From Candidatus Zixiibacteriota bacterium (lineage in GTDB: Bacteria; Zixibacteria; MSB-5A5; GN15; JACZUZ01), in assembly GCA_024280775.1 (NCBI GenBank), contig JAJRPM010000008.1:62001-126000 (forward strand): a stretch of 64,000 bases of DNA. Reading direction: 5' to 3'. The notes under the pieces are model-generated. The model was not told the DNA's origin. It saw only the letters and a program-made list of their open reading frames with translations, and searched no databases. Shown here piece after piece: positions 1-64,000 of the stretch. How positions within the stretch are numbered: position 1 is the first letter of the stretch; the number at the start of each line of letters is the position of its first letter. Made by a program: the position numbers and the translations under genes.

Positions 1-37
1 CAAAAGTGTTACTTACAAAAAGGGTAGAGATAACTAC

Positions 38-526
38 ATGAAAGCAAAGACAAAACGATATTGGCTATTCAAATCTGAACCATCCGGTTTTTCGATAGAA
101 GACCTAAAAGCCTGTCCCAACAAGACTGAGCCCTGGGACGGTGTGCGAAACTATCAAGCGCGTAATTTTCTACGCGATGACATCCAGGTGGGTGACGGTG
201 TGCTGTTTTATCATTCAAGAATTCCAGAGCCGGCGGTTGTGGGGGCGTGCATTGTCACTAAGTCCGGATATCCGGATACCACTGCTTTTGACCCAAAAGC
301 CAAACACTACGACCCCAAGAGTGACTCCAGCGCTCCGCGTTGGTTTTTGGTGGATGTGAAGCTCAAGAAAATATTCAAACGCGTAGTGACACTCAATGAA
401 ATCAAAGAATCGGCTGGTCTGGAAACAATGGTAGTTGCGCAAAAAGGATCACGTCTGTCAATCCAACCTGTTACAGAAGCTGAATGGAAAATCATTCATG
501 ATTTGGCAGGGGACGCCATCAAATAG
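38..526 (+). CDS. EVE domain protein (YTH-like fold)
   Basis: The 162-residue protein is a single EVE domain. Visible hallmarks are the N-terminal WLFKSEP block (about residues 9-15), the WDGVRNYQARNF segment (33-44), and the GDGVLFYHS strand that follows. EVE domains share the YTH/PUA-like fold and are thought to bind modified bases in nucleic acid; the substrate of this bacterial subfamily is not fixed by sequence. The length matches the usual stand-alone family of about 150-160 residues. The ATG at 38 follows a purine-rich GGTAGAGA. It is convergent with the next gene, with a hairpin at 556-599 between them. The family call is firm and the function open. Confidence 0.93.
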   Translation: MKAKTKRYWLFKSEPSGFSIEDLKACPNKTEPWDGVRNYQARNFLRDDIQVGDGVLFYHSRIPEPAVVGACIVTKSGYPDTTAFDPKAKHYDPKSDSSAPRWFLVDVKLKKIFKRVVTLNEIKESAGLETMVVAQKGSRLSIQPVTEAEWKIIHDLAGDAIK

Positions 527-555
527 AGAGAGACAAATAGAAAAGCAAAATAGAA

Positions 556-599
556 AGAGCGCCAGATTTGAGTCTGGGGTGACACAAAACTGGCGCTCT
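556..599. terminator. 10-bp inverted repeat between convergent genes
   Basis: Arms AGAGCGCCAG (556-565) and CTGGCGCTCT (590-599) pair perfectly around a 24-nt loop that itself contains a small CAGA/TCTG hairpin. It lies between two convergent genes, where a two-way terminator is expected. There is no clear T-run on either side, so termination is inferred from position. Confidence 0.45.
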
Positions 600-639
600 G
601 TAATAGTCTATTCTAAGACCTACATCTAATTCGTTACAA

Positions 640-1029
640 CTAGTTCGGCCTGCCGACAGTAGCAACTTTGTTTAAGTCGCTCTGTACCAGAAACCATACC
701 GCAGGCGAAAAGAAAATCCAAAGAATGAAAACCAACCAGATTTCATACCTACCCTGATTCCATTTGTCATACAGCTGAGAATGCTTGTAATATGAATAGA
801 AATTCGCAAACGGGATGAACAGCAATACCGTCCATAGCTCTGGTGAAGCATCACTATCCTGAGCCAAATACTGAAGCTCACGTGAGGTTACCAGGAACCA
901 ATAGACTGAATAAAATCCGAGTGTGACAATCATCAGGAGAATCTGCATGCCCATACTACGATACTTGATAGACGTTGTAGAATAAGAATTACCTGCCGGT
1001 GGTTGTTGAGCCATACTCTGTTCGGTCAT
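640..1029 (-). CDS. DUF4234-type small membrane protein
   Basis: The 129-residue protein has a short polar, Pro/Gln-rich N-terminus and then three hydrophobic stretches (about residues 27-47, 65-82 and 97-115). These contain the GFYSVYWFL and PFANFYSYYKHSQ motifs typical of DUF4234 proteins. Members are small inner-membrane proteins of unknown function. It is transcribed away from the M28 peptidase side and convergent with the EVE gene. Nothing in the sequence indicates a substrate. Confidence 0.8.
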   Translation of the reverse strand: MTEQSMAQQPPAGNSYSTTSIKYRSMGMQILLMIVTLGFYSVYWFLVTSRELQYLAQDSDASPELWTVLLFIPFANFYSYYKHSQLYDKWNQGRYEIWLVFILWIFFSPAVWFLVQSDLNKVATVGRPN

Positions 1030-1087
1030 TCATACTTCCTTTCAGATAAACGCAGTAAGTTCAAATACTATCCAAAGCATTCTTAGC

Positions 1088-2857
1088 TTAGAAAATTAGA
1101 GTCATGGTAAGCTCTGTGCCGTCACGATCAACAACAACTTGCGTGGTGTCGCCCTTGCGGAATTTCGAGAGAGCCGCCATATAGGCGTATATATCTGCAA
1201 TCTCATACTCGCCTATCTTCACAACTATATCCCCTGAAAGAATACCAGCTATATCAGCGGCTCTTTCTTCGGTAACCCCGTCAATATGTAACCCTTTTTC
1301 CTCCCAGGTATAATCAGGCATCACACCAAGTGTAACTGTGAAACGTGGTGATTTACCCGGGGCGTCATCCTTGGTTTTAGTGAACTCAAGTTTTGGAGTT
1401 GAGGCGGCAAATCGCTCGATACAGGAACTTACAAAAGTAAGCACACTGGCCTCACCGCTGGCATTTATCATGCCGACATCATCTGTCGGCCTGTGATATT
1501 GCTTGTGCGCTCCAGTGAAAAAGAACAAAGTCGGAACTCCTCCGTTATAGAAAGCCGTATGATCCGATGGACCGACGCCTGATTCACTAGTTGTAATCTT
1601 GAAATCACCGTCATATTTCTCAAAATACTCCTTGAACGCCGGTGAGGTTCCAACGCCCTGAACCGGCAATCCCTTTTCTTCTTTCAAACGCCCAATCATG
1701 TCCATGTTGATCATAAACGTTACATCATCAAGCTCGATAGTGGGGTTCTTGACAAAATAGTTAGAACCCAACAGGCCAGATTCCTCACCGGAGAATGTCA
1801 TAAATAATATCGAGTAATCAAGTTCATCAGCCTTAGATGCAAAATAGCGCGCCAACTCTATCACTCCAGCTGTGCCACTTGCATTGTCGTCTGCGCCGTT
1901 GTGAATCTGTGGTTCCTTGCCAGTATATAGTGATCCTGAACCAGGTCCACCCCAGCCCAGATGATCATAATGCGCCCCCACAACTACAGTGCGGTTGTCA
2001 GTTGCTTTCTTGCCGGCCAAAAATCCTAGTACATTGTGACCGGTTGATTTAATCCTCTGCAGATCTGCTTCGCCAGAGAATGAAGAGCTAGCTAAGGCTT
2101 CCGGTGTTGAGTGTTTATCGTCGAAAACAGTTCGCTTCAAATAGAAAATTGGAATATCTCTTTCGGTGGGATGAGAGCGCTTGCGCTGAGATAGCGAATC
2201 GTCCTGATCTTCAGGAGTGAAAAAGAAAATTCCACTCACACCATGTTTGGTAGCCTCGGCGATTTTTGCGTCAATAGTTGCCGCGTCATAATAAGCCGAA
2301 TGCGGCTCATTACCATCTGGGGCAAAACGCGAAATAAGCACAGCCTTGCCTTCGACATCTATGCCCTCGTAGTCGTGATGCTCCACACTATCCAACTCAA
2401 TCCCGAATCCTACATAGACAAGACTTGTAAAAGAAAAATCACCCACATGCGAAATTTTCAGCGGCACAAAATCATCACCGATTTTCAATTCGCGCGAATC
2501 AATTTTCAATGAATTCGAAGGACCAAACCTAATCTCTGAAGTGAACTCAAAAGCTTGTTTGAAGGATTTGTCATCACCTGCAGGTTTCAACCCGATTTGC
2601 TGAAACTGCTCAATGATATACTCAGCGGCTTTGGCCTCGCCCTCTGAGCCGACTTTGCGACCTTCCAGGCTATCAGCGGAAAGCACAGCGATATGTTCCC
2701 GAATCACCGTAGAATCAAATTCAACCGCCTCGACAACTGATGAGATGCCGGCTAATGATAGGAGAGTTCCCAATAGATACATCTTGACGACGAAACTCTT
2801 GTTACGAGTCCTGCTGTGGTGGATTGCTCTCTTTGAAGCGCTTGCTTGCCTTGCCAT
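1088..2857 (-). CDS. Secreted M28 zinc aminopeptidase with PDZ domain
   Basis: Predicted exported metallopeptidase of family M28. The chosen ATG at 2857 follows AAGGAG at about 10 bases, giving 589 residues; an upstream in-frame ATG at 2941 lacks a good ribosome site. A signal peptide ends near VVEA. A protease-associated-like insert precedes the catalytic domain. The zinc and catalytic residues are in order: HYDH (about residue 294), GADDNASG (about 321), SGEES (about 356), NMDMIG (about 386) and YHRPTDD (about 454). The last 80 residues form a PDZ domain, as in periplasmic or outer-surface M28 peptidases. It probably trims peptides in the cell envelope. It stands alone, divergent from the chemoreceptor gene. 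Confidence 0.9.
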   Translation of the reverse strand: MARQASASKRAIHHSRTRNKSFVVKMYLLGTLLSLAGISSVVEAVEFDSTVIREHIAVLSADSLEGRKVGSEGEAKAAEYIIEQFQQIGLKPAGDDKSFKQAFEFTSEIRFGPSNSLKIDSRELKIGDDFVPLKISHVGDFSFTSLVYVGFGIELDSVEHHDYEGIDVEGKAVLISRFAPDGNEPHSAYYDAATIDAKIAEATKHGVSGIFFFTPEDQDDSLSQRKRSHPTERDIPIFYLKRTVFDDKHSTPEALASSSFSGEADLQRIKSTGHNVLGFLAGKKATDNRTVVVGAHYDHLGWGGPGSGSLYTGKEPQIHNGADDNASGTAGVIELARYFASKADELDYSILFMTFSGEESGLLGSNYFVKNPTIELDDVTFMINMDMIGRLKEEKGLPVQGVGTSPAFKEYFEKYDGDFKITTSESGVGPSDHTAFYNGGVPTLFFFTGAHKQYHRPTDDVGMINASGEASVLTFVSSCIERFAASTPKLEFTKTKDDAPGKSPRFTVTLGVMPDYTWEEKGLHIDGVTEERAADIAGILSGDIVVKIGEYEIADIYAYMAALSKFRKGDTTQVVVDRDGTELTMTLIF

Positions 2858-3394
2858 ACCTACGACTCTCCTTCGATTTATTGCCTTACAACTATTCCAT
2901 TTGATGCTCCGAATGCAATATGCGCAAATTGTGCTCTGCAAACAAGCCAGGCTCCTATCAATTCGATTCTCACAAGCCGATATCGAATTTGCTCCATTTC
3001 CACCAATCGTTTCATTCTGATATCAAGCATCAACAGGAAATTCCGTTCACAAGGGGAGTCGAACTTGCTACTATTGGCACGTTTTCCAATCATAGACCGT
3101 AAAGGTGTTCATTTGTAAACGATGGGTTCAGAGTGTTCAGAGTTTGCGCTAATGGAACACTTACATACTCCGAATTATTAGATAAGGTAAGCCATACAGG
3201 TACAGGAAATTGGGGGGTGCGCTCGGAATTGTTGTCAAGAACAAATCTGTTGCTTACAAGGGATTGAGGCTTGAAGGCAAGGTGTCGCCATAATCTTTCT
3301 TAAACTAGAATAGTACGACAGTAGAAACTCAAGAATAACAAACAATAAACAATAAATCGCACTCCAGTTTAACAAAAGGAGAAGTGCAAATTAC
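2858..3394. other. Divergent intergenic region, 537 bp
   Basis: This spacer separates the M28 peptidase (minus) from the first chemoreceptor (plus), so it must hold two outward promoters. I could not pick out clean -35/-10 pairs. The AAAGGAG at about 3376 is the ribosome site of the chemoreceptor. Open frames here have no recognisable protein. A 76-nt segment at 3045-3120 has an acceptor-like 8-bp terminal pairing but no tRNA arms. Confidence 0.5.
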
Positions 3395-5194
3395 ATGAAT
3401 CTATCAAAAATACGTTTGACAGCCAAGTTTATGCTAGGAGTAGCTGCTATTCTGGCAGTGACTTTGACTGCAAACTTGATAATTACCAACAGCCATGTAA
3501 ATGAGCAGGCAAACGAAGCCTTTACCGATAAGCTCCGCCAGATTACTGGCATGGCATTGACTGTCCGTGATTGGTCCGCCGAGCATCAGAAGATCTATCG
3601 CAGTGATGAGCAATCCGAAGGCGGAAAGCGTGACATTGCTTCTGTTCCAGTTGTACAGGCATGGCAAATCACTCAGGACTACGCAAACTCGATGAACATT
3701 GAGTTCCGCACTCCTTCATTATCCCCGCGTAACCCTGATAACATGGCCGTGGGATTTGAGCGCGAGGCTCTCCTGGCTTTCCAGAGCGATCATTCATTGA
3801 AGGAGTTCGTAAAGCGCGAAGAAGAATCCAACGGTCAGGAATATGTTCACTTTGCCGTTCCTGTTTATCTGGGCAAAAGCTGCTTGGAATGTCACGGCTT
3901 TCCCAAAGGCGAGCTTGATCCGTTTGGCTTCGCAAAAGAGGGCATGAGTGAGGGAGATTTGCGCGCCGCATTTGTATTGAAAGCGAATGCTGCGACTCTT
4001 TTGGCGAACGAGGCGGCGAATACTCAGTTCATGATCTGGTCAACATTGATAATCATGACTTTAGTTTGTGGAGTTATCTACTGGTTCACTCGCAAGATGG
4101 TTGTCGGTCCGATTGGCAAGGTTGTGGGAGTTACAGACAAGATGACCGATGATTTTGACAAACTAGCGCTTGTGGTTGATGGTATAGCCAACAATGACCT
4201 AACGCGTAGCTTTGAGGAAACAGAGCTTGAAGCGCTTAATATCAATACCGAAGATGAAATCGGCGATATGGCAAGGTCCGTCGAGCGTATGATGAATTCA
4301 AAGCGCAAGATTGGCGCCTCAATGAATCAGATGACTTCATCGCTTAGAAACACAATTGGCAACGTGTCAAAGACATCCGAGTCGCTACTTTCGGCGGCCA
4401 CCGAAATTAGTTCCAGCGCTGAGCAAATGGCCAATGGCGCAAAACAACAGACAGATCAAACCACACAGGTCTCTACAGCAGTTGAAGAAATGACAGCTAC
4501 TGTAATAGAGACTTCAAAGAATGCAGAAGAGGCCTCGACTATTTCCAGGCAAGCCTCAGAAATGGCGTCAGTAGGCGCCGAAGTTGTGACAGAAACCATA
4601 GCCGGAATGCAACGTATTGCTAGTGTGGTTTCGAACTCCGCGGCCACAATTGGTGAATTGGCAAAGTCCGCAGATCATATCGGTGAGATTATCGGCGTAA
4701 TTGATGATATCGCGGACCAGACTAATCTGCTGGCGCTAAATGCCGCTATTGAAGCCGCAAGAGCCGGTGAGCAAGGACGTGGATTCGCCGTGGTTGCTGA
4801 TGAAGTTCGCAAACTTGCAGAGCGCACGACTAAAGCTACAGCTGAAATAACCGGTATGATTAAAGGTATCCAGCGCGACACCAGTGACGCAGTAAAGTCG
4901 ATGGAAGAAGGAACAATAGAGGTAAACACCGGTCGTGAGCTTGCTGATAAAGCCGGGGACTCACTCAATGAGATTCTCAATATGAGCCAACGTGTGAACA
5001 ATATGATTCAACAAATCGCCACCGCCGCCGAGGAGCAATCAGCAGCGGCAGAGGAGATCTCACGCAATGTAGATCAAATTGCCAATGTCACTCAAGAAAC
5101 CGCCAAGGGAGCCTCTGAGTCTGCTTTTGCCTCTGAGGACTTGAGTAAGCAAGCCGAAGGGTTAACACGAATCGTCAGTGAATTCAAAGTGTAA
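3395..5194 (+). CDS. Methyl-accepting chemotaxis protein with c-heme-type Tll0287-like sensor
   Basis: The 599-residue transmembrane chemoreceptor has, in order: a first membrane segment (about 11-31); an extracytoplasmic Tll0287-like (DUF3365) sensor carrying a CxxCH motif (C163, C166, H167), the usual covalent heme c site; a second membrane segment (about 211-230); a linker/HAMP region; and an MCP signalling domain (about 330-599). The conserved hairpin tip is [19 protein letters not shown]. The heme suggests redox, gas or light sensing through CheA/CheW. No chemotaxis kinase genes lie nearby. AAAGGAG precedes the ATG. Sensor and signalling halves closely match the next gene, but the linker (about 235-325) differs. 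A strong terminator follows. Confidence 0.92.
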
Positions 5195-5225
5195 GCGTCG
5201 ATTACGAAACTTGATATAGAGTCCA

Positions 5226-5280
5226 AGCCGGTCTGTTCGCGCCTCTTCCAGGGGGTCTGCGAGCAGGCCGGTTTTTTGTT
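5226..5280 (+). terminator. Rho-independent terminator after first chemoreceptor
   Basis: A 13-bp stem (CCGGTCTGTTCGC with GCGAGCAGGCCGG, two G-T pairs) is followed directly by TTTTTTGTTTT. It lies 31 bases after the stop codon. Confidence 0.9.
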
Positions 5281-5987
5281 TTACCTTCGGTTTCATAGCG
5301 CCAATGGACACCTTTTTCGAATTCTGCTTTGCCCTCAAAATCACATTGGTTCGTTATAGCGTTCTAATTCACTAGCAGGTCTTGTTTCAACACAGGGGAT
5401 AGAGTTTCCTAGTTGAAACCAAAAAACAAGACTGATTCAGTATTGGCCAATTGGGCCATAACTCAAGACTGCGTATTTGAAACGTGGTTTTCATCTCCTG
5501 TCCCAAGCTAAACCAACCACGCGAGCGAACAGTGTCTGTGTTTCAAAGGAACAGCTACGTAGCTTTCTGGAAAGCTGCAATTTGAAGCAATCATGTTACA
5601 CAGTGGAAACATCTTCCAGGAAAGGAACATGTCCACTTTATGGCGCTTCAATGTGTAATAGTTGTTTCAGAACCTTGAGCCAGGTTCCTCGCCGACATAC
5701 TGGATGCGCTTTTGATTCAACAGCGAGCATGATGTTCAAATCGCCACAAGCATCAAGGTCGCTGACAAGTTTATTCAATAATTGCACACTGCATTAGCTC
5801 AAGCGCACAAGTAAAACTCCCGAGTATAGGACTACAGTGAACGCAAACGATTGTGACGTTACGCCCAGTGCACAACTGACGCAAATACGTCAAGTAGGCC
5901 ATAAGAAATTGTTCTGCTAGTAACCCAAAGTAGACTATTTGAGTCGAGAATCATAAATCAGCCTAAAGTAAGGAAAGGAATCAATTC
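5281..5987. other. Intergenic region between tandem chemoreceptors
   Basis: About 700 bp without a convincing gene. A 106-codon frame at 5477-5797 has Cys/Ser-rich composition unlike its neighbours, no ribosome site and no recognisable domain. A perfect 8-bp inverted repeat GTTTCAAC/GTTGAAAC spans 5384-5419. The stretch just before the second receptor contains its ribosome site, AAGGAAAGGAA, at about 5970. Confidence 0.5.
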
Positions 5988-7796
5988 ATGAGTTCATTCA
6001 AGATGCGTCTAACATCCAAGTTCATGCTTGGTGTGGTGGCCATATTAGCGGTGACCATGCTGGCAAACTTGATAATGACTAGCAAGAGAGTAAATGAACA
6101 CGCCAATGAGGCGTTCACCGACAAACTTCGTCAAATAACAGGCATGGCGTTAACTGTGCGCGACTGGGCGTCAGAACATCAAGATATTTATCGCTCCGCC
6201 AAGCAGTCCAAAGACGGCAAAAGAAGTATCATGGCTGTGCCGGTTGTGCAAGCTTGGCAGATAACCAAAGAATATGCTAATTCTATGAACATAGAATTCA
6301 GGACACCATCATTGGCGCCGCGAAATCCTGACAATGAAGCAGTAGGTTTTGAGAGAGAAGCATTGTTGGCCTTCCAGAAAGATCATGCATTGAAAGAATA
6401 CGTTGTGCGTAGCGAAGATTCCGATGGGCAAGAATATGTTCACTTTGCGGTGCCGGTGTATCTGGGCAAGGATTGTCTTGAGTGTCACGGCTTCCCCAAA
6501 GGCGAATTGGATCCCTATGGATATGCCAAAGAAGGGATGAGCGAAGGCGACCTTCGCGCGGCTTTTGTTCTCAAGGCCAATGCCGCGACGTTGGTGGCCA
6601 ATGAGGCCAGCAATACTCAGTTTATGCTATGGTCAACTTTGACTATCATGCTTCTAGTGTGCGCAGGCATCTTTTGGGCGATTCGAAAGATGGTCACTAG
6701 TCCTTTGGCTGAAGTTGGAGCCAAAATGGAAGCAATTGCTGTTGGTGATATTAGACAACAGATTGACTACAAATCCAATGATGAAATTGGTGATGTGGCA
6801 ATCTCTTTCGGAAAAATGACTGAGTACCTATCTGAGATGGCCGCGGCCGCTGATCAAATGGCTGATGGTGACCTAAACGTGGATGTGCAACCCAAATCTC
6901 AGGATGACGCGCTAGGGAACTCTTTCAGCAAAATGTCCCAATCGTTGCGTGAGATGATAGTGAATGTTACTAAGACATCAGAGTCATTGTTATCAGCCTC
7001 AACAGAAATCAGTTCCAATGCCGAACAAATGGCCAGCGGCGCCAAACAACAAACCGAACAAACTACTCAAGTTTCCACTGCAGTTGAAGAAATGACTGCA
7101 ACTGTGATTGAAACTTCCAAGAATGCCTCGGAGGCGTCAGTTGTAGCCACCCAGTCTTCTGAAATGGCCACCGCCGGAGCGGAAGTTGTCACGGAGACAA
7201 TAGCTGGAATGCAGCGCATAGCTGATGTTGTTACAAGCTCGGCTAACACTATTGGTGAGTTGGCCAAGTCAGCGGACGAAATAGGCGAAATCATCAGCGT
7301 AATCGATGATATCGCCGATCAGACAAATCTGTTGGCTCTAAATGCGGCTATTGAAGCAGCTCGCGCAGGCGAGCAAGGGCGTGGTTTTGCGGTTGTAGCT
7401 GATGAGGTCCGTAAATTGGCCGAGCGAACTACCAAGGCCACTGCTGAAATCACCGGTATGATAAAAGGCATTCAACGTGACACAGGTGATGCTGTAAAAT
7501 CAATGGAAGAAGGCGCTATTGAAGTCAATACCGGTCGTGAACTTGCAGATAAGGCAGGCGACTCTCTCAATGAGATTCTCTCTATGAGCCAAAGAGTCAA
7601 CAGCATGATCCAGCAGATAGCCACCGCCGCAGAACAACAATCCGCCGCCGCCGAGCAAATCTCAAGAAGCGTGGAGCAAATAGCAGGTGTAACCCAGGAC
7701 ACTGCCAAGGGAGCATCAGAATCTGCCTTTGCCTCGGAAGATCTCAACAAACAGGCCGAGGGTCTCTCGCGCATAGTTAGTGAGTTCAAAGTGTAA
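5988..7796 (+). CDS. Methyl-accepting chemotaxis protein, paralogue with tandem HAMP
   Basis: The 602-residue paralogue has the same plan as the preceding receptor: membrane segment, Tll0287-like sensor with C163xxC166H167, second membrane segment (about 211-230), then signalling helices with the same [19 protein letters not shown] tip. Between membrane and signalling domain it shows a regular HAMP ([20 protein letters not shown] followed by DEIGD) and a second HAMP-like segment ([10 protein letters not shown]). The other receptor has a longer, altered segment there. Both end in FKV with no NWETF-type CheR tether. It is probably a duplication with divergent linkers, sensing related redox or ligand cues. 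Confidence 0.92.
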
Positions 7797-7828
7797 CATA
7801 CATCAATATCTATTAACCTGTAATACAC

Positions 7829-7878
7829 GCGGTCTGCCTGTTGTTCCCAACGTGGAAAACAGGTGGACCGCTTTGTTG
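7829..7878 (+). terminator. Terminator after second chemoreceptor
   Basis: GCGGTCTGCCTGTT pairs with AACAGGTGGACCGC apart from two central mismatches, and the stem is followed by TTTGTTGT. It sits between convergent genes and fits the plus strand best. Confidence 0.75.
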
Positions 7879-7899
7879 TAACCAGCATCAAACAAGGAG

Positions 7900-8697
7900 T
7901 CAGAACTTCCCTCTGACTCGCTCTTTGTAAGGTAAAATCTCAAGGCAAGTTGTCCACCAGCCACTGGTGATTGACTCGATAAACTCCCCGGAGATGCGTT
8001 CGCTTTTCATTTCATCAGCTAATCGCTGATAGTCATATATCACAGGAACAGATTCAACTTGAACACCGCCGTTATCATCAACAGACAGTATTGTATACCA
8101 AACATTGGTCTGTCCGTCATTTGCCGGCCTGCCTATCACACCCACATTGGCGAAAAGCCTTCCCGATGGTAGCTCGCGCTTCCAGTGAATCCCGGTATGA
8201 GTAGCCAGCACAACATCTACTTTAGCTTGTTCGCAGAACATTTCCAGCAGATGTGTCGGAGAGCTTGATTCCCAAAGGAATTCGTTAGTCCGGCGTGGAG
8301 ACCCATGACACAAAAGAGTCTTAACTCCCGCAATTTCCAAACTGATACTATCCGGGAGACTCGCAAGGAAACGCTTGTTGTCCTCACTGGTGTTCTTCAA
8401 AGTGTAATCATAGCTGAGCCGGGCAAAGTGATTGTCCTGAGGATCGGTATAGCCGCATTGACAATCCGGAAGGTCTCTAGAAACCGAGTCGTCATAGTTC
8501 CCCTTCAGGCACTTTACTCCGAAGCGCCGAAGAAGCGGGAATACCTTATCAGGATTAGGCCCAAAAGCTCCCATATCCCCGAGACAATACAAGTCCTCAA
8601 CACCGCGACCTCTGGCATCCTCACAGACAGCCTCCAGGGCCAGATAGTTATTATAGACTCCGCCAAAACATGCAATTCTTTGTGTTGTTGTGTTCAT
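7900..8697 (-). CDS. Metallophosphoesterase-family protein with degenerate first motif
   Basis: The 265-residue protein has a calcineurin-like phosphoesterase fold. Recognisable motifs are LGDMGAFGPNP (motif II), GNYDDS (motif III), LLCHGSP (motif IV) and THTGIHW followed by NVGVIGRP (motif V). Motif I, normally D-x-H-x-N, reads CFGGVYNNYLALEAV, so the first metal-binding Asp and His are replaced by Gly and Tyr. Either metal occupancy is altered or this is a specialised subfamily. It starts 40 bases downstream of the radical SAM gene on the same strand, so the two are very likely one operon and may act on one substrate. No substrate can be named. Confidence 0.83.
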   Translation of the reverse strand: MNTTTQRIACFGGVYNNYLALEAVCEDARGRGVEDLYCLGDMGAFGPNPDKVFPLLRRFGVKCLKGNYDDSVSRDLPDCQCGYTDPQDNHFARLSYDYTLKNTSEDNKRFLASLPDSISLEIAGVKTLLCHGSPRRTNEFLWESSSPTHLLEMFCEQAKVDVVLATHTGIHWKRELPSGRLFANVGVIGRPANDGQTNVWYTILSVDDNGGVQVESVPVIYDYQRLADEMKSERISGEFIESITSGWWTTCLEILPYKERVRGKF

Positions 8698-8737
8698 GGT
8701 TTAGTGAGGTCTGAAAAACTCACTTCTGTTGTCGTCA

Positions 8738-9694
8738 CTAAAATGCTGAGCGCGATGTTTCAGAAGTTTCAGAAGCCGAAGTTGAGAAATTTGAGCAAAT
8801 GGCGCCGAATTGGTAGCAGGTATAACAGGCCTTGTGGCCCAGTTTGTACGATCCCAGCGAATCATCCACCGAATCACCCAAACGCGCATCAGGCGCATCA
8901 ATCAAGATAGGGCAGACATAGACACCTTTGTCGGTTACAATTCTAGAGTTGGAACACAACAATCGGCCGCTATCATAATCCTTGAGCATATCCTCAGTCA
9001 CCAAATACTCATCAGGGCTGCTAAACTCGGACTTACGATACTCACCTAAATTCAAAGCCGGGAGAATCTTTATCCTCGGTCGCTTATATCCTATTCCATT
9101 GAGCAAAGTCTTGAAGGCCTCAAGTGTCTTGTGGCTCTCGCTTTCGGGCCAGGTTTGCACGGCGGTGATTATCGGCATGAAACCCGCTTCCACCAATGCT
9201 GTGATGCCTTTGATAGCAGAGTCAAACGAGCCGGCGCCGCGAATGTTGTCGTTGGATTCGGCGTTGAATCCATCCAGTGACACTCGCAGCTCCAGCGAAT
9301 AAATAGTATTATCGGATATACGTTTGAGTTTCTCGGCCACACGATGACGAATCACTGTTCCATTGGTCAAAACCGAAACCGGCCCAACTCTTAGCGTATC
9401 TTCCAAAATATCATAAATTTCCTTGTTCAGGAAAGTCTCTCCACCGGTAAAATAAAACTCTTTCACGCCATGTTTTTTCGATTCGTTTACCTGCGCGCTG
9501 ACAGTCTCCCGGTTCAAAAACTTGAATGAATCGTTTTCTGGTGAACAGCTAATAAAACAATGCGAACAGGACAGATTGCAAATTGTCCCGGCTAATTGAA
9601 ACCAGAGTGTGTCCAATGAGTTCAATTCCACTGATCCTGGCATCGCCATACCGCCATTCTTCATGCTGTTTTCGTTGTTCATTAAGTTACTCAT
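8738..9694 (-). CDS. Radical SAM/SPASM-type enzyme
   Basis: The first cluster motif, CNLSCSHC (CxxxCxxC), sits near the N-terminus and is followed by FTGGETFLNKE, a GGE-type SAM-binding loop. A C-terminal cysteine set (CSNSRIVTDKGVYVCP, then ACYTCYQFGAICSN) indicates a SPASM or twitch auxiliary Fe-S domain. Such enzymes modify peptides or small molecules. The ATG at 9694 is preferred because AAAGG lies 9 bases upstream, giving 318 residues; a frame open to 9778 adds 28 residues unlike the family. The metallophosphoesterase lies immediately downstream. There is no obvious precursor peptide next to it. Confidence 0.88.
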   Translation of the reverse strand: MSNLMNNENSMKNGGMAMPGSVELNSLDTLWFQLAGTICNLSCSHCFISCSPENDSFKFLNRETVSAQVNESKKHGVKEFYFTGGETFLNKEIYDILEDTLRVGPVSVLTNGTVIRHRVAEKLKRISDNTIYSLELRVSLDGFNAESNDNIRGAGSFDSAIKGITALVEAGFMPIITAVQTWPESESHKTLEAFKTLLNGIGYKRPRIKILPALNLGEYRKSEFSSPDEYLVTEDMLKDYDSGRLLCSNSRIVTDKGVYVCPILIDAPDARLGDSVDDSLGSYKLGHKACYTCYQFGAICSNFSTSASETSETSRSAF

Positions 9695-9998
9695 CGCATC
9701 TTGCCTTTCTTCGGCCTGTAACTTTGAATACTGCGGTTTTGTTCCTGCATTTGCGTAACTGCAACTACTATGGCGCATACTTGCCCCGAGTTGCTCGTAC
9801 CGCAGCTAATATAGATAGCTTGATAGAATACAACAAGTGCGTGATAGCGCCACATTATCTGTATGTCTTTCTTAACAGTGTATCACTACGAGGTCGGAAA
9901 TATGTTCCGATTCGATATTCGTATAACTATTTGATGTTTGCGAACAGTTTACAGCTACATAAGTACGAGAAGCTAGCAATGATATGAGTCCTGCTACG

Positions 9999-10028
9999 GC
10001 GCTGTGGGTGTCACGCCACAGCGCTTTT
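9999..10028 (+). terminator. Orphan intrinsic terminator
   Basis: Perfect 9-bp arms GCGCTGTGG and CCACAGCGC surround an 8-nt loop, followed by TTTT. No plus-strand protein gene ends upstream, so the transcript it ends is unknown and may be a small RNA. Confidence 0.65.
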
Positions 10029-10197
10029 AGTGATGTGACATTTCAAATATCGCGCGAAAACTTTCATAAAAGAGACTACAAGCAGCGCTTTGACACATTC
10101 GTAACAGAAAAAAATAGTGAAAATAATTGAAAGTTTTATTCATTTTTTCTTGACATGTGTTAAACACTTAGTGTTTTTTTACTTCGGAGGACTTTTT

Positions 10198-10314
10198 ATG
10201 ATCTCCGTTGTGATTGTAGTTGGAATTATGTGTTCTGATTGTTGCGTATTACACGCATTTTGGTGTCACCGGTTTGTTGTCACAACACCAATGACACAAA
10301 CAAGAAGACTCTAG
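10198..10314 (+). CDS. Possible 38-codon leader peptide upstream of H1-like gene
   Basis: The ATG at 10198 is preceded by CGGAGG at an ideal 7-base distance, better than many real genes here. The 38-residue product starts with a hydrophobic stretch (ISVVIVVGIM) and has four cysteines and two histidines. No family is recognised. It lies 134 bases before the H1-like gene and shares its strand, so it could be a leader peptide or chance. Confidence rests only on the ribosome site. Confidence 0.3.
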   Translation: MISVVIVVGIMCSDCCVLHAFWCHRFVVTTPMTQTRRL

Positions 10315-10448
10315 TGACAACAAGTGAGACGCTAGATTTCGACAATTGATTTCAAAGTGTCAAGCTACAATCACGCAATGAATCTGAATAAGAAAGAAAA
10401 CAGACTCATTGGTTTCGGAGATCAAAACTAACAGAGGAGGAGCCAGTC

Positions 10449-10961
10449 ATGGCTGCCAAACGTAAGACCGCAAAGAAGAAAACCACGCGACGCAAGACAG
10501 CGGCGCGCAAACCTGCCGCGCGCAAAAAAACAGCAAGAAAGCCAGTCCGTAAGACTGTCAAGCGCGCAGCAAAAAAAGTAGCGAAGAAGAAGACTGCGCG
10601 TAAGAGCGCAACGGCTCCACGCGCTCGCAGAACCAAAGCGGGTGTGAAGGTCAAAGAGTGGACAGCTGCTGAGATTTCATCGCTGAAGAAAATGTACAAA
10701 GGCCTGACCAATGTACAGATTGCGCGGAAATTGAAACGCACCTCAGGTTCAATTCGCGCTAAAGCCGCGATTCTGGGTCTGAGAAAAGCCGCCACCAAAA
10801 AGGTCGCCAAGAAAAAAGCGACTGGTCGCAAAAAAGTAGCTGCTCGTAAGACAGTCCGTCGCAAGACTACTGCCAAGCGTACAGTGAAACGTCGCACTGC
10901 GCCGAAACGCAAAACCGCGAAGCGCAAGACAACTAAACGTAAAACTACACGTCGTCGCTAG
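10449..10961 (+). CDS. Histone H1-like basic protein with Myb/SANT-like core
   Basis: The 170-residue, extremely Lys/Arg-rich protein has an N-terminal tail (1-65) and C-terminal tail (113-170) of Ala/Lys/Arg/Thr repeats like eukaryotic H1 or bacterial AlgP/Hc1 tails. Between them is a compact core (about 66-112) with pattern W71, AEIS, L79, Y83, TN, IARKL, RT, SIRAKA and LGL. That pattern reads as a three-helix Myb/SANT-type DNA-binding unit. It presumably coats or bridges DNA as a nucleoid protein. A paralogue with the same core lies at 55903-56346, and both end in KRKTTRRR. GGAGGAG precedes the ATG and a strong terminator follows, so it is monocistronic. Composition is firm; the role is inferred. 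Confidence 0.85.
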   Translation: MAAKRKTAKKKTTRRKTAARKPAARKKTARKPVRKTVKRAAKKVAKKKTARKSATAPRARRTKAGVKVKEWTAAEISSLKKMYKGLTNVQIARKLKRTSGSIRAKAAILGLRKAATKKVAKKKATGRKKVAARKTVRRKTTAKRTVKRRTAPKRKTAKRKTTKRKTTRRR

Positions 10962-11030
10962 AGCTAGTCTCTGCGAGATGTGATCTGAGTTTGCGCTCAG
11001 GTCCTGTACATACAGTTTAGTACAAAAGAA

Positions 11031-11061
11031 AGCCGGACAGTCAAACTGTCCGGCTTTTTTA
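11031..11061 (+). terminator. Terminator after first H1-like gene
   Basis: An 11-bp perfect stem (AGCCGGACAGT with ACTGTCCGGCT) around a CAA loop is followed by a run of T. On the minus strand it is preceded by an A-run, so it may also stop the facing lipoprotein gene. Confidence 0.93.
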
Positions 11062-11100
11062 TGTGCTAAATGCAGACTATCTAATAATCAGTAAGCAAAC

Positions 11101-11934
11101 TTATTTGAGAACAGTTGCCTTTGCTGGTTCAGCCAGGGTGAATTGAAGTAGTGTCCCTGCGTCATAACGCAAGTTTTTCTTCCCTGTCAAAGCCGCCGCT
11201 CCGGTTCCCGCCGCGGCTCCGGCTACAGCTCCTTTAATCGCTCCTTTGACATTCTTACCCTTTAACGCCCCAAGAACTCCTCCGATTAGCGCTCCGCCAC
11301 CAATCAGTTTCTTGTTTCGGTCTGCATGGGAGGAGGCTTTGTCCTCGATAACATCGGTTTGGATTTCCATCTCAGCTATACTCTGCAAAGTCAGTGACAA
11401 TTCAGCGTCAGTCTTCAAGCGCCCGGATCCGACCGCGTTCAGAATCGTGCCGTTGACCATAGTTCCTTTAGCAAAGACAGTCCGGCCGTTAATAACAATA
11501 GGATCAACTAGAGTCCCGCTGAATCTATCACCAGTATTGTTTTGCCCGGTTTCAATAGTCTCAGTCAATGAAATCACAACATTCATACCAGCTGGAATCG
11601 CAATGGTAACTGTACTAGGTTTAGTTGGCTTGGAAGGCTTCTTCGTCAGAGTCTCTTTTTGTGACTGTTTGGTCGCAGCGCGCGCTTCTTTTTCGTGCTC
11701 TTTCTCATGAGCCGCTTTTTTTGCATGCTCCTCTGCGTGTTCGTTAGTTTCTTCACCGACTTCTTCTTTGGCGGTTGAAGCTTGTTCACTCGTGGCAGAG
11801 CCTTCTTGCGCTTCATTACTTACTTCTGAATTCTTAGCCTTCGCATCACTAGTATCAGACTGCTGACCGCAACCTGCAATCATAACTAGCGCGGCAAGAA
11901 CCAACAGCGCTTCCCGGATTTTCGATAAATACAT
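11101..11934 (-). CDS. Lipoprotein with charged linker and glycine-zipper region
   Basis: The product has a lipoprotein signal peptide with an IAGC lipobox and then a long Glu/Lys/His-rich low-complexity linker. A beta-rich domain starts with an IPAGMNVVISL strand followed by GDRFSGTLVDP, and the C-terminal part has a Gly/Ala-rich zipper (LIGGGALIGGVLGALKG, then AVAGAAAGTGAAAL). This layout resembles envelope-anchored glycine-zipper lipoproteins of unknown function. The ATG at 11934 sits 9 bases after GAGGA; an ATG two codons upstream is also possible. The charged linker could span the periplasm. Confidence 0.75.
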   Translation of the reverse strand: MYLSKIREALLVLAALVMIAGCGQQSDTSDAKAKNSEVSNEAQEGSATSEQASTAKEEVGEETNEHAEEHAKKAAHEKEHEKEARAATKQSQKETLTKKPSKPTKPSTVTIAIPAGMNVVISLTETIETGQNNTGDRFSGTLVDPIVINGRTVFAKGTMVNGTILNAVGSGRLKTDAELSLTLQSIAEMEIQTDVIEDKASSHADRNKKLIGGGALIGGVLGALKGKNVKGAIKGAVAGAAAGTGAAALTGKKNLRYDAGTLLQFTLAEPAKATVLK

Positions 11935-11993
11935 ATTCATACTTCCTCTCAAAGGTTGACTATAATCTCAAAATGACACTCTCAATAACAACA

Positions 11994-12764
11994 TCAGACT
12001 TCCAAAATCAAACCCACCGGCGAATGGTCAGAGAAAACCACTTCCGGTTTTATATACGCCCCCCGCAAACCCTTCGCGAGTCCTGCAGAACAAAACCAGT
12101 AATCTATCCGCCAGCCAACATTCCGCTCTCTCGCGCGAGACTTCATATCCCACCAACTGTATTGATCGGGGCGTCTGTCGAACACCCGAAATGTGTCCAC
12201 AAAACCATCGGCGAGTAACTCGTCTATCCACTCTCGTTCCTGTGGCAGAAACCCCGAGGTTTTCTCATTGGCCTTCGGACGCGCCAAATCAATTTCCTTG
12301 TGAGCGGTGTTTACATCACCGCAAACCAGAACCTCAAGCCCTGCGCCTCGAATCCCAGCGACATACGTACGAAAAGCGCGATAGAACTCCATCTTATATG
12401 CCAAGCGTTCGGCGTTTTTCTTCCCATTGGGGAAATACACATTCAATAGCACAAAATCCGCATAGTCCAGCCGGATAAGCCTGCCCTCATCATTGAGTAT
12501 CCTGGGGAATTTTGTCACTACAGTCTTGGGTTCAATCGAGCTATAGACCGCCACTCCACTATAGCCTTTGCGCTCTCCGGAATTGAAATAGCTCTTATAC
12601 CCCTCAATATTAAGAAGCTCATCAGAGAGTTGTTCACGGTGCGCCTTAGTTTCCTGCAGGCACAGTATGTTTGTCTTTGAGCTCTTCACCCAGTCAATAA
12701 AGCCCTTACGCTCGACGGCGCGAATTCCGTTTACATTGAAGGACTCCAGAATTATTTCACTCAT
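11994..12764 (-). CDS. xth: Exodeoxyribonuclease III
   Basis: The 256-residue AP endonuclease/3'-5' exonuclease acts in base-excision repair. Family landmarks are all present: FNVNGIRA (N-terminal Asn), LCLQETKA (metal-binding Glu), VYFPNG, GDVNTAH (catalytic Asp/Asn pair), RIDYWF and the closing SDHSPV with the catalytic Asp-His. Length is typical. It lies 10 bases downstream of the MgtC-family gene on the same strand, so the two are probably cotranscribed by proximity rather than by function. Confidence 0.97.
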   Translation of the reverse strand: MSEIILESFNVNGIRAVERKGFIDWVKSSKTNILCLQETKAHREQLSDELLNIEGYKSYFNSGERKGYSGVAVYSSIEPKTVVTKFPRILNDEGRLIRLDYADFVLLNVYFPNGKKNAERLAYKMEFYRAFRTYVAGIRGAGLEVLVCGDVNTAHKEIDLARPKANEKTSGFLPQEREWIDELLADGFVDTFRVFDRRPDQYSWWDMKSRARERNVGWRIDYWFCSAGLAKGLRGAYIKPEVVFSDHSPVGLILEV

Positions 12765-12774
12765 TTATACTCTC

Positions 12775-13236
12775 TTAGGCGCCATTTTGATTGTTATTCT
12801 CTTCTCGATTGCGTCGTCTCTCACGAATACTGGGCAGTCGCGGAATAGCCGCGGCATACAGAATCGCAATCACCGCTATTATATACCAACCGAACCCGAT
12901 TGCCATGCCAATTGAAGCCGCGAACCAAATAGTAGCCGCCGAGGTCACATTCGAGATAACACCGCCCTCACCCTTAAGGATTATCCCACCTCCTAGAAAT
13001 CCGATACCCGAGACTATTTGAGCTGCGACTCTACCGGGCGATTCCGGCGAAATCACCTGAGAGATGAAAGTAAACATCATCGCCCCGGAGATTACCAGTG
13101 TCTGAGTGCTAATCCCGGCAAACTTGCCTCGCGCCTCGCGTTCTACTCCGAGTACAATCCCACCAAACAAAGATAATCCCAACTTGATAAGAAAATCTAG
13201 CTCGTATCCTGTCAAATATTTTTCTATCAATTCCAT
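12775..13236 (-). CDS. MgtC/SapB-family membrane protein
   Basis: The 153-residue inner-membrane protein starts with a short helix and then four hydrophobic segments. It contains the family motifs LGLSLFGGIVLGVEREARGK and VSGIGFLGGGIILKGEG, with the conserved Arg and Glu in ERE. MgtC proteins modulate magnesium and ATP homeostasis, but many short members of this family have unknown roles. The C-terminus after the last membrane segment is Arg/Asn-rich and short, without the ACT-like domain of true MgtC. It precedes xth on the same strand. Confidence 0.9.
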   Translation of the reverse strand: MELIEKYLTGYELDFLIKLGLSLFGGIVLGVEREARGKFAGISTQTLVISGAMMFTFISQVISPESPGRVAAQIVSGIGFLGGGIILKGEGGVISNVTSAATIWFAASIGMAIGFGWYIIAVIAILYAAAIPRLPSIRERRRNREENNNQNGA

Positions 13237-13525
13237 GTTCCTCAGTAACTCTCAGAAGCCTTCTAATTCTGAAACTGTCACAACTCTAATTTCGGTTGAA
13301 AATGGTGAAGAAATCAACAAGACAGCCCCGGCCTAGCCCTAGATATTATCTGTCCAATAGCTCTGTATTTGCTCAAAAGTCATAGCGGATGTATATAGAC
13401 TGCGATAGTTGAGTTATTGCTCAACGTGAGGAAAGCCCGATTGGTTGTCTCAACCCCCAAAAACACCCGTTTAGGATTGCCGAAACGTAAGTACCGTCGA
13501 TTAGGTGATTCAGGAGTTAATAGCA

Positions 13526-14386
13526 TTGAAAACCGTTACTCACGCCTTGCGGCCCCTTGCCATAACTATAGTAGCGCTATGCTCATTTGCAACTTCGCCA
13601 ACTGCTCATGCAGGCCAAGGGCAAACCTCCTCTAGAACTCGCAAAGGTCGTCTCTATCTTTCATGGGGCTACAATCGTTCGGCCTATACAGCTAGCGACA
13701 TCCGCTTCACCGGCCCGAAATATGATTTCACTCTCCACGGAATAACCGCGAAAGACAGGCCTACCGAATTCAGCTTCGATACATATCTCAATCCCACAAG
13801 AGCAACAATCCCCCAATATGAATTCAGAATCAGCTATTTCATCAGCGACAAAACAAATCTCTCATTCGGAATATCACATCTCAAATATGTGGCCACCCAA
13901 AACCAAGGCACAAACATCTCAGGATTCATAGATCCTTCTCTCTCGATTGGTCTAGGTGGTAACCATGATTTCGACCCCATCGCCCTTGCTAGTAGTTTCG
14001 TGCGATTTGAACACACCAACGGACTGAACTATGAGTCAGTAGAAATAGAAACGCTCGTTCCGCTAAGAGAAAGCCAAAGCAAAACCACAGGGCTCTACCT
14101 CACTACTGCCGCCGGCTTTGGAATCATCATTCCCAAATCCGATGTGACCCTCTTCAACGACCGCAACAAGAACGTCCTGCATCTCGCCGGTTATGGAATC
14201 AACGGCAAACTAGGACTCAGATTCGAATTCCTGGACCGCTTCTTCGTCAAAGGGTTCGCCAACTTCGGCTATATCAATTTATCGAGTATTCTCACCAGGA
14301 GTGGTGACACAGGTGATCGCGCTTCACAGAGTTTCTATTTTATTGAAGGCTCAATGATTGTCGGCGCCTCAGTATACACCTTCTAA
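13526..14386 (+). CDS. Putative outer-membrane beta-barrel protein
   Basis: The frame opens at a GTG (13505), but a TTG at 13526 lies 9 bases after CAGGAG and begins a normal signal peptide ending in AHA, so I prefer that start (286 residues). The mature chain has alternating polar and aromatic strands (LYLSWGYNRSAY, FRISYFISDKTNLSFGISH, GLRFEFLDRFFVKGFANFGY) and ends with a terminal aromatic (YTF), as outer-membrane barrels do. The function is unknown. It is convergent with the PDZ protein. Confidence 0.65.
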   Translation: MKTVTHALRPLAITIVALCSFATSPTAHAGQGQTSSRTRKGRLYLSWGYNRSAYTASDIRFTGPKYDFTLHGITAKDRPTEFSFDTYLNPTRATIPQYEFRISYFISDKTNLSFGISHLKYVATQNQGTNISGFIDPSLSIGLGGNHDFDPIALASSFVRFEHTNGLNYESVEIETLVPLRESQSKTTGLYLTTAAGFGIIIPKSDVTLFNDRNKNVLHLAGYGINGKLGLRFEFLDRFFVKGFANFGYINLSSILTRSGDTGDRASQSFYFIEGSMIVGASVYTF

Positions 14387-14407
14387 AACCGCGCCTATCT
14401 CACTGAA

Positions 14408-15637
14408 TTATTCAGTTGAGACATCAAGTACATTGGGAGCTACTAGTATAGTGACTTTGAATTCCTCGGAGCCGCGACGGACACGCAACTTCGCTCCGGT
14501 TGTCTCATAGGTCGAAAGCAATTCAGAGTAGAATTCACGCAGGTTCTTAGCAGATACACCATTGATGCTGCGAATGACATCACCCTCGCTTATCCCATAA
14601 GCAAATGCCAGACGTTCCGGATCGGAGTCGATAACTTTCAACCCCGATGGCGTCTGCTCCAAAGCAATTCCCAGTTGCCCGCCGGGGGGAATATCACGTT
14701 GATGAACAGTTTGTTTAACAGATTTCCTTATCGTATTTGCCGCGAGAGTCGAATCCGCGCGATAACGCACCGCTCCAGAGAAAGGCTCCTCTGAGAGATA
14801 CTTAGTTAGCGGATAATCAGCGGAAAGTGTCCAAATTTCCCATAAGTCAGAGAAAAACAAATCCGACCCCGGATGACGGCTGGCGTAATTCGCAGAATTG
14901 ATTGCCGCAAGTAGCTTGTCATGATTCAATAAATCAGCGGCCACCGACAAAGCCAACAATTCGATAATATTTTCAAGATGATAAGGTGACTTTTTCATCA
15001 GCTTGTGATTTATCTGCGGATACTCAAGTCGCGAGGCTCCGCTGATTAGTTGATGCGCCAGTAAATGCAATAGCTGTAGGATCTGTTCAGCCCCGCTAGG
15101 CCCCGCGGACATGATACCTGCTACTCTACGACCCCCAATAGGGATAGTGGCCGGAGATGGTAATTCCCAGGCGCTCAGATAACGCACCAGGTCTATACGA
15201 ATAGCATTCTTACGCCAGGGAATCCCCGCATAGGTAGCCATACTCGCCAGAGCCGAGTCACCGTATTGTGCCCAGAACAATTTCAGATTTTTACTATGAC
15301 GACGAACCCAGCGGGTCTCCGCCCGGAGGTCAGCTGGAGTAGGGTACAGGTCAGCATTCAGAGCCAGCAAATAATCAGCATTGCCGGTAACAAAGCTCAC
15401 GTGCGGGAGGCTATCTACGTTCCCGTGGAATTCAATGGTCGATGAGGTATCAAATGGCAGTTCAACTCGCCTGCGAGCCTCAGCAGAGCTGGGTGACAAC
15501 CATGACACCACAATTCCCATCAAGAGCCAGGCGCCGATGCCATATTTACTAGGAATCAACGATTTTTTCAATCGGCCATATACGTATGTCTTTTTTGCTC
15601 TCTGCATAAAGCCGAACATACAAGACTTACGTCGCAT
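14408..15637 (-). CDS. Exported PDZ-domain protein, possible gluzincin-like
   Basis: The 409-residue protein has an N-terminal basic stretch, a signal-anchor segment (about 33-50), and a central helical region around LLHLLAHQLISG. That region recalls, but does not match, a HExxH zinc-protease helix: the Glu is missing and no second His follows at the right spacing. The C-terminal PDZ domain (about 310-395) contains GLKVIDSDPERLAFAYGISEGDVIRSINGVSAKN. It may be a non-catalytic relative of peptidase-MA proteins, acting as an envelope scaffold or chaperone. The start is uncertain; other ATGs lie at 15619 and 15604. A terminator-like structure separates it from the upstream ABC operon. Confidence 0.7.
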   Translation of the reverse strand: MRRKSCMFGFMQRAKKTYVYGRLKKSLIPSKYGIGAWLLMGIVVSWLSPSSAEARRRVELPFDTSSTIEFHGNVDSLPHVSFVTGNADYLLALNADLYPTPADLRAETRWVRRHSKNLKLFWAQYGDSALASMATYAGIPWRKNAIRIDLVRYLSAWELPSPATIPIGGRRVAGIMSAGPSGAEQILQLLHLLAHQLISGASRLEYPQINHKLMKKSPYHLENIIELLALSVAADLLNHDKLLAAINSANYASRHPGSDLFFSDLWEIWTLSADYPLTKYLSEEPFSGAVRYRADSTLAANTIRKSVKQTVHQRDIPPGGQLGIALEQTPSGLKVIDSDPERLAFAYGISEGDVIRSINGVSAKNLREFYSELLSTYETTGAKLRVRRGSEEFKVTILVAPNVLDVSTE

Positions 15638-15680
15638 ATGGCAAGAGAATTAGGGATAGAATGAGAAATTGCTCCAAAAC

Positions 15681-15756
15681 CAAAAAATCAGGTCGGTCTG
15701 ACGGCTCATCGGTGTGATGACCCATGCGATGAATTGTAGTGGCGACCGGCCTGATT
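15681..15756 (-). terminator. Long-stem terminator after ABC efflux operon
   Basis: Arms AATCAGGTCGGTC (15686-15698) and GACCGGCCTGATT (15744-15756) pair over 13 bp with one G-T. On the minus strand the second arm runs into TTTTTT. The 45-nt loop contains a smaller CATCG/CGATG hairpin. It lies 129 bases past the ATPase stop. Confidence 0.75.
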
Positions 15757-15884
15757 CATAGGGAGGGTTGTGCGACAAAAAGATGTTAATCCTGCGCACA
15801 TATTCTTTACGAGGGTCAGCAATGAAAAGTTGGGTAGCCCCGCCCTGCTTTTTTGTTAATTCTCGTTAAGCAAGCTGAAATATC

Positions 15885-16565
15885 CTACGAGGCGATTCTG
15901 AGCTTATCAACCAGAGCGCCATCCTGCATATAGATTTGTCGCGGTAGTTTCGCCGCGATATTTGGGTCGTGAGTTATCATGATAATAGTGCGGCCCTCAT
16001 CATGTAGTTCATTGAACAAATCGACAATAGCTCCGCCTGTACGAGTATCCAGATTGCCTGTCGGCTCATCAGCTAGAATCAACGGAGGGTCATTGGCCAA
16101 TGATCGCGCAATCGCCACCCGTTGCATTTCACCACCGGACATTTCGGTGGGGCGGTTCTTCATCTTATCAGCGAGTCCAACCCGCTCCAGTAAATGACGA
16201 CAACGCTCCAGTCGTAGTTTACGAGACTTACCGGCAAATAGGAGCGGCACTTCCACATTCTCTTCAGCGGTCGCATAGGGCAATAAGTTGAATGATTGAA
16301 ATACGAAACCGATTGTCTGATTGCGAACATCCGCCAGTTGATTTTGGGTCATATTTGCAACCGATGTACCGCGCAAGAAGTATTCACCAGTGGTGCAGTC
16401 ATCAAGACAACCGATGATATTCATCAAAGTTGATTTGCCGGATCCGGAAGGACCTACCACTGCGCAGAATTCTCTCTCTTTGATTTCGATATTGACTTCT
16501 CGCAGAGCTTCAAATTTGATTGAGCCGGTATTGTATACTTTTGAGACATTGGTCATTCTTATCAT
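15885..16565 (-). CDS. MacB/LolD-type ABC transporter ATPase
   Basis: The 226-residue nucleotide-binding subunit has Walker [10 protein letters not shown] (about 38-46), a Q-loop in [12 protein letters not shown], signature [15 protein letters not shown], Walker [12 protein letters not shown] and the H-loop in ITHDP. This is the MacB/LolD/FtsE class that works with four-helix FtsX-like permeases. It is the last gene of an operon in the order adaptor, permease, permease, ATPase, with gaps of 30-60 bases. Such systems export macrolides, peptides or lipoproteins through an outer-membrane partner, which is not encoded here. Confidence 0.93.
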
Positions 16566-16604
16566 TATGTGAGCGCTCCTATTTGTAGTTCTTACTCGTA
16601 ACTC

Positions 16605-17861
16605 TTACTCATATCGCAGTGAATCAACCGGGTTGACTGATGAGGCTTTACGTGACGGGAAGTATCCGGCAACGACACCCATGGTTCCGAGAATCAGTGT
16701 GACAATCAAACCGTCAACCAAGGAGACTGTTGGTCGGCCCATAATATCCAAAACCGGAATATCAAGTGGGATCATCTTGAAAGCTTCGGTAGCGCTATAG
16801 ATTAGGGCGATTCCAATCCCGCCTCCCATGAATGTGATAAACAGCGCCTCGGTGATAAACTGCAATTGAATTGTCGCGCGCCTTGCGCCCATTGCCATCT
16901 TTACCCCGATTTCACGCGTTCGCTCCTTCACTGACACATACATGATATTAGCCACACCAACTCCAGCGATGGCCAGGGTCATGAACCCGACAAATCCCAG
17001 GAAGTATTTCAAACCCAGCAAGATGTTACCCATAAGTTTTTGGGATTCAATAGTGTCCCATATTCCTAAGACTTTATCATCCGGGTCATACTTATATTTT
17101 GCGGCCGCGGCTAGATTAAGACGGTCAGTGAATTCTTTCATTCGGCCGTAGTCCTTTTTGTCTACCGCTAGAATAAGATTGTCGTAATACGGTTCATTCC
17201 AAATTGTTCGATAAGTAGAGAGAGGGATAAACACGTTGTATGCGTCCTGGCTGGCGTAGCTGTTCATTTGCTGTTTCGGAGATAGGATACCTATAACAGT
17301 AAAAGGCACGCTGTTAATGAAAACCATTTCGCCAACTGGATTCTCCACTTCCGGCATAAGCTCTTTCTTTACCTCATCACCAAGAAACACCACTCGTCGT
17401 TTGAGTTCGATGTCTTTCTTATTCACAAAGCGTCCACCCATCTGAGGATACATAGCTCTGAGAGATTCATACTCAGGATATAACCCGTTGACCATGTGAC
17501 TGACATACTTACCTTTGTAACTTATTCTCTGTCCCCAGCGCATCATCTCACCGGTGATAAGTTTCGCATCGGGTATTTTCTTGCTGAAGTACGGCAAGTC
17601 ATCGGCTAAGAACCAGATCCTTCGACCACGCGGGAGCCCCTTAAATTCCTTGTTAGTTCGTCCGCCCCAAATAACCGAAAAACCTTCGCCCATGCCTTTT
17701 TCGTTGAGAGACATTTGCTGGTAAAGTCCTTCGCCAAATGACAATAGTAGCATGATTGAAACGGTGCCCCAAAGCAGTCCGACAATCGTCAGTGTCATCC
17801 GGCCGGATTGTTTACGGAAGTCACGTAAGAAAACATTCCAAAGTATCGACAGTGATTTCAT
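16605..17861 (-). CDS. MacB-type ABC permease
   Basis: The 418-residue FtsX/MacB-family permease has an N-terminal membrane helix (about 20-42, TIVGLLWGTVSIMLLLSF), a large periplasmic MacB_PCD domain (about 60-270), and three C-terminal helices beginning at LGFVGFMTLAIAGVGVANIMYVSVKERTREIGVKMAMGA. The ERTREIGVKMAMGA coupling segment is the conserved contact with the ATPase. It ends near PSRKASSVNPVDSLRYE, the usual C-terminal motif. It is closely related in layout to the next upstream permease, and the two probably form a heterodimer. The gap to the ATPase is 39 bases. Confidence 0.93.
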   Translation of the reverse strand: MKSLSILWNVFLRDFRKQSGRMTLTIVGLLWGTVSIMLLLSFGEGLYQQMSLNEKGMGEGFSVIWGGRTNKEFKGLPRGRRIWFLADDLPYFSKKIPDAKLITGEMMRWGQRISYKGKYVSHMVNGLYPEYESLRAMYPQMGGRFVNKKDIELKRRVVFLGDEVKKELMPEVENPVGEMVFINSVPFTVIGILSPKQQMNSYASQDAYNVFIPLSTYRTIWNEPYYDNLILAVDKKDYGRMKEFTDRLNLAAAAKYKYDPDDKVLGIWDTIESQKLMGNILLGLKYFLGFVGFMTLAIAGVGVANIMYVSVKERTREIGVKMAMGARRATIQLQFITEALFITFMGGGIGIALIYSATEAFKMIPLDIPVLDIMGRPTVSLVDGLIVTLILGTMGVVAGYFPSRKASSVNPVDSLRYE

Positions 17862-17892
17862 AGGTTTGTCTCTTGGTTATTGGAGCAGGTTA

Positions 17893-19161
17893 TTAGAACA
17901 ACTTGATTGCTTGAACCGGTTGTAGGTTAGAGGCCTTTTTTGCAGGAAAATATCCTGCGAACATTGCTGTTAAGCCCAAAATAGAAACAGTTAACAAAGT
18001 TCCGAAAGTGTCTATGTTAGGTGTGCCAATATATTCCGCCAGGTCAAAGTCCAGCGTTTGCAGTAGAAACGGAGGTACAAATGTAATCAGCGAGTATGCC
18101 AGGGCGAAGCCCAGCGCTCCACCTAGAGCAGTTAGTAATGTGCCTTCTGTCAAGAATTGCATTAGGATCATGCTCCTGTGAGCCCCAAGGGCGATCTTAA
18201 TCCCGATTTCCTTAGTGCGTTCCTGGACTACTACATGCATGATATTGGCAACCCCGATACCGCCGGTGATGAGAGTGAAACATCCGATAACAACTAGAAA
18301 AGTTCGGAAAACCTTGAAAAAATCACTCCAAAACTTGCTCTGTCTAGTAGTATCCCATATAGAGAGCGCTCTGGTGTCAGTGGGGTCATATCCATATTTG
18401 GGCGCCAGAACTCTATGTACTTCGTTTATAGCGTCTTTCATTTCAACACCGGCTTTAGCCTGAAACACAAAGTTACTCGGATAGCGACGACTCATTATTG
18501 AATTGAACGTGGTTGAAGGGATGAATCCCTTGTTCTTGTCACGTCCTGAATAAGAGCTGTTTTGATTCTTTTTCTGCATTACTCCAATGACTAGGTAGGG
18601 GATTTTATTAATCTTGATAGTTTCACCGACAATATCGCCTGTCTTACCGAATAGTTTCTCCGCGATTTCATCGCCCAGGAAAACCACGCGACGTTTCTCA
18701 TCAAGATCCCTTTGATTTAGGAATCGTCCGCCCTCTTGTGGAAGAATACTGCGCATCTCTCCGAACTCAGGCCATATACCAGATATTGAAGCGGAGGCTG
18801 TGTTGCGATTGTACTTCATGTTAAAGTCACTACTACGATACTCCGGTGATATCGCAGAGATTTTGTCAGTAGTCCGCATCTTTATCTCGGCTACGTCCGC
18901 TTCGGTGTAGCGAATTCGTCTACCTGCGGGCATACCATTCCACGCTTTGGCTGTCACACCTGGCCAGACAATAGAAATCCTGTCACCTAACCCTTTGGAA
19001 TTGTTGAGCATCATTTCCTCCAGTCCTTTGCCCACCGAGAAAAGAAGCACAACCGATACCGTCCCCCAGAAAATCCCAACCACAGTCAAGATGGTGCGCA
19101 TTTTTTGACGAGTAATATCCCGAAAGAATTGTCTGAATGATATGAGTCTGAATAATGGCAT
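17893..19161 (-). CDS. MacB-type ABC permease, second subunit
   Basis: The 422-residue permease has the same architecture: N-terminal helix (TVVGIFWGTVSVVLLFSVGK), periplasmic core domain, then helices starting at the GGIGVANIMHVVVQERTKEIGIKIALGA coupling region and a final helix before the PAKKASNLQPVQAIKLF tail. It is clearly homologous to the downstream permease but diverged, which suggests an asymmetric pair rather than a recent duplication. It lies 58 bases after the adaptor gene. Confidence 0.93.
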   Translation of the reverse strand: MPLFRLISFRQFFRDITRQKMRTILTVVGIFWGTVSVVLLFSVGKGLEEMMLNNSKGLGDRISIVWPGVTAKAWNGMPAGRRIRYTEADVAEIKMRTTDKISAISPEYRSSDFNMKYNRNTASASISGIWPEFGEMRSILPQEGGRFLNQRDLDEKRRVVFLGDEIAEKLFGKTGDIVGETIKINKIPYLVIGVMQKKNQNSSYSGRDKNKGFIPSTTFNSIMSRRYPSNFVFQAKAGVEMKDAINEVHRVLAPKYGYDPTDTRALSIWDTTRQSKFWSDFFKVFRTFLVVIGCFTLITGGIGVANIMHVVVQERTKEIGIKIALGAHRSMILMQFLTEGTLLTALGGALGFALAYSLITFVPPFLLQTLDFDLAEYIGTPNIDTFGTLLTVSILGLTAMFAGYFPAKKASNLQPVQAIKLF

Positions 19162-19219
19162 ACTGTGTTTTCTATATTGCCGTTTTCTGTCTAGCCTGAG
19201 TACAGATCAACTCTACCTG

Positions 19220-20329
19220 CTACTCTTCTTCTGTCTCATCACCGACTTTTTTCGGTGGACGCTCTACCAATTTGTCGCCTTCAGATACGCCTTCTTTAAT
19301 CTCAATATTGAGTCCGTCCGAAAGCCCGGTAGTGACTTCGACCATCGTGATAACTCCGGCGCTGTCCTGAATTTCAACTGTGCTGACTGAATCAGACATT
19401 TTTACCAGTCTCTCGGGTATGAGAATGATGTCCACTTTTTTGCGGATAATCACATCGGCGGTGGCGCTATAACCGGCGCGCAAAATCGTGCCCTCTTTCA
19501 AAGCCCCCAGCTCAATTTGTACATCAAAGACTGTGGAGCCCTCGTTGATTCTGGCCTTGGGTGAAACTCGTGTGAGTGTGCCAGTGATAGTGTCAGACGG
19601 AAGCGCTCCGATACTCAACTCCACCGGCATATCAATTAGCAACTTGCCAACGTCGATCTCATCAACTGTGCCTTTGAATAGCAAATCTTTCATCCAGGCT
19701 ACTGTCATCAATTCGGTGCCATCCTGAAAAGACGAAAGTGGAGTAATCGGGTCACCCCTGTCCACCATGCGAGAAAGTACCACTCCGTCAATCGGCGAAC
19801 GGATTATTGACTCAACCTTCTTACCGGCTACCATGGTAGATCCAGACACCAGCAACGCCAGTTTTTCTCCCGCCAAACTCAAACGGAGTCTGTTCTCATC
19901 GCAGGTAGCCTGAGCGGATTCATACTTACTATTAGGCTCTAGATTTTTGGCAACCAAAGATTTGAGTCGGTCGGCGTCGCGCTTGGAATTCGCGAATGTC
20001 ACCTCATAAATCTCAACCTGACGCTTGGCCTCAGCCAGCTCAACCGGTGTCGGATCGGGGGCCACCTCGAAAAGCGGGTCTCCGATACTAACAGTGTCTC
20101 CAACATCCTTGTAGATTTTCTTTACAATACCTGATATTTTCGACTTTACCGAAATCTCTTGGCGAGGCTCTATCTTGCCCACCGCCAGCGCCTTATCAAT
20201 TATCGAACCCTTCTCAGCAACAACTGTCTTGACTTCTTCCTGCTTCGCGGAGCCATTACGAACAAGGAAAAACGCCGAGGAGCCAACAAGAGCCAATACG
20301 AAAACTATCAGCGCTATCTTCTTAAACAT
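19220..20329 (-). CDS. MacA-like periplasmic adaptor protein
   Basis: The 369-residue membrane-fusion protein has an N-terminal anchor (about 5-22) and a biotinyl-lipoyl-like half motif (ISVKSKISGIVKKIYKDVGDTVSIGDPLFEV). A short alpha-hairpin follows (about 75-130), then the second lipoyl half (SPIDGVVLSRMVDRGDPITP), a beta-barrel, and a membrane-proximal domain ending in EGVSEGDKLVERP. It links the two permeases and ATPase to an outer-membrane channel. AGGAGAA lies 6 bases before the ATG. It is the first gene of the operon, divergent from kdsA. Confidence 0.93.
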   Translation of the reverse strand: MFKKIALIVFVLALVGSSAFFLVRNGSAKQEEVKTVVAEKGSIIDKALAVGKIEPRQEISVKSKISGIVKKIYKDVGDTVSIGDPLFEVAPDPTPVELAEAKRQVEIYEVTFANSKRDADRLKSLVAKNLEPNSKYESAQATCDENRLRLSLAGEKLALLVSGSTMVAGKKVESIIRSPIDGVVLSRMVDRGDPITPLSSFQDGTELMTVAWMKDLLFKGTVDEIDVGKLLIDMPVELSIGALPSDTITGTLTRVSPKARINEGSTVFDVQIELGALKEGTILRAGYSATADVIIRKKVDIILIPERLVKMSDSVSTVEIQDSAGVITMVEVTTGLSDGLNIEIKEGVSEGDKLVERPPKKVGDETEEE

Positions 20330-20673
20330 TGTGTATTCTCCTGATTACCGTGAGGTATGTAATTGTTTTTTTTTCGGACTATAAATTATGAAAAGGGTCA
20401 TTCGAGGAAAGTTGCTCATCAAAGTGAAAATCAAAGTGAAACTTGTGACGTGAGCCACAGAAAAGCTGAACAGGACATCCCTCGAAAACTAATTACGTAA
20501 GAGTCAATCGAAAGTTGCCTGATGAGCGACATAAGTTTGAAGCGCCCGGCAATGAAGTCGCCGAGTAAGTCGGTTAACTCCGAAAGGCTCCTGGCGCTGG
20601 CGGCGGGGAAGTAGACACTATATATTCACTCTCCGGCGCTTACAGTATTATACTAATCGTCCTAAAGAAGATT
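20330..20673. other. Divergent promoter region, macA-like/kdsA
   Basis: This 344-bp spacer must hold the promoters of the efflux operon (minus) and LPS operon (plus). AAAGTGAAA occurs twice close together near 20420-20440, and TTGCTCATCA/TGATGAGCGA form a loose inverted repeat about 100 bases apart. A TATTAT/TATACT near 20648-20655 could be the kdsA -10, but the -35 is unclear. Confidence 0.4.
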
Positions 20674-21582
20674 ATGTCAGAGAAACAGAAAGAAAGTGGA
20701 GCCTCAGGCGATGCAATCGGCGAAATAGTCGCTCAACGTCGAAAGCGTCTGATCCCACCATTCCTGATTGCCGGGCCGTGTGTAGCCGAATCAGAGGACT
20801 TGGTGTTCAGAATCGCCGAATACCTTGCGTCTCTCTGTGAACGGCTAAATATCAAATTGATATTCAAAGCCTCCTACACCAAAGCCAACCGCCTATCAGG
20901 GAATTCATATTCGGGGCCGGGAATAGATGCCGGACTTCGGATGCTGGAGAATGTTAAGACGCGTTTCAATCTTCCGATTCTAACAGATGTACATGAAACA
21001 CAGGACATCAAAGCCGTGGCGCAAGTAGCTGATATTCTCCAAATCCCCGCCTTCCTTTGTCGTCAGACCGAGCTGGTGCGCCAGGCCGGAGCCAGTGGCA
21101 AATGGGTCAATATCAAAAAAGGCCAATTCCTGGCTCCCGAAGATATAGAGCCATTGGTAGCCAAAGCAGAGTCAGATAAAGTAATGGTAACCGAGCGCGG
21201 CTCAACTTTCGGCTATCGCTCGTTAGTAGTAGATTTCCGGTCACTGATGATTATGAAATCATCGGGAGCGCCCGTGGTTTTCGACGCGACCCATTCGCTA
21301 CAACTCCCCGGCGCAGGCGGTGGCGTATCTTCCGGTCAGCCGCAATATATATTACCCTTCGCGCGAGCGGCTACCGCTATCGGAATCGACGGACTATTCA
21401 TCGAAACTCATCCCGAACCGTCACAAGCAAAATCCGACGCCAAAGCCATGTTGCCGCTGGATGAAATGGAGAATCTCTTGCATCAAGTAATAGAGTTCGA
21501 TAACACGCTAACAAAAGCGCAAGCCGCGACTTCATCAAAAGAATTATCACACGAAACGAAAAACGAAAGCGAGAGAGTGTGA
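20674..21582 (+). CDS. kdsA: 3-deoxy-D-manno-octulosonate 8-phosphate synthase
   Basis: The 302-residue enzyme condenses phosphoenolpyruvate with arabinose 5-phosphate to Kdo 8-phosphate in the cytoplasm, for the LPS inner core. Landmarks are FLIAGPCVAESED, FKASYTKANR, KKGQFLAPED, DATHSLQLPGAGGG and ETHPEPSQAKSDA. Cys36 in AGPC corresponds to the metal-binding Cys of the metal-dependent class rather than the Asn of the E. coli enzyme. A Lys/Glu-rich N-terminal extension of about 25 residues precedes the core. It is first in an operon, overlapping kdsC by 4 bases. Confidence 0.97.
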   Translation: MSEKQKESGASGDAIGEIVAQRRKRLIPPFLIAGPCVAESEDLVFRIAEYLASLCERLNIKLIFKASYTKANRLSGNSYSGPGIDAGLRMLENVKTRFNLPILTDVHETQDIKAVAQVADILQIPAFLCRQTELVRQAGASGKWVNIKKGQFLAPEDIEPLVAKAESDKVMVTERGSTFGYRSLVVDFRSLMIMKSSGAPVVFDATHSLQLPGAGGGVSSGQPQYILPFARAATAIGIDGLFIETHPEPSQAKSDAKAMLPLDEMENLLHQVIEFDNTLTKAQAATSSKELSHETKNESERV

Positions 21583-22175
21583 GCCAAAACCGAAACCAAG
21601 ATATAACCCCGCAGGTGAAAACTTATCTCGACTGGGATGGACTAGTAGAGCGCATGAGCTCAGTCAAGTTACTCGCCTGCGATGTAGACGGAGTGCTTAC
21701 CGATGACACTATTTATTTTGGCCCGGAAGGACTCGAACTAAAGCAATTCAATGTCTCTGATGGCTTCTATATATCACTGGCTATGCGCGCCGGATTGGAA
21801 TTCGTTGTCATCAGCGGACGTTTCTCCGAAGCCACTTCCAGTCGTATGAATGACCTGGGTGTAAAGCATGTGCTTCAGGCGCCAATCAACAAAGCCAAAC
21901 TAATAGAGCCAGTACTCGTTGAACTAGGCGTTACCTTCGAAGAAGTTGCATTCATCGGCAATGAAATACTGGACTTGCCCCTGGCTCGCAAAGTTGGACT
22001 GCCGATTGGCGTGCTGGATTCGTCGACACTATACATGGATGAAGTGGACTACCTGACTGCCTCACCCGGAGGGCATGGCGCAGTCAAAGAAGTCATCGAG
22101 GCATACTTTGTAGCGCATAACATCAATCCCGAAATCCTCCAACGCGAACGCGCCGAAGAAATAGCCCGCAAATAA
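21579..22175 (+). CDS. kdsC: Kdo 8-phosphate phosphatase
   Basis: The 198-residue HAD-superfamily phosphatase releases phosphate from Kdo 8-phosphate. The nucleophile motif DVDGVLTDD (D35, D37) is followed by VISGRFSEA (motif II Ser), the KAKLIEPVL lysine region, and IGNEILDLPL in place of the usual GDDxxD. A GTG start at 21579 overlaps the kdsA stop codon, which supports translational coupling. Its N-terminus is about 20 residues longer than usual. Asn at the start of the last motif departs from the typical Gly-Asp-Asp. Confidence 0.95.
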   Translation: MSQNRNQDITPQVKTYLDWDGLVERMSSVKLLACDVDGVLTDDTIYFGPEGLELKQFNVSDGFYISLAMRAGLEFVVISGRFSEATSSRMNDLGVKHVLQAPINKAKLIEPVLVELGVTFEEVAFIGNEILDLPLARKVGLPIGVLDSSTLYMDEVDYLTASPGGHGAVKEVIEAYFVAHNINPEILQRERAEEIARK

Positions 22176-22199
22176 TTAACTCGCAAAGAATCGAATACA

Positions 22200-23246
22200 A
22201 TGGAAACAGTGTCACATAGAGAAAAAGCTGGAAGCGTTGCAAGAGATAAAGTGGAAGACACAATCAGAAAAGCCATAGAACATGGACGCGCCGCAATTCT
22301 GCAAGAATCAGCGGCAGTGGCAAAACTTGCCGAACGTCTTGATAAATCCTTCGAGACTGCAGTGCAACTGATACTGAGTTGCACCGGTCGCGCAGTATTC
22401 ACTGGCATAGGCAAATCCGGCCATGTAGCCCGTAAACTCGCTTCAACTTTCACCTCCACCGGAGCCCCGGCGTTTTTCCTGCATCCCGCCGAAGGCGCCC
22501 ATGGAGACCTCGGCGCCCTGCAAGACACTGACATAGTAATCGCCATTTCCAACTCAGGCTCAACTTCAGAGCTAGAAACGATTTTCCCCACCATCAAACG
22601 TTTGGGCCTGCAATCAATTCTTCTGACCGGCAAACTCGACTCGCCGTTGGCGAATCTCGCAGATGTCGCTTTGGATTGCTCGGTAGAAGCCGAAGCCTGT
22701 CCACATAACCTCGCGCCAACCACCAGCTCAACCTGTGCGATGGTGATGGGACATGCGCTGGCGATAGCGGCCCTAAAAGCTAGAAATTTCTCCAGCGAAG
22801 AATTCGCACGTCTTCATCCCGGTGGCTCACTCGGAAGGCGCCTACTTATGCGAGTTCGTGACATCATGCACACTGGTTCAGCTATACCTCAAGTAAGCCC
22901 TGATTGCAAAGTGCGCGATGCCATATTCGAAATCACCGGAAAACGCCTGGGGTGCGCATTGGTATGTGACAGTGAACAAACCCTGCTGGGAATCTTCACC
23001 GACGGAGACCTAAGACGACTGACACTCAGCAACGAAGACTTTCTCAATTTTAATGTCAAAGATGGCATGACAGTCTCTCCCAAATCTATTAGCGCCGATG
23101 CGCTTTTAGATGAAGCGCTTTCATTGATGGAAAAAAGCTCAATCACTGTCCTGCCGGTGACAGATAGTAAGAACCAAGTTGGCGGAATCCTGCACTTGCA
23201 TGATATCCTCAGCTCATCAGGTTCAACCCGCTTAGGTAAAGCCTGA
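22200..23246 (+). CDS. kdsD: Arabinose 5-phosphate isomerase
   Basis: The 348-residue enzyme converts ribulose 5-phosphate to arabinose 5-phosphate, supplying kdsA. A SIS sugar-isomerase domain (about 40-180) shows TGIGKSGHVARKLASTFTSTG and the HGDLG motif. Two CBS domains follow (about 215-345, RDIMHTGSAIPQVSP and LPVTDSKNQVGGILHLHD). Length and domain order match KdsD/KpsF. It begins 24 bases after kdsC. An N-terminal extension of about 25 residues is present. Confidence 0.96.
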   Translation: METVSHREKAGSVARDKVEDTIRKAIEHGRAAILQESAAVAKLAERLDKSFETAVQLILSCTGRAVFTGIGKSGHVARKLASTFTSTGAPAFFLHPAEGAHGDLGALQDTDIVIAISNSGSTSELETIFPTIKRLGLQSILLTGKLDSPLANLADVALDCSVEAEACPHNLAPTTSSTCAMVMGHALAIAALKARNFSSEEFARLHPGGSLGRRLLMRVRDIMHTGSAIPQVSPDCKVRDAIFEITGKRLGCALVCDSEQTLLGIFTDGDLRRLTLSNEDFLNFNVKDGMTVSPKSISADALLDEALSLMEKSSITVLPVTDSKNQVGGILHLHDILSSSGSTRLGKA

Positions 23247-23319
23247 AGCCTCTTGCAACATTCGGCGCCGAGAACTTGAGGTAATCACCCGACGCTCATC
23301 AGCGGGCGAGTAACAAGCA

Positions 23320-24240
23320 GTGAAACGCACGCTCATATACAGGTTAGTACAAATCACTCGCTGGGTATTTATCAATACTCCCCGGGAGCTAGCTCTAACT
23401 TTGGGCGCCGCCGTAGGTCTGACACTGTGGTTCACTCAGCGCAAAGACAAGTTCCGCGCCACTCGCCATTTACTACGCGCCTATGGTGATACAAACTCAC
23501 TAAACTACAATAAGTATCTAGCCCGAAAAGCCTTCATCAACACCGGTTACAACCTATGTGACACATTCAGACTAGAAACCAAATTCAAATCCGAAATAGA
23601 GCCGCTAGTAGATGTAATCGGCAAAGAGCATATTCTAAAAGCCTACCAACAAGGCAAAGGCGTGATTTGCCCAACCGGCCATATCGGAAACTTTGAACTA
23701 CTAGCTGCCTACATGGGACGCAATGGATTCAAAACCGCGGTAATCGGACGTGAAATATATGACATCCGCCTCAACCGCCTGCTAGTGAAAAATCGCCAGG
23801 CCAACAATATCGAAAACATCCCCACCACGAAACTCCGCCAATTGCTCGCCAAACTCAAAGAGGGCTACATTGTGGGCGCCTTGATTGACAATGACTCGCA
23901 TAGAGTAAAAAGCGCCTTTGTAGAATCTTATGGCCGTCTCGCCAATTCTCCTATTGGCCTGACCCTAATAGGATTGCGACTCGGGATACCGTTTGTTCCG
24001 GTAACCTGCAGACGAGTAGGCAAGCGCTATCTGATTAGATTCTTCCCGATTATTGAAACCGAAGGCGCCAACAGTGACATTCGCTCGTCAAAAGAGCAAA
24101 GAGAGCAGAAAGCGTTGGAAGTCACACAACAGATTCGTCGAATACTCGATACCGAAGTAGACAAAGACCCCTCGCAATGGATTTGGGTGCACAACCGCTG
24201 GCGCACTCGCCCTGATTGCCAGGAGACAAAAAGCCGATAA
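23320..24240 (+). CDS. lpxL: Lipid A acyltransferase, LpxL/HtrB family
   Basis: The 306-residue inner-membrane acyltransferase adds a secondary acyl chain to Kdo-lipid A precursors. It has an N-terminal membrane segment and the catalytic HX4E motif in GHIGNFE, followed by the family pattern VIGREIYDIRLNRLLVKNR. GIPFVPVTCRR and a closing DPSQWIWVHNRWRTRP are typical of the C-terminus. A GTG start at 23320 gives this length. It lies 73 bases after kdsD, which places acylation in the LPS operon. The acyl specificity cannot be read from sequence. Confidence 0.92.
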   Translation: MKRTLIYRLVQITRWVFINTPRELALTLGAAVGLTLWFTQRKDKFRATRHLLRAYGDTNSLNYNKYLARKAFINTGYNLCDTFRLETKFKSEIEPLVDVIGKEHILKAYQQGKGVICPTGHIGNFELLAAYMGRNGFKTAVIGREIYDIRLNRLLVKNRQANNIENIPTTKLRQLLAKLKEGYIVGALIDNDSHRVKSAFVESYGRLANSPIGLTLIGLRLGIPFVPVTCRRVGKRYLIRFFPIIETEGANSDIRSSKEQREQKALEVTQQIRRILDTEVDKDPSQWIWVHNRWRTRPDCQETKSR

Positions 24241-24420
24241 AGTAAGCAAGAGAACTTTGCAGAGGATGCGCCTGTTACAGGTTATTGTGTTATATATCAA
24301 ATAGCGCATCAAAGAAACCGAGACCAACGAGAAAACAAGAGCAACACCAGAAAACCAAGCCACAAGACCAGACAACAAAACTAGACCACAAAAACCAAAT
24401 GGGCCATAGCGCTCCATAGT

Positions 24421-24446
24421 CATTCCCGCGAAGGAATCCAGGCAAA
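24421..24446 (+). repeat. Short dispersed repeat, CATTCCCGCG type
   Basis: CATTCCCGCGAAGGAATCCAGGCAA is a truncated form of a widely seen intergenic repeat; a fuller hairpin copy (CATTCCCACGCAGGTGGGAA then TCTAGGCAA) lies at 43736-43764. Confidence 0.55.
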
Positions 24447-24507
24447 TCAATAACAACCAGATTTCTCGCAATCCATCTCCGAAGACTTGATAAGTACAAA
24501 AAAAGAT

Positions 24508-25089
24508 ATGAATCAGAAAACCAAGCCACCAGTCAGAACCCTTCTAGCCCTGATGCTATTTGCAGTTTCGCTCATTACTTTCGCCTGCGAAGAAGCCGAG
24601 CAACCCGCTATCCGAAGCGAGTCGCATCTAGGCGATAGCATAAAGACCTCCTCGGTCCCCGATCAGGAAAGCGAAGGAGCGATAATCTCCCTATACAGCG
24701 GCGAAATCAAAACCACCGATATCTATGCCGACAAAATTTGGAAATTCTCACTCCGTGATTCCTCTGTCGTCCTTGGATTGCAAGTAGATTTCTATGACTC
24801 AGCCAAGACCATAACTACGCACCTAATAGCAGATTCGGGGGTGATTTTGGAAACCCGGCGTCTGATGACCGCTATTGGAAATGTAATCGTAACCAACGCC
24901 GACTCGTCGATTCTGCTGACGGAGGAACTCGTTTGGAATGGCCTCACAGAGATGATAACCTCGGACTCATTCGTGACTTTCATCAGCGACAACGACACCA
25001 TCCAGGGAACCGGCCTCAGAACAGACCGCTCAATGCGCAAAGTGAAGATTCTCCATCAAGTCAGTGGGACGCTCAGCGACGATGAATAG
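24508..25089 (+). CDS. lptC: LptC-like LPS export protein
   Basis: The product has an N-terminal hydrophobic segment (about 9-27) ending near FAC, which is a weak lipobox, then a beta-jellyroll-like region. Repeated strand pairs of LptC/OstA type are visible: ADKIWKFSLRDSSVVLGLQVDFYD, HLIADSGVILETRRLMTAIGNVIVTNADS, LLTEELVWN and IQGTGLRTD. LptC passes LPS from LptBFG to LptA across the periplasm. The ATG at 24508 is preferred over a TTG at 24487, though neither has a clear ribosome site. No lptA or lptB follows, which is unusual. Confidence 0.83.
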   Translation: MNQKTKPPVRTLLALMLFAVSLITFACEEAEQPAIRSESHLGDSIKTSSVPDQESEGAIISLYSGEIKTTDIYADKIWKFSLRDSSVVLGLQVDFYDSAKTITTHLIADSGVILETRRLMTAIGNVIVTNADSSILLTEELVWNGLTEMITSDSFVTFISDNDTIQGTGLRTDRSMRKVKILHQVSGTLSDDE

Positions 25090-25407
25090 GAGTTGTTGGC
25101 CAATTGCGGAACACGTTTCCGAGGTTGCAATCTTTTGCAATCCAATTGGTTAAGCGATAAACGCCTGATTTGCGTCGTGATAACGCAATTCAGTTGAATT
25201 CCTCAAATCCAGCTTGAATATCGCGGAAAACCCATTGACAATTTGCGATTATACTATATAATAAAGCTGGGTAAGCGTATCCAGCTTCTGCTCAGCTAGG
25301 CTTTGCAGATAATGCTAGCTTTCAAAAGTACTTCCGGGACTGTTAATCATGGTCCTTTTGTTACAATCGAACACTAACAACTAAGAACCGGTCAGACAGG
25401 TAACATT
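25090..25407 (+). other. Promoter and structured leader region of PEP-CTERM gene
   Basis: The 318-bp spacer contains TTGCAATC twice (about 25122-25142), a near-consensus promoter at 25235-25262, and a 145-nt leader with two stem-loops: AAGCTGG/CCAGCTT (25264-25287) and AGCTAG/CTAGCT (25294-25320). I recognise no known riboswitch. Confidence 0.55.
25235..25262 (+). promoter_or_regulatory. Sigma-70-type promoter
   Basis: A perfect TTGACA (25235-25240) and a perfect TATAAT (25257-25262) are separated by 16 bp, upstream of the PEP-CTERM gene. This is the best promoter match in the window. Confidence 0.85.
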
Positions 25408-26520
25408 ATGCGCAACGTCACCTCATTATCAAGACTATCAAAACAGTCTCTTCTCAGGCCTCTTACAACTTCCGCTATGTTTGTAGGCGCTGTAGTATTG
25501 GGAATTGTGTCCTTGTCTGCGAACGCCAATGCGCAACTGATTCTTGAGCCGATTGTTATTCAATCTGATACACCTCCGCCGCCAGCTGTCAACGCTATGT
25601 TCACCTCACCGGGGAATGGAACCGTAATCACATCCGATGCTTTCCCGGTTTCCCAGGAAATCTGTGGCACAGTCAGCGCCAATGCCCCCGCTGGTGATTT
25701 GAGCATTATGCTAGTCTTGGATGTCTCCGGATCGATGGGAACCGGAGTTTCAACTGGAGCCAGCAGACTTGACCAACTAAAAGTAGCTGTAAAGAGCATG
25801 CTCGCTGATTTGGATCCCACTCGCACAAAAGTAGGTATCGTTCAATTTGGACATGATGTAGCCGGAGATTTGGACGCCATCGCTGATGCCTCGGTTGTCT
25901 CTGAACTAACCGGAGACTTTTCGTCACTGGAAACCGCAATCGACGGCATGTTCGCCGCCGGGCTGACACCTACCGGACGTGGCATGAATCTCGCCGTGTC
26001 TCAGCTTGAGCGTTATTCTCCGCCGGGCGCTGCGAAGTTTCAGGTAGTAGCCTCTGATGGTTACTGGAATCTCGGCGTAGATCCAACTCGGGTCGCGAGT
26101 TCAGCATTCAATGACTTCGGACAGGTTGTCCACACAGTTGGAATCTCCGCCGACCAGGATGCCGCCAAGTTGCAGGAAATGGCCGCCGCAGGTGGTGGAC
26201 AATACTTCGACGCTACCAATCTGGCGAACCTCGACGGTATCTTCACCGCGCCGGGTGGCTTTGTTGGAGTTGACTCCGCATTCCTAAATGGTGTAAACAT
26301 AACCTCCGAGCTTAATGCTTTCGGTCAATTCTGTGTCAACCACGACATAGTCGAAGGTCAAAACGACTTCTTGCTGGAAGGTTATGCCGGTGACGGTTTC
26401 GATTCCGACAATCTCACCATCGTCGGTCGTGTTGCTCCGGCTGTACCGGAGCCTTCGACATTTGTCCTGCTAGGCGCAGGTCTGCTTGGCTTGGCTGCGT
26501 ATCGTCGCCGTCGCGCATAA
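25408..26520 (+). CDS. Exported von Willebrand A protein with PEP-CTERM anchor
   Basis: The 370-residue secreted protein has a signal peptide ending at ANA. Its vWA domain (about 95-290) has the metal-binding MIDAS motif DVSGSMG and a later GLTPTGRGMNLA Thr site. A C-terminal PEP-CTERM tripartite signal closes it: VPEPSTF, then the LLGAGLLGLAA helix, then YRRRR. PEP-CTERM proteins are processed by an exosortase and linked to exopolysaccharide or surface structures; no exosortase gene is in the window. It sits behind a strong promoter and a structured leader, so it is probably abundant. The ligand is unknown. Confidence 0.93.
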   Translation: MRNVTSLSRLSKQSLLRPLTTSAMFVGAVVLGIVSLSANANAQLILEPIVIQSDTPPPPAVNAMFTSPGNGTVITSDAFPVSQEICGTVSANAPAGDLSIMLVLDVSGSMGTGVSTGASRLDQLKVAVKSMLADLDPTRTKVGIVQFGHDVAGDLDAIADASVVSELTGDFSSLETAIDGMFAAGLTPTGRGMNLAVSQLERYSPPGAAKFQVVASDGYWNLGVDPTRVASSAFNDFGQVVHTVGISADQDAAKLQEMAAAGGGQYFDATNLANLDGIFTAPGGFVGVDSAFLNGVNITSELNAFGQFCVNHDIVEGQNDFLLEGYAGDGFDSDNLTIVGRVAPAVPEPSTFVLLGAGLLGLAAYRRRRA

Positions 26521-26718
26521 TAACCTTGTCGCTTTCTGCGGCGCAGACAATTCCCATAGTTTATCATAATTTTGCCTCCTCTTTGTTGTGAATAGTTCTT
26601 CTACTGTGGCGCTATTTCCTCTGCTGATGTATCCTGCAGTAGAACCAGCGGGATATTGAAAGCAAAGCGCTTCGCACTCCTGACTAATGAAACACGAAAT
26701 CGCAAATAGACCTGAGAA

Positions 26719-27099
26719 ATGTCGATACAGCAAGAATTCTTCGGTTTTTCCAAGACTCAAATAAAAGCCCTGTGGGCGCTATCGGCCCTGGCGATTGTGA
26801 TGTCTGTATATTGGGTAATAGCGGACTACGGCGCTGATACCGCAGGTTCCGAAGGGTTGACCATCTATGTAGGCGGCTCCGATCAAACCTATAGCCCGGT
26901 TTTCACCATAGACTTGAACCACAGCCCGGTCGATTCACTAGAATTGATTCCCGGAATAGGTCCGGTGTTCTCGGAGAGAATAGTAGCCTACCGGGATTCA
27001 ACCGGTGGATTCGCATTTGTGGAAGACGTAGTCAAAGTGCGTGGCATCGGACCGGCGCTACTGCAAAAAATCAAACCGTATCTGAAAGTGACACCATGA
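26719..27099 (+). CDS. ComEA-like helix-hairpin-helix protein
   Basis: The 126-residue protein has an N-terminal membrane helix (about 18-36), a short periplasmic linker, and a C-terminal tandem helix-hairpin-helix of ComEA type. That part shows DLNHSPVDSLELIPGIGPVFSERIVAYRDSTGGFAFVEDVVKVRGIGPALLQKIKPYL. ComEA proteins bind DNA outside the membrane during uptake, but short members also occur without competence genes, and none are nearby. Its stop overlaps the ATG of the next gene, so the two are coupled. Confidence 0.9.
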   Translation: MSIQQEFFGFSKTQIKALWALSALAIVMSVYWVIADYGADTAGSEGLTIYVGGSDQTYSPVFTIDLNHSPVDSLELIPGIGPVFSERIVAYRDSTGGFAFVEDVVKVRGIGPALLQKIKPYLKVTP

Positions 27100-27785
27100 A
27101 CCAAACAACTATTGATTCAGATTCAGCCGCCTCGGTAGCGATTGCGCCGACATTGAAAGCGATTTCAGATAGCGCATGTTGTGTATCATTGATTCACGGT
27201 AAAAACCTGAACAGCAAACAAGCGGCATTCGAGATTTCTTTGCTGTCGCTGAATCTCCAGAGCGCCGCAACGCCAACTTTGGCGCTATCGACTCCCACTG
27301 CTAGATTCTCGCTGGCAATCCAAACCTCGAATACCGACAATAAAGCCGCATTGCCGCGTTCGCTGACTCTCTCAGCGGGGCTAATTGCGCATGGCTATGT
27401 CCCCGACGGGTGGCTATGCGGCCTGCTAATTCCCGGAGAGAAAGACGCCGCTTGCAATTACCTGACACTCTTTGATTCTCTTGGAATCTACGGACGCTCA
27501 ACAATAGACATCGACCTTCTCAACGCCGATACTTCCGCTGATAGCGCTCAATCGTCCTTGTTCTCAAAGAAGTTAAAGGCCGCAATCCCGAGTTCAGTTG
27601 CCCCCGAAAGAATTATCGAAGCCCTCTATATTGACCATGAGCCACTGAACCTCGATGAATCATCGCGCAATCGCAAATTCGAAGAACTATCAGATTCGCT
27701 GGAGATAATGGTAGAAACTCTCCCGTCCTCCGGCTCAGACCTGAGCGCCGCCGGCTTGCGTTATCTGGCGGCGGAGGTGAAATAG
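27096..27785 (+). CDS. Hypothetical protein between comEA-like gene and rsmD
   Basis: I do not recognise this 229-residue protein. The sequence is Ser/Ala/Leu-rich, without a signal peptide or membrane helix. Two cysteines sit together near residue 28, and the central block TLSAGLIAHGYVPDGWLCGLLIPGEKDAACNYLTLF looks like a folded core. Its ATG overlaps the ComEA-like stop and rsmD begins 2 bases after its own stop, so it belongs to a tight three-gene unit. Codon use resembles that of its neighbours, which supports a real gene. Confidence 0.8.
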   Translation: MNQTTIDSDSAASVAIAPTLKAISDSACCVSLIHGKNLNSKQAAFEISLLSLNLQSAATPTLALSTPTARFSLAIQTSNTDNKAALPRSLTLSAGLIAHGYVPDGWLCGLLIPGEKDAACNYLTLFDSLGIYGRSTIDIDLLNADTSADSAQSSLFSKKLKAAIPSSVAPERIIEALYIDHEPLNLDESSRNRKFEELSDSLEIMVETLPSSGSDLSAAGLRYLAAEVK

Positions 27786-27787
27786 GG

Positions 27788-28348
27788 ATGCGAATCACCG
27801 GCGGCTCATTCCGGGGTCGACGGTTAACAGTCCCCCCCGGAAAAGAAGTCAGACCCACTACCGACAAAGTACGGCAGGCGATTTTCAATATTCTGGTGCA
27901 TGAAATCGATGACGCCAGAGCGCTTGACCTTTTCGCAGGTTCAGGAGCTCTTGGAATCGAGGCCCTTTCTCGCGGAGCAAAAAGCGCTGTATTCATCGAG
28001 AAACATCGCCAGCCCTTGAAAGCCTTGCATACCAATCTCTCAAATATCCCTCTTGAGCCGCGAGTAATCGAGGCCGACTGGCTCGCTGGAATAAAGACTC
28101 TGACGCTAGAAAACCAGCAATTTGACCTGATTTTCGCCGACCCGCCTTACGGGCAAATTACCGGGGATAGCATCGCCGAGGCCTTGCTGGGCCAGACTTC
28201 GGCAAATCAAGCCCCCGACTCAACCTTGCTTGCCCCCGAAGGAATCCTTATCATCGAAAGTAGCGCCAGTGATGCGGCGGTGACAAAAATGAAACTTCTC
28301 AAAGAGCGCATCTTTGACACCACAAGAATTAGTTTCTATTGCAAATAG
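27788..28348 (+). CDS. rsmD: 16S rRNA (guanine-N2)-methyltransferase RsmD
   Basis: The 186-residue SAM-dependent methyltransferase modifies G966 of 16S rRNA. Motifs are the N-terminal RITGGSFRGRRL, RPTTDKVRQAIFNIL, the SAM loop ALDLFAGSGALGIEALSRGA and the catalytic ADPPYGQ. Length is standard. GAGGTG lies ahead of the ATG. It precedes coaD, an arrangement common in many bacteria. Confidence 0.97.
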   Translation: MRITGGSFRGRRLTVPPGKEVRPTTDKVRQAIFNILVHEIDDARALDLFAGSGALGIEALSRGAKSAVFIEKHRQPLKALHTNLSNIPLEPRVIEADWLAGIKTLTLENQQFDLIFADPPYGQITGDSIAEALLGQTSANQAPDSTLLAPEGILIIESSASDAAVTKMKLLKERIFDTTRISFYCK

Positions 28349-28395
28349 CGCTGCTATTGCCAATAGCGCCTGCGCAAAACAAAAGAGCTACAAAT

Positions 28396-28929
28396 ATGAC
28401 TGCAAAACCGACAAACAAAAAATCCAAATCCAAAAGACGTATCGGCGTATATCCCGGCGCTTTTGACCCGCTTACTAATGGGCATGTATCGCTAATAGAG
28501 CGCGCCGCGCGGCTTTTCGATGAAGTGATTGTTGGCATCGCTGAAAACATTGACAAACGCGGCATGTTCTCAGCCGAGGAACGTTTGGCGCTGGCGACAA
28601 AGTCACTAAGTAAATTAGAGAACGTAAGAGTAGAAAGAATAACTGGCCTAACTGCGCACTATGCGCTAAGAGTAAACGCCTGCGCTATCATTCGCGGCAT
28701 CCGAGCCATCTCCGATTTCGACTATGAATTCCAAATGGCCCTAATGAATCGCAAACTCGAACGTGACATAGAAACAGTATTCCTGATGCCCTCGCTATCA
28801 TGGGTCTATCTGTCTTCAACAATGGTAAAAGATGTAGCTAAAAACGGCGGTGATGTAGCACCTCTCGTCCCGTCTGTAGTAAATCGGGCTCTCAAGAAAA
28901 AAATATCGGAGCTCAACACACAATCATAG
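28396..28929 (+). CDS. coaD: Phosphopantetheine adenylyltransferase
   Basis: CoaD transfers AMP to 4'-phosphopantetheine in coenzyme A synthesis. The nucleotide-binding GVYPGAFDPLTNGH segment carries the HxGH-type site (TNGH), and NRKLERDIETVFLMPS and YLSSTMVKDVAKNGGDV are family motifs. I place the start at the ATG 28396 (177 residues), after AAGAG; an upstream ATG at 28339 overlaps rsmD and adds a non-conserved stretch. Even so, a basic tail of about 15 residues (rich in Lys/Ser) precedes the core. Confidence 0.96.
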   Translation: MTAKPTNKKSKSKRRIGVYPGAFDPLTNGHVSLIERAARLFDEVIVGIAENIDKRGMFSAEERLALATKSLSKLENVRVERITGLTAHYALRVNACAIIRGIRAISDFDYEFQMALMNRKLERDIETVFLMPSLSWVYLSSTMVKDVAKNGGDVAPLVPSVVNRALKKKISELNTQS

Positions 28930-28950
28930 AAATCATAGAAAATCTGAAAT

Positions 28951-30486
28951 ATGACTACAAACCAAGAACAAGAATTAGAACAGCAACCTACGCCAATTAG
29001 CGCTGAGGAAACCTCGCACCTAATAGAAACCCGTCGCCAAAAAACCGCCGACCTGCGAAGCGCCGGAGTCCATCCCTATCCGTATCGCTATGACAGAAGC
29101 CACAGTATCAACGAGACTCTGGAAAACTTCGATGCGCTAAGTGAAGAAAAAGAGGGTCAGGAGAAAGCCCAAGTCACTCTCGCCGGAAGATTGATGCTCA
29201 AACGAATAATGGGGAAATCGATCTTCGCCGATATTCGCGACCAGGATCAACGAATCCAAATCTATGTCAAAATCAATATCGTAGGCGAAGAAGCCTTCCG
29301 CATGTTCGAGAAACTCGACATCGGTGACATAATCGGAGTAGAGGGTGAGCTATTTGTCACCCGTAAAGGCGAGCGCACCCTGCAAGTGAAAACTTTTGAA
29401 TTGCTGTGCAAATCACTACATCCACTACCGGATAAACACGCAGGCCTGGTCGACAAAGAAATGCGCTATCGTCAGCGCTATGTCGACCTGATAATGGACC
29501 CCGAGGTGCGCAAAGTTTTCCAGCTACGCTCAAGTATCATCCGTGCAGTGCGTGATTTCCTAAACGGCAAAGACTTTCTCGAAGTAGAAACTCCCGTCTT
29601 GCAACCGCTCTATGGCGGAGCTGCGGCGCGTCCCTTTGTGACACATCACAACGCCCTTGATGCAACACTATACCTCAGAATCGCCGACGAACTCTATCTC
29701 AAACGTCTGATAGTTGGCGGCTTTGAAAAAGTGTGGGAATACTGCAAAGATTTCCGTAACGAAGGCATGGATCGTTTGCACAATCCTGAGTTCTCTATGG
29801 TAGAACTCTATTGGGCTTATGCCGACTATCAGGACATGATGAACCTCGCTGAAGAGCTATATCGTCACGTCACCAAAACCGCCTGCGGCTCTAACAAAGT
29901 TACCTTCGAAGAAATCGAATTAGATTTCGAAAAACCTTTTGCGCGTATCACCATGGTAGGCTCGGTCGCCGAAGAAACCGGCGTGGATTTATCTGAGATG
30001 ACCTATGAGGAGGCAATTACCGCGGCGGAAAGGCTGGTTATGGACACTGAGAATCTGACGAATTGGGGCAAGGTAGTAGAAGCATGTTTTGAGAAATTTG
30101 TTGAGCCGAAACTTGAGCAACCGACATTTGTGATGGACTTCCCGGTGGACATCTCCCCATTGGCAAAGCGCCATCGTGATAACCCGCGCCTAACCGAACG
30201 CTGGGAAGTATTCATCGCCGGACTTGAATGCGGCAACGCTTTCTCCGAGCTTAACGATCCCGATGATCAACGTGACAGATTCCTTTCGCAAGTTGAACTG
30301 GCCAAAGGCGGTGATGAAGAAGCGCCGAATACTTTCGATAATGATTATATAACAGCGCTTCAATACGGAATGCCACCAACATCCGGCTGGGGATTTGGTA
30401 TTGACCGCCTGGTGATGATTCTCGCGAACCAACACAGCATCCGCGACGTACTGCTATTCCCACAACTACGCCCCGAAACGAAGTAA
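28951..30486 (+). CDS. lysS: Lysyl-tRNA synthetase, class II
   Basis: The 511-residue enzyme has an N-terminal OB-fold anticodon-binding domain (about 75-180, VTLAGRLMLKRIMGKSIFADIRDQ) and a class II catalytic core. The core shows motif 1 around FLEVETPVLQP, motif 2 FRNEGMDRLHNPEFSMVELYWAY and motif 3 GWGFGIDRLVMIL. Full length. It ends the plus-strand run that begins at the ComEA-like gene; repeat sequence follows immediately. Confidence 0.98.
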   Translation: MTTNQEQELEQQPTPISAEETSHLIETRRQKTADLRSAGVHPYPYRYDRSHSINETLENFDALSEEKEGQEKAQVTLAGRLMLKRIMGKSIFADIRDQDQRIQIYVKINIVGEEAFRMFEKLDIGDIIGVEGELFVTRKGERTLQVKTFELLCKSLHPLPDKHAGLVDKEMRYRQRYVDLIMDPEVRKVFQLRSSIIRAVRDFLNGKDFLEVETPVLQPLYGGAAARPFVTHHNALDATLYLRIADELYLKRLIVGGFEKVWEYCKDFRNEGMDRLHNPEFSMVELYWAYADYQDMMNLAEELYRHVTKTACGSNKVTFEEIELDFEKPFARITMVGSVAEETGVDLSEMTYEEAITAAERLVMDTENLTNWGKVVEACFEKFVEPKLEQPTFVMDFPVDISPLAKRHRDNPRLTERWEVFIAGLECGNAFSELNDPDDQRDRFLSQVELAKGGDEEAPNTFDNDYITALQYGMPPTSGWGFGIDRLVMILANQHSIRDVLLFPQLRPETK

Positions 30487-30501
30487 AAGCAGACAGTTCT
30501 G

Positions 30502-30630
30502 ACCCGTAGGGGCGGGGTTTCCCCGCCCTTTCCCTCCATGTCATTGCGAGGAGCAAAGCGACGCGGCAATCCCGTTGATTGATAGAACGACTTCGAATCC
30601 ACGAGATTGCCGCGCTTCGCTCGCAATGAC
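30502..30630. repeat. Palindromic dispersed repeat, copy 1
   Basis: A GC-rich hairpin (GGGGCGGGG...CCCCGCCC, 30509-30529) is followed by a 91-bp unit at 30540-30630. That unit starts GTCATTGCGAGGAGCAAAGC and ends in the inverted GCTTCGCTCGCAATGAC. Two further 91-bp copies lie at 31670 and 32790. The outer arms are near-perfect inverted repeats, so the unit folds into a long hairpin. Confidence 0.9.
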
Positions 30631-30672
30631 AGCCAAGTCGAAAGCGCACGCCGTAGTGATTAGAGTCCACCT

Positions 30673-31623
30673 ATGACAACCACCCACCAAAACTCACTAA
30701 AACCCGCAGCGCTCCTGGCCCTCGGCGCAATCTGCATAAGCTTCGCCCCGGTCTTTGTCAAACTGCTTTTGCAAGAGGGAATGGCCCCAACCCCAATAGC
30801 TCTTTGGCGTCTGCTATTCGGCGGAGCGCTTTTCTTCACACTGTCACTAGCGCTTGGCGGCTCATTGAAACTCCGATTCGGTGTCAGCAAATGGGCCTTG
30901 ATAGCAGGCGCTCTCTTTGCGATTGACCTTTTTGTTTGGCACAAATCAATTCTAATAGTTGGCGCCGGGATGGCCACAATTCTCGGTAACATGCAGGTCT
31001 TCGCAACCTCACTACTAGGCCGCGCCATATTCAAAGAGCGCCTAAGCGCCCTTTTCAAAATCGCCGCGCCATTGGGAATAGTCGGAGTGATTCTCCTAAC
31101 CGGAGTCGGTTCGGATATTGTCTTCAGCCCGGAATACCTACTGGGTGTTGGCCTCGGACTTTCAACAGCGGTAGTCTATGCGCTCTACATAATCTCGCTG
31201 AAAAGCTCATCGAAATCCAACAGAGCTCAGGATACAGATACACCTGAAACAAAACTGAGAAACCAAAAAAGAAACAGCGCCCTGACAGACACCGCAACAC
31301 TATTGGGATGGATATCCTTCATCTCAGCGGCGCTATTACTAATCGCCGGCGCCATCGAAGGTGAAACGTCACTACCGCCAACGACTCTAAGCTGGCTCTA
31401 CAGTTTTGCCCTGGCGCTAGTAGCCCAGGTAATCGGCTGGCTACTAATCTACAACTCACTGGCAAAACTCCCGGCCTCACGTTCAGCGCTAATCCTCCTG
31501 TTGCAACCAACCTTCGCCACCATCTGGGGCGCCCTACTATTCTCCGAATCAATGACCCTGCTACAACTAACCGGAGCCGCCCTAACCCTAAGCGCCATCT
31601 ACCTAGGCGGCGCCAGGAAGTAA
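30673..31623 (+). CDS. EamA/DMT-family transporter
   Basis: The 316-residue membrane protein has about ten hydrophobic segments in two EamA repeats. Hallmarks are the N-terminal ALGAICISFAPVFVKLLLQEG, the PIALWRLLFGG motif, and the second-half LPASRSALILLLQPTFATIWGALLFSESMTLLQLTGAALTLSAIYLGG. Such proteins export or import small metabolites, nucleotide sugars or amino acids; the substrate cannot be told. Palindromic repeats on both sides suggest it is part of an accessory insertion. Confidence 0.92.
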   Translation: MTTTHQNSLKPAALLALGAICISFAPVFVKLLLQEGMAPTPIALWRLLFGGALFFTLSLALGGSLKLRFGVSKWALIAGALFAIDLFVWHKSILIVGAGMATILGNMQVFATSLLGRAIFKERLSALFKIAAPLGIVGVILLTGVGSDIVFSPEYLLGVGLGLSTAVVYALYIISLKSSSKSNRAQDTDTPETKLRNQKRNSALTDTATLLGWISFISAALLLIAGAIEGETSLPPTTLSWLYSFALALVAQVIGWLLIYNSLAKLPASRSALILLLQPTFATIWGALLFSESMTLLQLTGAALTLSAIYLGGARK

Positions 31624-31632
31624 CAAAAACTT

Positions 31633-31760
31633 ACCCGTAGGGGCGGGGTTCCCCCGCCTTCCCCTTTCCGTCATTGCGAGGAGCAAAGCGACGCGGCAAT
31701 CCCGTAGATTCATAGAACAACCTTGAGACCACGAGATTGCCGCGCTACGCTCGCAATGAC
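31633..31760. repeat. Palindromic dispersed repeat, copy 2
   Basis: This has the same layout as copy 1: an ACCCGTAGGGGCGGGGTT hairpin (31633-31662) and then a 91-bp GTCATTGCGAGGAGCAAAGC unit at 31670-31760. Most bases match copy 1, including the internal CCCGTAGATTCATAGAACAA-type spacer. Confidence 0.9.
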
Positions 31761-31817
31761 TGCTTGGGCAACCCGGGCCACAATTCGTGTTTCTCCAGCG
31801 GCAAAACCAATTGCAAA

Positions 31818-32717
31818 TCATCTCTGCAATATCATCTTACCAGAAACAGACTCGTCACCTACTCGAACCCTATAGAAATAGGTTCCTGTTGGAAAATCCC
31901 TTGCATCCCAACCTATTGTAACCATTTCACCTCCTGCTTCTCCAGAGATCAACCTAACTAGGCTTCCGCGTGAATTGTGTATCGCCAATGTATACTTGCT
32001 CCGTATCGTCACTGCGAAACTTATCCTCGTGTATGGATAGAACGGGTTTGGAGCGTTGCCTATTAGGACAACAGCAGGAGGAATTAAAGACACCAACGGA
32101 TGTAGAACAATGCCTTCCGATGTGGCCGCCTCCATTGAGACGAGATGACCAATTGCATAGAGAGAGCTTTTTGCGGGTATCGGCTTGCCATCTAACGGAA
32201 GTACAATGACAATACTCTCGCGACGGGCGCTACTTTCGGTGATATGGTATTGCAGGCCATTGATCAATGTGTCCCGGTCAAAATCTCTGCCACCTAGCAT
32301 TCTGAATAGCGCCCCACCAAGAGGGACGCTTGCAGAGTAAGTGTCAAGGCCGCGAGAAATAGGAATCAATACTGAGGAATTATCAAGTTGTTCGGGAGGA
32401 ATCGCATTGCCCCTCCTGACTGATCCAAAATACACAAGGTCAGCAATTGATAGGGTGACTCCGTCGCCATTGACATCTGTACGCGCAATAGATTCAGATA
32501 CATTCGCATTCGGCAATGTATCCAACTTCCCCCGAAGATATGCCAAGAACAAGTCATAGTCCGCCTGCTCAAACGGAACGCCATTGAGATCAATATCACC
32601 CGCCCCGGGAGGCGGCCCGGGGAAATCATCCGAGCTGAATATCCCACAGCCAGCGAGAACCAAAACCGCAAAGGCGCTACACGCAAGGATTAGAGAGTTT
32701 CGGAGTGTATTTTTCAT
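31818..32717 (-). CDS. Dockerin-type lipoprotein with FlgD/T9SS-like C-terminus
   Basis: The product (299 residues from the ATG at 32717; ATGs at 32723 and 32732 are alternatives) has a lipoprotein signal ending LAGC. Two dockerin-like calcium motifs follow (DIDLNGVPFEQADYDLFLAYL and DVNGDGVTLSIADLVYF), then an unknown middle. The C-terminal Ig-like domain starts at NAPNPFYPYTRISFAV and ends SGKMILQR, as in FlgD-Ig or T9SS type A sorting domains. It is probably surface-exposed. A longer frame to 32852 would translate repeat copy 3 and is not used. Its 5' end nearly matches that of the next gene. Confidence 0.85.
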   Translation of the reverse strand: MKNTLRNSLILACSAFAVLVLAGCGIFSSDDFPGPPPGAGDIDLNGVPFEQADYDLFLAYLRGKLDTLPNANVSESIARTDVNGDGVTLSIADLVYFGSVRRGNAIPPEQLDNSSVLIPISRGLDTYSASVPLGGALFRMLGGRDFDRDTLINGLQYHITESSARRESIVIVLPLDGKPIPAKSSLYAIGHLVSMEAATSEGIVLHPLVSLIPPAVVLIGNAPNPFYPYTRISFAVTIRSKYTLAIHNSRGSLVRLISGEAGGEMVTIGWDARDFPTGTYFYRVRVGDESVSGKMILQR

Positions 32718-32789
32718 CAGCATATCGAACATAACATCACCAGCATTTTGCCGTTTCCAGAAATCTAGCGTCGTAGTCAGGCGCCAAAT

Positions 32790-32880
32790 GTCATTGCGAG
32801 GAGCGAAGCGACGCGGCAATCCCGTAGATTCATAGAACAACAGTGAGTCCACGAGATTGCCGCGTTACGCTCGCAATGAC
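32790..32880. repeat. Palindromic dispersed repeat, copy 3
   Basis: A third 91-bp GTCATTGCGAGGAGCGAAGC unit with the inverted end GCTCGCAATGAC lies between the two dockerin lipoproteins. It lacks the GC-rich hairpin seen beside copies 1 and 2. Confidence 0.9.
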
Positions 32881-32920
32881 TGCCGAGACAACCTAACTCC
32901 AATTCGGGTTTCTCCCTAAA

Positions 32921-33814
32921 CTACCTCTGCAATATCACCTTCCCTGTAGCAGACTCGTCACCCACGCGAACCTCATAGAAGTATGTTCCTGGGGCAAGCG
33001 AAGAAGGAGACCATTCGACCGTGAACGCGTCCATATCAGTAGATTTGTTTTCTGTCGACATTACCAATCTACCTAATGAATTTCGGACCGTCAAAGTATG
33101 ACCGAATGGTCGAGCGACAAAGAAACTGATCTCTGTATTATACTTAATAGGGTTGGGGACGATTCCGAGCAACCTAATCCCAGGATAATCTAGAGACACC
33201 GAGTTTTGGACATTAGCGCCCTCAGTCGATGATGCTTCTGAAGAAATGAATAGCCCGGGTATGTAAATAGGTGTTCCTTCAGGAATTAGGTCGTCTACTG
33301 GAAGGGCAATCGTGGTTTTTTTACCTGACCTCCGACCTCTGGCATAGTAATGAACACCACTGATTATCGTGTCCTGGTATGAGTTTGAGTTGGACTGAAC
33401 TCGGAATAGAAGTCCTCCTAAAGGTTTGTCAGCTGTGTACCAGCCTGCATTGCGTTCAAGTTTGACTTTTGTGGAGGAGTGATCGAGCTTTTCAGGAGGA
33501 ATGGCAGTTCCTCTCCTGACAGTTTCGAAGTAGACGAGATCTTCAATCGTTGCAGTTTCACCATCACCGTTCACATCAGTGCGGGCAAGGCCCTTGGCGA
33601 ATTCTTCTTGGGGAAGCGGAACAGTGAAGAAGAAGTAGTCTAGGAAACGATCAAAGTCGGCCTGCTCAAAAGGAACGCCATTAAGATCAATATCACCAGC
33701 CCCGGGAGGCGGCCCGGGTAAATCATCCGAGTTGAAAATACCACAGCCAGCGAGAACCAAAACCGCAAAGGCGCTACACGCGAGGATTAGGGAGTGTGGT
33801 ATGCTCTTTTTCAT
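32921..33814 (-). CDS. Dockerin-type lipoprotein paralogue
   Basis: The 297-residue paralogue of the neighbouring lipoprotein has signal MKKSIPHSLILACSAFAVL ending at LAGC, the same dockerin pair (DIDLNGVPFEQADFDRFLDY and DVNGDGETATIEDLVYF), a diverged centre, and a C-terminal Ig-like domain from NPIKYNTEISFFV to TGKVILQR. The first 60 residues are almost identical to the neighbour, while the middle (about 110-215) is only weakly similar. The pair probably arose by tandem duplication with later exchange. The role is unknown; calcium-dependent surface attachment is inferred. Confidence 0.87.
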   Translation of the reverse strand: MKKSIPHSLILACSAFAVLVLAGCGIFNSDDLPGPPPGAGDIDLNGVPFEQADFDRFLDYFFFTVPLPQEEFAKGLARTDVNGDGETATIEDLVYFETVRRGTAIPPEKLDHSSTKVKLERNAGWYTADKPLGGLLFRVQSNSNSYQDTIISGVHYYARGRRSGKKTTIALPVDDLIPEGTPIYIPGLFISSEASSTEGANVQNSVSLDYPGIRLLGIVPNPIKYNTEISFFVARPFGHTLTVRNSLGRLVMSTENKSTDMDAFTVEWSPSSLAPGTYFYEVRVGDESATGKVILQR

Positions 33815-34153
33815 AAGTTCAGTTGGAAATAATTACGACTCTTGACACCATTCAGCCAAAACAACGCTAACATCTCAATATAGACCACTACGAACCTGAA
33901 TCAAAACCCCGCACTGCGCCCTCCCTTTATCTATTCCCTCCCCCATAAAAATCACCTATACTTCCGCCCACGCTGATGCAGGCGCTCAAGCGTGAGTTAT
34001 CATAGATGTAGGTCGGGTTCCGGAGTCCCGTCAAGGGACGGAGAAACCCGACATTTCTGCTGAAACTACCGTGTCGGGTTTCTAGTTCGCTGGCGCTCAC
34101 GGCGGAACCCGACCTACGCAGAACCCGGCGCCTGCGCAAATCAAAGGAAACCA
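33815..34153. other. Intergenic spacer with long palindromic repeat
   Basis: The 339-bp spacer lies between divergent genes. A repeat at 34008-34117 fills a third of it. The rest (33815-34000) shows no convincing promoter to me. AAGGAAA at about 34145 serves the GTG start of the LolC-like gene. Confidence 0.5.
34008..34117. repeat. Palindromic repeat of GTAGGTCGGGTTCCG type
   Basis: Outer arms GTAGGTCGGGTTCCG and CGGAACCCGACCTAC pair almost perfectly. Inside, GAAACCCGACA pairs with TGTCGGGTTTC and CCGTC with GACGG. This nested-hairpin form is typical of non-coding palindromic repeats. Confidence 0.85.
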
Positions 34154-35413
34154 GTGGCATACAATTTCGAACTCTTCATAGCCCGACGCTACTTACGTTC
34201 GGGCAAATACTTCACCTCGATGTCATCGATGATAACCATGATAGGTGTCGGAATCGGTGTCGGCGCTGTCTGCCTATTTCTGGCGGCGCACAATGGATTC
34301 GAACGTGAAATCCGCACCCGAATTCTCGGAGCTACTTCGCACATCACTATCTTCGCAGTAGGAACCGAAGACAGTTTTATGCGCGATTCAGATAGTGTGA
34401 TGGCTCTCTCGCTAACTATTCCCGATGTACTCGGCGCCGCGCCATTTATATACTACAAAACCGGTATACAAAGCCGCTCCACCGGCGACGGAATAGTAGT
34501 GCGCGGAATTGATCTCGACCTTGAAGCCACCACCGGCTCACTAAAAGATGGCATCACGCGCGGTGAATACTCTTTCACAGTTCCACCCTCATCCGGTGAT
34601 GACAGCGCCAGCAAAGGCAAACCCATCGACGGAATAATGCTCGGCGTAGATCTCGCAGATCGTCTTGGAGCGGGAATAGGGGACCCGATAATTTTGTACT
34701 CCATCACCGACCGCTCGCTCTCACCAACAGCGATGCCAAAGAAGGGTTTTTTTCGTGTCACAGGTATCTGTAGAACCGGCTTTGTCGAATATGACGCACA
34801 ATTAGCATACTTGTCGATTCCGGCGGCGCAGAAGCTATTCAACCTTGGTGATGTAGTGACAGGCGTACATTTGAAAGTGGCCAACATCTTTGACGCAGAA
34901 ACAATGGCGCCAATTATCCAGGAAAAGCTCGGCTATGGATACGACGTAGTCCCCTGGAACAAACTCTATGCGAATCTATTCACCTGGGTGAATTTAGAAA
35001 AACTGGTAATCTACTTAGTGTTCTCACTGATGATAATAATCGCCGCCTTCTCAGTCATCTCGACACTAGTGATGACAGCGCTCGAAAAACGCTCCGAAAT
35101 CGCCGCGCTAAAAACCATCGGCCTCACCAGCTCCTCAATCCGCAAAATCTTCGTTTACAATGGACTGATAGTAGGAATAGTTGGAACACTAAGCGGCTGG
35201 GCGCTAGCCCTGGCGCTAACCTGGGTGCAGAACACTTTCCATGTACTGGAGCTACCGGCTGATGTGTACTTCATTTCCTATTTACCATTCAACCCACATC
35301 TCGCAGATTTCCTCTACATCGGAGCTGGAACCATGCTAATGACATTCCTGGCCGGTATCTATCCGGCATACACTGCGGCAAGACAACCGGTAATCGAAGC
35401 TTTAAGGCGCTAA
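34154..35413 (+). CDS. lolC: LolC/LolE-type lipoprotein-releasing permease
   Basis: The 419-residue inner-membrane protein opens with FELFIARRYLRS and a first membrane helix (about 22-45). A periplasmic domain follows, then three helices from LEKLVIYLVFSLMIIIAAFSVISTLVM, with ALEKRSEIAALKTIGLTSSSI as the ATPase contact. LolC/E with LolD extract lipoproteins from the inner membrane toward LolA, which suits an organism rich in lipoproteins. Only one LolC/E gene is present, implying a homodimeric (LolF-like) complex. GTG start with AAGGAAA upstream. Confidence 0.92.
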   Translation: MAYNFELFIARRYLRSGKYFTSMSSMITMIGVGIGVGAVCLFLAAHNGFEREIRTRILGATSHITIFAVGTEDSFMRDSDSVMALSLTIPDVLGAAPFIYYKTGIQSRSTGDGIVVRGIDLDLEATTGSLKDGITRGEYSFTVPPSSGDDSASKGKPIDGIMLGVDLADRLGAGIGDPIILYSITDRSLSPTAMPKKGFFRVTGICRTGFVEYDAQLAYLSIPAAQKLFNLGDVVTGVHLKVANIFDAETMAPIIQEKLGYGYDVVPWNKLYANLFTWVNLEKLVIYLVFSLMIIIAAFSVISTLVMTALEKRSEIAALKTIGLTSSSIRKIFVYNGLIVGIVGTLSGWALALALTWVQNTFHVLELPADVYFISYLPFNPHLADFLYIGAGTMLMTFLAGIYPAYTAARQPVIEALRR

Positions 35414-35423
35414 CAAATTGAAT

Positions 35424-36134
35424 ATGCCAGATACAAATACAGCCATAAGCGCCAGAGAAAACATCCTGCAAGTAACAAAACTTTGCAAGAGTTTCGAGAC
35501 CAGCGCCGGAACCTTAAATGTCCTGCGTGACTTGTCACTAAAGGTAAAAAGCGCCGAGATGGTGGCAATAGTCGGAGAATCGGGCGTGGGTAAATCCACA
35601 TTGCTACACCTGCTCGGTGGGTTGGATTCTCCAACTTCAGGGACAATAGAATGCGCCGGACTAAATATAGTTGCTCTGAATGAGGACCAACGCTCAAAAT
35701 TCCGCAACCAGAAAGTGGGCTTTGTATTCCAGTTTCATCATCTGCTGGAAGACTTCACCGCGGTGGAAAACATCATGCTACCGTCTCTGGCCGCTGGCGC
35801 CTCACGTTCTGAATCACGTTTTCGCGCCGAAGAGTTGCTACAGGCGGTAAGTCTCTCCGACCGCGCAAGTCATTTACCCTCGGAGCTTTCCGGCGGAGAA
35901 CAGCAAAGAATAGCGGTGGCTCGCGCTCTAGTGAATCGTCCGAAACTACTGCTGGCCGATGAACCCACCGGCAACCTGGATATCGCTACCGGAGAGCGCC
36001 TGCATGACCTGCTAGTTGAAATAAACAAACGCGAAGGAAGCGCATTTGTCATCGCCACCCACAATCCGAAATTGGCAAAACGCTGTGATATAGTGTATAA
36101 GTTTATAGAGGGTGCGCTTGAGGCGAACTCCTAA
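35424..36134 (+). CDS. lolD: LolD-type lipoprotein-releasing ATPase
   Basis: The nucleotide-binding partner of the preceding permease has Walker A GESGVGKST, Q-loop VFQFHHLLEDFTAVEN, signature LSGGEQQRIAVARAL, Walker [12 protein letters not shown] and H-loop THNP. The HHLL after the Q-loop is characteristic of LolD. The ATG at 35424 gives 236 residues; an in-frame TTG at 35418, 8 bases after AAGGCG, would add two. It starts about 10 bases after lolC. Confidence 0.93.
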   Translation: MPDTNTAISARENILQVTKLCKSFETSAGTLNVLRDLSLKVKSAEMVAIVGESGVGKSTLLHLLGGLDSPTSGTIECAGLNIVALNEDQRSKFRNQKVGFVFQFHHLLEDFTAVENIMLPSLAAGASRSESRFRAEELLQAVSLSDRASHLPSELSGGEQQRIAVARALVNRPKLLLADEPTGNLDIATGERLHDLLVEINKREGSAFVIATHNPKLAKRCDIVYKFIEGALEANS

Positions 36135-36336
36135 AAATACATTGACGTGGCCGAGAAAATTACTTGTCCACTAATGAAACACTAGGCAAAGTGATTCACA
36201 ATGTCCGAAAGAATACAAATAAACTTAGCGCGGAATAGTTTTCAAGAGCGAGAAACTACAGAAACTGCCGATAGGTAAGCATATACGAGTGGATAAACCA
36301 TTTGATAGAAGCTCACTATGAGCATGGAAGAGCGTC

Positions 36337-36918
36337 ATGGAAAAAAACAAATGCCATAATTGCGGAAAAGACACTGACGGATTAGTGAAGATTACCCAAA
36401 TCCGCGGTAGCCAGAAAAGCGTTGTGACATTCTGCCGCGAGTGCGCTTCGGAGATGGGTTTTCATAACCCTCTTGAACAAAACCCGTTTCCGTTAGCGAA
36501 AATCCTGGAGAGCATTGTAGACCAATCACTCTCACCGCTCGACGAAGAAGCCGCCGGAGTAGGATGTAAACAATGCGGCATGACATTCACTGAGTTTTCT
36601 CAGCAGGGAAGATTCGGTTGTGGCTCTTGCTATGAAGCATTCCGACCCAAACTAGAAGTAATACTACGCAAAATACATGGCAACAGCATGCATCGCGGCA
36701 AGCTTCCCAATTCACAGGACAGCGGGGTCATAAGCGTCCAGGAACAAGAGCGTTTAGAATCCGAATATCATCGCGCAATAGAATCCGAAGAATTCGAACG
36801 CGCCGCCGACCTGCGGGATCGCCTGCGTGAAATACGCGCCCAAGTAAAAGCCGCTTTGCAAAACGAAGAGGTTTCCAAGGAGGAACACCCCGAACCTAAT
36901 GGGGTAGATAAATCATGA
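36337..36918 (+). CDS. mcsA: McsA-like zinc/UVR activator protein
   Basis: The 193-residue partner of the McsB arginine kinase has four CxxC knuckles: C6/C9, C33/C36, C77/C80 and C95/C98. A UVR motif follows (about 138-172, LESEYHRAIESEEFERAADLRDRL). In Bacillus, McsA activates McsB and helps target proteins to ClpCP. The gene overlaps mcsB by 4 bases (ATGA) and clpC follows, the same order as in Firmicutes but without ctsR. The acidic C-terminal tail is short. Confidence 0.93.
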   Translation: MEKNKCHNCGKDTDGLVKITQIRGSQKSVVTFCRECASEMGFHNPLEQNPFPLAKILESIVDQSLSPLDEEAAGVGCKQCGMTFTEFSQQGRFGCGSCYEAFRPKLEVILRKIHGNSMHRGKLPNSQDSGVISVQEQERLESEYHRAIESEEFERAADLRDRLREIRAQVKAALQNEEVSKEEHPEPNGVDKS

Positions 36919-38000
36919 CACCTGTATTCGATGAAATGGCCAAACACCCGGCCTCATGGTTAACAGCTCCCGGACAACAAACCTCGGTGGTGCTTTCCTC
37001 ACGAGTCAGACTGGCGCGAAATATCCGTGGACTTCGCTATCCTAATTCAGCTGATAGTGACACCATGCAGAAAGTCGTCAACTATGTAGGCGCGGCAGTA
37101 GAAAGATCAACTTCTCTTTCCAGCGCCGGATACTTGAAATCCGATGACCTAAGTTCACTATCGCGAGACTTCCTGGTAGAGCGCCATTTGATTTCACCGA
37201 CTTTTCTCGATGACGATCCCAACAGAGCGCTATATATCGATGAAGACGAACGCACTTCTATCATGATAAATGAGGAAGACCATCTAAGAATGCAATCGAT
37301 GTATCCCGGCCTGCATCTCTACCGGGCCTTCGAGCGCGCCAATGAGTTAGACAATGATCTGTGTAGTTCGTTGGAAATAGATTATGACCCGGACTTTGGT
37401 TTCTTAACCGCCTGTCCCACCAATGTAGGAACCGGCATGCGCGCTTCGGTGCTAATACATTTACCCGGCTTGGTTCTAACTGGCGAAATAGATGATGTAA
37501 TCGCGCGTATTTCAAAACTCGGATTAGTGGTAAGAGGATTCTACGGCGAAGGTTCTGATGTGCTTGGAAATCTGTTCCAAATCTCCAACCAAACAACATT
37601 AGGAGCCTCAGAAAACGAGATACTCAAAAGCATCGAGTCGATTACCGAAACCATCATAACCGATGAAGACGCGGCGCGTAATCGATTAGTAGAAGAAGCC
37701 GAAAACCAAATCGACGACAAAGTCTGGCGCGCATACGGCATTCTCAAGTACGCCCGATCGCTAACCTCCGAAGAAGTAATGAATATGCTATCGGCGGTTC
37801 GCTTTGGTGTTGCTCTGGGAAGAGTGTCGTTCATTGATTTAGATCAGATAAACGAGATGTTACTTCTATCACAACCTGCGCATTTACAGATGTACTATGG
37901 CGAAGAGATGGACCAGTCCAGGCGTGATGCAGTGCGCGCGGAAATGGTTCGTGAGCGGTTAAGAATGAGCGATCGACGTAGAGAACCCGAGGGGAGCTAA
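36915..38000 (+). CDS. mcsB: Protein arginine kinase McsB
   Basis: The 361-residue ATP:guanido phosphotransferase phosphorylates arginines on proteins to mark them for ClpC. It has SSRVRLARNIRGLRYP near the N-terminus and the catalytic CPTNVGTGMRAS with Cys167, the same number as in the Bacillus enzyme. A C-terminal RRDAVRAEMVRERL matches the RDxxRA phosphoarginine-binding allosteric motif. It is complete and overlaps mcsA, with clpC 201 bases downstream of its stop. This is firm evidence for phosphoarginine-based quality control here. Confidence 0.96.
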   Translation: MTPVFDEMAKHPASWLTAPGQQTSVVLSSRVRLARNIRGLRYPNSADSDTMQKVVNYVGAAVERSTSLSSAGYLKSDDLSSLSRDFLVERHLISPTFLDDDPNRALYIDEDERTSIMINEEDHLRMQSMYPGLHLYRAFERANELDNDLCSSLEIDYDPDFGFLTACPTNVGTGMRASVLIHLPGLVLTGEIDDVIARISKLGLVVRGFYGEGSDVLGNLFQISNQTTLGASENEILKSIESITETIITDEDAARNRLVEEAENQIDDKVWRAYGILKYARSLTSEEVMNMLSAVRFGVALGRVSFIDLDQINEMLLLSQPAHLQMYYGEEMDQSRRDAVRAEMVRERLRMSDRRREPEGS

Positions 38001-38201
38001 CAGATTCATCAAACTTTCGGCTGTTAAATTTGTATAACAAATGTGTTCGTTACACACGTAAGTGCAAGTTCAACAGTCACAAGCAAGTGTTGCAAAAGAC
38101 GATTATCACCTGACGGACAACCAGGCGCGGAAATTATTTCTGTTGTATGAATGAACCTGAAGCGCTATTTTTTGTTAGAAAGATTGGAAGGAAGTTACGA
38201 C

Positions 38202-40700
38202 ATGAATGAGATGTTCACAGAAATGGCGCGAAAATCAATCGAGTATGCCCGTGATGAGGCGGCTCGCTTGCGTCACGATTACATCGGGACAGAACATTTG
38301 CTCCTCGGGTTGATTCGCTTAGGCGAAGGACGTTCCGCTGAAGTCTTAGCCAATCTCGGATTGGACCTGATGGACCTCAAAACTTCTATTGAAGATGTAG
38401 TGCAACCCTCCGGCGGAACCATGACTATCGGCCAGTTGCCGCTAACCGCCCGCGCCAAGAAAACGCTGGAAGTCTCAGGTCAGGAAGCCCGCGCGCTAAA
38501 ATCCAAAGACATCGACACTGAGCATATTCTGCTGGCGCTTCTCAAGGACGAAGAAGGCATCGCCGCGCAAGTGCTTTCGATGTTTGAAATCGACTACAAA
38601 GAAGCCTATGAAGAGCTGAAGAATATCCAAAACGGCAAGCCTTCATCGTTCAAGAAAAAACGCAAAAAATCAAAAACCCCGGCGCTGGATCACTTCGGAC
38701 GTGACCTGACCGAGCTTGCGCGACGCGGAAGACTAGACCCAATCATCGGCCGCGAAACCGAAATCGAACGTGTCTCACAAATCCTGTCACGTCGCAAAAA
38801 GAACAATCCTGTGCTTATAGGTGAGCCAGGAGTGGGTAAAACCGCCATCGCCGAAGGACTGGCCCAACGAATCATTGAGAACAAAGTCCCACAGACACTC
38901 GAAGGAAAAAGAGTTGTCACACTGGACATGGCCTCACTTGTCGCCGGTACAAAATATCGAGGACAATTTGAAGAGCGCCTAAAATCAGTAATGAATGAAA
39001 TCGTCAACTCCAGAGATGTTATTATCTTTATTGACGAGCTACACACAATTGTAGGAGCAGGTGGAGCCGAGGGTTCACTCGATGCCTCGAATATCTTCAA
39101 ACCTGCCCTATCACGTGGCGAGTTACAATGCATCGGCGCTACAACTCTAAACGAATATCGCAAGTTCATCGAAAAAGACGGCGCCCTCGACAGACGTTTC
39201 CAAACTGTAACTGTCGAACAGCCGACCGAAGAAGACACCATCAAGATCCTCAAAGGCCTGCGCGCCAGGTATGAGGACCATCACAAGATCATAATCTCTG
39301 ATGAAGCAATCGAATCTGCGGTAAAGCTTTCGACTCGTTACATCAGTAGTAAGTTCCAACCGGATAAATCAATTGACTTAATAGATGAAGCCGGAGCGCG
39401 GGCGCATTTGTCTTCCTATACCAAGCCCGAAGAATTTGCGGAAATCGAATCACGTATCGTCGAGATTCAAACCAAAAAAGAACAAGCGGTCAAAAACCAG
39501 GCGTTCGAAACAGCCGCCCAGTTGCGTGATGAGTTGAAATCCGAACGGGAGAGACTCGTCGATTTGCAACGCGAATGGGAAGAGCAACGCGAAGAGAAGA
39601 AGACTGTGCTCTCAAGCGAGGACATAGCCGCGGTGCTGTCACAAATCACCGGCATACCTCTGTTCCGACTTGAAGAGAAAGAATCCAAACGCCTACTGCG
39701 CATGGAAGACGAACTCAAGAAACGCCTGGTCGGACAAGAAGAGGCTATCGAGGCAGTCAGTAGAGCAATTCGCCGCGCACGTTCAGGACTAGGTGACCCG
39801 CGTCGTCCTATCGGCTCATTTGTATTCCTCGGCCCAACCGGCGTAGGAAAGACCGAACTGGCGCGCACACTAGCAGAGTTCCTCTTCGAGGACCCCGAGT
39901 CACTGATTCGCGTCGATATGTCCGAGTACATGGAGAAATTCGCTGTTAGTCGTTTGACTGGAGCGCCTCCGGGATATGTTGGATACGAAGAGGGCGGCCA
40001 GCTCACTGAAAAAGTGCGTCGTAAACCTTATTCAGTTGTGCTACTAGATGAAATCGAAAAAGCGCATCCGGAAGTATTCAATATTCTCTTGCAACTTCTC
40101 GATGATGGACACATCACCGACAGTTTCGGCAGAAAAGTAGATTTCAAAAACACAGTCATCATCATGACCTCCAATGTTGGCACACGCCAAATAGGTCAAA
40201 GCAAGACTGTTGGTTTTGAAAACCAGGATGCAGAGCACGACTATGAAAACGTCAAGAAGCGCGTAACCGAAGAACTCAAAAAACTCTTCAACCCCGAACT
40301 TCTGAACCGTATCGACGAGACCATAATTTTCCACAGCTTGGAATTGAGCCATATCAAACAGATAGTAGATATTCTCTTAGTAGATATCGCCAAACGTCTC
40401 GCCGATAAGGGTATCAGTTTCAACCTATCAGAAGACGCCAAAGTGTTCCTGGCGAAAGTCGGCTACGATCCGGCCTATGGCGCCAGACCTCTCAAGCGCG
40501 CTTTGCAGAGATACCTTGAAGATCCGCTCTCCGAGGAAATCCTGCGCGGCCAGTATGCCGGCGATGTCGATCTGATTGTCGGGGTCGACAAGGAAAATGA
40601 AAAGCTGACTTTCAGCTTCTCAAAAGGCGAATCTGATACTTCTGAGACCGGCGACGAAGCCGGAGCGACAGATATTCCGGAAACTATTGCCAAACGATAA
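38202..40700 (+). CDS. clpC: ClpC ATP-dependent unfoldase
   Basis: The 832-residue HSP100 unfoldase has an N-domain with two Clp repeats (about 3-145), AAA-1 with Walker A GEPGVGKT (about 207) and IIFIDELHT, a UVR-containing middle domain (about 425-460), and AAA-2 with GPTGVGKTE (about 544). A VGF ClpP-docking loop sits near 670. The ATG at 38202 follows GGAAGGA at 9 bases; an upstream in-frame ATG at 38151 adds 17 non-conserved residues. With McsA and McsB upstream it should deliver arginine-phosphorylated proteins to ClpP, which is not in this window. No CtsR-type operator is visible. Confidence 0.97.
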
Positions 40701-40721
40701 CTAGCTGTATAGCAATACATT

Positions 40722-40758
40722 AGCTCTCCATTGCCGATATCGGCAGTGGAGAGCTTCT
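40722..40758 (+). terminator. 34-bp near-perfect palindrome after clpC
   Basis: AGCTCTCCA and TGGAGAGCT flank the perfect inner palindrome TGCCGATATCGGCA, followed by TCTTATTT. It lies 22 bases after the clpC stop and fits a terminator, though the T-run is weak. Confidence 0.65.
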
Positions 40759-40965
40759 TATTTGGGTCAGCTTCACCATCCCTAAAATCACTCTTCTCAA
40801 GAATATTCTTGTCCTGAGAACTGGATTCACTGCTTGCCAAACCGATAATTTAGCGTATATTAGTCGACTCTCAGCTAGGACCGCTGATTCACCGCGGGGT
40901 TAGGCTAGGGAGACTAGAACTAGATTGATTATTAGCAGAAAAGTTGAATTAGGAAAGATTGCAGT

Positions 40966-41217
40966 ATGGCTCATAAAAAAGGTGTAGGTTCATCCCGCAA
41001 CGGTCGCGATTCAAACGGCCAGCGACGAGGCGTCAAAGTTTATGGCGGACAGGCAATCCCTGCCGGCTCAATCATTGTCCGTCAATGCGGCACAAAGATT
41101 CATCCGGGTGTCAACGTCGGAATCGGAAGTGACAACACTCTCTCCGCAAAAATCACTGGTGTGGTGAAATACGAAACACGCGGTGGTAGCCGAAAATTCG
41201 CCTCAGTGTATCCCTAA
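40966..41217 (+). CDS. rpmA: Ribosomal protein bL27
   Basis: The 83-residue large-subunit protein starts directly with [20 protein letters not shown], so no cleavable N-terminal extension of the Firmicutes type. It continues with [19 protein letters not shown] and GSDNTLSA. It lies near the peptidyl-transferase centre. The gene usually follows rplU; here it stands alone with clpC upstream and its own terminator downstream. Ribosome site AGGAAAG. Confidence 0.98.
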
Positions 41218-41609
41218 GCGATACGCTCAAGTAAATAGTTATTTCTAAAGCCCGCATTAACCTGCGGGCTTTTTTCGTTTTGGTTGTTACAGTGGGAGAT
41301 AGTCTGAAATGATTAGCTCGAAGATGCTACGTTAAGTTTGGTAGCATTGGAACCAAGCCCAAAAGCAGAAGCGCGCACAAACGCATCGCCAAAGCTGTTC
41401 TCTATTGAGATCCTTGGTAAGAATGCACTGCGCTACAGCTGTCAGACTCTGTTAAGTTCCACATTGAACGACTCAGTCACAAGCAACCCCCTAGTGGACA
41501 GCGACGACTATTATCTCTATCATCAAAGAACAAAGGCCGCAAACAACCGCGGCGAATCGATCAACAAACAGGGCCAAGAAATCAGACTCTGTCTTAACAG
41601 GACATAACC
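41218..41609 (+). other. Spacer between rpmA and aspartase gene
   Basis: The 392-bp region begins with the rpmA terminator. A 90-codon frame (41338-41607) running into the next gene has no ribosome site and no family resemblance, so I treat it as noncoding. CAGACTCTGT occurs twice (about 41441 and 41583). AGGA at about 41600 serves the next start. Confidence 0.45.
41247..41277 (+). terminator. Terminator after rpmA
   Basis: AGCCCGCA and TGCGGGCT form an 8-bp stem with a 6-nt loop, followed by TTTTTCGTTTT. Confidence 0.93.
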
Positions 41610-43055
41610 ATGGCTACCAAGAAAACCACCAAGAAACAGACTCGTAAAACCAGCAAGAAGACCTACCGCATCGAATCCGACTCGATGGGTGAAATGAAAA
41701 TCCCGACCGACGCCTACTATGGCGCCCAAACCGCCCGGGCTGTCGAAAATTTCCAAATCTCCGGCCAAAAACCGCATGAGCGTTTCGTATGGGCCGGCCT
41801 GCAATTGAAAAAAGCCACCGCAACTGTAAACGGCGCCCTCGGAACCATCGGCAAAAAACAAGCCAAAGCCATAATCAGCGCCGCCGACGAAGCCCTAACC
41901 GGAAAATTCACAGACTCCTTTGTAGTCGATATCTACCAGGCCGGGGCCGGTACAAGCCACCACATGAACCTAAACGAAGTGCTAGCCAACCGCGCCAATG
42001 AATTACTCGGAGTAAGAAAACGCGGCTCCTACACGCAAGTGCATCCCAATGACCACGTAAACTTCGGCCAGTCCACCAACGACGTAATCCCCACCTGCAT
42101 CCGTTTGGCAACATTATCACTGGCGCAAGAGCTAATCACCGAAGGAACAGCGCTGGCAAAATCATTCCGCAAAAAAGCCAAAAAGTTCGATGCAATCTTC
42201 AAATCCGGCCGCACCCACTGGCAGGACGCAACTCCAGTAACCCTTGGACAGGAATGGGGCGCCTACGCCACCGCTGTCGAAAAGCTAATTGCCGGAGTTA
42301 AGGCCACACTTCCGGAATTACAAGAAATCGGTCTCGGCGGAACCGCGGTAGGCACCGGCATCAACAGCCACCCGAAATACCGCAAAGCAGTAGCCGCCCA
42401 ATTACAAAAACAAACCAAACTGGGAATCAAACCCGCCCGGGATTACTTTGAGCGCATGCAATCACTAGCGCCCTTCGTCGCTGTCTCCGGCGCCCTCAGA
42501 AACCTGGCGCAGGACGTATCGCGCATTGCCAATGACCTACGCCTGCTTTCCTCCGGACCAAATGTTGGACTCGCCGAAATCAAACTACCGACTGTCCAAC
42601 CCGGCTCTTCAATTATGCCTGGCAAAGTCAATCCCGTAATCGCCGAGATGACCAACATGATTTGCTTCCAAATTCTCGGCAATGATCAGGCCATCCTGTG
42701 GGCCGCGCAAGCCGGCCAAATGGAGCTAAACGTAATGATGCCTCTAATCGCCTGGACCCTCCCGCAGTCATTCACCATCATGACCAATTGCCTGCGCACT
42801 CTAAACGAAAAATGCATCAAAGGCGTAGTAGCCAACAAAGAAGCCTGCCTGCGCTACGCGATGACCACCAGCTCACTAGTAACAGTCCTAAACCCAATAA
42901 TAGGATACCGCAAAGCCGCCGAAGTATTCAAACGCTCCCTATCCACCGGCCAACCAATCCCAGAAGTAATAGTGTCAATGGGATTGATGACACCCGCCGA
43001 AGTGAAGAAGGTCTTGGACTTGAAAAAGATGGTGAAGCCGGGGGTGGCGAAATAA
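41610..43055 (+). CDS. aspA: Aspartate ammonia-lyase (fumarase/aspartase family) with basic N-terminal tail
   Basis: The 481-residue class II fumarase/aspartase-superfamily lyase carries the signature GSSIMPGKVNPV. Several residues favour aspartase over fumarase: AGAGTSHHMN (aspartases read GTSxNMN, fumarases SGTQSNMN), QSTND rather than QSSND, and VNPVIAEM after the signature. GRTHWQDATP and GGTAVGTGI look fumarase-like, so some doubt remains. The reaction would be aspartate to fumarate plus ammonia. An 18-residue Lys/Thr-rich tail precedes the homologous start (RIESDSMGEMKIP); no Met lies closer, so the tail is real. AGGA precedes the ATG. Confidence 0.88.
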   Translation: MATKKTTKKQTRKTSKKTYRIESDSMGEMKIPTDAYYGAQTARAVENFQISGQKPHERFVWAGLQLKKATATVNGALGTIGKKQAKAIISAADEALTGKFTDSFVVDIYQAGAGTSHHMNLNEVLANRANELLGVRKRGSYTQVHPNDHVNFGQSTNDVIPTCIRLATLSLAQELITEGTALAKSFRKKAKKFDAIFKSGRTHWQDATPVTLGQEWGAYATAVEKLIAGVKATLPELQEIGLGGTAVGTGINSHPKYRKAVAAQLQKQTKLGIKPARDYFERMQSLAPFVAVSGALRNLAQDVSRIANDLRLLSSGPNVGLAEIKLPTVQPGSSIMPGKVNPVIAEMTNMICFQILGNDQAILWAAQAGQMELNVMMPLIAWTLPQSFTIMTNCLRTLNEKCIKGVVANKEACLRYAMTTSSLVTVLNPIIGYRKAAEVFKRSLSTGQPIPEVIVSMGLMTPAEVKKVLDLKKMVKPGVAK

Positions 43056-43709
43056 ATGCAACCAGGTACCATTGAGACATATCCGAATGCTTACCATGTA
43101 CTCATTCATGACGCCGATTACATCATCTCATTGGCAGAAAAGGCAGAAACAGGAGAATTCAAGGATGAACACGCGAAGACAAGGTTTTCTCGCAATGCGA
43201 TTCTTCTACTCATACTATCGACAGAAGCCTTAGCAAATCGAATAGTGAATTTGTTCGCAAGGGGCGATGTAAGAGAGATAATTACTAGAAATGAGAAATC
43301 ACTGAGCTTTCTCGATAAACTCATACTAACAATGTCATCAAACGATGTTGAACGTGCAGAAGAGCTTCACCCCGATTTGGAACCGTGGCTCTACCTAAAA
43401 ACTCTCAAGAACATTCGTAATCAATTGGTGCATCCAAACGAAAACTTTCCAGTCTACTACACTATGCAGAGTGACAAGTCTTTGCACTTTAGTATTCCAG
43501 AGAATGAAATGAAGCGATTGAAAATCAAGAATTCAGATAGGTTTTATAAAGGACTCGACATACCGAAAGATCCGTACGGACTGTTGCCAATTCATGCAAA
43601 GCGAATTCGTAAGGTTGTACAAGATATTGAGGTTCAGGTAAGAGAGATTTTCCAACACGTGGCCGCGGATCCGACGTGGCCTACTCATGATATATTCCGG
43701 AACTGTTGA
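43056..43709 (+). CDS. Hypothetical protein with HEPN-like RxxxxH motif
   Basis: The 217-residue helical protein starts on the base after the aspartase stop codon. It has an early helix ILLLILSTEALANRIVNLFARG and, about residue 120, the motif RNQLVHPNENF, matching the Rx4H of HEPN domains (RNases or nucleotidyltransferase partners). Composition is more AT-rich than the lyase gene, suggesting separate origin. There is no partner nucleotidyltransferase or toxin-antitoxin mate next to it. HEPN assignment is tentative. Confidence 0.72.
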   Translation: MQPGTIETYPNAYHVLIHDADYIISLAEKAETGEFKDEHAKTRFSRNAILLLILSTEALANRIVNLFARGDVREIITRNEKSLSFLDKLILTMSSNDVERAEELHPDLEPWLYLKTLKNIRNQLVHPNENFPVYYTMQSDKSLHFSIPENEMKRLKIKNSDRFYKGLDIPKDPYGLLPIHAKRIRKVVQDIEVQVREIFQHVAADPTWPTHDIFRNC

Positions 43710-43735
43710 ACTTAATGACTTGAAGAACTAAACAT

Positions 43736-43764
43736 CATTCCCACGCAGGTGGGAATCTAGGCAA
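43736..43764. repeat. Short hairpin repeat CATTCCCACG...GGTGGGAATCTAGG
   Basis: ATTCCCAC pairs with GTGGGAAT around a short loop. This is a fuller version of the fragment at 24421-24446. Confidence 0.6.
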
Positions 43765-43796
43765 CTCAGAAAGAAAAACCGTAAGAAAAAAACCTA

Positions 43797-44276
43797 ATGC
43801 AAGCCAAAACAACATTCCAAAAACTATTCTTCGGAATTATCTTTGCTGTCACTATCATGACATTTATCAAAATGTATGTAGTGCACAAACAAAATCTTGC
43901 GCAAAAGGACTGTGTCACACGCACAAGAGTACTGCTGGACTACATTACTACCGGTGAAACCAAACAGGACTTCCTGCTCTGGCCTTTCAAGCAATCAACA
44001 GTTGATTCAGCAAAAGTAATTCTGGATTGGTGGGAAAACGGAGCAGTGTTCCATGACTACGAAAAAGTCACAACTGACACATCAATCTCCGAACAAATCG
44101 CAATCACCTACGACCCGCAAAGATGGAAAAACGACACCCTAAGCGTCGAACTACACAAAGCCCAAATAACAGTAAACTGGCACAAGAACACAATCAAAGG
44201 CGCCTGGCGAACCTCACTAAGAATCAGCAAAATCACCTCAGAAGAACACAAGAAGAAGCAACAGCAACAATCGTAG
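43797..44276 (+). CDS. Small single-pass membrane protein, unknown
   Basis: The 159-residue protein has one N-terminal membrane helix (about 10-28) and a polar extracytoplasmic domain, ending in a Lys/Gln-rich tail (KKKQQQQS). I recognise no family. The stop codon lies inside the repeat that starts at 44273, so the tail may have been set by repeat insertion. No clear ribosome site precedes the ATG. Confidence 0.6.
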   Translation: MQAKTTFQKLFFGIIFAVTIMTFIKMYVVHKQNLAQKDCVTRTRVLLDYITTGETKQDFLLWPFKQSTVDSAKVILDWWENGAVFHDYEKVTTDTSISEQIAITYDPQRWKNDTLSVELHKAQITVNWHKNTIKGAWRTSLRISKITSEEHKKKQQQQS

Positions 44277-44358
44277 TGGCGGGGCTTGCCCCGCCTTGAT
44301 TGCAAAAGAGCAACAGTATCGCATATCCGTTACAAGGCGCCCCAAGGGACGCCACTAC
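44273..44358. repeat. Palindromic repeat GTAGTGGCGGGGCTTGCCCC type
   Basis: Outer arms GTAGTGGC and GCCACTAC enclose a GGCGGGGCTTGCCCCGCC hairpin and the sequence AAGGCGCCCCAAGGGACG. It lies between convergent genes and could act as a two-way terminator. Confidence 0.8.
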
Positions 44359-44367
44359 GAGAGTTCT

Positions 44368-45099
44368 TCATTTCCCCGGCCGAGTAACACAATACTCCTC
44401 GCCAGTCCAATAGAAAACAGTGCGAATAGTAGTAGGCTTACGATTCACCAGCCCGCCGCCACCTACAATCGAAGTCACTACAACTTCGAGAATCCCGTCA
44501 GGCGCCGAACCGGTGTCAGTCACCTCAACTTTCGTCATCGCCTGGAAATATGGATTCAAAGTGTCGCTGCAGGGCGCAAGTGTCACCACCGAATCCGGGT
44601 TTGCATCAGACGGCCAGCGCCAAATCTGCACCCGATTCCAATTTCCCGCGCCGCCGCCTCTGGAAACAGAACGACTGGAAACCACAATCTCCTCGCGCTC
44701 ATCGCCGTTAATATCTGTGGCATAGAAATAATCAATATGCCCCTCAATAGGCTCACTAACCCAAATCAACCCCGAATCCTCACCACGAGCCGGATCAACA
44801 ACCACCATCACCGAGCTTTTCCGGTTTGAAGCAAAATTCAAATACAGTGATTGACCGGTAGAATCCAGCGCAAAGAGAGCGTCATCATCAGCGAGCATCG
44901 GGGCCGGGTACTCTTTCTTCAAAGAATCCGGCAGATATTTGGCGATAGCGGAAATATCCAGGAAGCTACGATGTGTCTGTGTGGCAACGTCTTGTGAGGG
45001 GAGCAAGACCGCAAGCGCGCATAAAGCCAGTCCCAATCCAACTTGTGTAGCAATCTGAAACATTCGCAGGCGCAAGCAATTCGGTTTATCTTTTGACAT
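44368..45099 (-). CDS. Exported FG-GAP-like repeat protein, unknown
   Basis: The 243-residue protein has a membrane or signal segment (about 18-33). A region with a calcium-loop-like motif DINGDEREEIVVSSRS and a second related stretch (APDGILEVVVTSIVGG) resembles single blades of FG-GAP/VCBS repeats. It is too short for a full propeller. It is probably periplasmic or surface-located; the function is unknown. Confidence 0.65.
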   Translation of the reverse strand: MSKDKPNCLRLRMFQIATQVGLGLALCALAVLLPSQDVATQTHRSFLDISAIAKYLPDSLKKEYPAPMLADDDALFALDSTGQSLYLNFASNRKSSVMVVVDPARGEDSGLIWVSEPIEGHIDYFYATDINGDEREEIVVSSRSVSRGGGAGNWNRVQIWRWPSDANPDSVVTLAPCSDTLNPYFQAMTKVEVTDTGSAPDGILEVVVTSIVGGGGLVNRKPTTIRTVFYWTGEEYCVTRPGK

Positions 45100-45454
45100 G
45101 CTGCAATGTATCTGAAATCGCGGTTGTCGTCAATCGCAAAAGCGCGGCAATCAATGGGGCAAGTATTACAAGAATCGTATCGAGAATCACAATGAAGAAT
45201 CATCAACAACAAGCCGATAACATAAACAGGCGCTGAAAGAATCCCTGTAATTATCGCTTCATAAGTGTCTAAGAAACCAGCGTGGTTGAAACGTAAGAAC
45301 ATAGAAGCGTAAGAAAACAATTGACGAATCACCTGTCACATGCTAAGTTAATCACTAGAGAAGTAAGCGCCGCGCATACACACACGTATACACACAATTG
45401 ATAAATCATGCTCACTAGTGACACTCGATACACTAATTGGCCTAACAACGAATC
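45100..45454 (+). other. Spacer upstream of rnhB
   Basis: This 355-bp spacer lies between divergent genes. The best promoter-like pair for rnhB is TTGACG (45321-45326) with TAAGTT (45344-45349), 17 bp apart. A short CA-rich stretch (ACACACACGTATACACACA) lies near 45380. No gene is seen. Confidence 0.4.
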
Positions 45455-46144
45455 ATGACAACTGAACTAAAAAGAACCAAAGCCTCTGTTGCGCGCGCGC
45501 TAACCGATTTGCAAATCGACGACTTCCTAACCGACCACGGTTACACTATCATCGCCGGTGTCGATGAAGCCGGACGTGGTCCACTAGCCGGGCCAGTTGT
45601 CGCCGCCGCTGTCATTATTCCCGCAGGCGTCGAAATTGATGGTGTCAATGATTCAAAAAAACTATCGGCCAAACAGCGCGATGAAGTGTTTGAAGAAATC
45701 GCCGCGCGCGAAATTCCTGTCTCAGTAGGAATAATCGACAACACCACCATCGACAAAATCAATATCCTAAAAGCGTCACTAATGGCCATGCGCCGCGCAG
45801 TATGCGGATTAAAAAGCAAACCGCAATGTTGCCTCATCGATGGAACCTTCGAAATCCCAAACACCGACTACGCCCAAATGACCATAGTAGGCGGCGACGG
45901 CATCTGCCAGTCAATCGGAGCCGCATCAATTGTCGCCAAAGTCACGCGCGATAGAATCATGCAACAATACGCAAAAATTCATTCACAATTCTCCTTCTCC
46001 GAACACTTCGGCTACCCAACCCCCGGGCACCTGGCCGAGCTAAAAAAACACGGTCCAACAGCAATCCACCGCCGCTCATTCAAACCAGTAGCCGAAGCCC
46101 TAAAAGCAACTCGCCAAACCCAACTAACTGCAGTTCTCCACTAA
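45455..46144 (+). CDS. rnhB: Ribonuclease HII
   Basis: The 229-residue enzyme cleaves RNA in RNA-DNA hybrids and at single ribonucleotides. Active-site acidic residues appear in GVDEAGRGPLAGPV (Asp, Glu), the Asp in CLIDGTFEIP, and a later Asp in KVTRDRIMQQY. ILKASLMAMRRAV and HFGYPTPGHLAELKKHGPTAIHRRSF are further family motifs. Full length. A dispersed repeat follows, then yraN. Confidence 0.97.
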   Translation: MTTELKRTKASVARALTDLQIDDFLTDHGYTIIAGVDEAGRGPLAGPVVAAAVIIPAGVEIDGVNDSKKLSAKQRDEVFEEIAAREIPVSVGIIDNTTIDKINILKASLMAMRRAVCGLKSKPQCCLIDGTFEIPNTDYAQMTIVGGDGICQSIGAASIVAKVTRDRIMQQYAKIHSQFSFSEHFGYPTPGHLAELKKHGPTAIHRRSFKPVAEALKATRQTQLTAVLH

Positions 46145-46161
46145 GGCAATGCGCTCTAGCA

Positions 46162-46200
46162 GTCATTGCGAGCGAAGCGCGGCAATCCCAAACGATTCGT
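46162..46200. repeat. Half copy of the GTCATTGCGAG repeat
   Basis: GTCATTGCGAGCGAAGCGCG then GCAATCCC matches one arm of the 91-bp family; the inverted arm is absent. Confidence 0.7.
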
Positions 46201-46250
46201 AACCACACCCTTTACAATCAAGCTCGCTACAAAAAGTACCCCAACCCCCT

Positions 46251-46331
46251 GTAATGCTGAGCGCAGTGAAGTATCTTGCTGACGCTAGCAGGATGAATCG
46301 ACAAAAGACACTTCGCTGCGCTCAGCGTGAC
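46251..46331. repeat. Palindromic repeat of GCTGAGCGCAG...CTGCGCTCAGC type
   Basis: Outer arms GTAATGCTGAGCGCAGTGAAG-like and CTTCGCTGCGCTCAGCGTGAC pair with few mismatches, and an inner CTTGCT/AGCAGG hairpin is present. It is a different family from the GTCATTGCGAG repeat but placed right behind its half copy. Confidence 0.8.
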
Positions 46332-46390
46332 AAGCCAATGGGCATTTTACTTCCAGCGAAATTCCGTCTATATTCAATCAGGCGCAAACC

Positions 46391-46801
46391 ATGAATTCAA
46401 ATAAAGACAAATCCCGCAAACCTGACAAAAAAAACCTCGGCGCAAACCGCCGCCGTGACGGCTATCACTACGAGGAAGTAGCGGCACGCTACTATCAGGG
46501 TCTGGGTTATGAAATAGTTGCGCGAAACTACCAAGCCGGACATCGCGAAATAGATCTGATTGTGCAAAACTCAGAAGCGCTGATTTTTGTGGAAGTAAAA
46601 GGCGGACGAGTAGAATTCATGGGCCATCCGTCACACCGCGTCGATGAACGAAAACAAAAACTACTCATAAAAGCCGCCCAGGAATATCTCTCCAAACACG
46701 ACGTAGACGGACTCGATTTGAGTTTCGATGTGCTAACTGTCACACTTGATAGAGCAGGAGAGAAAATCGAACGCTACGAAAATGTAATTCAAGCGGAGTA
46801 G
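46391..46801 (+). CDS. YraN/UPF0102 endonuclease-like protein
   Basis: The 136-residue protein shows the UPF0102 core: GYEIVARNYQAGHREIDLIVQNSEALIFVEVKG, with the Glu-Asp-(E-V-K) restriction-nuclease-fold residues, followed by VDERKQKLLIKAAQEYL. It often lies next to rnhB, as here, and is thought to process nucleic acid. The N-terminus has a Lys/Asp-rich extension. It is convergent with the next gene, 13 bases apart. Confidence 0.92.
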   Translation: MNSNKDKSRKPDKKNLGANRRRDGYHYEEVAARYYQGLGYEIVARNYQAGHREIDLIVQNSEALIFVEVKGGRVEFMGHPSHRVDERKQKLLIKAAQEYLSKHDVDGLDLSFDVLTVTLDRAGEKIERYENVIQAE

Positions 46802-46814
46802 AGTCACGCCTTAA

Positions 46815-47288
46815 CTATTCTGCCTCAGTGCTATCCAATATCGCAGTAGTATCAGTCAGGCTATCTTCAGCTAAACTATTTGCAACCAAAGTGTCAATTG
46901 GTGGGGAGAGGCGCATTAGCTCCAACTCAGTCAGCGAATCAACATACACCCGCACCTGCTTCCAAAACACCGCCAGCTTTTCTTCCTGCCCGTCAAATGA
47001 ATTCACATAGCTATCAATGCTATCAGAGCTAAGATTCCAGGAACTCAACATCGAATCCTTAATCTCCTGCCAACCTGTTTCATTTGGTTTCCCCTGAACA
47101 TCATTATCATGCTGCAAAGCCTCGGCCACCGCCAACTTCGCCACCGCCGCGGCGTAGACCTTGGTTTTCTCCAAATTCGAGGCCTCCCGGTGTTCGTGCC
47201 ACATTGAATAACTAACCCCGATTCCAACAATCAGGACAATTACCAGCAACCTTTTCAGATAAAAAACCAGCACAATCTCTCCGTTCAA
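46815..47288 (-). CDS. Single-pass membrane protein, unknown
   Basis: The 157-residue protein has an N-terminal helix (about 7-27, FYLKRLLVIVLIVGIGVSY) and a polar, acidic domain with coiled-coil-like heptads (VYAAAVAKLAVAEALQHDND). The C-terminal tail is Asp/Thr/Glu-rich. It is probably anchored with the domain outside the cytoplasm. No family is recognised. Confidence 0.65.
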   Translation of the reverse strand: MNGEIVLVFYLKRLLVIVLIVGIGVSYSMWHEHREASNLEKTKVYAAAVAKLAVAEALQHDNDVQGKPNETGWQEIKDSMLSSWNLSSDSIDSYVNSFDGQEEKLAVFWKQVRVYVDSLTELELMRLSPPIDTLVANSLAEDSLTDTTAILDSTEAE

Positions 47289-47430
47289 ACTCCGGCTTAA
47301 ATCATTGACTACTCTGGCCTATTCTGCGATGTTTCTTTGGATCGCCATTTACGGCCAAAGCTGTATAAGAGTACAGCCGTTATCCGATTGACTCAAGTAA
47401 CAATCAAGCCAAAAGCAAAACGAAGAGAAT

Positions 47431-48810
47431 ATGACCCAGGAAAATAAGAACAACGAGAATAAGAGCGCCGAAGTTGACGCCGCCCCCGCCGATGCGCTAG
47501 ACCGTCAGGAATACACCGGCAAATACCGCTATGGCGCGGCCGATTACCAAAAATCCGTAACCAGACGCAAATCCAAGTCCATCAAAATCGGCAAAGTCCT
47601 AATCGGCGGCGGTTTCCCAATCGCCGTCCAATCGATGACCACCACCGACACTCGTGATGTAGAGGCCACTGTCCGCCAAATTCAGGCCCTGCAAAACGAG
47701 GGTTGCGAAATTGTCCGCGTCTCCGTCCTGAACATGGAAGCCGCCGAGGCTCTCGGCGCGATAAAAGCCCGAATTGAGATTCCCATCGTAGCCGATATAC
47801 ATTTCCGCTACAAACTAGCTCTGGAGGCCATAAATCAGGGCGTGCATAAAGTCCGGCTAAACCCCGGTAATATCGGCGCGCGCCACAAAGTCGAGGCCGT
47901 CTGCGCCGCCGCCAAAGACCGCGGTATCCCAATCCGCATCGGCGTAAACTCCGGCTCGCTCCCGCAGGACCTGCTCAAAAGATACGGCCATGACGACCCC
48001 GAGGCTTTCGCGCTCGCGGCCATGCGCCAAATCGAAATCCTCGAGGATCACAATTTCAACAACATCGCCATCAGCGTAAAATCCACCAACGTAAACACCG
48101 CCTTCTACGCCTACCAAATCCTCGCCACCATGACCGAGCACCCTTTCCACGTAGGCATCACCGAAGCCGGAACCAAATGGCCCGGCTCAATAAAATCCTC
48201 CGTCGGAATCGGCGCGATCCTAATGGGCGGCCTTGGTGACACTATCCGCGTGTCACTAGCAACCGACCCGGTTGAAGAAGTAAAAGTCGGCAAACAAATT
48301 CTAAAATCACTAGAACTAAAGCAAGAGGGCGTGGATATAATCGCCTGCCCAACCTGCGGACGTTGCCAGATTGACATGATACCGCTAGCCGAAGAAGTAG
48401 AGCGCCGCACCAAACATTTCAAAACCCCGCTAAAAGCCGCCGTGATGGGTTGCGTTGTTAACGGCCCCGGCGAAGCAATGGCCGCCGATATCGGAATAGC
48501 CGGCGGCGACGGAATAGGCCTGCTCTTCAAAAAAGGCAAAGTAGTAGGCGAAGTAAAAGAACACGAACTAGCCGACCTCCTAGTCTCAGAAATCGCCAAA
48601 CTAACCGGCGAAAAAGTAGCAGACGACGACCCTCTAAGCGACCTAGCCGGTCGCCCGCCCCTTGGGGTGGGTTCCTCTCCCAAGGATGGTGACTCCCGAA
48701 TCCACAAAATAACCTCCGGCAAAAACCGCCTGGAAGGCAATACCACCGGGCGAGGCGGAACCCTAAAATCCGAACATCCGGATTGGCTACCCGAGAGCGC
48801 TAAGAAGTAA
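47431..48810 (+). CDS. ispG: 4-hydroxy-3-methylbut-2-enyl diphosphate synthase
   Basis: The 459-residue [4Fe-4S] enzyme catalyses the penultimate MEP-pathway step. The TIM-barrel part begins at IKIGKVLIGGGFPIAVQSMTTTDT and runs through ADIHFRYKLALEA. Cluster cysteines lie in ACPTCGRCQID (two) and MGCVVNGPGEA (one). It has a 40-residue acidic N-terminal extension and a C-terminal extension of about 75 residues (AGRPPLGVGSSPKDGD...) after the normal end near LVSEIAKL, encoded in part by a palindrome-like GC-rich stretch at 48652-48690. The core is intact. Confidence 0.96.
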   Translation: MTQENKNNENKSAEVDAAPADALDRQEYTGKYRYGAADYQKSVTRRKSKSIKIGKVLIGGGFPIAVQSMTTTDTRDVEATVRQIQALQNEGCEIVRVSVLNMEAAEALGAIKARIEIPIVADIHFRYKLALEAINQGVHKVRLNPGNIGARHKVEAVCAAAKDRGIPIRIGVNSGSLPQDLLKRYGHDDPEAFALAAMRQIEILEDHNFNNIAISVKSTNVNTAFYAYQILATMTEHPFHVGITEAGTKWPGSIKSSVGIGAILMGGLGDTIRVSLATDPVEEVKVGKQILKSLELKQEGVDIIACPTCGRCQIDMIPLAEEVERRTKHFKTPLKAAVMGCVVNGPGEAMAADIGIAGGDGIGLLFKKGKVVGEVKEHELADLLVSEIAKLTGEKVADDDPLSDLAGRPPLGVGSSPKDGDSRIHKITSGKNRLEGNTTGRGGTLKSEHPDWLPESAKK

Positions 48811-48834
48811 GCGTTAGGTCTCTATAAGCAAACT

Positions 48835-49521
48835 ATGGATACCGTACTGAATACCATTCCTGAATGGATGCCACCACTCATTACAACAATAATTCTCATT
48901 AGTTCATTGTTTATTGGCTCGAGAAAGAATACTAGAAAGGTTTGGAAATTTGGAGTACTATTATTGGGAATTGTAGTACTCTGGCTGGGGTGGCACCAGC
49001 AGAATACTGCTCAAGAAATTCTTGATAGACAAATCGGGCAGATGCTTAGTGACGGCGCCAAAGAGGAGCAAGCAAGGTCAATTCTCAAAGCTATTGATGG
49101 GGTACAGGCAACCACTGACGAAACACTTGCCTTAGTCAACAACTTCACCTCTCATTCAGACTCACTGTATTTGGCAAAGCCAAGCTCAACAAAGACACAA
49201 ACAAGACTTAGGAGAGTTGAAAGCAAGTCTGTGTTCTCGCAACTTCTGCCATCTGGAGAGAGGCTAACACAGTTGGTGTTCAGAGACGGAGAGAATCGTG
49301 TCCTGCGCGACATCGAAATCAACCTAACTTTTGATAATCCAATCCTTTCGGCATCCTATAGGTTCTCTGGCGCAGTTGTAATAGATCAGAACTCCCTTAT
49401 CGCACTAAAAGACTCAACTCGTCTCATTTTTCGCACAGGATACCTAAGTCCATCCAACGATATTTACATCAGCATCATTAGTAGAGACTCGTTGTCTATT
49501 CAAGAGAATCTGAAACCGTAG
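48835..49521 (+). CDS. Membrane protein with cytoplasmic helical region, unknown
   Basis: The 228-residue protein has two N-terminal membrane helices (about 12-28 and 38-54), a coiled-coil-like stretch (about 60-100) and a mixed beta region. Codon use is more AT-rich than in ispG. I recognise no family. It is followed by a palindromic repeat and the propeller lipoprotein, so it may be part of an acquired segment. Confidence 0.6.
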   Translation: MDTVLNTIPEWMPPLITTIILISSLFIGSRKNTRKVWKFGVLLLGIVVLWLGWHQQNTAQEILDRQIGQMLSDGAKEEQARSILKAIDGVQATTDETLALVNNFTSHSDSLYLAKPSSTKTQTRLRRVESKSVFSQLLPSGERLTQLVFRDGENRVLRDIEINLTFDNPILSASYRFSGAVVIDQNSLIALKDSTRLIFRTGYLSPSNDIYISIISRDSLSIQENLKP

Positions 49522-49534
49522 AAGTTGTCCGGCA

Positions 49535-49636
49535 GGGTGGCAGGGTGGCCCACCCTTTGGGTGGGATTATTGTCAATAAATGAGAAGGAAGCCCACCTGA
49601 AAGGTGGGCCACCCGTCCCGAGACAACCAATCGGGA
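49535..49636. repeat. Palindromic repeat GGTGGCCCACC type
   Basis: GGTGGCCCACCCTTTGGGTGGG and CCCACCTGAAAGGTGGGCCACC are each hairpins and also pair with each other, followed by TCCCGA...TCGGGA. It lies between two AT-rich genes. Confidence 0.75.
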
Positions 49637-49747
49637 CTCTATCAACAACCCGCAAGCGGATGGGGCGTCCGTACTACTCAAAACTGGAACTGATTGGTAG
49701 AGGCAATCGTTGTTCCATTTCATTTATTCACAGAAAAGTCAGAGTTC

Positions 49748-50863
49748 ATGTCTAGATCGAAAGCGCTAATTCTAATCACTCTTCTACTAAACGCTTTTAC
49801 ATGTTTGACTTCATGTTACGGGCAAAGTAAGTCTCACAATGATAAACAGAGCTCAATTGTATCCATTGGTGAAACTGTCTCAAGAATGGGTACAAGTTTA
49901 CCAGTTATTTTGCAGGACAAGAATAATGACTATTGGTTTGGGGGCGATGGTGTGTATAAATATGATGGTAAAAGTATAGTACATTTTACTGTCAAAGATG
50001 GTTTGTGTAGCAATGCTATCATTGGTATACAAGAAGATAGTAATGGCAATATGTATTTTGATACACCCGAAGGTGTCAGTAAGTTTGATGGACTACAATT
50101 TACGACGTTGGATGTAATTAAAAAAAACTCCTCAAAAAATCAATGGAAGTTAGAACCTGATGATTTATGGTTCAGAATGGGATGGAACAGAAGTGGACCA
50201 TTTCGATATGATGGCAAGTTTTTGTATTATTTAGAGTTTCCCAAGACCAATCAAGAAATTGAGTTCTATTCAAAACACCCAAATGCATCCTATAATCCTT
50301 ATGGAATATATTCATTATATAAAGACAGTAGGGGAATAGTTTGGTTCGGCACAGCTTCGCTAGGAGTGTGCCGTTATGATGGCAAATCATTTAGCTGGCT
50401 CTATGAAAAACATTTGACTGAGACGCCGAATGGAGGTGACTTTGGTATTCGCTCCATTATTGAAGATGGAGATGGACACTTTTGGTTCTGCAATACAAGA
50501 TATCGCTACGATATCTATTCCGTAGACTCAGTAAAGAACGGAACAAGTCTTATGAGTTATAGAAAGAAAAAAGGGGCTGACATGTTAAATGGCAGTAATG
50601 AAAACTCTTTTCCATACTTCATGTCAATTGCAAAAGACAACAACGATGATTTATGGATGGCAACGTACGACGAAGGTGTTTGGCGATATGATGGTGAACA
50701 TCTAACTCAGTATCCTATTAAAGAGAACAATGAAATTGTTAATCTCTTTTCTATTTATAAAGACAATCAAGGTCATATATGGCTTGGCACTCACAATTCA
50801 GGAGTCTATAAATTCAACGGTTCCTCGTTTGAAAAATTTTTGCCCCAATACCAGAAACAATGA
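49748..50863 (+). CDS. Lipoprotein with two-component-regulator-type propeller repeats
   Basis: The 371-residue product has a lipoprotein signal (SKALILITLLLNAFTCLTSC) and then seven Reg_prop blades. Examples of the repeat are NDYWFGGDGVYKYDG, RGIVWFGTASLGVCRYDGKS, DDLWMATYDEGVWRYDG and GHIWLGTHNSGVYKFNG. Seven blades make a full beta-propeller, usually the sensor half of hybrid histidine kinases, but no kinase domain follows, so it is a free extracytoplasmic propeller. The gene is clearly AT-richer than its surroundings, a sign of transfer. The ATG at 49748 gives the signal peptide; upstream in-frame sequence is repeat-derived. Confidence 0.85.
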   Translation: MSRSKALILITLLLNAFTCLTSCYGQSKSHNDKQSSIVSIGETVSRMGTSLPVILQDKNNDYWFGGDGVYKYDGKSIVHFTVKDGLCSNAIIGIQEDSNGNMYFDTPEGVSKFDGLQFTTLDVIKKNSSKNQWKLEPDDLWFRMGWNRSGPFRYDGKFLYYLEFPKTNQEIEFYSKHPNASYNPYGIYSLYKDSRGIVWFGTASLGVCRYDGKSFSWLYEKHLTETPNGGDFGIRSIIEDGDGHFWFCNTRYRYDIYSVDSVKNGTSLMSYRKKKGADMLNGSNENSFPYFMSIAKDNNDDLWMATYDEGVWRYDGEHLTQYPIKENNEIVNLFSIYKDNQGHIWLGTHNSGVYKFNGSSFEKFLPQYQKQ

Positions 50864-51397
50864 ACTTTTGATTTTGATATCTTGAACTGTGTATGTTCAG
50901 CACGGCTGGGCGCCCCGGACGTTCGGGCTTGTTGATAAAGTCGAATCGTGTTGTGCCGGGTCTTGCGACGGCGTTTTTTGCCGTCGTGTGACCCGGCGCT
51001 TGCTCTATGAAAAAGTGTGGGGTCACAATTTTCGCAGAAGCGAAAATCAAGACCCCACACAACAAATTAAACTTTATCAACGAGCCCGAAGGCGGACATC
51101 CAGGCAACCCCCGATGAAAAAGCCAGCAATGTCATTCCCATATCTAGCCCCGACAAAAAAACAGCCAAATCACCCCAAAATCCAACCCACCCCCATAATA
51201 TGACACCCACTCCGCAATCTACAAAAAGACTACAACATTCCTCCAAGCCATACCCGTATTTACCGAACGAACCCATTTATCAGGCTTTCTTAGCCCTTGC
51301 TTGTCTGCTCTCTGTGGCCTATTTTCCTCCAGTATGCGAATTCCAGTGATCGAAATCAGAAATATACTCGTATTGTCTAATAGTCGATGGGGTCTCT
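50864..51397. other. Spacer with multi-hairpin element
   Basis: 534 bp separate the propeller lipoprotein from the ECF sigma gene. The 169-bp element at 50922-51090 fills its first third. From 51120 to 51300 the sequence is A/C-rich (many CCAAATCACCCC-like stretches) and codes for nothing recognisable. The last 90 bases probably hold the sigma gene promoter. Confidence 0.55.
50922..51090. repeat. 169-bp nested-palindrome element
   Basis: Terminal arms TTCGGGCTTGTTGATAAAGT and the inverse of ACTTTATCAACGAGCCCGAA match over 20 bp with one mismatch. Inside are GCCGGGTC/GACCCGGC enclosing ACGGCG/CGCCGT, and GTGTGGGGTC/GACCCCACAC enclosing TTTTCGC/GCGAAAA. It has no coding capacity and no obvious target duplication. 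It may be a miniature mobile element or a structured RNA. Confidence 0.8.
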
Positions 51398-51988
51398 ATG
51401 TCGACTAATGGTGGTTTCGATTTCGCCGCTCATCTCGATGGAGTTCTCCTGGGGCGAATCCAGGCCGGCGACCAAAGCGGACTCTCGGCGCTCTATGATA
51501 GCCGCGCTCGATTGATTTTCAGCGTAGTCTTGAATATCGTGCGCAACAACGACGACGCCCAGGAGGTAACACAGGCTGTGTTCCTGCGCATCTGGGAAAA
51601 AGCCCAGAGCTTCGATCCCCAAAAGGGGAGCGTATTGGCCTGGATAGTAACAATAGCGCGACGATTGGCAATTGACAGAACCCGCTCCAAGCATCACCGC
51701 GCCCAAAAGGATTCAGTAGAACTGGAGCCCAATAGCAGAGACGAGGCTATGCAATCAGGAGCCGGAAAAGAAAGCGAACAACTAGCTCTCGGAATCGTAG
51801 TCGAACGCGCTCTGAATCGGCTAGAAAGTCTCAATAGTGATCACAGGGAAGTGATAGAGCTGGCCTACTATGGCGGACTGTCACATTCAGAAATCGCCGA
51901 ACAAATAGAAAAACCACTCGGAACCGTCAAAAGCCGACTCCGGGCGGCAATCTCTCACCTGCGCGACCTGATGGGCGCAGACGCATAA
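51398..51988 (+). CDS. ECF-type RNA polymerase sigma factor
   Basis: The 196-residue group IV sigma factor has region 2 (about 25-95, ALYDSRARLIFSVVLNIVRNNDDAQEVTQAVFLRIWEKA) and region 4 (about 135-190, LNRLESLNSDHREVIELAYYGGLSHSEIAEQIEKPLGTVKSRLRAA). The YYGGLSHSEIA pattern is of the SigK/ECF19-like kind usually paired with RskA-type anti-sigma factors, and such a gene follows 21 bases downstream. It probably controls the spondin-type lipoprotein next in line and perhaps other envelope genes. Confidence 0.93.
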   Translation: MSTNGGFDFAAHLDGVLLGRIQAGDQSGLSALYDSRARLIFSVVLNIVRNNDDAQEVTQAVFLRIWEKAQSFDPQKGSVLAWIVTIARRLAIDRTRSKHHRAQKDSVELEPNSRDEAMQSGAGKESEQLALGIVVERALNRLESLNSDHREVIELAYYGGLSHSEIAEQIEKPLGTVKSRLRAAISHLRDLMGADA

Positions 51989-52009
51989 TAAGTTGTAACG
52001 AGCAGTCAC

Positions 52010-52822
52010 ATGGAACACAAAGAAGCATACGAACTAATAGACGCCTACGTCTTCGGCACACTCGCTGAAAGCGAGTTTCAGGCAGTCGAGAAACACTTGG
52101 AAACCAAGTGCGAAGAATGCTATGCCCGCCTACGTGAAGCAGGCGAAGTCTCAGTAGAGCTGGCCCAAGGCCTAAAAGTCACCTCACCACCTGCCAGCCT
52201 GAAGCTTGCGCTGATGGAGCAAGTCAACAAGACAACGGTCCTTCCCGAATCCAATGAAGCCAGCGCCGACAAGCCACAACAGGGTGGAGGCGCATGGACA
52301 AAGGCCCTCACCTTAGTCGGAGCCGCGGCAGTAATAGCCCTGTCTTTTTGGAATGTCTCGCTCAATTCGAGAATCACCTCACTCCAGAGCCAGCTTAAAG
52401 AATCCAGCGCCAAACTAAACAGGCTAGTTGCTGACAACTCCGTCCAAAACGACGCAACTATGCTACTCGGCAAACCCTGCACACGTTTAGTCGACCTTGC
52501 CGGAGTCGACCCGAATCCTCAGGCCTTCGCAAAGCTCTTTCTGCATCCCGACGAAGACTTCGCGGTTTTCTATGCTTACCAATTACCGGATGTCCCCGAA
52601 GGCAGAGAATATCAGGCCTGGATAAAGCGCGATGGCACAACTCAGAGCGTCGGAGTCTTCACCGTCGAAGAGGACGGCTACGCCATCCTGAAATTCCGCG
52701 GACTACCAAAGGTCACTTCAATCGACTCTTTTATGGTCACCATCGAACCAATGGGCGGTGCCAAAAAACCAACCGGCATGAGATATCTCCTTGGCTACAA
52801 CACACTTAGCAAAGTGCACTAA
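52010..52822 (+). CDS. RskA-like zinc anti-sigma factor
   Basis: The 270-residue membrane anti-sigma factor has an N-terminal zinc motif H29-x4-C34-x2-C37 that should grip the sigma factor in the cytoplasm. A membrane helix (about 98-116, LVGAAAVIALSFWNVSL) and a coiled coil (NSRITSLQSQLKESSAKLNRLV) follow. The periplasmic RskA-type domain (about 150-265) has PDVPEGREYQAWIKRDGTTQSVGVF and ending YLLGYNTLSKVH. Release probably needs regulated proteolysis. It is paired with the preceding sigma gene. Confidence 0.92.
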   Translation: MEHKEAYELIDAYVFGTLAESEFQAVEKHLETKCEECYARLREAGEVSVELAQGLKVTSPPASLKLALMEQVNKTTVLPESNEASADKPQQGGGAWTKALTLVGAAAVIALSFWNVSLNSRITSLQSQLKESSAKLNRLVADNSVQNDATMLLGKPCTRLVDLAGVDPNPQAFAKLFLHPDEDFAVFYAYQLPDVPEGREYQAWIKRDGTTQSVGVFTVEEDGYAILKFRGLPKVTSIDSFMVTIEPMGGAKKPTGMRYLLGYNTLSKVH

Positions 52823-52856
52823 ATGTTCCATGCCCCGCGCTCGGTATGATTCCGAG

Positions 52857-52888
52857 ATACTTTCTTGGATGATTCCAAAGTATTTCAT
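52857..52888 (+). terminator. Hairpin after anti-sigma gene
   Basis: ATACTT plus TTGGA pair with TCCAA plus AGTAT (bulged), followed by TTTC. A second small CTCGG/CCGAG hairpin lies just before. It is a weak terminator candidate. Confidence 0.4.
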
Positions 52889-52972
52889 CAAATCATAGAT
52901 TTATTCAATCCAATTTATAGCCGCACTTCGTATTCCTCTCTGACAGAGTTGAAGCCCTCGGCGCTAAGTCGA

Positions 52973-53000
52973 GGAATTCAGTCAAGGAATTCTGTCGAAT
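52973..53000 (+). promoter_or_regulatory. Candidate ECF-dependent promoter of spondin gene
   Basis: GGAATT (52973-52978) and GTCGAAT (52994-53000) lie 15 bp apart, resembling the GGAA(C/T)/GTC pattern of ECF promoters. GGAATTC occurs a second time at 52986. It is upstream of the lipoprotein that follows the sigma/anti-sigma pair. Confidence 0.4.
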
Positions 53001-53032
53001 AATCAATTGTGAACCCCCGGTTCACTAAACAA

Positions 53033-53056
53033 TTCTCAGGAGATAGCGCCTGAGAA
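53033..53056 (+). promoter_or_regulatory. Leader hairpin before spondin-type gene
   Basis: TTCTCAGG and CCTGAGAA pair perfectly around AGATAGCG, followed by ACACTTTTT and then the GGGAGG ribosome site. It could be an attenuator or an mRNA-stabilising structure. Confidence 0.5.
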
Positions 53057-53078
53057 ACACTTTTTAGGGAGGATGAGT

Positions 53079-53954
53079 ATGAAGAAGTCAATGCTGACAA
53101 TGGTAGCGATATTCGCTCTTACCGGCGTAACATTCATCGGATGCAGCGAAAGCGACACAACCATGAATTCCGATACAGCAAGCGCCACATCTGCAAACAC
53201 AGCGGTTGAAACGCAAGCCCTGTATCGCAGTTCAAGCTCCGATGAGGATTCAGACGATAGCGATGGACTACGCACCTATCGTGTCACTATCAAAAACCTA
53301 AGCGTCGGACAGCCTCTCGCGCCACCGGTAATCGCTACCCACGTCAAAGGCTTCACTATGTTTGAAGTAGGCAAACTCGCCTCACGCGGGCTGGAAGCCA
53401 TTGCTGAAAACGGCGATGTGTCTTTGATGTTCAACCGTTTCAATAATTCTCCCTATGCAACCGATGCTGTCAATGTAGGAATGCCTCTGACACGATATGG
53501 CACAACAGTAGGAGGTTTCAAAGACTATGCGACTTTCGAAATCACCGGTAAGAAGCATGACCGCCTCTCAGTCGCGGCGATGCTAATCTGCACCAACGAT
53601 GGATTCACCGGATTGAACTCTGTAAAGCTACCGAAAGAGGGCAAGAAGGTCTACTACCTGAAAGGCTATGACGCCGGCACAGAATATAACACAGAGTTGA
53701 GCGCTGATATTGTCGATGGCTGTAGCGCCCTCGGCGCAGTTGCGCTTGCAGGTGATCCCAATGGCAATGACAATGACTCAGTCGACTCCAGCCCGCATCA
53801 AAGAATCAGAAAACATCGCGGCACAATGGGCAACGGAGATCTCGACCCGAATACTCACATGATTGAGAAGAAGGTCGCCAAAGTAGTGATCGAACTTATC
53901 TCAGGTGGAGATGAAGACGATGATGACCACGACAATGATGGGGATGATGATTAG
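53079..53954 (+). CDS. Spondin-domain lipoprotein
   Basis: The product has a lipoprotein-like signal ending FIGC (cysteine near 22), an acidic Ser/Asp linker, and a spondin N-type domain (about 65-225). That domain opens RTYRVTIKNLSVGQPLAPPVIATH and includes FEVGKLASRGLEAIAENGD and MLICTNDGFTGLNSVKLP. It ends with a very acidic Asp/Glu/His tail that could bind cations. The ATG at 53079 fits the GGGAGG spacing (6 bases) better than the one at 53073. It follows the sigma/anti-sigma pair and is probably their target, exported to the envelope. Confidence 0.9.
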   Translation: MKKSMLTMVAIFALTGVTFIGCSESDTTMNSDTASATSANTAVETQALYRSSSSDEDSDDSDGLRTYRVTIKNLSVGQPLAPPVIATHVKGFTMFEVGKLASRGLEAIAENGDVSLMFNRFNNSPYATDAVNVGMPLTRYGTTVGGFKDYATFEITGKKHDRLSVAAMLICTNDGFTGLNSVKLPKEGKKVYYLKGYDAGTEYNTELSADIVDGCSALGAVALAGDPNGNDNDSVDSSPHQRIRKHRGTMGNGDLDPNTHMIEKKVAKVVIELISGGDEDDDDHDNDGDDD

Positions 53955-53999
53955 TTGAGCTTAGTTTCAAACAGCAATTATTGAGAGTTTGTTGCAAAA

Positions 54000-54036
54000 A
54001 AAAAGCCCGACAGTCTCGCTGTCGGGCTTTTTCTTT
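54000..54036 (+). terminator. Terminator after spondin gene
   Basis: AGCCCGACAG and CTGTCGGGCT pair around TCTCG, with an A-run before and T-run after. The same hairpin recurs at 55831-55866. Confidence 0.93.
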
Positions 54037-54197
54037 CGAAAATGTGGAAGACCACCTCCGATCTGCCATACGTCTTATTCGCTTGACATTGTTATGCGCA
54101 ACTTCATACCTTTGTTTCTCGTCCTTCAACGAGGAGCTTGTGGGCATTTCACAATTAGAGAAGCATCGATACACGCATGTTTGAAAGGCAGGAGCTT

Positions 54198-55757
54198 ATG
54201 AGAACGTTTCTAGTTACACTAACGTTAACGGTAATGCTATTTTCGTCAAATGCAATAGCCGGTAAGAAGCGATTTGCTAAAGTAACATTTAGCAGTGGTG
54301 AAACTGCGATTTGTGATATCCGAAAATTCGACAGAAAATCTCTTAGGCTAGAAGTCAAAATAGAAAATAAGAAGAGAAAGATTGGGATCAACAAAATATC
54401 ATTTCTCCAATATGACACCTCAGCATCTCCGCGACACTGCGACTTCACAAGCTCTCAAACGGATTTAGTATACACATCAAAAGGTGGCAAGTTGGATTGC
54501 ATAGTCCGCAAGATTGAAAAGGATAAACTCACCGTTCGCTTGCCTCTTTCTAGCGGAAAAACGCGAGATGTAGAATTATCTGTCGATTCAATCTCCACAG
54601 TTTGCTTAAACCCGGATGTCTTAAACATTGAGCGATTCGAGTATGGGGGTGGATTCAATCTCATAGACGAATCTAGAGAATTCGCTCTAACTTCCAACTA
54701 CGCCGAAGGGATTGAGGCCACCAAGCCAATGTTGGGAGACTCAATTGTTGATTCTTATCTCGATAGTTTGGGTGATTATATTGCAAGCTATTCGCGACGC
54801 TCGGATATCGATTACACTTTCAAGGCAATAAACAGCCTAGACATAAACGCTTTTACAGTTGGCGGTGGCAAAATATATATCAATAGAGGGCTAATAGAAG
54901 CCATGTCATCCGAAGAGGAGTTGGCAGGTGTACTTGCGCATGAAATCGGTCACAATGTAGGAAAACACACTACAAAACAACTTTCCAAGCAGCTACTCTA
55001 TTCCGGCGTGATTGAAGCCGCAGGTGAAGTACTCAATTCGGATAAGAACGAATGGGCTAAGGCACTTACAGATGTTGGAGGGGTGGCAGCGTTCTTCGGG
55101 CTAATGAAATACAGTCGTGACGATGAAAGAGAAGCGGATATGTTGGGCGCGTATAACTTATACGCCGCAGATATCAATCCGCAAGGGATGGTAACTCTCT
55201 TTGAAACTCTTAATAAAGTTAGTCCGGCAAATCGTAATTTCTTAGAAGAGTGGAGCGCCACGCACCCGGATGCAAAAGAGAGGGGCAATAACATTTCTGA
55301 AGAACTGAGTTTCTTGGACTTGGAGGAAGTCAATTCCTCAAACGAGAGATTCGAGTGGGTTAGAGACTATGTGTCTGCCCTCCCTCCACCTTTACTAAAT
55401 GCTCCATTCTACGTGGACACATTCGCCATTGGTGCAGGAGAATACATTCACAAGCAATTGACGTTCGATGCAGATAAGCTCAGGAAAGTAAGAGTCTATG
55501 GGAATTTCAAAGCGTATCGCCAAGGTGGTAAGTTTGACGATGTAGTTCTGCATATATTTAATGAAACAAATTTCATTAACTGGTCCAACAATCGAAAGTC
55601 CACAGAGTTGTTAGATACAGATCGTATCAGCGCATATGACTTGGATTATAGCTTTGCCGACCCTGGAGTTTACTACATAGTTTTTGACAATAGTTACTCG
55701 ATTTTTACTCCGAAAGTAGTTGCGGCGGATATATATATTGAATTCCAGGAGAAATGA
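54198..55757 (+). CDS. M48-family metalloprotease, exported
   Basis: The 519-residue zinc protease has a signal peptide (MRTFLVTLTLTVMLFSSNAIA), a beta-rich N-terminal region, and an M48 core with HEIGH at about 248-252. DDEREADMLGAYNLY supplies the third ligand Glu (about 311). The segment FTVGGGKIYINRGLIEAMSSEEELAGVLAHE is diagnostic. A C-terminal beta domain (about 400-519) ends with GVYYIVFDNSY, perhaps for binding. The ATG at 54198 follows AGGAG; an earlier in-frame ATG at 54177 adds seven residues. It probably acts in periplasmic quality control like BepA. Confidence 0.9.
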   Translation: MRTFLVTLTLTVMLFSSNAIAGKKRFAKVTFSSGETAICDIRKFDRKSLRLEVKIENKKRKIGINKISFLQYDTSASPRHCDFTSSQTDLVYTSKGGKLDCIVRKIEKDKLTVRLPLSSGKTRDVELSVDSISTVCLNPDVLNIERFEYGGGFNLIDESREFALTSNYAEGIEATKPMLGDSIVDSYLDSLGDYIASYSRRSDIDYTFKAINSLDINAFTVGGGKIYINRGLIEAMSSEEELAGVLAHEIGHNVGKHTTKQLSKQLLYSGVIEAAGEVLNSDKNEWAKALTDVGGVAAFFGLMKYSRDDEREADMLGAYNLYAADINPQGMVTLFETLNKVSPANRNFLEEWSATHPDAKERGNNISEELSFLDLEEVNSSNERFEWVRDYVSALPPPLLNAPFYVDTFAIGAGEYIHKQLTFDADKLRKVRVYGNFKAYRQGGKFDDVVLHIFNETNFINWSNNRKSTELLDTDRISAYDLDYSFADPGVYYIVFDNSYSIFTPKVVAADIYIEFQEK

Positions 55758-55830
55758 TTAGCTTTAGCTCTATAGGCCAGTTGCGAAATAAAGGCAATTG
55801 GAATGCCTAACTAGCAATACTCACGCAATA

Positions 55831-55866
55831 AAAAAAGCCCGACAGTCTCGCTGTCGGGCTTTTCTC
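55831..55866. terminator. Two-way terminator between M48 protease and second H1-like gene
   Basis: The AGCCCGACAGTCTCGCTGTC then GGGCT hairpin is identical to that at 54000. A-runs and T-runs on either side let it serve both convergent genes. Confidence 0.92.
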
Positions 55867-55902
55867 AATTCAATGATTTAACAAAGAATCTTGTAGTACC
55901 GT

Positions 55903-56346
55903 TTAGCGACGACGGGTGGTCTTACGCTTCATGGTGGTCTTGCGCTTCATCGGTGAAGTGCGACGAGCTGAGCTACGACGAGCAACAGTCTTGCGTGAGC
56001 TGGCCTTACGGACCGGGCTCTTGCGGGTTTTCATTCCACCGTTACCGGCAGTCTTGGCGACCATTGACAAGAAGTTTTTGTTCTTCTTGAGGCTCAATGA
56101 ACCGGCTTTCGCACGGACAGAAGCGACGGTGCGACCAAGTGACTTGGCGATTCTGGTGTTAGTCGTGTTCTTGTAGTTCTTGCGAAGCATGCTGATTTCG
56201 CTGGCTGACCAAACTTTAACGCGAACTGTGGCGCCGCGCTTGGTGGCGCTACGACGTGTGGTTGCGCGCGGTGTGGCGGTGCGACGTGCTGCATTGCGCT
56301 TGGCGGCTACTGATTTACGACCTCTGGTTGTTTTACGAAAAGCCAT
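55903..56346 (-). CDS. Histone H1-like basic protein, second paralogue
   Basis: The 147-residue Arg/Ser/Thr-rich protein is related to the one at 10449-10961. Its core (about 41-87) reads VRVKVWSASEISMLRKNYKN, then TTNTRIAKSLGRTVASVRAK and AGSLSLKK, aligning with W, EIS, L-K-x-Y-K, TN, IA, RT, RAKA and L of the first. The tails differ: this one is richer in Arg/Ser, the other in Lys. Both end in KRKTTxKRKTTRRR-type sequence. GAAAGGAG precedes the ATG. It is monocistronic with a 490-bp upstream region. It presumably binds DNA non-specifically, with the two paralogues perhaps used at different growth stages. Confidence 0.84.
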   Translation of the reverse strand: MAFRKTTRGRKSVAAKRNAARRTATPRATTRRSATKRGATVRVKVWSASEISMLRKNYKNTTNTRIAKSLGRTVASVRAKAGSLSLKKNKNFLSMVAKTAGNGGMKTRKSPVRKASSRKTVARRSSARRTSPMKRKTTMKRKTTRRR

Positions 56347-56837
56347 TTGATGGCTCCTTTCAATGTGTTAATGCTCAAACGGAATTCCACCCAAATCTGT
56401 TATTCAGTTCTGATAACCAATGAATCTGATACCAAAACCTATCCCCTTCTTCGAATGTCGTTCCCTTCTTGGTTATTAGGTTATTCTATTTGTTTTCGGT
56501 TTAGTGTTTACTGTCCTCACATTGCCTTTGGCAATCTGCGCTTGTATTCCAATTCCCGCCTCACTTCGGACATACGATTAAAACCGCATATCTGAAATAA
56601 CACGATGAATTTGTTACAGGTATCGGCTTGTCCGACAGAAACTTTGCCAAATTGCGCAATTTTTTCACATTTTTTCAGCTAAAGTTTCACCAAAATCTGT
56701 TTTCAGTGGAGAAAAGACCCATTTTCGCACACTCCATAGGGAGAAACGCATAGTGTTATGCATCTGAAATCATGGTGGAAAACGAAAAAGCGTCAAATGT
56801 AATTGGAAAGAAGGAGGAACACGGGGTGCAGCAGAAG
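56347..56837. other. Upstream region of second H1-like gene
   Basis: About 490 AT-rich bases with no gene. A small perfect palindrome ATTGCCTTTGGCAAT lies at 56521-56535, and an A/T-tract stretch at 56655-56690 resembles the AT-rich zone ahead of the other H1-like gene. No strong promoter pair is seen. Confidence 0.45.
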
Positions 56838-58166
56838 CTAGGCTTGTCTTGAAAACGGCATAGTCATACACCGTGCGCCGCCACGACCGCGAGAAAGTTC
56901 CGCGCCGTGCACCGAGACCAAAGTCTTCTCAACACTAGCTGGATCAAGCGTCAGGAATTCCTGCGCTGTCACAATGCTATAGCCGGCTTTTTTGAAAGAG
57001 GCGATAGTCTCAATGTTGCGTTCATAGATAAACGCCACTGTCGGACGCGCCGCGAACAAATTGGCCCCGTCAGTCCATTGCTCGCGAGATTGAAACAATA
57101 ATGAATCACCGCCGCATTTGAAGCGATTAGGAAAGTCATAACCGATTCTCTTAAGCGCCGCGAACAGCCCGCCGGGGCTTGAATCGTCGGTGATTGTTGC
57201 TTTGCCAGCGACCAACTCATAGGTAAGAGCTCTCGCTGGAGTGGTTGAAGGATCGTCCTCACTAAAGAGCGGCGGATAATAAACACAATCCTGCGGCCCG
57301 ATAACTGTGAATACCGTATCGAGATGCATGGTAGCCCGCTCTGCAGGCAGTTCCACCATAATCAGACGTTTCACTATTCCTTCGCTCAAAAGTCTCTGCG
57401 CCAAAAGCTCAACAGCTAACTTGGTTGTGCGCTCACCGGAGCCGACTATCACTGTCTCATGGTCAAAGGCCATCACATCGCCACCTTCGATATGCACCGC
57501 GCCATTACTGTTAGCGGCCGAGGCGTCATCGAGAATATCTATGATATTAGTATTGGCAAATACCGAATGATAGCGGAAGATGTACTGCGCCAACAAAGCC
57601 TCACGAAGGCGAACTCGTTTTGCCGGATGCGAAAGGATTACCGCGCGTCCGATGAACGCCCCGATATCACGAGTAAACATCAGATTCGGAATAGGGCGAA
57701 AATATCTGCGTCTTGAACTTGTCTGGTCTTTGCTGGCGGCGCTAGTGTCAGATCCGCTAATGAGTAGTTTTGCCAATTGAGAGGCCGAAAGGTCAGCGCT
57801 CAGCAGGAAATCATGAGTTCGCAGCCCCACACCCTCCAGCGCCGAAACCGCCCCGACAATATCAGAGCGAACCTTTTCATCGCCTAGAATCTCGGTCAGC
57901 AAATCCGCAAATTGCAAAACGCCGTCATCACCTGCTATATGTCGCAAGCAGGCCACAAAATCGCTATGCTCGGATGCGGCTTTCTTCAGGAAGAGTATAT
58001 CCTCAACCAAATAAGACTCAGCCATATCCGCCTCCAGAGGCACCATTTCCCATTCAGGACCGGGAGTGTGCACAACCACTTTTTGCAATGGATGATATTC
58101 TGAAGGGAGGTTCATTGGGTCTTGTTCGGCTTTGGTTGATGTAGTTTTTGTTATGGCTGATTTCAT
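56838..58166 (-). CDS. Arginine deiminase-family enzyme
   Basis: The 442-residue guanidino-group-modifying enzyme has FTRDIGAFIG, HIEGGDVMAFD, TMHLDTVFT and the C-terminal GGARCMTMPF with the nucleophilic Cys. These match arginine deiminase, which turns arginine into citrulline and ammonia, including the SRGRGGARC lead-in. It is somewhat longer than the roughly 410-residue norm and has a loop (about 140-155, SGSDTSAASKDQTSS) not seen in typical enzymes. The ATG at 58166 follows GAGAG. No arcB, arcC or antiporter lies nearby. Confidence 0.88.
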   Translation of the reverse strand: MKSAITKTTSTKAEQDPMNLPSEYHPLQKVVVHTPGPEWEMVPLEADMAESYLVEDILFLKKAASEHSDFVACLRHIAGDDGVLQFADLLTEILGDEKVRSDIVGAVSALEGVGLRTHDFLLSADLSASQLAKLLISGSDTSAASKDQTSSRRRYFRPIPNLMFTRDIGAFIGRAVILSHPAKRVRLREALLAQYIFRYHSVFANTNIIDILDDASAANSNGAVHIEGGDVMAFDHETVIVGSGERTTKLAVELLAQRLLSEGIVKRLIMVELPAERATMHLDTVFTVIGPQDCVYYPPLFSEDDPSTTPARALTYELVAGKATITDDSSPGGLFAALKRIGYDFPNRFKCGGDSLLFQSREQWTDGANLFAARPTVAFIYERNIETIASFKKAGYSIVTAQEFLTLDPASVEKTLVSVHGAELSRGRGGARCMTMPFSRQA

Positions 58167-58414
58167 CGAATGCTCTCTTGGTTCCTGTATCGACCGCTAC
58201 GATTTATGTTTCAGCGAAGTCCCGGGAATACGCGCTGAGGGAATATAACAGTATAGTCAACCCGGGCAATAGTCGCGCAATTAGAAATATGTGAGGTTCG
58301 CGACGGGCATAAACTCCGCTGAGGCTTGCATTTTCTTGGTTGTAATCGTTGATTTGCAAGGCGCGTTTGAATACTCGAACCTACACTTGAAACGATAATA
58401 GCGGATATTGACCT

Positions 58415-58987
58415 ATGAACTCTGATTCACAGAAAAGATGCAAATGGTGCCTTGGCGACGAACTCATGCTCGCCTATCACGATACTGAATGGGGCGTTCC
58501 GGTGCATGACGACCGGGTACATTTCGAATACCTGATTCTCGATGCCGCCCAGGCGGGACTCTCCTGGAAAACCGTATTGCACAAACGCGAGAACTACCGC
58601 AAGGCATTCGCAGATTTCGACCCGGTGAAAGTTGCGCGCTTCAGCGAGAAGAAAATCGCAAAACTCCTCGAGAATCCCGGGATTATCCGTAATAGATTGA
58701 AAGTAAACGCCGCAGTGACCAGCGCCAAAGCTTTCTTGCAGGTTCAAAAAGAGTTTGGTAGCTTTGATAAGTACATTTGGGGGTTTGTTGACGGAGAAAC
58801 TATTATCAATCGCTGGAAAAACATGAGTCAAATTCCGGCCAAAACCTCAATTTCAGAAGCAATGAGCAAAGACATGAAAAATCGCGGTTTCAAATTTTGC
58901 GGCCCGACAATTTGTTATGCCTACATGCAAGCCGCAGGTTTGGTCAATGACCATGAAACTTCATGCTTCCGCTACAAAGAAGTCTAA
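58415..58987 (+). CDS. tag: DNA-3-methyladenine glycosylase I
   Basis: The 190-residue repair glycosylase starts with RCKWCLGDELMLAYHDTEWG, as Tag does, with Glu and zinc-binding residues in place. It shows LDAAQAGLSWKTVLHKRENYRKAFADFD and a C-terminal zinc part NDHETSCFRY. It removes 3-methyladenine from alkylated DNA. It stands 24 bases before the DUF2752 gene. Confidence 0.97.
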   Translation: MNSDSQKRCKWCLGDELMLAYHDTEWGVPVHDDRVHFEYLILDAAQAGLSWKTVLHKRENYRKAFADFDPVKVARFSEKKIAKLLENPGIIRNRLKVNAAVTSAKAFLQVQKEFGSFDKYIWGFVDGETIINRWKNMSQIPAKTSISEAMSKDMKNRGFKFCGPTICYAYMQAAGLVNDHETSCFRYKEV

Positions 58988-59011
58988 CTCGGAAACATAG
59001 CACAAAAGTTG

Positions 59012-59431
59012 ATGCGCCAAATTTTATCTCATATATTCCACCGGAACTTTGTTCTACTGGTGGTATTAGGTATAGCGATAGCTCTGGTGACGCTGTTTCT
59101 GTTTAATCCTGCCGAGAGCGCCTGGTATCCTCATTGTATATTCCATGAAGCAACCGGCTGGCATTGCCCCGGATGCGGAACTTTGCGCGCAGGGTATCTC
59201 TTGTTGCATGGAGAGTTTGTAGCAGCGCTCTCGTCGAACCTTTTGGCGGTGATATTCCTGGGGATTTATGCGCCTATGTACCTTTACCGCGGATTCAAGG
59301 GCGGAGGTTGGCGCGTATTAGACACCTTCACTGTTTCGTCCTGGGTCGGTTGGACGGTAGTTGTGATTGTCTTGGCATTCTGGATTCTATGCAATCTAAG
59401 TGTCACACCATTCAATTGGTTAGCGCCATAA
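59012..59431 (+). CDS. DUF2752 small membrane protein
   Basis: The 139-residue protein has three hydrophobic segments and the DUF2752 signature WHCPGCGTLRAGYLLLHGEFVAALSSN, whose CxxC suggests metal or redox chemistry at the membrane. The ATG at 59012 follows a TTG one codon upstream; either could start. Function unknown. Confidence 0.88.
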   Translation: MRQILSHIFHRNFVLLVVLGIAIALVTLFLFNPAESAWYPHCIFHEATGWHCPGCGTLRAGYLLLHGEFVAALSSNLLAVIFLGIYAPMYLYRGFKGGGWRVLDTFTVSSWVGWTVVVIVLAFWILCNLSVTPFNWLAP

Positions 59432-59453
59432 TATGACTGTCATCGAACATAGA

Positions 59454-59559
59454 GTCATTGCGAGGAATCAGATGCAAAGCATCTGACGACGCGGCAATCT
59501 CGTCTATTCAAAGCCGGTCTAACGTTCAAACCAGATTGCCGCACTTTGCTCGCATAGAC
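59454..59559. repeat. Divergent GTCATTGCGAGG repeat copy
   Basis: This begins GTCATTGCGAGGA and ends GCACTTTGCTCGCATAGAC. An extra ATCAGATGCAAAGCATCTGA hairpin is inserted after the first arm, so it is longer (106 bp) and less conserved than the three copies near 31 kb. Confidence 0.75.
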
Positions 59560-59617
59560 AACAATGCGACACTAAGGCGCTTACAGGAAGAAAACAAATA
59601 ACTTAGAGAGAAAACCC

Positions 59618-59794
59618 ATGGCGTTGAAAATGAAAAAAGAATGCGAGCGCTGTCACATTGAACTACAGTCTTCTTCGGAGGCATTCATCTGTACACATGA
59701 ATGCACCTTTTGTCCGAACTGCACAGGCATGATGGGCGCCACCTGCCCGAATTGTGGTGGTGAATTGGTGAAGCGCCCTAGAAGCAAAGAATGA
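59618..59794 (+). CDS. DUF1272-type small zinc-ribbon protein
   Basis: The 58-residue protein reads MALKMKKECERCHIELQSSS and continues through EAFICTHECTFCPNC and GATCPNCGGELVKRP. Its cysteine pairs (C9/C12, C25/C29, C32/C35, C43/C46) match DUF1272 proteins, small zinc-binding proteins of unknown function. It is complete, on its own, and sits between a repeat and uvrA. A purine-rich TTAGAGAG lies upstream of the ATG. Confidence 0.9.
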   Translation: MALKMKKECERCHIELQSSSEAFICTHECTFCPNCTGMMGATCPNCGGELVKRPRSKE

Positions 59795-59874
59795 GTCAAC
59801 GGGCGAACATCATCAGTAACTCAATGGCAGACACCATTTCTAGCATATACTAGAAATGGTCTAAACCGTATTCT

Positions 59875-62763
59875 CTATAACGCCAACGCAAACTTCTCCG
59901 CTCGTCTTTTCTTGCCGGCTCCATTCTCCGCGTGTGTCTTGAGAATATCGCGTAAGAAGGCGCCTGTGTAGCTTCCTCGGGTATTGGCTACTTCTTCGGG
60001 TGTGCCACTCGCTACTATTCGGCCGCCCTCGTCTCCGCCCTCGGGGCCCAAGTCCAGCACATAGTCCGCGGTTTTTACCACATCGAGATTGTGCTCTATC
60101 ACCACTACTGTGTTGCCCCGCTCCACCAACTCATGCAGGACATTTAGCAACAAGCGAATGTCTTCAAAATGTAAGCCGGTGGTTGGTTCATCAAGGATAT
60201 ACATTGTGCGGCCAGTTGAAGTCTTCGATAGCTCAGTTGAGAGTTTTATTCGTTGCGCCTCACCGCCGGAGAGCGTTGTCGCTTGCTGGCCGAGATGAAT
60301 ATATCCCAAACCAACAGCCTTAAGAGTCATCAGCTTCTTCTTAATCCGCGGCACATTGATGAAGAACAACAGAGCCTCATCAACTGTCATATCCAACACA
60401 TCGGCAATTGATTTGCCTTTGTACAGAACATCCAATGTCTCACGATTGAAGCGCTTGCCTTTGCAAACTTCACAAGGGATATAAACATCAGGCAGGAAAT
60501 GCATTTCTATCTTGATGATTCCATCACCCTGACAGGCCTCACAGCGCCCGCCTTTGACATTGAACGAGAATCTCCCGGGCTTATAGCCGCGCACTTTTGA
60601 TTCCATCAAAGTAGAGAACAAGTCACGAACAAAAGTGAAAACACCGGTATAGGTAGCAGGGTTAGAACGCGGCGTGCGTCCAATTGGTGACTGGTCTATA
60701 TCAATCACTTTATCGATATGTTCAGTTCCGGTTATTTGTTCATAGGGAAGCGCGGCTTTCAGTGATGAATAGAATTGTCGCGCCAGGATGCGATAGAGTG
60801 TTTCGTTTATCAAGGTAGACTTGCCGGAACCGGAAACTCCGGTAACTGCTACGAAACATCCCAAAGGAATTTCAGCGCGAACACTATGGAGGTTGTTGCC
60901 GGTAGCGCCTGTCAGCCTGATTTTCTCTCCACTTCCCTTGCGGCGCACAGTCGGAACTGGAATTTGTTTCTTGCCGGAAAGGTATTGTCCGGTGACAGAT
61001 TTACGTGAACGCATTATTTGCGCGGGAGTTCCCTCAGCGACAATGTGGCCGCCGTGAATCCCGGCGCCCGGACCGAGGTCCAACACATGATCCGCGGCGC
61101 GGATTGTCTCTGCGTCATGCTCAACTACTATCACGGTATTCCCCAAATCACGTAACTGCAATAAGGTTTGTAACAATCTCTGATTGTCACGTTGATGCAA
61201 ACCAATCGATGGTTCATCGAGCACATATAAAACGCCGACAAGTCGTGAACCGATTTGCGTCGCCAGTCGAATCCGCTGGGCCTCACCGCCAGAGAGTGTT
61301 GCAGTTCCGCGCTCTAGTGTCAGATAGTCCAGGCCTACGTCATTGAGGAATGACAGGCGCTCACGAATCTCTTTGAGAATCTGTTTGGCGATTGTGGTTT
61401 GGCGTTTGTTCAACTTGATACCCTTGAAGAACGCATCTGCATTCCTGATTGACATACTGGTAATGTCACGGATGTTTTTCTTATCAACCAAAACCGCCAG
61501 CGCTTCGGGTTTTAGTCGCGCTCCCTCGCACTCCGGGCAAGGCATTATAGTCATAAAGCGCTCCAGCCAGGTGCGGACAAAGGAGCTGTCGGTTTGTTTG
61601 TGGCGGCGACTCAAATGCGGAATCACACCCTCGAAAACTGCCGTGTATGAGCCGGAGCCATTGCCTTTGGAGCGGACATATTTGAAGCGCATCTCTTCAT
61701 CGCCTGAGCCATAGAGAATTACTTTTTGGATTTTCTTGGGAAGTTTATCAAATGCTTTGGAGAGTTTGAACCCATAGTGATCGGCGACTCCCAGCAAGAG
61801 AAACCGATAGTGATTGGCCATATCAGCCCCCCAGGGAGCGATTGCTCCCTCGGTGATAGACAGTGACGGATCAGGTATGATACGACTCTCGTTGAATTCC
61901 ATTTGCGAACCCAACCCCGAACATCCCGGGCAGGCGCCGAATGGCGAATTGAACGAAAACAAGCGCGGTGTGGCCTCTTCATAGCTAATGCCACAATGCA
62001 AACAAGCAAAACTCTCGGAAAACAAATGATCGTTGCCGTCGATGTTAATCAAACATGACCCGCCACCGGTGGTGAGAGCTGTTTCAATTGAATCGGCAAG
62101 ACGACGTTTGACTTTGTCTTTGACAACCAGTCTGTCGACCACCGCTTCGATTGTGTGCTTCTTTTTCTTGTTGAGTTTGATGTCGTTGATTTCTTCCAGC
62201 GAAACAATATCGCCGTTGATACGAAACCGCACAAACCCGTCAGTGAGCGCCTCTTCGAGAATATCCTTATGCTCACCTTTTTTGCCGACAATCAACGGCG
62301 CCAGCACAATCATTCGTGACCCTTCAGGAAACGCCAGCGCCGCATCGACAATCTGTTGAACAGTCTGACGACTAACTAATTTGCCACACTTTACACAATG
62401 TGGAACTCCAATGCGCGCAAAGAGCAACCGCAAATAATCATAAACCTCGGTCATAGTTCCAACAGTAGAGCGAGGATTCTTAGAGGCGCCTTTTTGTTCA
62501 ATTGAAATCGCCGGGGAGAGTCCTTCGATGAAATCCACATCCGGCTTTTCCATCAGCCCCAAAAACTGCCTCGCATAGGCCGAGAGAGATTCGACATAGC
62601 GCCGTTGTCCTTCGGCGTAGATTGTATCGAACGCCAGCGATGATTTGCCGGAGCCGGAGAGTCCGGTGATGACCGTGAATTTGTTACGCGGGATTTCTAC
62701 ATCAAGGTTCGCAAGGTTGTGTTCCCTCGCGCCCTTTATCCAAAGTATATCTTTTTGAGCCAA
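59875..62763 (-). CDS. uvrA: Excinuclease ABC subunit A
   Basis: The 962-residue DNA damage sensor of nucleotide excision repair is an ABC-family dimer. It has two Walker A motifs ([10 protein letters not shown] near the N-terminus and [10 protein letters not shown] in the second half), two [26 protein letters not shown] signatures, and zinc fingers including CPGCSGLG and [11 protein letters not shown]...CEVCKG. Length is typical, with a short Lys/Arg-rich tail. The start is a TTG at 62763, 8 bases after AGGT. It is well conserved and not in an operon with uvrB here. Confidence 0.97.
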
Positions 62764-62959
62764 TTCTTGTACCTGGAAATATGTGAATCGTTAGTTTTCT
62801 CTACACTTAGTGTTCTCTACACCTGGTTCCGCTATCACAATTGGATTGCGGCGAACCCATAGTATAGCCCACACTACCCAAACTACCAAGAGATTGACAC
62901 CTGCAAACCCTATCAATTCATCACATTTCAAAAAGCAGCGCTGATGCGAGGCCGGATGC

Positions 62960-64000
62960 TCATCTTAAGCGCCTTCGAAAGCTCATAGCTTTTTCGTAAC
63001 CCCAGAGAAAACTCACGCTCAACAGAGGCGCCCAGGCAACTTGGCCAGGTAGGAATATCCGTGATCCCTGCCAAAAGGTAGCTCCGGTGATAAGCCCTAG
63101 ATAAGCATAGAGTACGACCAGGAATACGCCGGCAAATGTCTTCCCGCGCATCATCAGAACAGCTCCCCCAAACAGAATCAGCCAAAACACTGGCGTTCCC
63201 AATCCCGTGGCGAGTTTCTTGGTATAGAAAAACCAAAGAGGGTTCAATTGTGGTGTTTGTTCATATTGTAGCCTACTGTCCTTGGTCATATTGACCCATA
63301 CATTGTGCAGGTAACCGCTTAGCATCCTAGCCGGATATTTCATAACCGTATCCCGCACTACACTAATGTCGAATTGATGTCGCTGGCTCAGGGATGGAGT
63401 TTTCGTTCCGAAGCGATTGTGCATTTGCTCATCCCAGATTTTTCTGCGGCGGTTGATTTCGTCTTCCTCATATGTACCAGATACAGCGGCGGCCAGCCAA
63501 TAACGCTTCGCCGCGCGAGTGCCGGTTTCCGAAATTGTGAAGATACCATGTTTAACGTAATTACGAATCGGCCAGCTCAGAATCAATGACAGCGCCAATA
63601 GCGTTCCGAATAATGGCATCATAAGGGTGATTCCCGCTTTGCGGCGGATTTTCTGGTAGATCGCATAGAGGACCAATATCCCAAAAAGAACGATTGGATA
63701 GAATTGTCCCACAGACCTCACCATCGCCGCGCAAAAGGCAAAGGCGGCAAAAATGAAATAATGTCCAATAGTTTTCGCGCGTAGCGCATCAAGAAAAGTA
63801 ATTAGTGTCAGCAAAGTGAAAAATATGAACCATGTCTCAGTGTATAGAGTGCAACTGAGGGTTATAGCTGTCAGAGAAAACGCATGAAAATATCCAGCCA
63901 AAAGACCAATGCTCTTTTTGAGTCCAAGCCGCGAGCACATGACACTTATCAGGACACAGTTCAGAGCCGCAATCACCAGTTGCAATGCCAAATGCCCCCA
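62960..64000 (-). CDS. Membrane glycosyltransferase (ArnT/PMT-like), N-terminus beyond window
   Basis: The frame is open to the window edge, so the N-terminal catalytic part is missing. The visible 347 codons show repeated membrane helices (SIGLLAGYFHAFSLTAITLSCTLYTETWFIFFTLLTL at the start of the window-visible part, later FWLILFGGAVLMM) and the loop YTETWFIFF typical of GT-C sugar transferases. It probably moves sugars from a lipid carrier onto an envelope glycan. The family is inferred from topology and a few motifs, so the call is moderate. Confidence 0.72.
   Translation of the reverse strand, partial: WGHLALQLVIAALNCVLISVMCSRLGLKKSIGLLAGYFHAFSLTAITLSCTLYTETWFIFFTLLTLITFLDALRAKTIGHYFIFAAFAFCAAMVRSVGQFYPIVLFGILVLYAIYQKIRRKAGITLMMPLFGTLLALSLILSWPIRNYVKHGIFTISETGTRAAKRYWLAAAVSGTYEEDEINRRRKIWDEQMHNRFGTKTPSLSQRHQFDISVVRDTVMKYPARMLSGYLHNVWVNMTKDSRLQYEQTPQLNPLWFFYTKKLATGLGTPVFWLILFGGAVLMMRGKTFAGVFLVVLYAYLGLITGATFWQGSRIFLPGQVAWAPLLSVSFLWGYEKAMSFRRRLR

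Follow-up and report, generated by a model that had tools for sequence, protein, structure and literature searches.

Much of the arsenic in seaweeds and other marine organisms is present as arsenosugars and arsenolipids, which are major compounds of this element there. The arsenosugar cassette consists of AsSugarArsM (NF038099), ArsS (TIGR04167), TIGR04169, TIGR04282 and TIGR04283; we assume that the NCBI 'arsenosugar' labels may themselves derive from gene context. Adenosylation of arsenic is carried out by the radical SAM enzyme ArsS (Cheng et al. 2021, via PMC12159101), and in the literature consulted, methylation and this ArsS reaction are the only arsenosugar steps tied to enzymes. A metallophosphoesterase fold is described for Car1, the arsenate reductase of Rufibacter tibetensis (Shen et al. 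2024, Mol Microbiol 122:201, via PMC12124457), in which Cys74 and Cys76 are essential according to PMC12124457. Among open PMC papers we found no printed account of the gene pair described here or of any arsenosugar metallophosphoesterase.

The pair lies in a 64 kb window, by which we mean the whole stretch of DNA analysed, and encodes a metallophosphoesterase-fold protein (MPE) and a radical SAM enzyme. Of the two metal sites of the fold, we take M2 to be formed by the Asp of GD, the Asn of GN, the motif IV His and the first His of GHxH, and DxH as well as the second His of GHxH to serve M1 only. The features of the locus are as follows.

7900..8697, minus strand: MPE, Car1-related, 265 aa, M1 metal site lost and CxC kept (ORF, Pfam, alignment and motif tables, trees and model)
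8738..9694, minus strand: radical SAM enzyme, related to NF049973 (Rv1681 family) but below its cut-off; ORF open to 9778
8647..8664, minus strand: MPE motif I, residues 12-17 reading GGVYNN where D-x-H-x-N is expected, common to 5/5 window-type loci
8491..8502, minus strand: MPE motif III, GNYD, with the Asn ligand of M2 kept and Tyr for the His of GNHD (alignment)
8455..8463, minus strand: MPE CxC motif, C79 and C81, in register with C74/C76 of the normal-motif relatives (alignment)
8191..8202, minus strand: MPE motif V, THTG for GHxH, first His kept and second His lost (alignment)
9557..9580, minus strand: CxxxCxxC radical SAM cluster motif, C67, C71 and C74 (sequence)
8795..8956, minus strand: five-cysteine C-terminal region of the radical SAM enzyme, C275, C289, C318, C321 and C328, invariant in 11 sequences

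Both genes are read from the minus strand with a gap of 40 nt, and the flanking genes on both sides face the other way in the ORF list, in agreement with a preliminary description of this DNA, which gave the MPE as the only operon partner. The radical SAM ORF spans 8738-9778, with the ATG at 9694, the limit chosen in that description, as the likelier start. The neighbourhood check suggested there revealed the same pair in all five distinct loci, four from Zixibacteriota and one from Balneolales, with the radical SAM gene always ahead of the MPE gene and identities to the window, across these two phyla, of 55-76% for the MPE and 49-78% for the radical SAM enzyme. Purifying selection appears to act on both genes: a comparison of the window with genome G074 gave pN values of 0.16 (MPE) and 0.13 (radical SAM) at nearly saturated pS values of 0.75 and 0.80. 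The pairing is thereby supported as a real conserved unit. A scan of genome contigs matched 37 stretches at 2 loci, one of them the contig of locus L004, while no relative was confirmed among 48 pattern matches on viral contigs. On plasmids, the radical SAM query matched 103 records, two of which covered more than 80% of the query and had their neighbourhoods examined; the MPE query matched 76 records, from which four neighbourhoods were examined, Roseomonas among them. All counts per group are given without duplicate loci of the same gene.

The MPE scores above the cut-off of Pfam Metallophos_2 (38.6 bits against 27), and its AlphaFold2 model (pLDDT 94.8) matches solved calcineurin-like enzymes, among them 3qfm at Z 27.9. 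The fold is shared with this asymmetric Ap4A hydrolase, SapH, and with the archaeal structures 1nnw and 2gju (Z 27-28), but 3qfm has DxH and GHxH and carries no CxC at that place. At the DxHxN position the MPE reads CFGGVYNNY, so the GGVYNNY of the preliminary description is seen in the ORF translation, and the five window-type loci align there as GGVY[NS]N[YH]. The accompanying statement that motifs II-V are kept did not hold, since GHxH reads THTG and GNHD reads GNYD; the expectation that one metal site is lost or changed agrees well with the alignments, in which all ligands assigned to M1 alone are gone. Gly, Tyr and Gly occupy the M1 positions (DxH and the second His of GHxH) in 5/5 window-type rows, and the M2 ligands D41, N67, H131 and H167 are invariant in alignments of 62 and 57 rows. 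The same complete loss of M1-only ligands together with complete retention of M2 ligands is found in a second M1-less clade, hereafter group b (8/8 loci, next to 5/5 of the window type, group c). A normal DxH in homologues from the same neighbourhood, on which this copy was to be regarded as degenerate, occurs in 0/5 window-type MPEs. The whole M1 set being gone and the whole M2 set being kept across 5/5 loci indicates a conserved change and not decay, and a degenerate copy was rejected in view of the same changes in 5/5 loci and the apparent purifying selection on both genes.

The CxC motif occurs without exception in the two M1-less groups and is also present in normal-motif relatives (group a), which keep DxH and GHxH; the other canonical MPE rows of our motif table are without it. 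We take group a as the Car1 family, as judged by the published description of Car1. Car1 retains DxH and GHxH in a two-metal site, and its As(V) reduction is reportedly coupled to thioredoxin. The window MPE falls in the CxC branch, which also contains proteins of ars operons that agree with what has been published on Car1, and shares with Car1 the metallophosphoesterase fold and a CxC in register, C79 and C81 lying on the Cys74/Cys76 positions as judged via group a. It differs in that the two-metal site of DxH and GHxH is absent, all M1-only ligands being lost, in a C-terminal extension and in its partner, a radical SAM enzyme in place of the ACR3 or ArsR found with group a.

Group a proteins are 27-33% identical to the window MPE, and the three that were checked have their CxC at residues 74/76. 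An ArsR-family, ACR3, ArsC, ArsM or DUF6428 gene was detected by phmmer within the locus stretch examined in 35/44 group a loci, with ArsR-family hits in 28 and ACR3 in 16 of the 44; these include L023, L055 and L056, the sources of query proteins, as well as L070 and L088 from one genome, and the trees used 41 group a rows. Trees calculated without the motif columns unite the window type with group b at a support of 100/99 in one case and of 99/97, with 200/200 bootstrap trees, in the other, in a clade that joins long branches according to a warning of the tree tool; in the first of these trees, group a does not come out as a single clade. Membership in the M1-less clade is further reflected by the C-terminal extension common to the window type and group b, with at least 31 residues after the common column in 5/5 window-type and 8/8 group b rows, compared with 12-15 in 40/41 group a rows and 26 in the remaining one.

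The neighbourhoods of group b connect the M1-less clade to arsenosugar genes. Every group b MPE (8/8) stands beside a Na+ symporter of the same family, and in 5/8 loci ArsS, TIGR04169, TIGR04282/83 or ArsM relatives are found within 12 kb, so that an M1-less CxC sister group of the window type sits inside loci of the arsenosugar cassette; loci L061, L062 and L064 have the symporter alone. In 2/8 the MPE is fused to a TIGR04169-type protein, which places CxC and CxxC on one chain, as would suit a dithiol relay. Next to the Balneolales pair are a Na+ symporter of the group b kind, TIGR04282, TIGR04283 and a HAD phosphatase-like gene. One gene run of Roseomonas combines TIGR04282 with an M1-less CxC MPE and a radical SAM gene that belongs to the wider family of the window enzyme, with a PhnC/D/E-type (phosphonate-type ABC) transporter between the radical SAM and MPE genes, and the arsenosugar locus of genome G216 holds purine nucleoside phosphorylase, CofC-like and glycosyltransferase genes.

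The second protein of the pair was correctly recognized as a radical SAM enzyme in the preliminary description, but its assignment to the SPASM type was rejected, as SPASM is defined by seven C-terminal cysteines and only five are conserved here; these five probably serve an auxiliary cluster. The best NCBIfam match is NF049973, the family of Rv1681 (MoeX), with 105.2 bits far below the cut-off of 380, and a search of open PMC, judged by titles, found no paper on the function of this family. The ArsS model TIGR04167 scores 56.4 bits against a cut-off of 300, and membership in ArsS was rejected on this score and the missing DUF3641 match. Both enzymes share the radical SAM core, and the five cysteines at their C-terminal ends are similarly spaced (C-x13/14-C, C-x2-C-x6/7-C), but the window enzyme is nearer to the Rv1681-like family. 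Profile comparison with ArsS by hhalign gave 96.8% over 224 columns, a likeness that we set aside as support because distant relatives of the window enzyme, which served as control, score equally high at 97.2%. NCBIfam returned 68 matches, of which the 25 listed are all far below their cut-offs; the hits include sactipeptide maturases. The structure model is mediocre (pLDDT 73.7), which is why we use its Foldseek matches only loosely; the top solved structures are BlsE in first place, followed by others including SkfB, anSME and SuiB. Eight distant relatives of the radical SAM enzyme within the phylum have TIGR04282 next door in 2/8 cases, ArsM about 10 kb away in 1/8 and none of the sought genes in 5/8, which speaks against an arsenic role.

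Apart from the pair itself, the 64 kb window gave only a single weak HAD match to the arsenic-pathway queries; the pathway genes of the window genome are spread over separate contigs. One of these (G000:C13) encodes an arsenosugar-type ArsM that scores 532.5 bits with AsSugarArsM NF038099 (cut-off 400). At E 1e-40, matches to this ArsM occur in 2/132 genomes of the phylum, both of them pair carriers (Fisher 7e-4, ignoring kinship) and both of one genus; the other two of the four carriers in the phylum, G073 (68% complete) and G062 (92% complete), gave no match. A flavoprotein gene lies close to the carrier ArsM, and a relative of it precedes the pair in G062; the flavoprotein is found in 3/4 carriers against 1/128 other phylum genomes (Fisher 4e-5, ignoring kinship). 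ArsS was detected at E 1e-25 in 0/5 carrier genomes, some of which are incomplete, with G436 and G216 positive. The five pair genomes thus differ from the arsenosugar cassette in that no ArsS was found and in that the MPE is partnered by a different radical SAM enzyme, but AsSugarArsM and TIGR04282 are both present in the window genome, though scattered. TIGR04282, above cut-off in the window genome, was dropped as a marker, as it is also above cut-off in G044 and G060, phylum genomes without the window-type pair, and so was TIGR04283, which in the window genome lies just below its cut-off (171 against 182).

The family placement is, in our view, very probable, and an arsenic pathway is its probable setting, so that the pair, which could not be matched to a named system in the preliminary description, can now be set against arsenosugar biosynthesis (ArsM/ArsS) and Car1. 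The small modification pathway proposed there looks right; its phosphorylated metabolite or peptide substrate is not favoured, because arsenic is the element indicated by the relatives, the CxC and the genes nearby. The explanation we prefer assigns the pair to an organoarsenic (arsenosugar-type) biosynthetic route, and taken as a whole it has in our judgement an even chance of being right. The MPE would be a thiol reductase and not a phosphatase, and we rate its predicted function as an As(V) reductase about evenly balanced. The remaining metal M2 would hold an oxygen of a pentavalent methylated arsenical, e.g. dimethylarsinate. With Asp replaced by Gly, one His by Tyr and the other by Gly, the emptied M1 side would make room for the methyl groups, and C79/C81 would carry out a two-electron reduction to trivalent arsenic, leaving a disulfide to be re-reduced by a thioredoxin- or AhpD-like protein. 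The methylated arsenic would come from ArsM encoded elsewhere in the genome. The radical SAM enzyme is a candidate for forming the As-C bond, a role we hold to be slightly less probable than that of the reductase; it would join a SAM-derived carbon radical to trivalent arsenic, most simply 5'-deoxyadenosyl as in ArsS, and its step would stand where ArsS usually acts. The loss of one metal might instead mean lost activity, because Car1 uses two. The scatter of the pathway genes in the window genome, the limited specificity of TIGR04282 and the detection of ArsM in two of the four phylum carriers also weigh against this explanation.

More tentatively, and with the chances rather against it, the pair may represent a second, ArsS-independent route to the As-C bond, composed of an Rv1681-like radical SAM enzyme and a one-metal organoarsenical reductase evolved from a Car1-like ancestor. 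A whole metal site would have been given up so that dimethylated arsenic acid, and not arsenate, fits, and the M1-less clade would belong, so far unrecognised, to the standard equipment of ordinary ArsS arsenosugar loci.

The strongest competitor, although unlikely, keeps the arsenic pathway but has the M1-less MPE either turn over an arsenosugar phosphate, as a hydrolase or lyase with one metal, or serve as a binding protein; its CxC would then have a structural role or hold As(III). In favour of this, the calcineurin fold is preserved, the gene content of the G216 locus suggests phosphorylated sugar intermediates, and some turnover could persist, even if the absence of M1 and of the His of GNHD makes ordinary two-metal hydrolysis unlikely. 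Against this, CxC is kept in all three ars-linked groups on the essential cysteine positions of Car1, and the fusion of two copies to a CxxC redox-type protein would be needless for a hydrolase. Considerably less probable is that the pair acts on a phosphorus compound, i.e. a phosphonate or phosphorylated metabolite, with incidental arsenic neighbours. The phosphoesterase fold, the Roseomonas transporter and the HAD phosphatase-like gene of Balneolales would agree with such a substrate, but the MPE sister group lies in ArsS, ArsM or other arsenosugar loci in 5/8 cases, the next MPE relatives are mostly near ars genes, the co-occurring methyltransferase matches the arsenosugar ArsM model, and CxC has no evident use in phosphorus chemistry. 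We give still less credit to a SPASM-like maturation or modification of a peptide or protein with the MPE as accessory. The peptide and protein modifiers SkfB, anSME and SuiB are among the top Foldseek structures, though behind BlsE, and sactipeptide maturases among the NCBIfam hits, but only five of the seven SPASM cysteines are present, the listed NCBIfam matches fall far under their cut-offs, the ORFs of 90-120 aa or more around the pair included no evident precursor gene, and in the Balneolales locus the pair stands with enzymes of small-molecule metabolism. That the MPE is a dead pseudo-enzyme copy, as the altered motifs I, III and V might suggest, is hardly credible given the same changes in 5/5 loci of two phyla, purifying selection, the full M2 site and CxC, and the retained radical SAM adjacency.

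If the preferred organoarsenic reading is true, a missing reduction step would be named, and the radical SAM enzymes acting on arsenic would gain a second class. The MPE would then show clearly how a hydrolase fold turned into a reductase and subsequently shed one metal site for a new substrate, and organoarsenic synthesis would be predicted in uncultured phyla without the usual marker arsS.

The window is part of a single contig in a genome of 3.17 Mb, and the gene pair under study is flanked on both sides by genes of opposite orientation, as read, like the coordinates of the pair itself, from the ORF list.

3395-5194, plus strand: methyl-accepting chemotaxis protein, first of two highly similar tandem copies (named by eye)
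5988-7796, plus strand: methyl-accepting chemotaxis protein, second copy (named by eye)
7900-8697, minus strand: metallophosphoesterase (MPE), 40 nt downstream of the radical SAM gene
8738-9778, minus strand: radical SAM enzyme, likely start at 9694
10449-10961, plus strand: histone H1-like protein rich in Lys, Ala and Arg (named by eye)

Both proteins of the pair match their Pfam families above cut-off, the MPE Metallophos_2 with 38.6 bits and the radical SAM protein Radical_SAM with 65.5 bits. The N-terminal half of each of the two chemotaxis proteins contains a CxxCH motif (CLECH) and resembles a haem-binding sensor head. Genes resembling the histone H1-like one also stand near the pair in two genomes of the same phylum, G074 (L004 331-882) and G073 (L005 3038-3484), which marks the flank as a conserved one in this family.

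In the MPE fold, DxH (through both its Asp and its His) and the second GHxH His bind metal site M1 alone, the Asp of GD bridges the two metals, and site M2 has as ligands the GN Asn, the His of motif IV and the first GHxH His. The window MPE reads GGVYNN in the DxHxN position, bearing out the loss of DxH claimed in the preliminary description; of motifs II-V, taken there to be kept, two are in fact altered as well, GHxH to THTG and GNHD to GNYD. Given these ligand roles and motif changes, the ligands of M1 alone are all gone and the remaining ones are all kept, and D41, N67, H131 and H167 are invariant in both our 62- and 57-row alignments. The pattern is that of an M1 site removed as a whole.

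Either gene of the pair occurs in the same four of 132 phylum genomes (radical SAM counted at at least 55% identity), and the pair was also found in one Balneolales genome. The order radical SAM to MPE is kept in all five loci, with intergenic gaps of 40, 18 and 16 nt in three of them and overlaps of 62 and 70 nt, as taken from the longest reading frames, in the other two. A normal DxH in neighbourhood homologues had been named as the sign of a merely degenerate copy; the altered motif was found instead in 5/5 window-type loci. In comparison with G074, which is of the same genus, the proportion of changed sites in the window genes is close to saturation at synonymous sites (0.75 for the MPE, 0.80 for the radical SAM gene) and is 0.16 and 0.13, respectively, at nonsynonymous ones. 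These nonsynonymous values, together with the altered motif and radical SAM pairing common to all five loci, make a degenerate MPE copy very unlikely.

In G062 (L017) a Rex-like gene, a flavoprotein gene, the pair and a TPR-like gene follow one another, and G017 (L142) shows the same order without the pair, Rex and TPR being named by eye in both; the stretch between flavoprotein and TPR-like gene in L142 is likely an empty site. As the two loci otherwise agree in gene order, the comparison suggests that the pair is gained or lost as one unit.

Profile searches for MPE relatives covered 395 genomes of the phylum of the Balneolales genome, 244 of its class, and plasmids, and revealed three groups bearing a CxC motif, of which the window type forms group c; the remaining rows have GNHD and no CxC. 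Group a MPEs keep DxH and GHxH and have GNYD. Relatives of the ArsR family, ACR3, ArsC, ArsM or DUF6428 lie near the group a MPE in 35 of 44 loci, a count that includes three loci that supplied query proteins, and such a neighbour was absent from the stretch examined in nine (L036, L041, L042, L043, L078, L080, L081, L083 and L086). The CxC of group a falls at residues 74 and 76 in all three proteins checked, matching Cys74 and Cys76 of the arsenate reductase Car1, known here from its published description. Car1 reportedly uses two metals and thioredoxin as reductant. PMC12124457 describes a similar ars-operon MPE that shares about 40% identity with Car1, an As(V) reductase from Rufibacter tibetensis, and carries Cys74 and Cys76, both essential for As(V) reduction by Car1; PMC10652896 mentions two MPEs from ars operons of Mucilaginibacter, both uncharacterised. 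We also observed a second MPE with GNHD, an intact DxH and no CxC after the CxC-bearing one in ars operons (L054 6781-7518, L055 6756-7490, L026 and L028); those of L026, L054 and L055 nest in the Car1-like group of the 62-row tree, as if CxC had been lost again.

Group b (eight loci) reads FGG-x-YSN, GNVE and GHxG and is therefore also M1-less. A Na+ symporter of one family directly adjoins its MPE in 8/8 loci, and the 12 kb stretch examined contains arsenosugar genes in five of them: L057, L058 and L063 have ArsS, while L059 and L060 have TIGR04282 and a relative of ArsM, ArsS being present farther from the MPE in L059 (genome G216). In L061, L062 and L064 the symporter alone was found among the genes sought. 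The G216 locus runs from a TIGR04169-like gene through ArsS, a TIGR04282-like gene, two transport-like genes and the symporter to the MPE, followed by TIGR04282, purine nucleoside phosphorylase, AsSugarArsM, two ORFs, DUF547 and a TIGR04283-like gene, where the "-like" genes, symporter and MPE were named by phmmer or by eye. Two M1-less CxC MPEs are fused to the AhpD-like CxxC protein TIGR04169 (L057 5516-6745, 195 bits, cut-off 120) or to a relative recognised by similarity to it (L063 5127-6368), placing CxC and CxxC in a single chain, which suggests a built-in dithiol relay. Among open PMC papers, we found none mentioning both arsenosugar and metallophosphoesterase.

In the 62-row MPE tree, built without six key motif columns, groups c (99/100) and b (100/100) each occupy one side of a branch and are joined with 100/99. 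Group a is not one clade, since three rows lacking CxC fall within it, and b plus c share an unresolved fork with several of its lineages, so that an origin of b plus c from within group a is likely. The b plus c split persists (99/97, 200/200 bootstrap trees) in a tree from which six long rows and the surroundings of every motif were left out; both groups sit on long branches, for which the tree tool warns of false joins. Support independent of the tree model comes from a C-terminal extension common to both, with 34-51 residues after a common column in 8/8 group b and 31 in 5/5 group c rows, versus 12-15 in 40 of 41 group a rows, 26 in the remaining one, and 13-17 in 8/8 others. A single loss of M1 in the ancestor of b and c is the simplest reading. 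In essence the preliminary description was right, and the case goes beyond it, as the loss of M1 ligands is coordinated, conserved and shared with MPEs that lie mostly in arsenosugar loci.

The NCBIfam model closest to the radical SAM enzyme is NF049973 (105 bits, cut-off 380), and its likeness to ArsS is remote (56 bits versus a cut-off of 300). In profile comparison the enzyme scored 100% against its more distant phylum relatives (A4, comprising six of the eight found; 275 columns) and 96.8% against ArsS (224 columns); as the control of distant relatives against ArsS reached 97.2%, the latter score reflects common radical SAM likeness and gives no ground for ArsS kinship. Five C-terminal cysteines are spaced alike in the window enzyme and the ArsS of L057. 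The predicted fold, a model of medium confidence only, is nearest to BlsE, SkfB and anSME. TIGR04282 adjoins two of the eight distant relatives and ArsM lies about 10 kb off in one; the absence of all genes sought near the other five counts against an arsenic role.

Links of the pair itself to the arsenosugar pathway include the Balneolales locus, where a symporter of group b's family lies upstream and HAD, TIGR04282 (207 bits, cut-off 134) and TIGR04283 (227 bits, cut-off 182) lie downstream. Arsenosugar-type ArsM (NF038099, cut-off 400) is encoded in the window genome (532 bits) and G074 (538 bits), the only 2 of 132 phylum genomes matching at E 1e-40; its lack of a match in the other two phylum carriers counts against the arsenic reading, as do two phylum genomes with TIGR04282 above cut-off and no window-type pair. 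A flavoprotein gene follows close behind ArsM, with an ion-channel gene between them in the window genome, and in G062 a relative of this flavoprotein gene immediately precedes the pair. This flavoprotein occurs in 3/4 carriers versus 1/128 other phylum genomes; Fisher tests against the pair, which ignore kinship, gave 4e-5 for it and 7e-4 for ArsM. ArsS was matched at E 1e-25 in none of the five carrier genomes, some of which are incomplete. A further point against the arsenic reading is that arsenic-pathway queries over the 64 kb window returned, beyond the pair, only a weak HAD match.

Elsewhere in the window genome, TIGR04282 (above cut-off) is clustered with DUF547 and glycosyltransferase genes, and a comparable run in G044 ends in a radical SAM enzyme from the wider family to which the window enzyme belongs. 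An arsenosugar-like run on Roseomonas plasmid p546-1 (L146) combines TIGR04282, DUF547, two radical SAM enzymes, of which one belongs to this wider family (137 bits against a profile of A2), a PhnD/E/C-type transporter and an M1-less CxC MPE. As this transporter is of phosphonate type, the substrate of the pair might instead be a phosphorus compound. The extra radical SAM gene (L146 7547-8926) overlaps the window-family one and scores about 100 bits to TrsS and 90 to tetraether synthase models, far below cut-offs. On Marinobacter adhaerens plasmid pHP-187 (L147, about 9001-9850), an unannotated radical SAM gene from this wider family, whose frame is broken in the database record, precedes a Na+ symporter like those beside group b MPEs (396 bits). 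DUF547 recurs near glycosyltransferase genes and TIGR04282 in L117 4053-9146 (window genome, C1), L021, L137 and L146, covering the window genome, G044, the arsenosugar locus of G216 and the Roseomonas plasmid, and may be an unrecognised part of the arsenosugar pathway.

The family, the coordinated ligand loss, the CxC, the neighbourhoods and ArsM without ArsS were computed. The substrate of ArsS is trivalent dimethylarsenic. In the mechanism we propose for the pair, the MPE would reduce a methylated arsenical from As(V) to As(III) at its CxC with one metal, the Asp-to-Gly and His-to-Gly changes putatively making room for methyl groups, and the radical SAM enzyme would then form an As-C bond. 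The latter step has precedent, as PMC12159101 ascribes such bonds in arsenosugar and arsinothricin synthesis to radical SAM enzymes. We rate the pair as probably belonging to arsenosugar-type biosynthesis, as a variant of that known pathway.

Follow-up and report, generated by a model that had tools for sequence, protein, structure and literature searches.

Basic-Tailed Protein Pairs with a Predicted Helix-Turn-Helix Core Are Candidate Architectural Nucleoid Proteins of Zixibacteria

Two genes in a 64,000-nucleotide stretch of DNA (the window; positions 62001–126000 of a contig in a 3.17-Mb Candidatus Zixibacteria genome) encode very basic proteins in which a small core, predicted to fold as a helix-turn-helix, lies between two disordered tails. 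Judged from sequence, structural models and analogy, these proteins are probably paralogous architectural proteins of the Zixibacteria nucleoid, in which the core would dock on DNA and the tails would bridge it, beside HU.

Two genes and their shared core

The features of the two genes, with the evidence for each, are as follows.

10449–10961 including the stop, + strand: copy 1, lysine-type H1-like gene, 170 aa (open reading frame; orthologue in genome G001)
10435–10440, + strand: Shine-Dalgarno sequence AGGAGG of copy 1 (sequence)
10449–10643, + strand: N-terminal basic tail of copy 1, residues 1–65, Lys/Arg/Ala/Thr (sequence; no acidic residues)
10644–10787, + strand: folded core of copy 1, residues 66–113, three predicted helices (AlphaFold2; 4e-21 to the family profile)
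10788–10958, + strand: C-terminal basic tail of copy 1 (sequence; composition)
11029–11060, + strand: terminator-like hairpin and T run downstream of copy 1 (sequence; the scan puts the stem on the − strand)
55903–56346 including the stop, − strand: copy 2, arginine/serine/threonine-type H1-like gene, 147 aa (open reading frame; orthologue)
56227–56346, − strand: N-terminal basic tail of copy 2, residues 1–40 (AlphaFold2 pLDDT about 50)
56083–56226, − strand: folded core of copy 2, residues 41–88, three predicted helices (AlphaFold2 pLDDT 94–97; dN/dS about 0.09)
56041–56079, − strand: extra predicted helix after the core of copy 2, residues 90–102, NFLSMVAKTAGNG (AlphaFold2; identical in the sister species)
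55906–56040, − strand: C-terminal basic tail of copy 2 (AlphaFold2 pLDDT 46–57)
55833–55863, − strand: perfect hairpin AAAAGCCCGACAG-loop-CTGTCGGGCTTTT downstream of copy 2, a probable terminator (read from the sequence; absent from the scan's list)

The first-pass annotation had proposed two unlinked open reading frames at these positions, and the coordinates, ATG starts and ribosome-binding sites (AGGAGG and AAAGGAG, 6–9 nt upstream) all bear it out, with 45 kb between the genes and opposite orientations. Both proteins have a pI of 12.0, with net charges of about +71 (copy 1) and +46 (copy 2). The tails account for more than half of each protein and hold zero acidic residues, which are essentially absent from the tails of the whole family; the core contains 13 K+R versus 2 D+E.

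That two very basic tailed proteins share a common core, as had been proposed, is confirmed by their alignment, which extends over 144 residues with a raw score of 248. The best of 2000 composition-preserving shuffles scored 134 and 0 reached 248, so that basic composition does not explain the core they share. This core comprises 46–48 residues, about 51% identical between the copies, with W, EIS, L, K, Y, TN, IA, L, RT, S, R-A-K-A, L, L and K invariant between them; a W, R and K are invariant across 81 distinct cores. Copy 1 is the sole other match to the copy 2 core in the host genome, and the copy 2 orthologue in a sister species is 79% identical. Compared with sister-species orthologues, the cores show dN/dS values of about 0.09 (copy 2) and about 0.10 (copy 1), and purifying selection acts on both.

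Predicted fold and relatives of the core

AlphaFold2 placed helices at residues 12–22, 27–34 and 38–48 of the copy 1 core with pLDDT of about 91–92; in full-length copy 2, the core blocks reached 94–97 and the tails about 46–57. The alignments used comprised three sequences only (copy 1, copy 2, one orthologue for the copy 1 core), and the confidence therefore does not stem from deep coevolution. Core pLDDT values above 90 and low-confidence tails uphold the proposed arrangement, in which two disordered basic tails flank a folded core of three helices.

Profile searches connected the cores most strongly with PHROG 323 (D5-like; E 1e-8), a match that is strong in the core region only. Phage T5 D5, whose annotation is that of a DNA-binding protein required in replication and late transcription, may have the same domain type but is a protein of 255 aa with another architecture; it matches PHROG 323 over 253 residues, i.e., at full length, whereas the window proteins match strongly over the core only. 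Direct profile comparison of the core with T5 D5 was weak (probability 28%). Among PDB entries, profiles retrieved 2lvs, the DNAJC1 SANT domain and GcrA at E 2e-4 to 3e-3. In structure comparison, models of phage GcrA-like and Myb-like proteins reached query TM scores of about 0.7–0.85, although the shortness of the domain kept their E values at 0.007 or higher; for the same reason, a Foldseek search of the PDB gave no significant match. The N-terminal domain of GcrA shares a W...L...IA..L......V..K...LGL pattern and the helix-turn-helix with the core; unlike GcrA, the Zixibacteria proteins lack its C-terminal region and score far below the curated cutoff of the GcrA Pfam model (PF07750; 13.4 versus 26.9 bits, E 0.04–0.1). 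Pfam Myb/SANT models (PF00249, PF13921) gave no clear match, the best E being 0.027, in 2–3 of 21 members.

Based on these profiles and models, the core is predicted to belong to a known fold class, the homeodomain-like helix-turn-helix of the GcrA and phage T5 D5 type. Of the Myb/SANT-type core suggested at first pass, the three-helix fold stands and the label does not, Myb/SANT being one of several weak matches and GcrA and phage D5-like domains being nearer. A closer kinship with eukaryotic H1 had also been suggested, and it holds for layout: in both, a basic tail stands on either side of a globular DNA-binding domain, and subtype variants occur. It does not extend to homology, none of which was found: the linker histone Pfam model (PF00538) matched neither protein even at E 10, and the modeled core, with three helices, no strands and no beta hairpin, is not the winged helix of H1. 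There are, moreover, no nucleosomes. The HU/IHF Pfam model (PF00216) likewise matched neither protein.

Bacterial H1-like basic proteins are often regarded as mere tails, and the first-pass annotation had set the present pair apart on that ground. This does not hold for all of them: AlgP has a 124-aa helical domain, HupS combines HU with a lysine-rich tail, and the host genome itself encodes a SWIB domain with a lysine tail. The tails of the Zixibacteria proteins are like those of chlamydial Hc1/Hc2 (PF07382) and AlgP in being very basic, disordered, repeat-like Lys/Ala/Pro sequences of variable length, yet the scores of the window pair fall below the cutoffs of the HC2 models (PF07382, 19.7 and 9.6 bits versus 40; NCBIfam NF038052, 10.8 and 10.4 versus 135), and the helix-turn-helix core between two tails distinguishes them from these proteins. 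AlgP, whose tails are similar, is associated with polyphosphate granules (PMC9239181). Actinobacterial HupB/HupS use a folded DNA-binding domain and a lysine-rich tail for nucleoid compaction (PMC11229371), but they have the HU fold and a single C-terminal tail, whereas the Zixibacteria proteins have a helix-turn-helix and two tails, with HU separate.

Other basic-tailed proteins occur in the lineage. The third H1-like protein of the host genome (L137, G000:C1:158300-160800, − strand) joins a lysine-rich N-terminal tail to a SWIB/MDM2 domain (Pfam 2e-28); in Waddlia, a SWIB protein was bound along the entire genome (PMC6426960). A large open reading frame resembling topoisomerase I (L138, G000:C10:81500-84500) matches the HC2 profile and therefore probably carries a lysine-rich tail. 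A 355-aa, R/K/T-rich, tail-only protein scoring above the HC2 cutoff is encoded in a genome of f17, a family without the core (L140, G101). As the lysine-tailed SWIB protein of the host genome shows, this lineage has basic tails as a module on more than one kind of domain associated with DNA.

Distribution, neighborhoods and tail chemistry

A tailed core protein was found in 56 of 60 relatives of the order. Every good-quality genome among them has it (41 of 41), and the four without it are incomplete. Order genomes typically carry one or two copies. The core had no match in two genomes of the same order with completeness above 90% but contamination of 5–6%. Three further families of the class also have the tailed core, and across the phylum strong matches occurred in 61 genomes of families f1–f5, f9 and f10. 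No core match was obtained in families f6–f8, f11–f13 and f16–f18, and f14–f15 gave weak matches only, to a different, tandem helix-turn-helix protein. The proteins in question (L126–L130, from families without the tailed protein) are about 220 aa long, with several tandem helix-turn-helix units that are D5-like (PHROG, 1e-21). In f4 genomes, the same helix-turn-helix domain also stands behind an N-terminal DUF433-type domain (L131, L132).

Beyond the phylum, a broad but thin sample (about 300 of 387 genomes) yielded two weak matches (6e-9), both without basic tails, and further sampling, which covered tiny phyla only, added a third outside genome with a match. Within this sampling, the core is mainly limited to one lineage. 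Plasmid matches to the core fell in other proteins with different annotations.

The genes are chromosomal and lie in housekeeping neighborhoods, not in phage or plasmid DNA. In family f4, the lysine-type gene follows fabF and rnc and precedes a gene for an electron-transfer flavoprotein, and the arginine-type gene diverges from those of an AI-2E-family transporter and an M14 peptidase; in f3, the lysine-type gene sits between uvrA and the enolase gene (eno). A UvrA homologue is also encoded upstream of copy 2 (window positions 59878–62790, − strand), and it is the lysine-type copy that the f3 UvrA gene adjoins. PADLOC found no defence link of the genes. AAGGAG-type sites precede nearly all of the relatives' genes, and a conserved leader, TTAACGACTCAAACAAGGAGTT, stands immediately before the start codon of arginine-type genes across genera (e.g., L050, L042, L072); conservation upstream of these genes may extend beyond the ribosome-binding site.

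The different tail chemistry of the two copies, noted at first pass, proved to be kept across the order. In the window pair, the tail ratio K/(K+R) is 0.60 for copy 1 versus 0.38 for copy 2, and wherever a genome contains both core types, it is higher in the lysine-type copy (16 of 16 genomes; sign test, 3e-5). Because both copies share one genome, G+C content cannot explain a within-genome difference. The conserved split suggests that the copies have differentiated into a lysine/alanine type and an arginine/serine/threonine type. Arginine-type cores in f2 and f4 carry VYS-V/I-RYKA followed by an NPS-x-W motif; f3 has lysine-type cores only, several of them with very short tails (about 10–25 residues). 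A tree of 84 cores over 46 columns, too short to tell a single duplication from repeated ones, sets a large arginine-type clade apart. The window's two copies fall outside that clade, and for them the names lysine-type and arginine-type denote tail chemistry only.

Possible functions and significance

An architectural role on the nucleoid would proceed as follows. The fold and charge of the core suggest that its helix-turn-helix fits into the major groove of DNA and has a low or modest preference for sequence, and the two disordered, acid-free tails would neutralize backbone charge on flanking or neighboring duplexes. By analogy with histone H1 on linker DNA, one molecule would bridge DNA and condense it in addition to HU; because HU is a separate gene present in 59 of the 60 relatives, an H1-like role beside it is possible. 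The lysine- and arginine-type forms might serve different growth states or chromosome regions, as their conserved split hints. Since several f3 members have very short tails, bridging is weakened as a universal mechanism, and polybasic tails bind RNA and polyphosphate too.

A single helix-turn-helix can also give sequence-specific regulation. The core resembles GcrA and phage regulators, and some columns around helix 3 (R30, S34, K38) vary little or not at all; that the proteins are GcrA-like, sequence-specific transcription regulators, with tails that only raise affinity, is nevertheless unlikely, given the distance from the GcrA Pfam cutoff and the extent of the acid-free tails. It is quite unlikely that the proteins organize or tether granules in the manner of AlgP and PhaF, their tails binding DNA and polyphosphate and spacing storage granules along the nucleoid. 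KAAPKRK and KKPA repeats in the lysine-type tails of several relatives do resemble the KPAA tail of AlgP, but arginine-type tails lack that pattern, the core is neither a phasin nor the AlgP helical domain, and zero granule genes were among the identified neighbors. Many small basic proteins act on RNA, and rnc lies directly upstream of the lysine-type gene in eight f4 genomes, so that an RNA-linked role of this copy is possible. Action mainly on RNA, at the ribosome or as an RNA chaperone, seems improbable, however, as the f3 gene has other neighbors (uvrA and eno) and the nearest known relatives of the core are DNA-binding proteins. Descent as remnants of phage or mobile elements is largely refuted: the domain is common among phage proteins, but full-length copy 2 matched none of 50,697 phage records, its core matched no viral contig, and the genes show order-wide retention, conserved neighborhoods and purifying selection.

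Helix-turn-helix domains, basic tails and the joining of a folded domain to a tail are each already known. The families and literature searched contained neither their combination nor the two-tailed layout, the lineage-wide pairing or the conserved split between lysine and arginine, and literature searches found no report on these Zixibacteria proteins. Going further than an architectural role, it may tentatively be proposed that the proteins form an order-wide analogue of linker-histone variants, independent of eukaryotic H1, in which a shared helix-turn-helix core with lysine-type versus protamine-like arginine/serine/threonine tails would set two chromatin states on one chromosome.

More generally, a predicted DNA-binding domain with two tails has been kept across a bacterial order, and within one cell the lysine-rich and arginine-rich forms are kept apart. 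If these proteins act on the nucleoid, the linker-histone layout would have arisen independently here, and the pair would offer a natural experiment on why chromatin uses lysine versus arginine tails. Genes that are conserved but unannotated, in a phylum that is mostly uncultured, would also gain a likely function.
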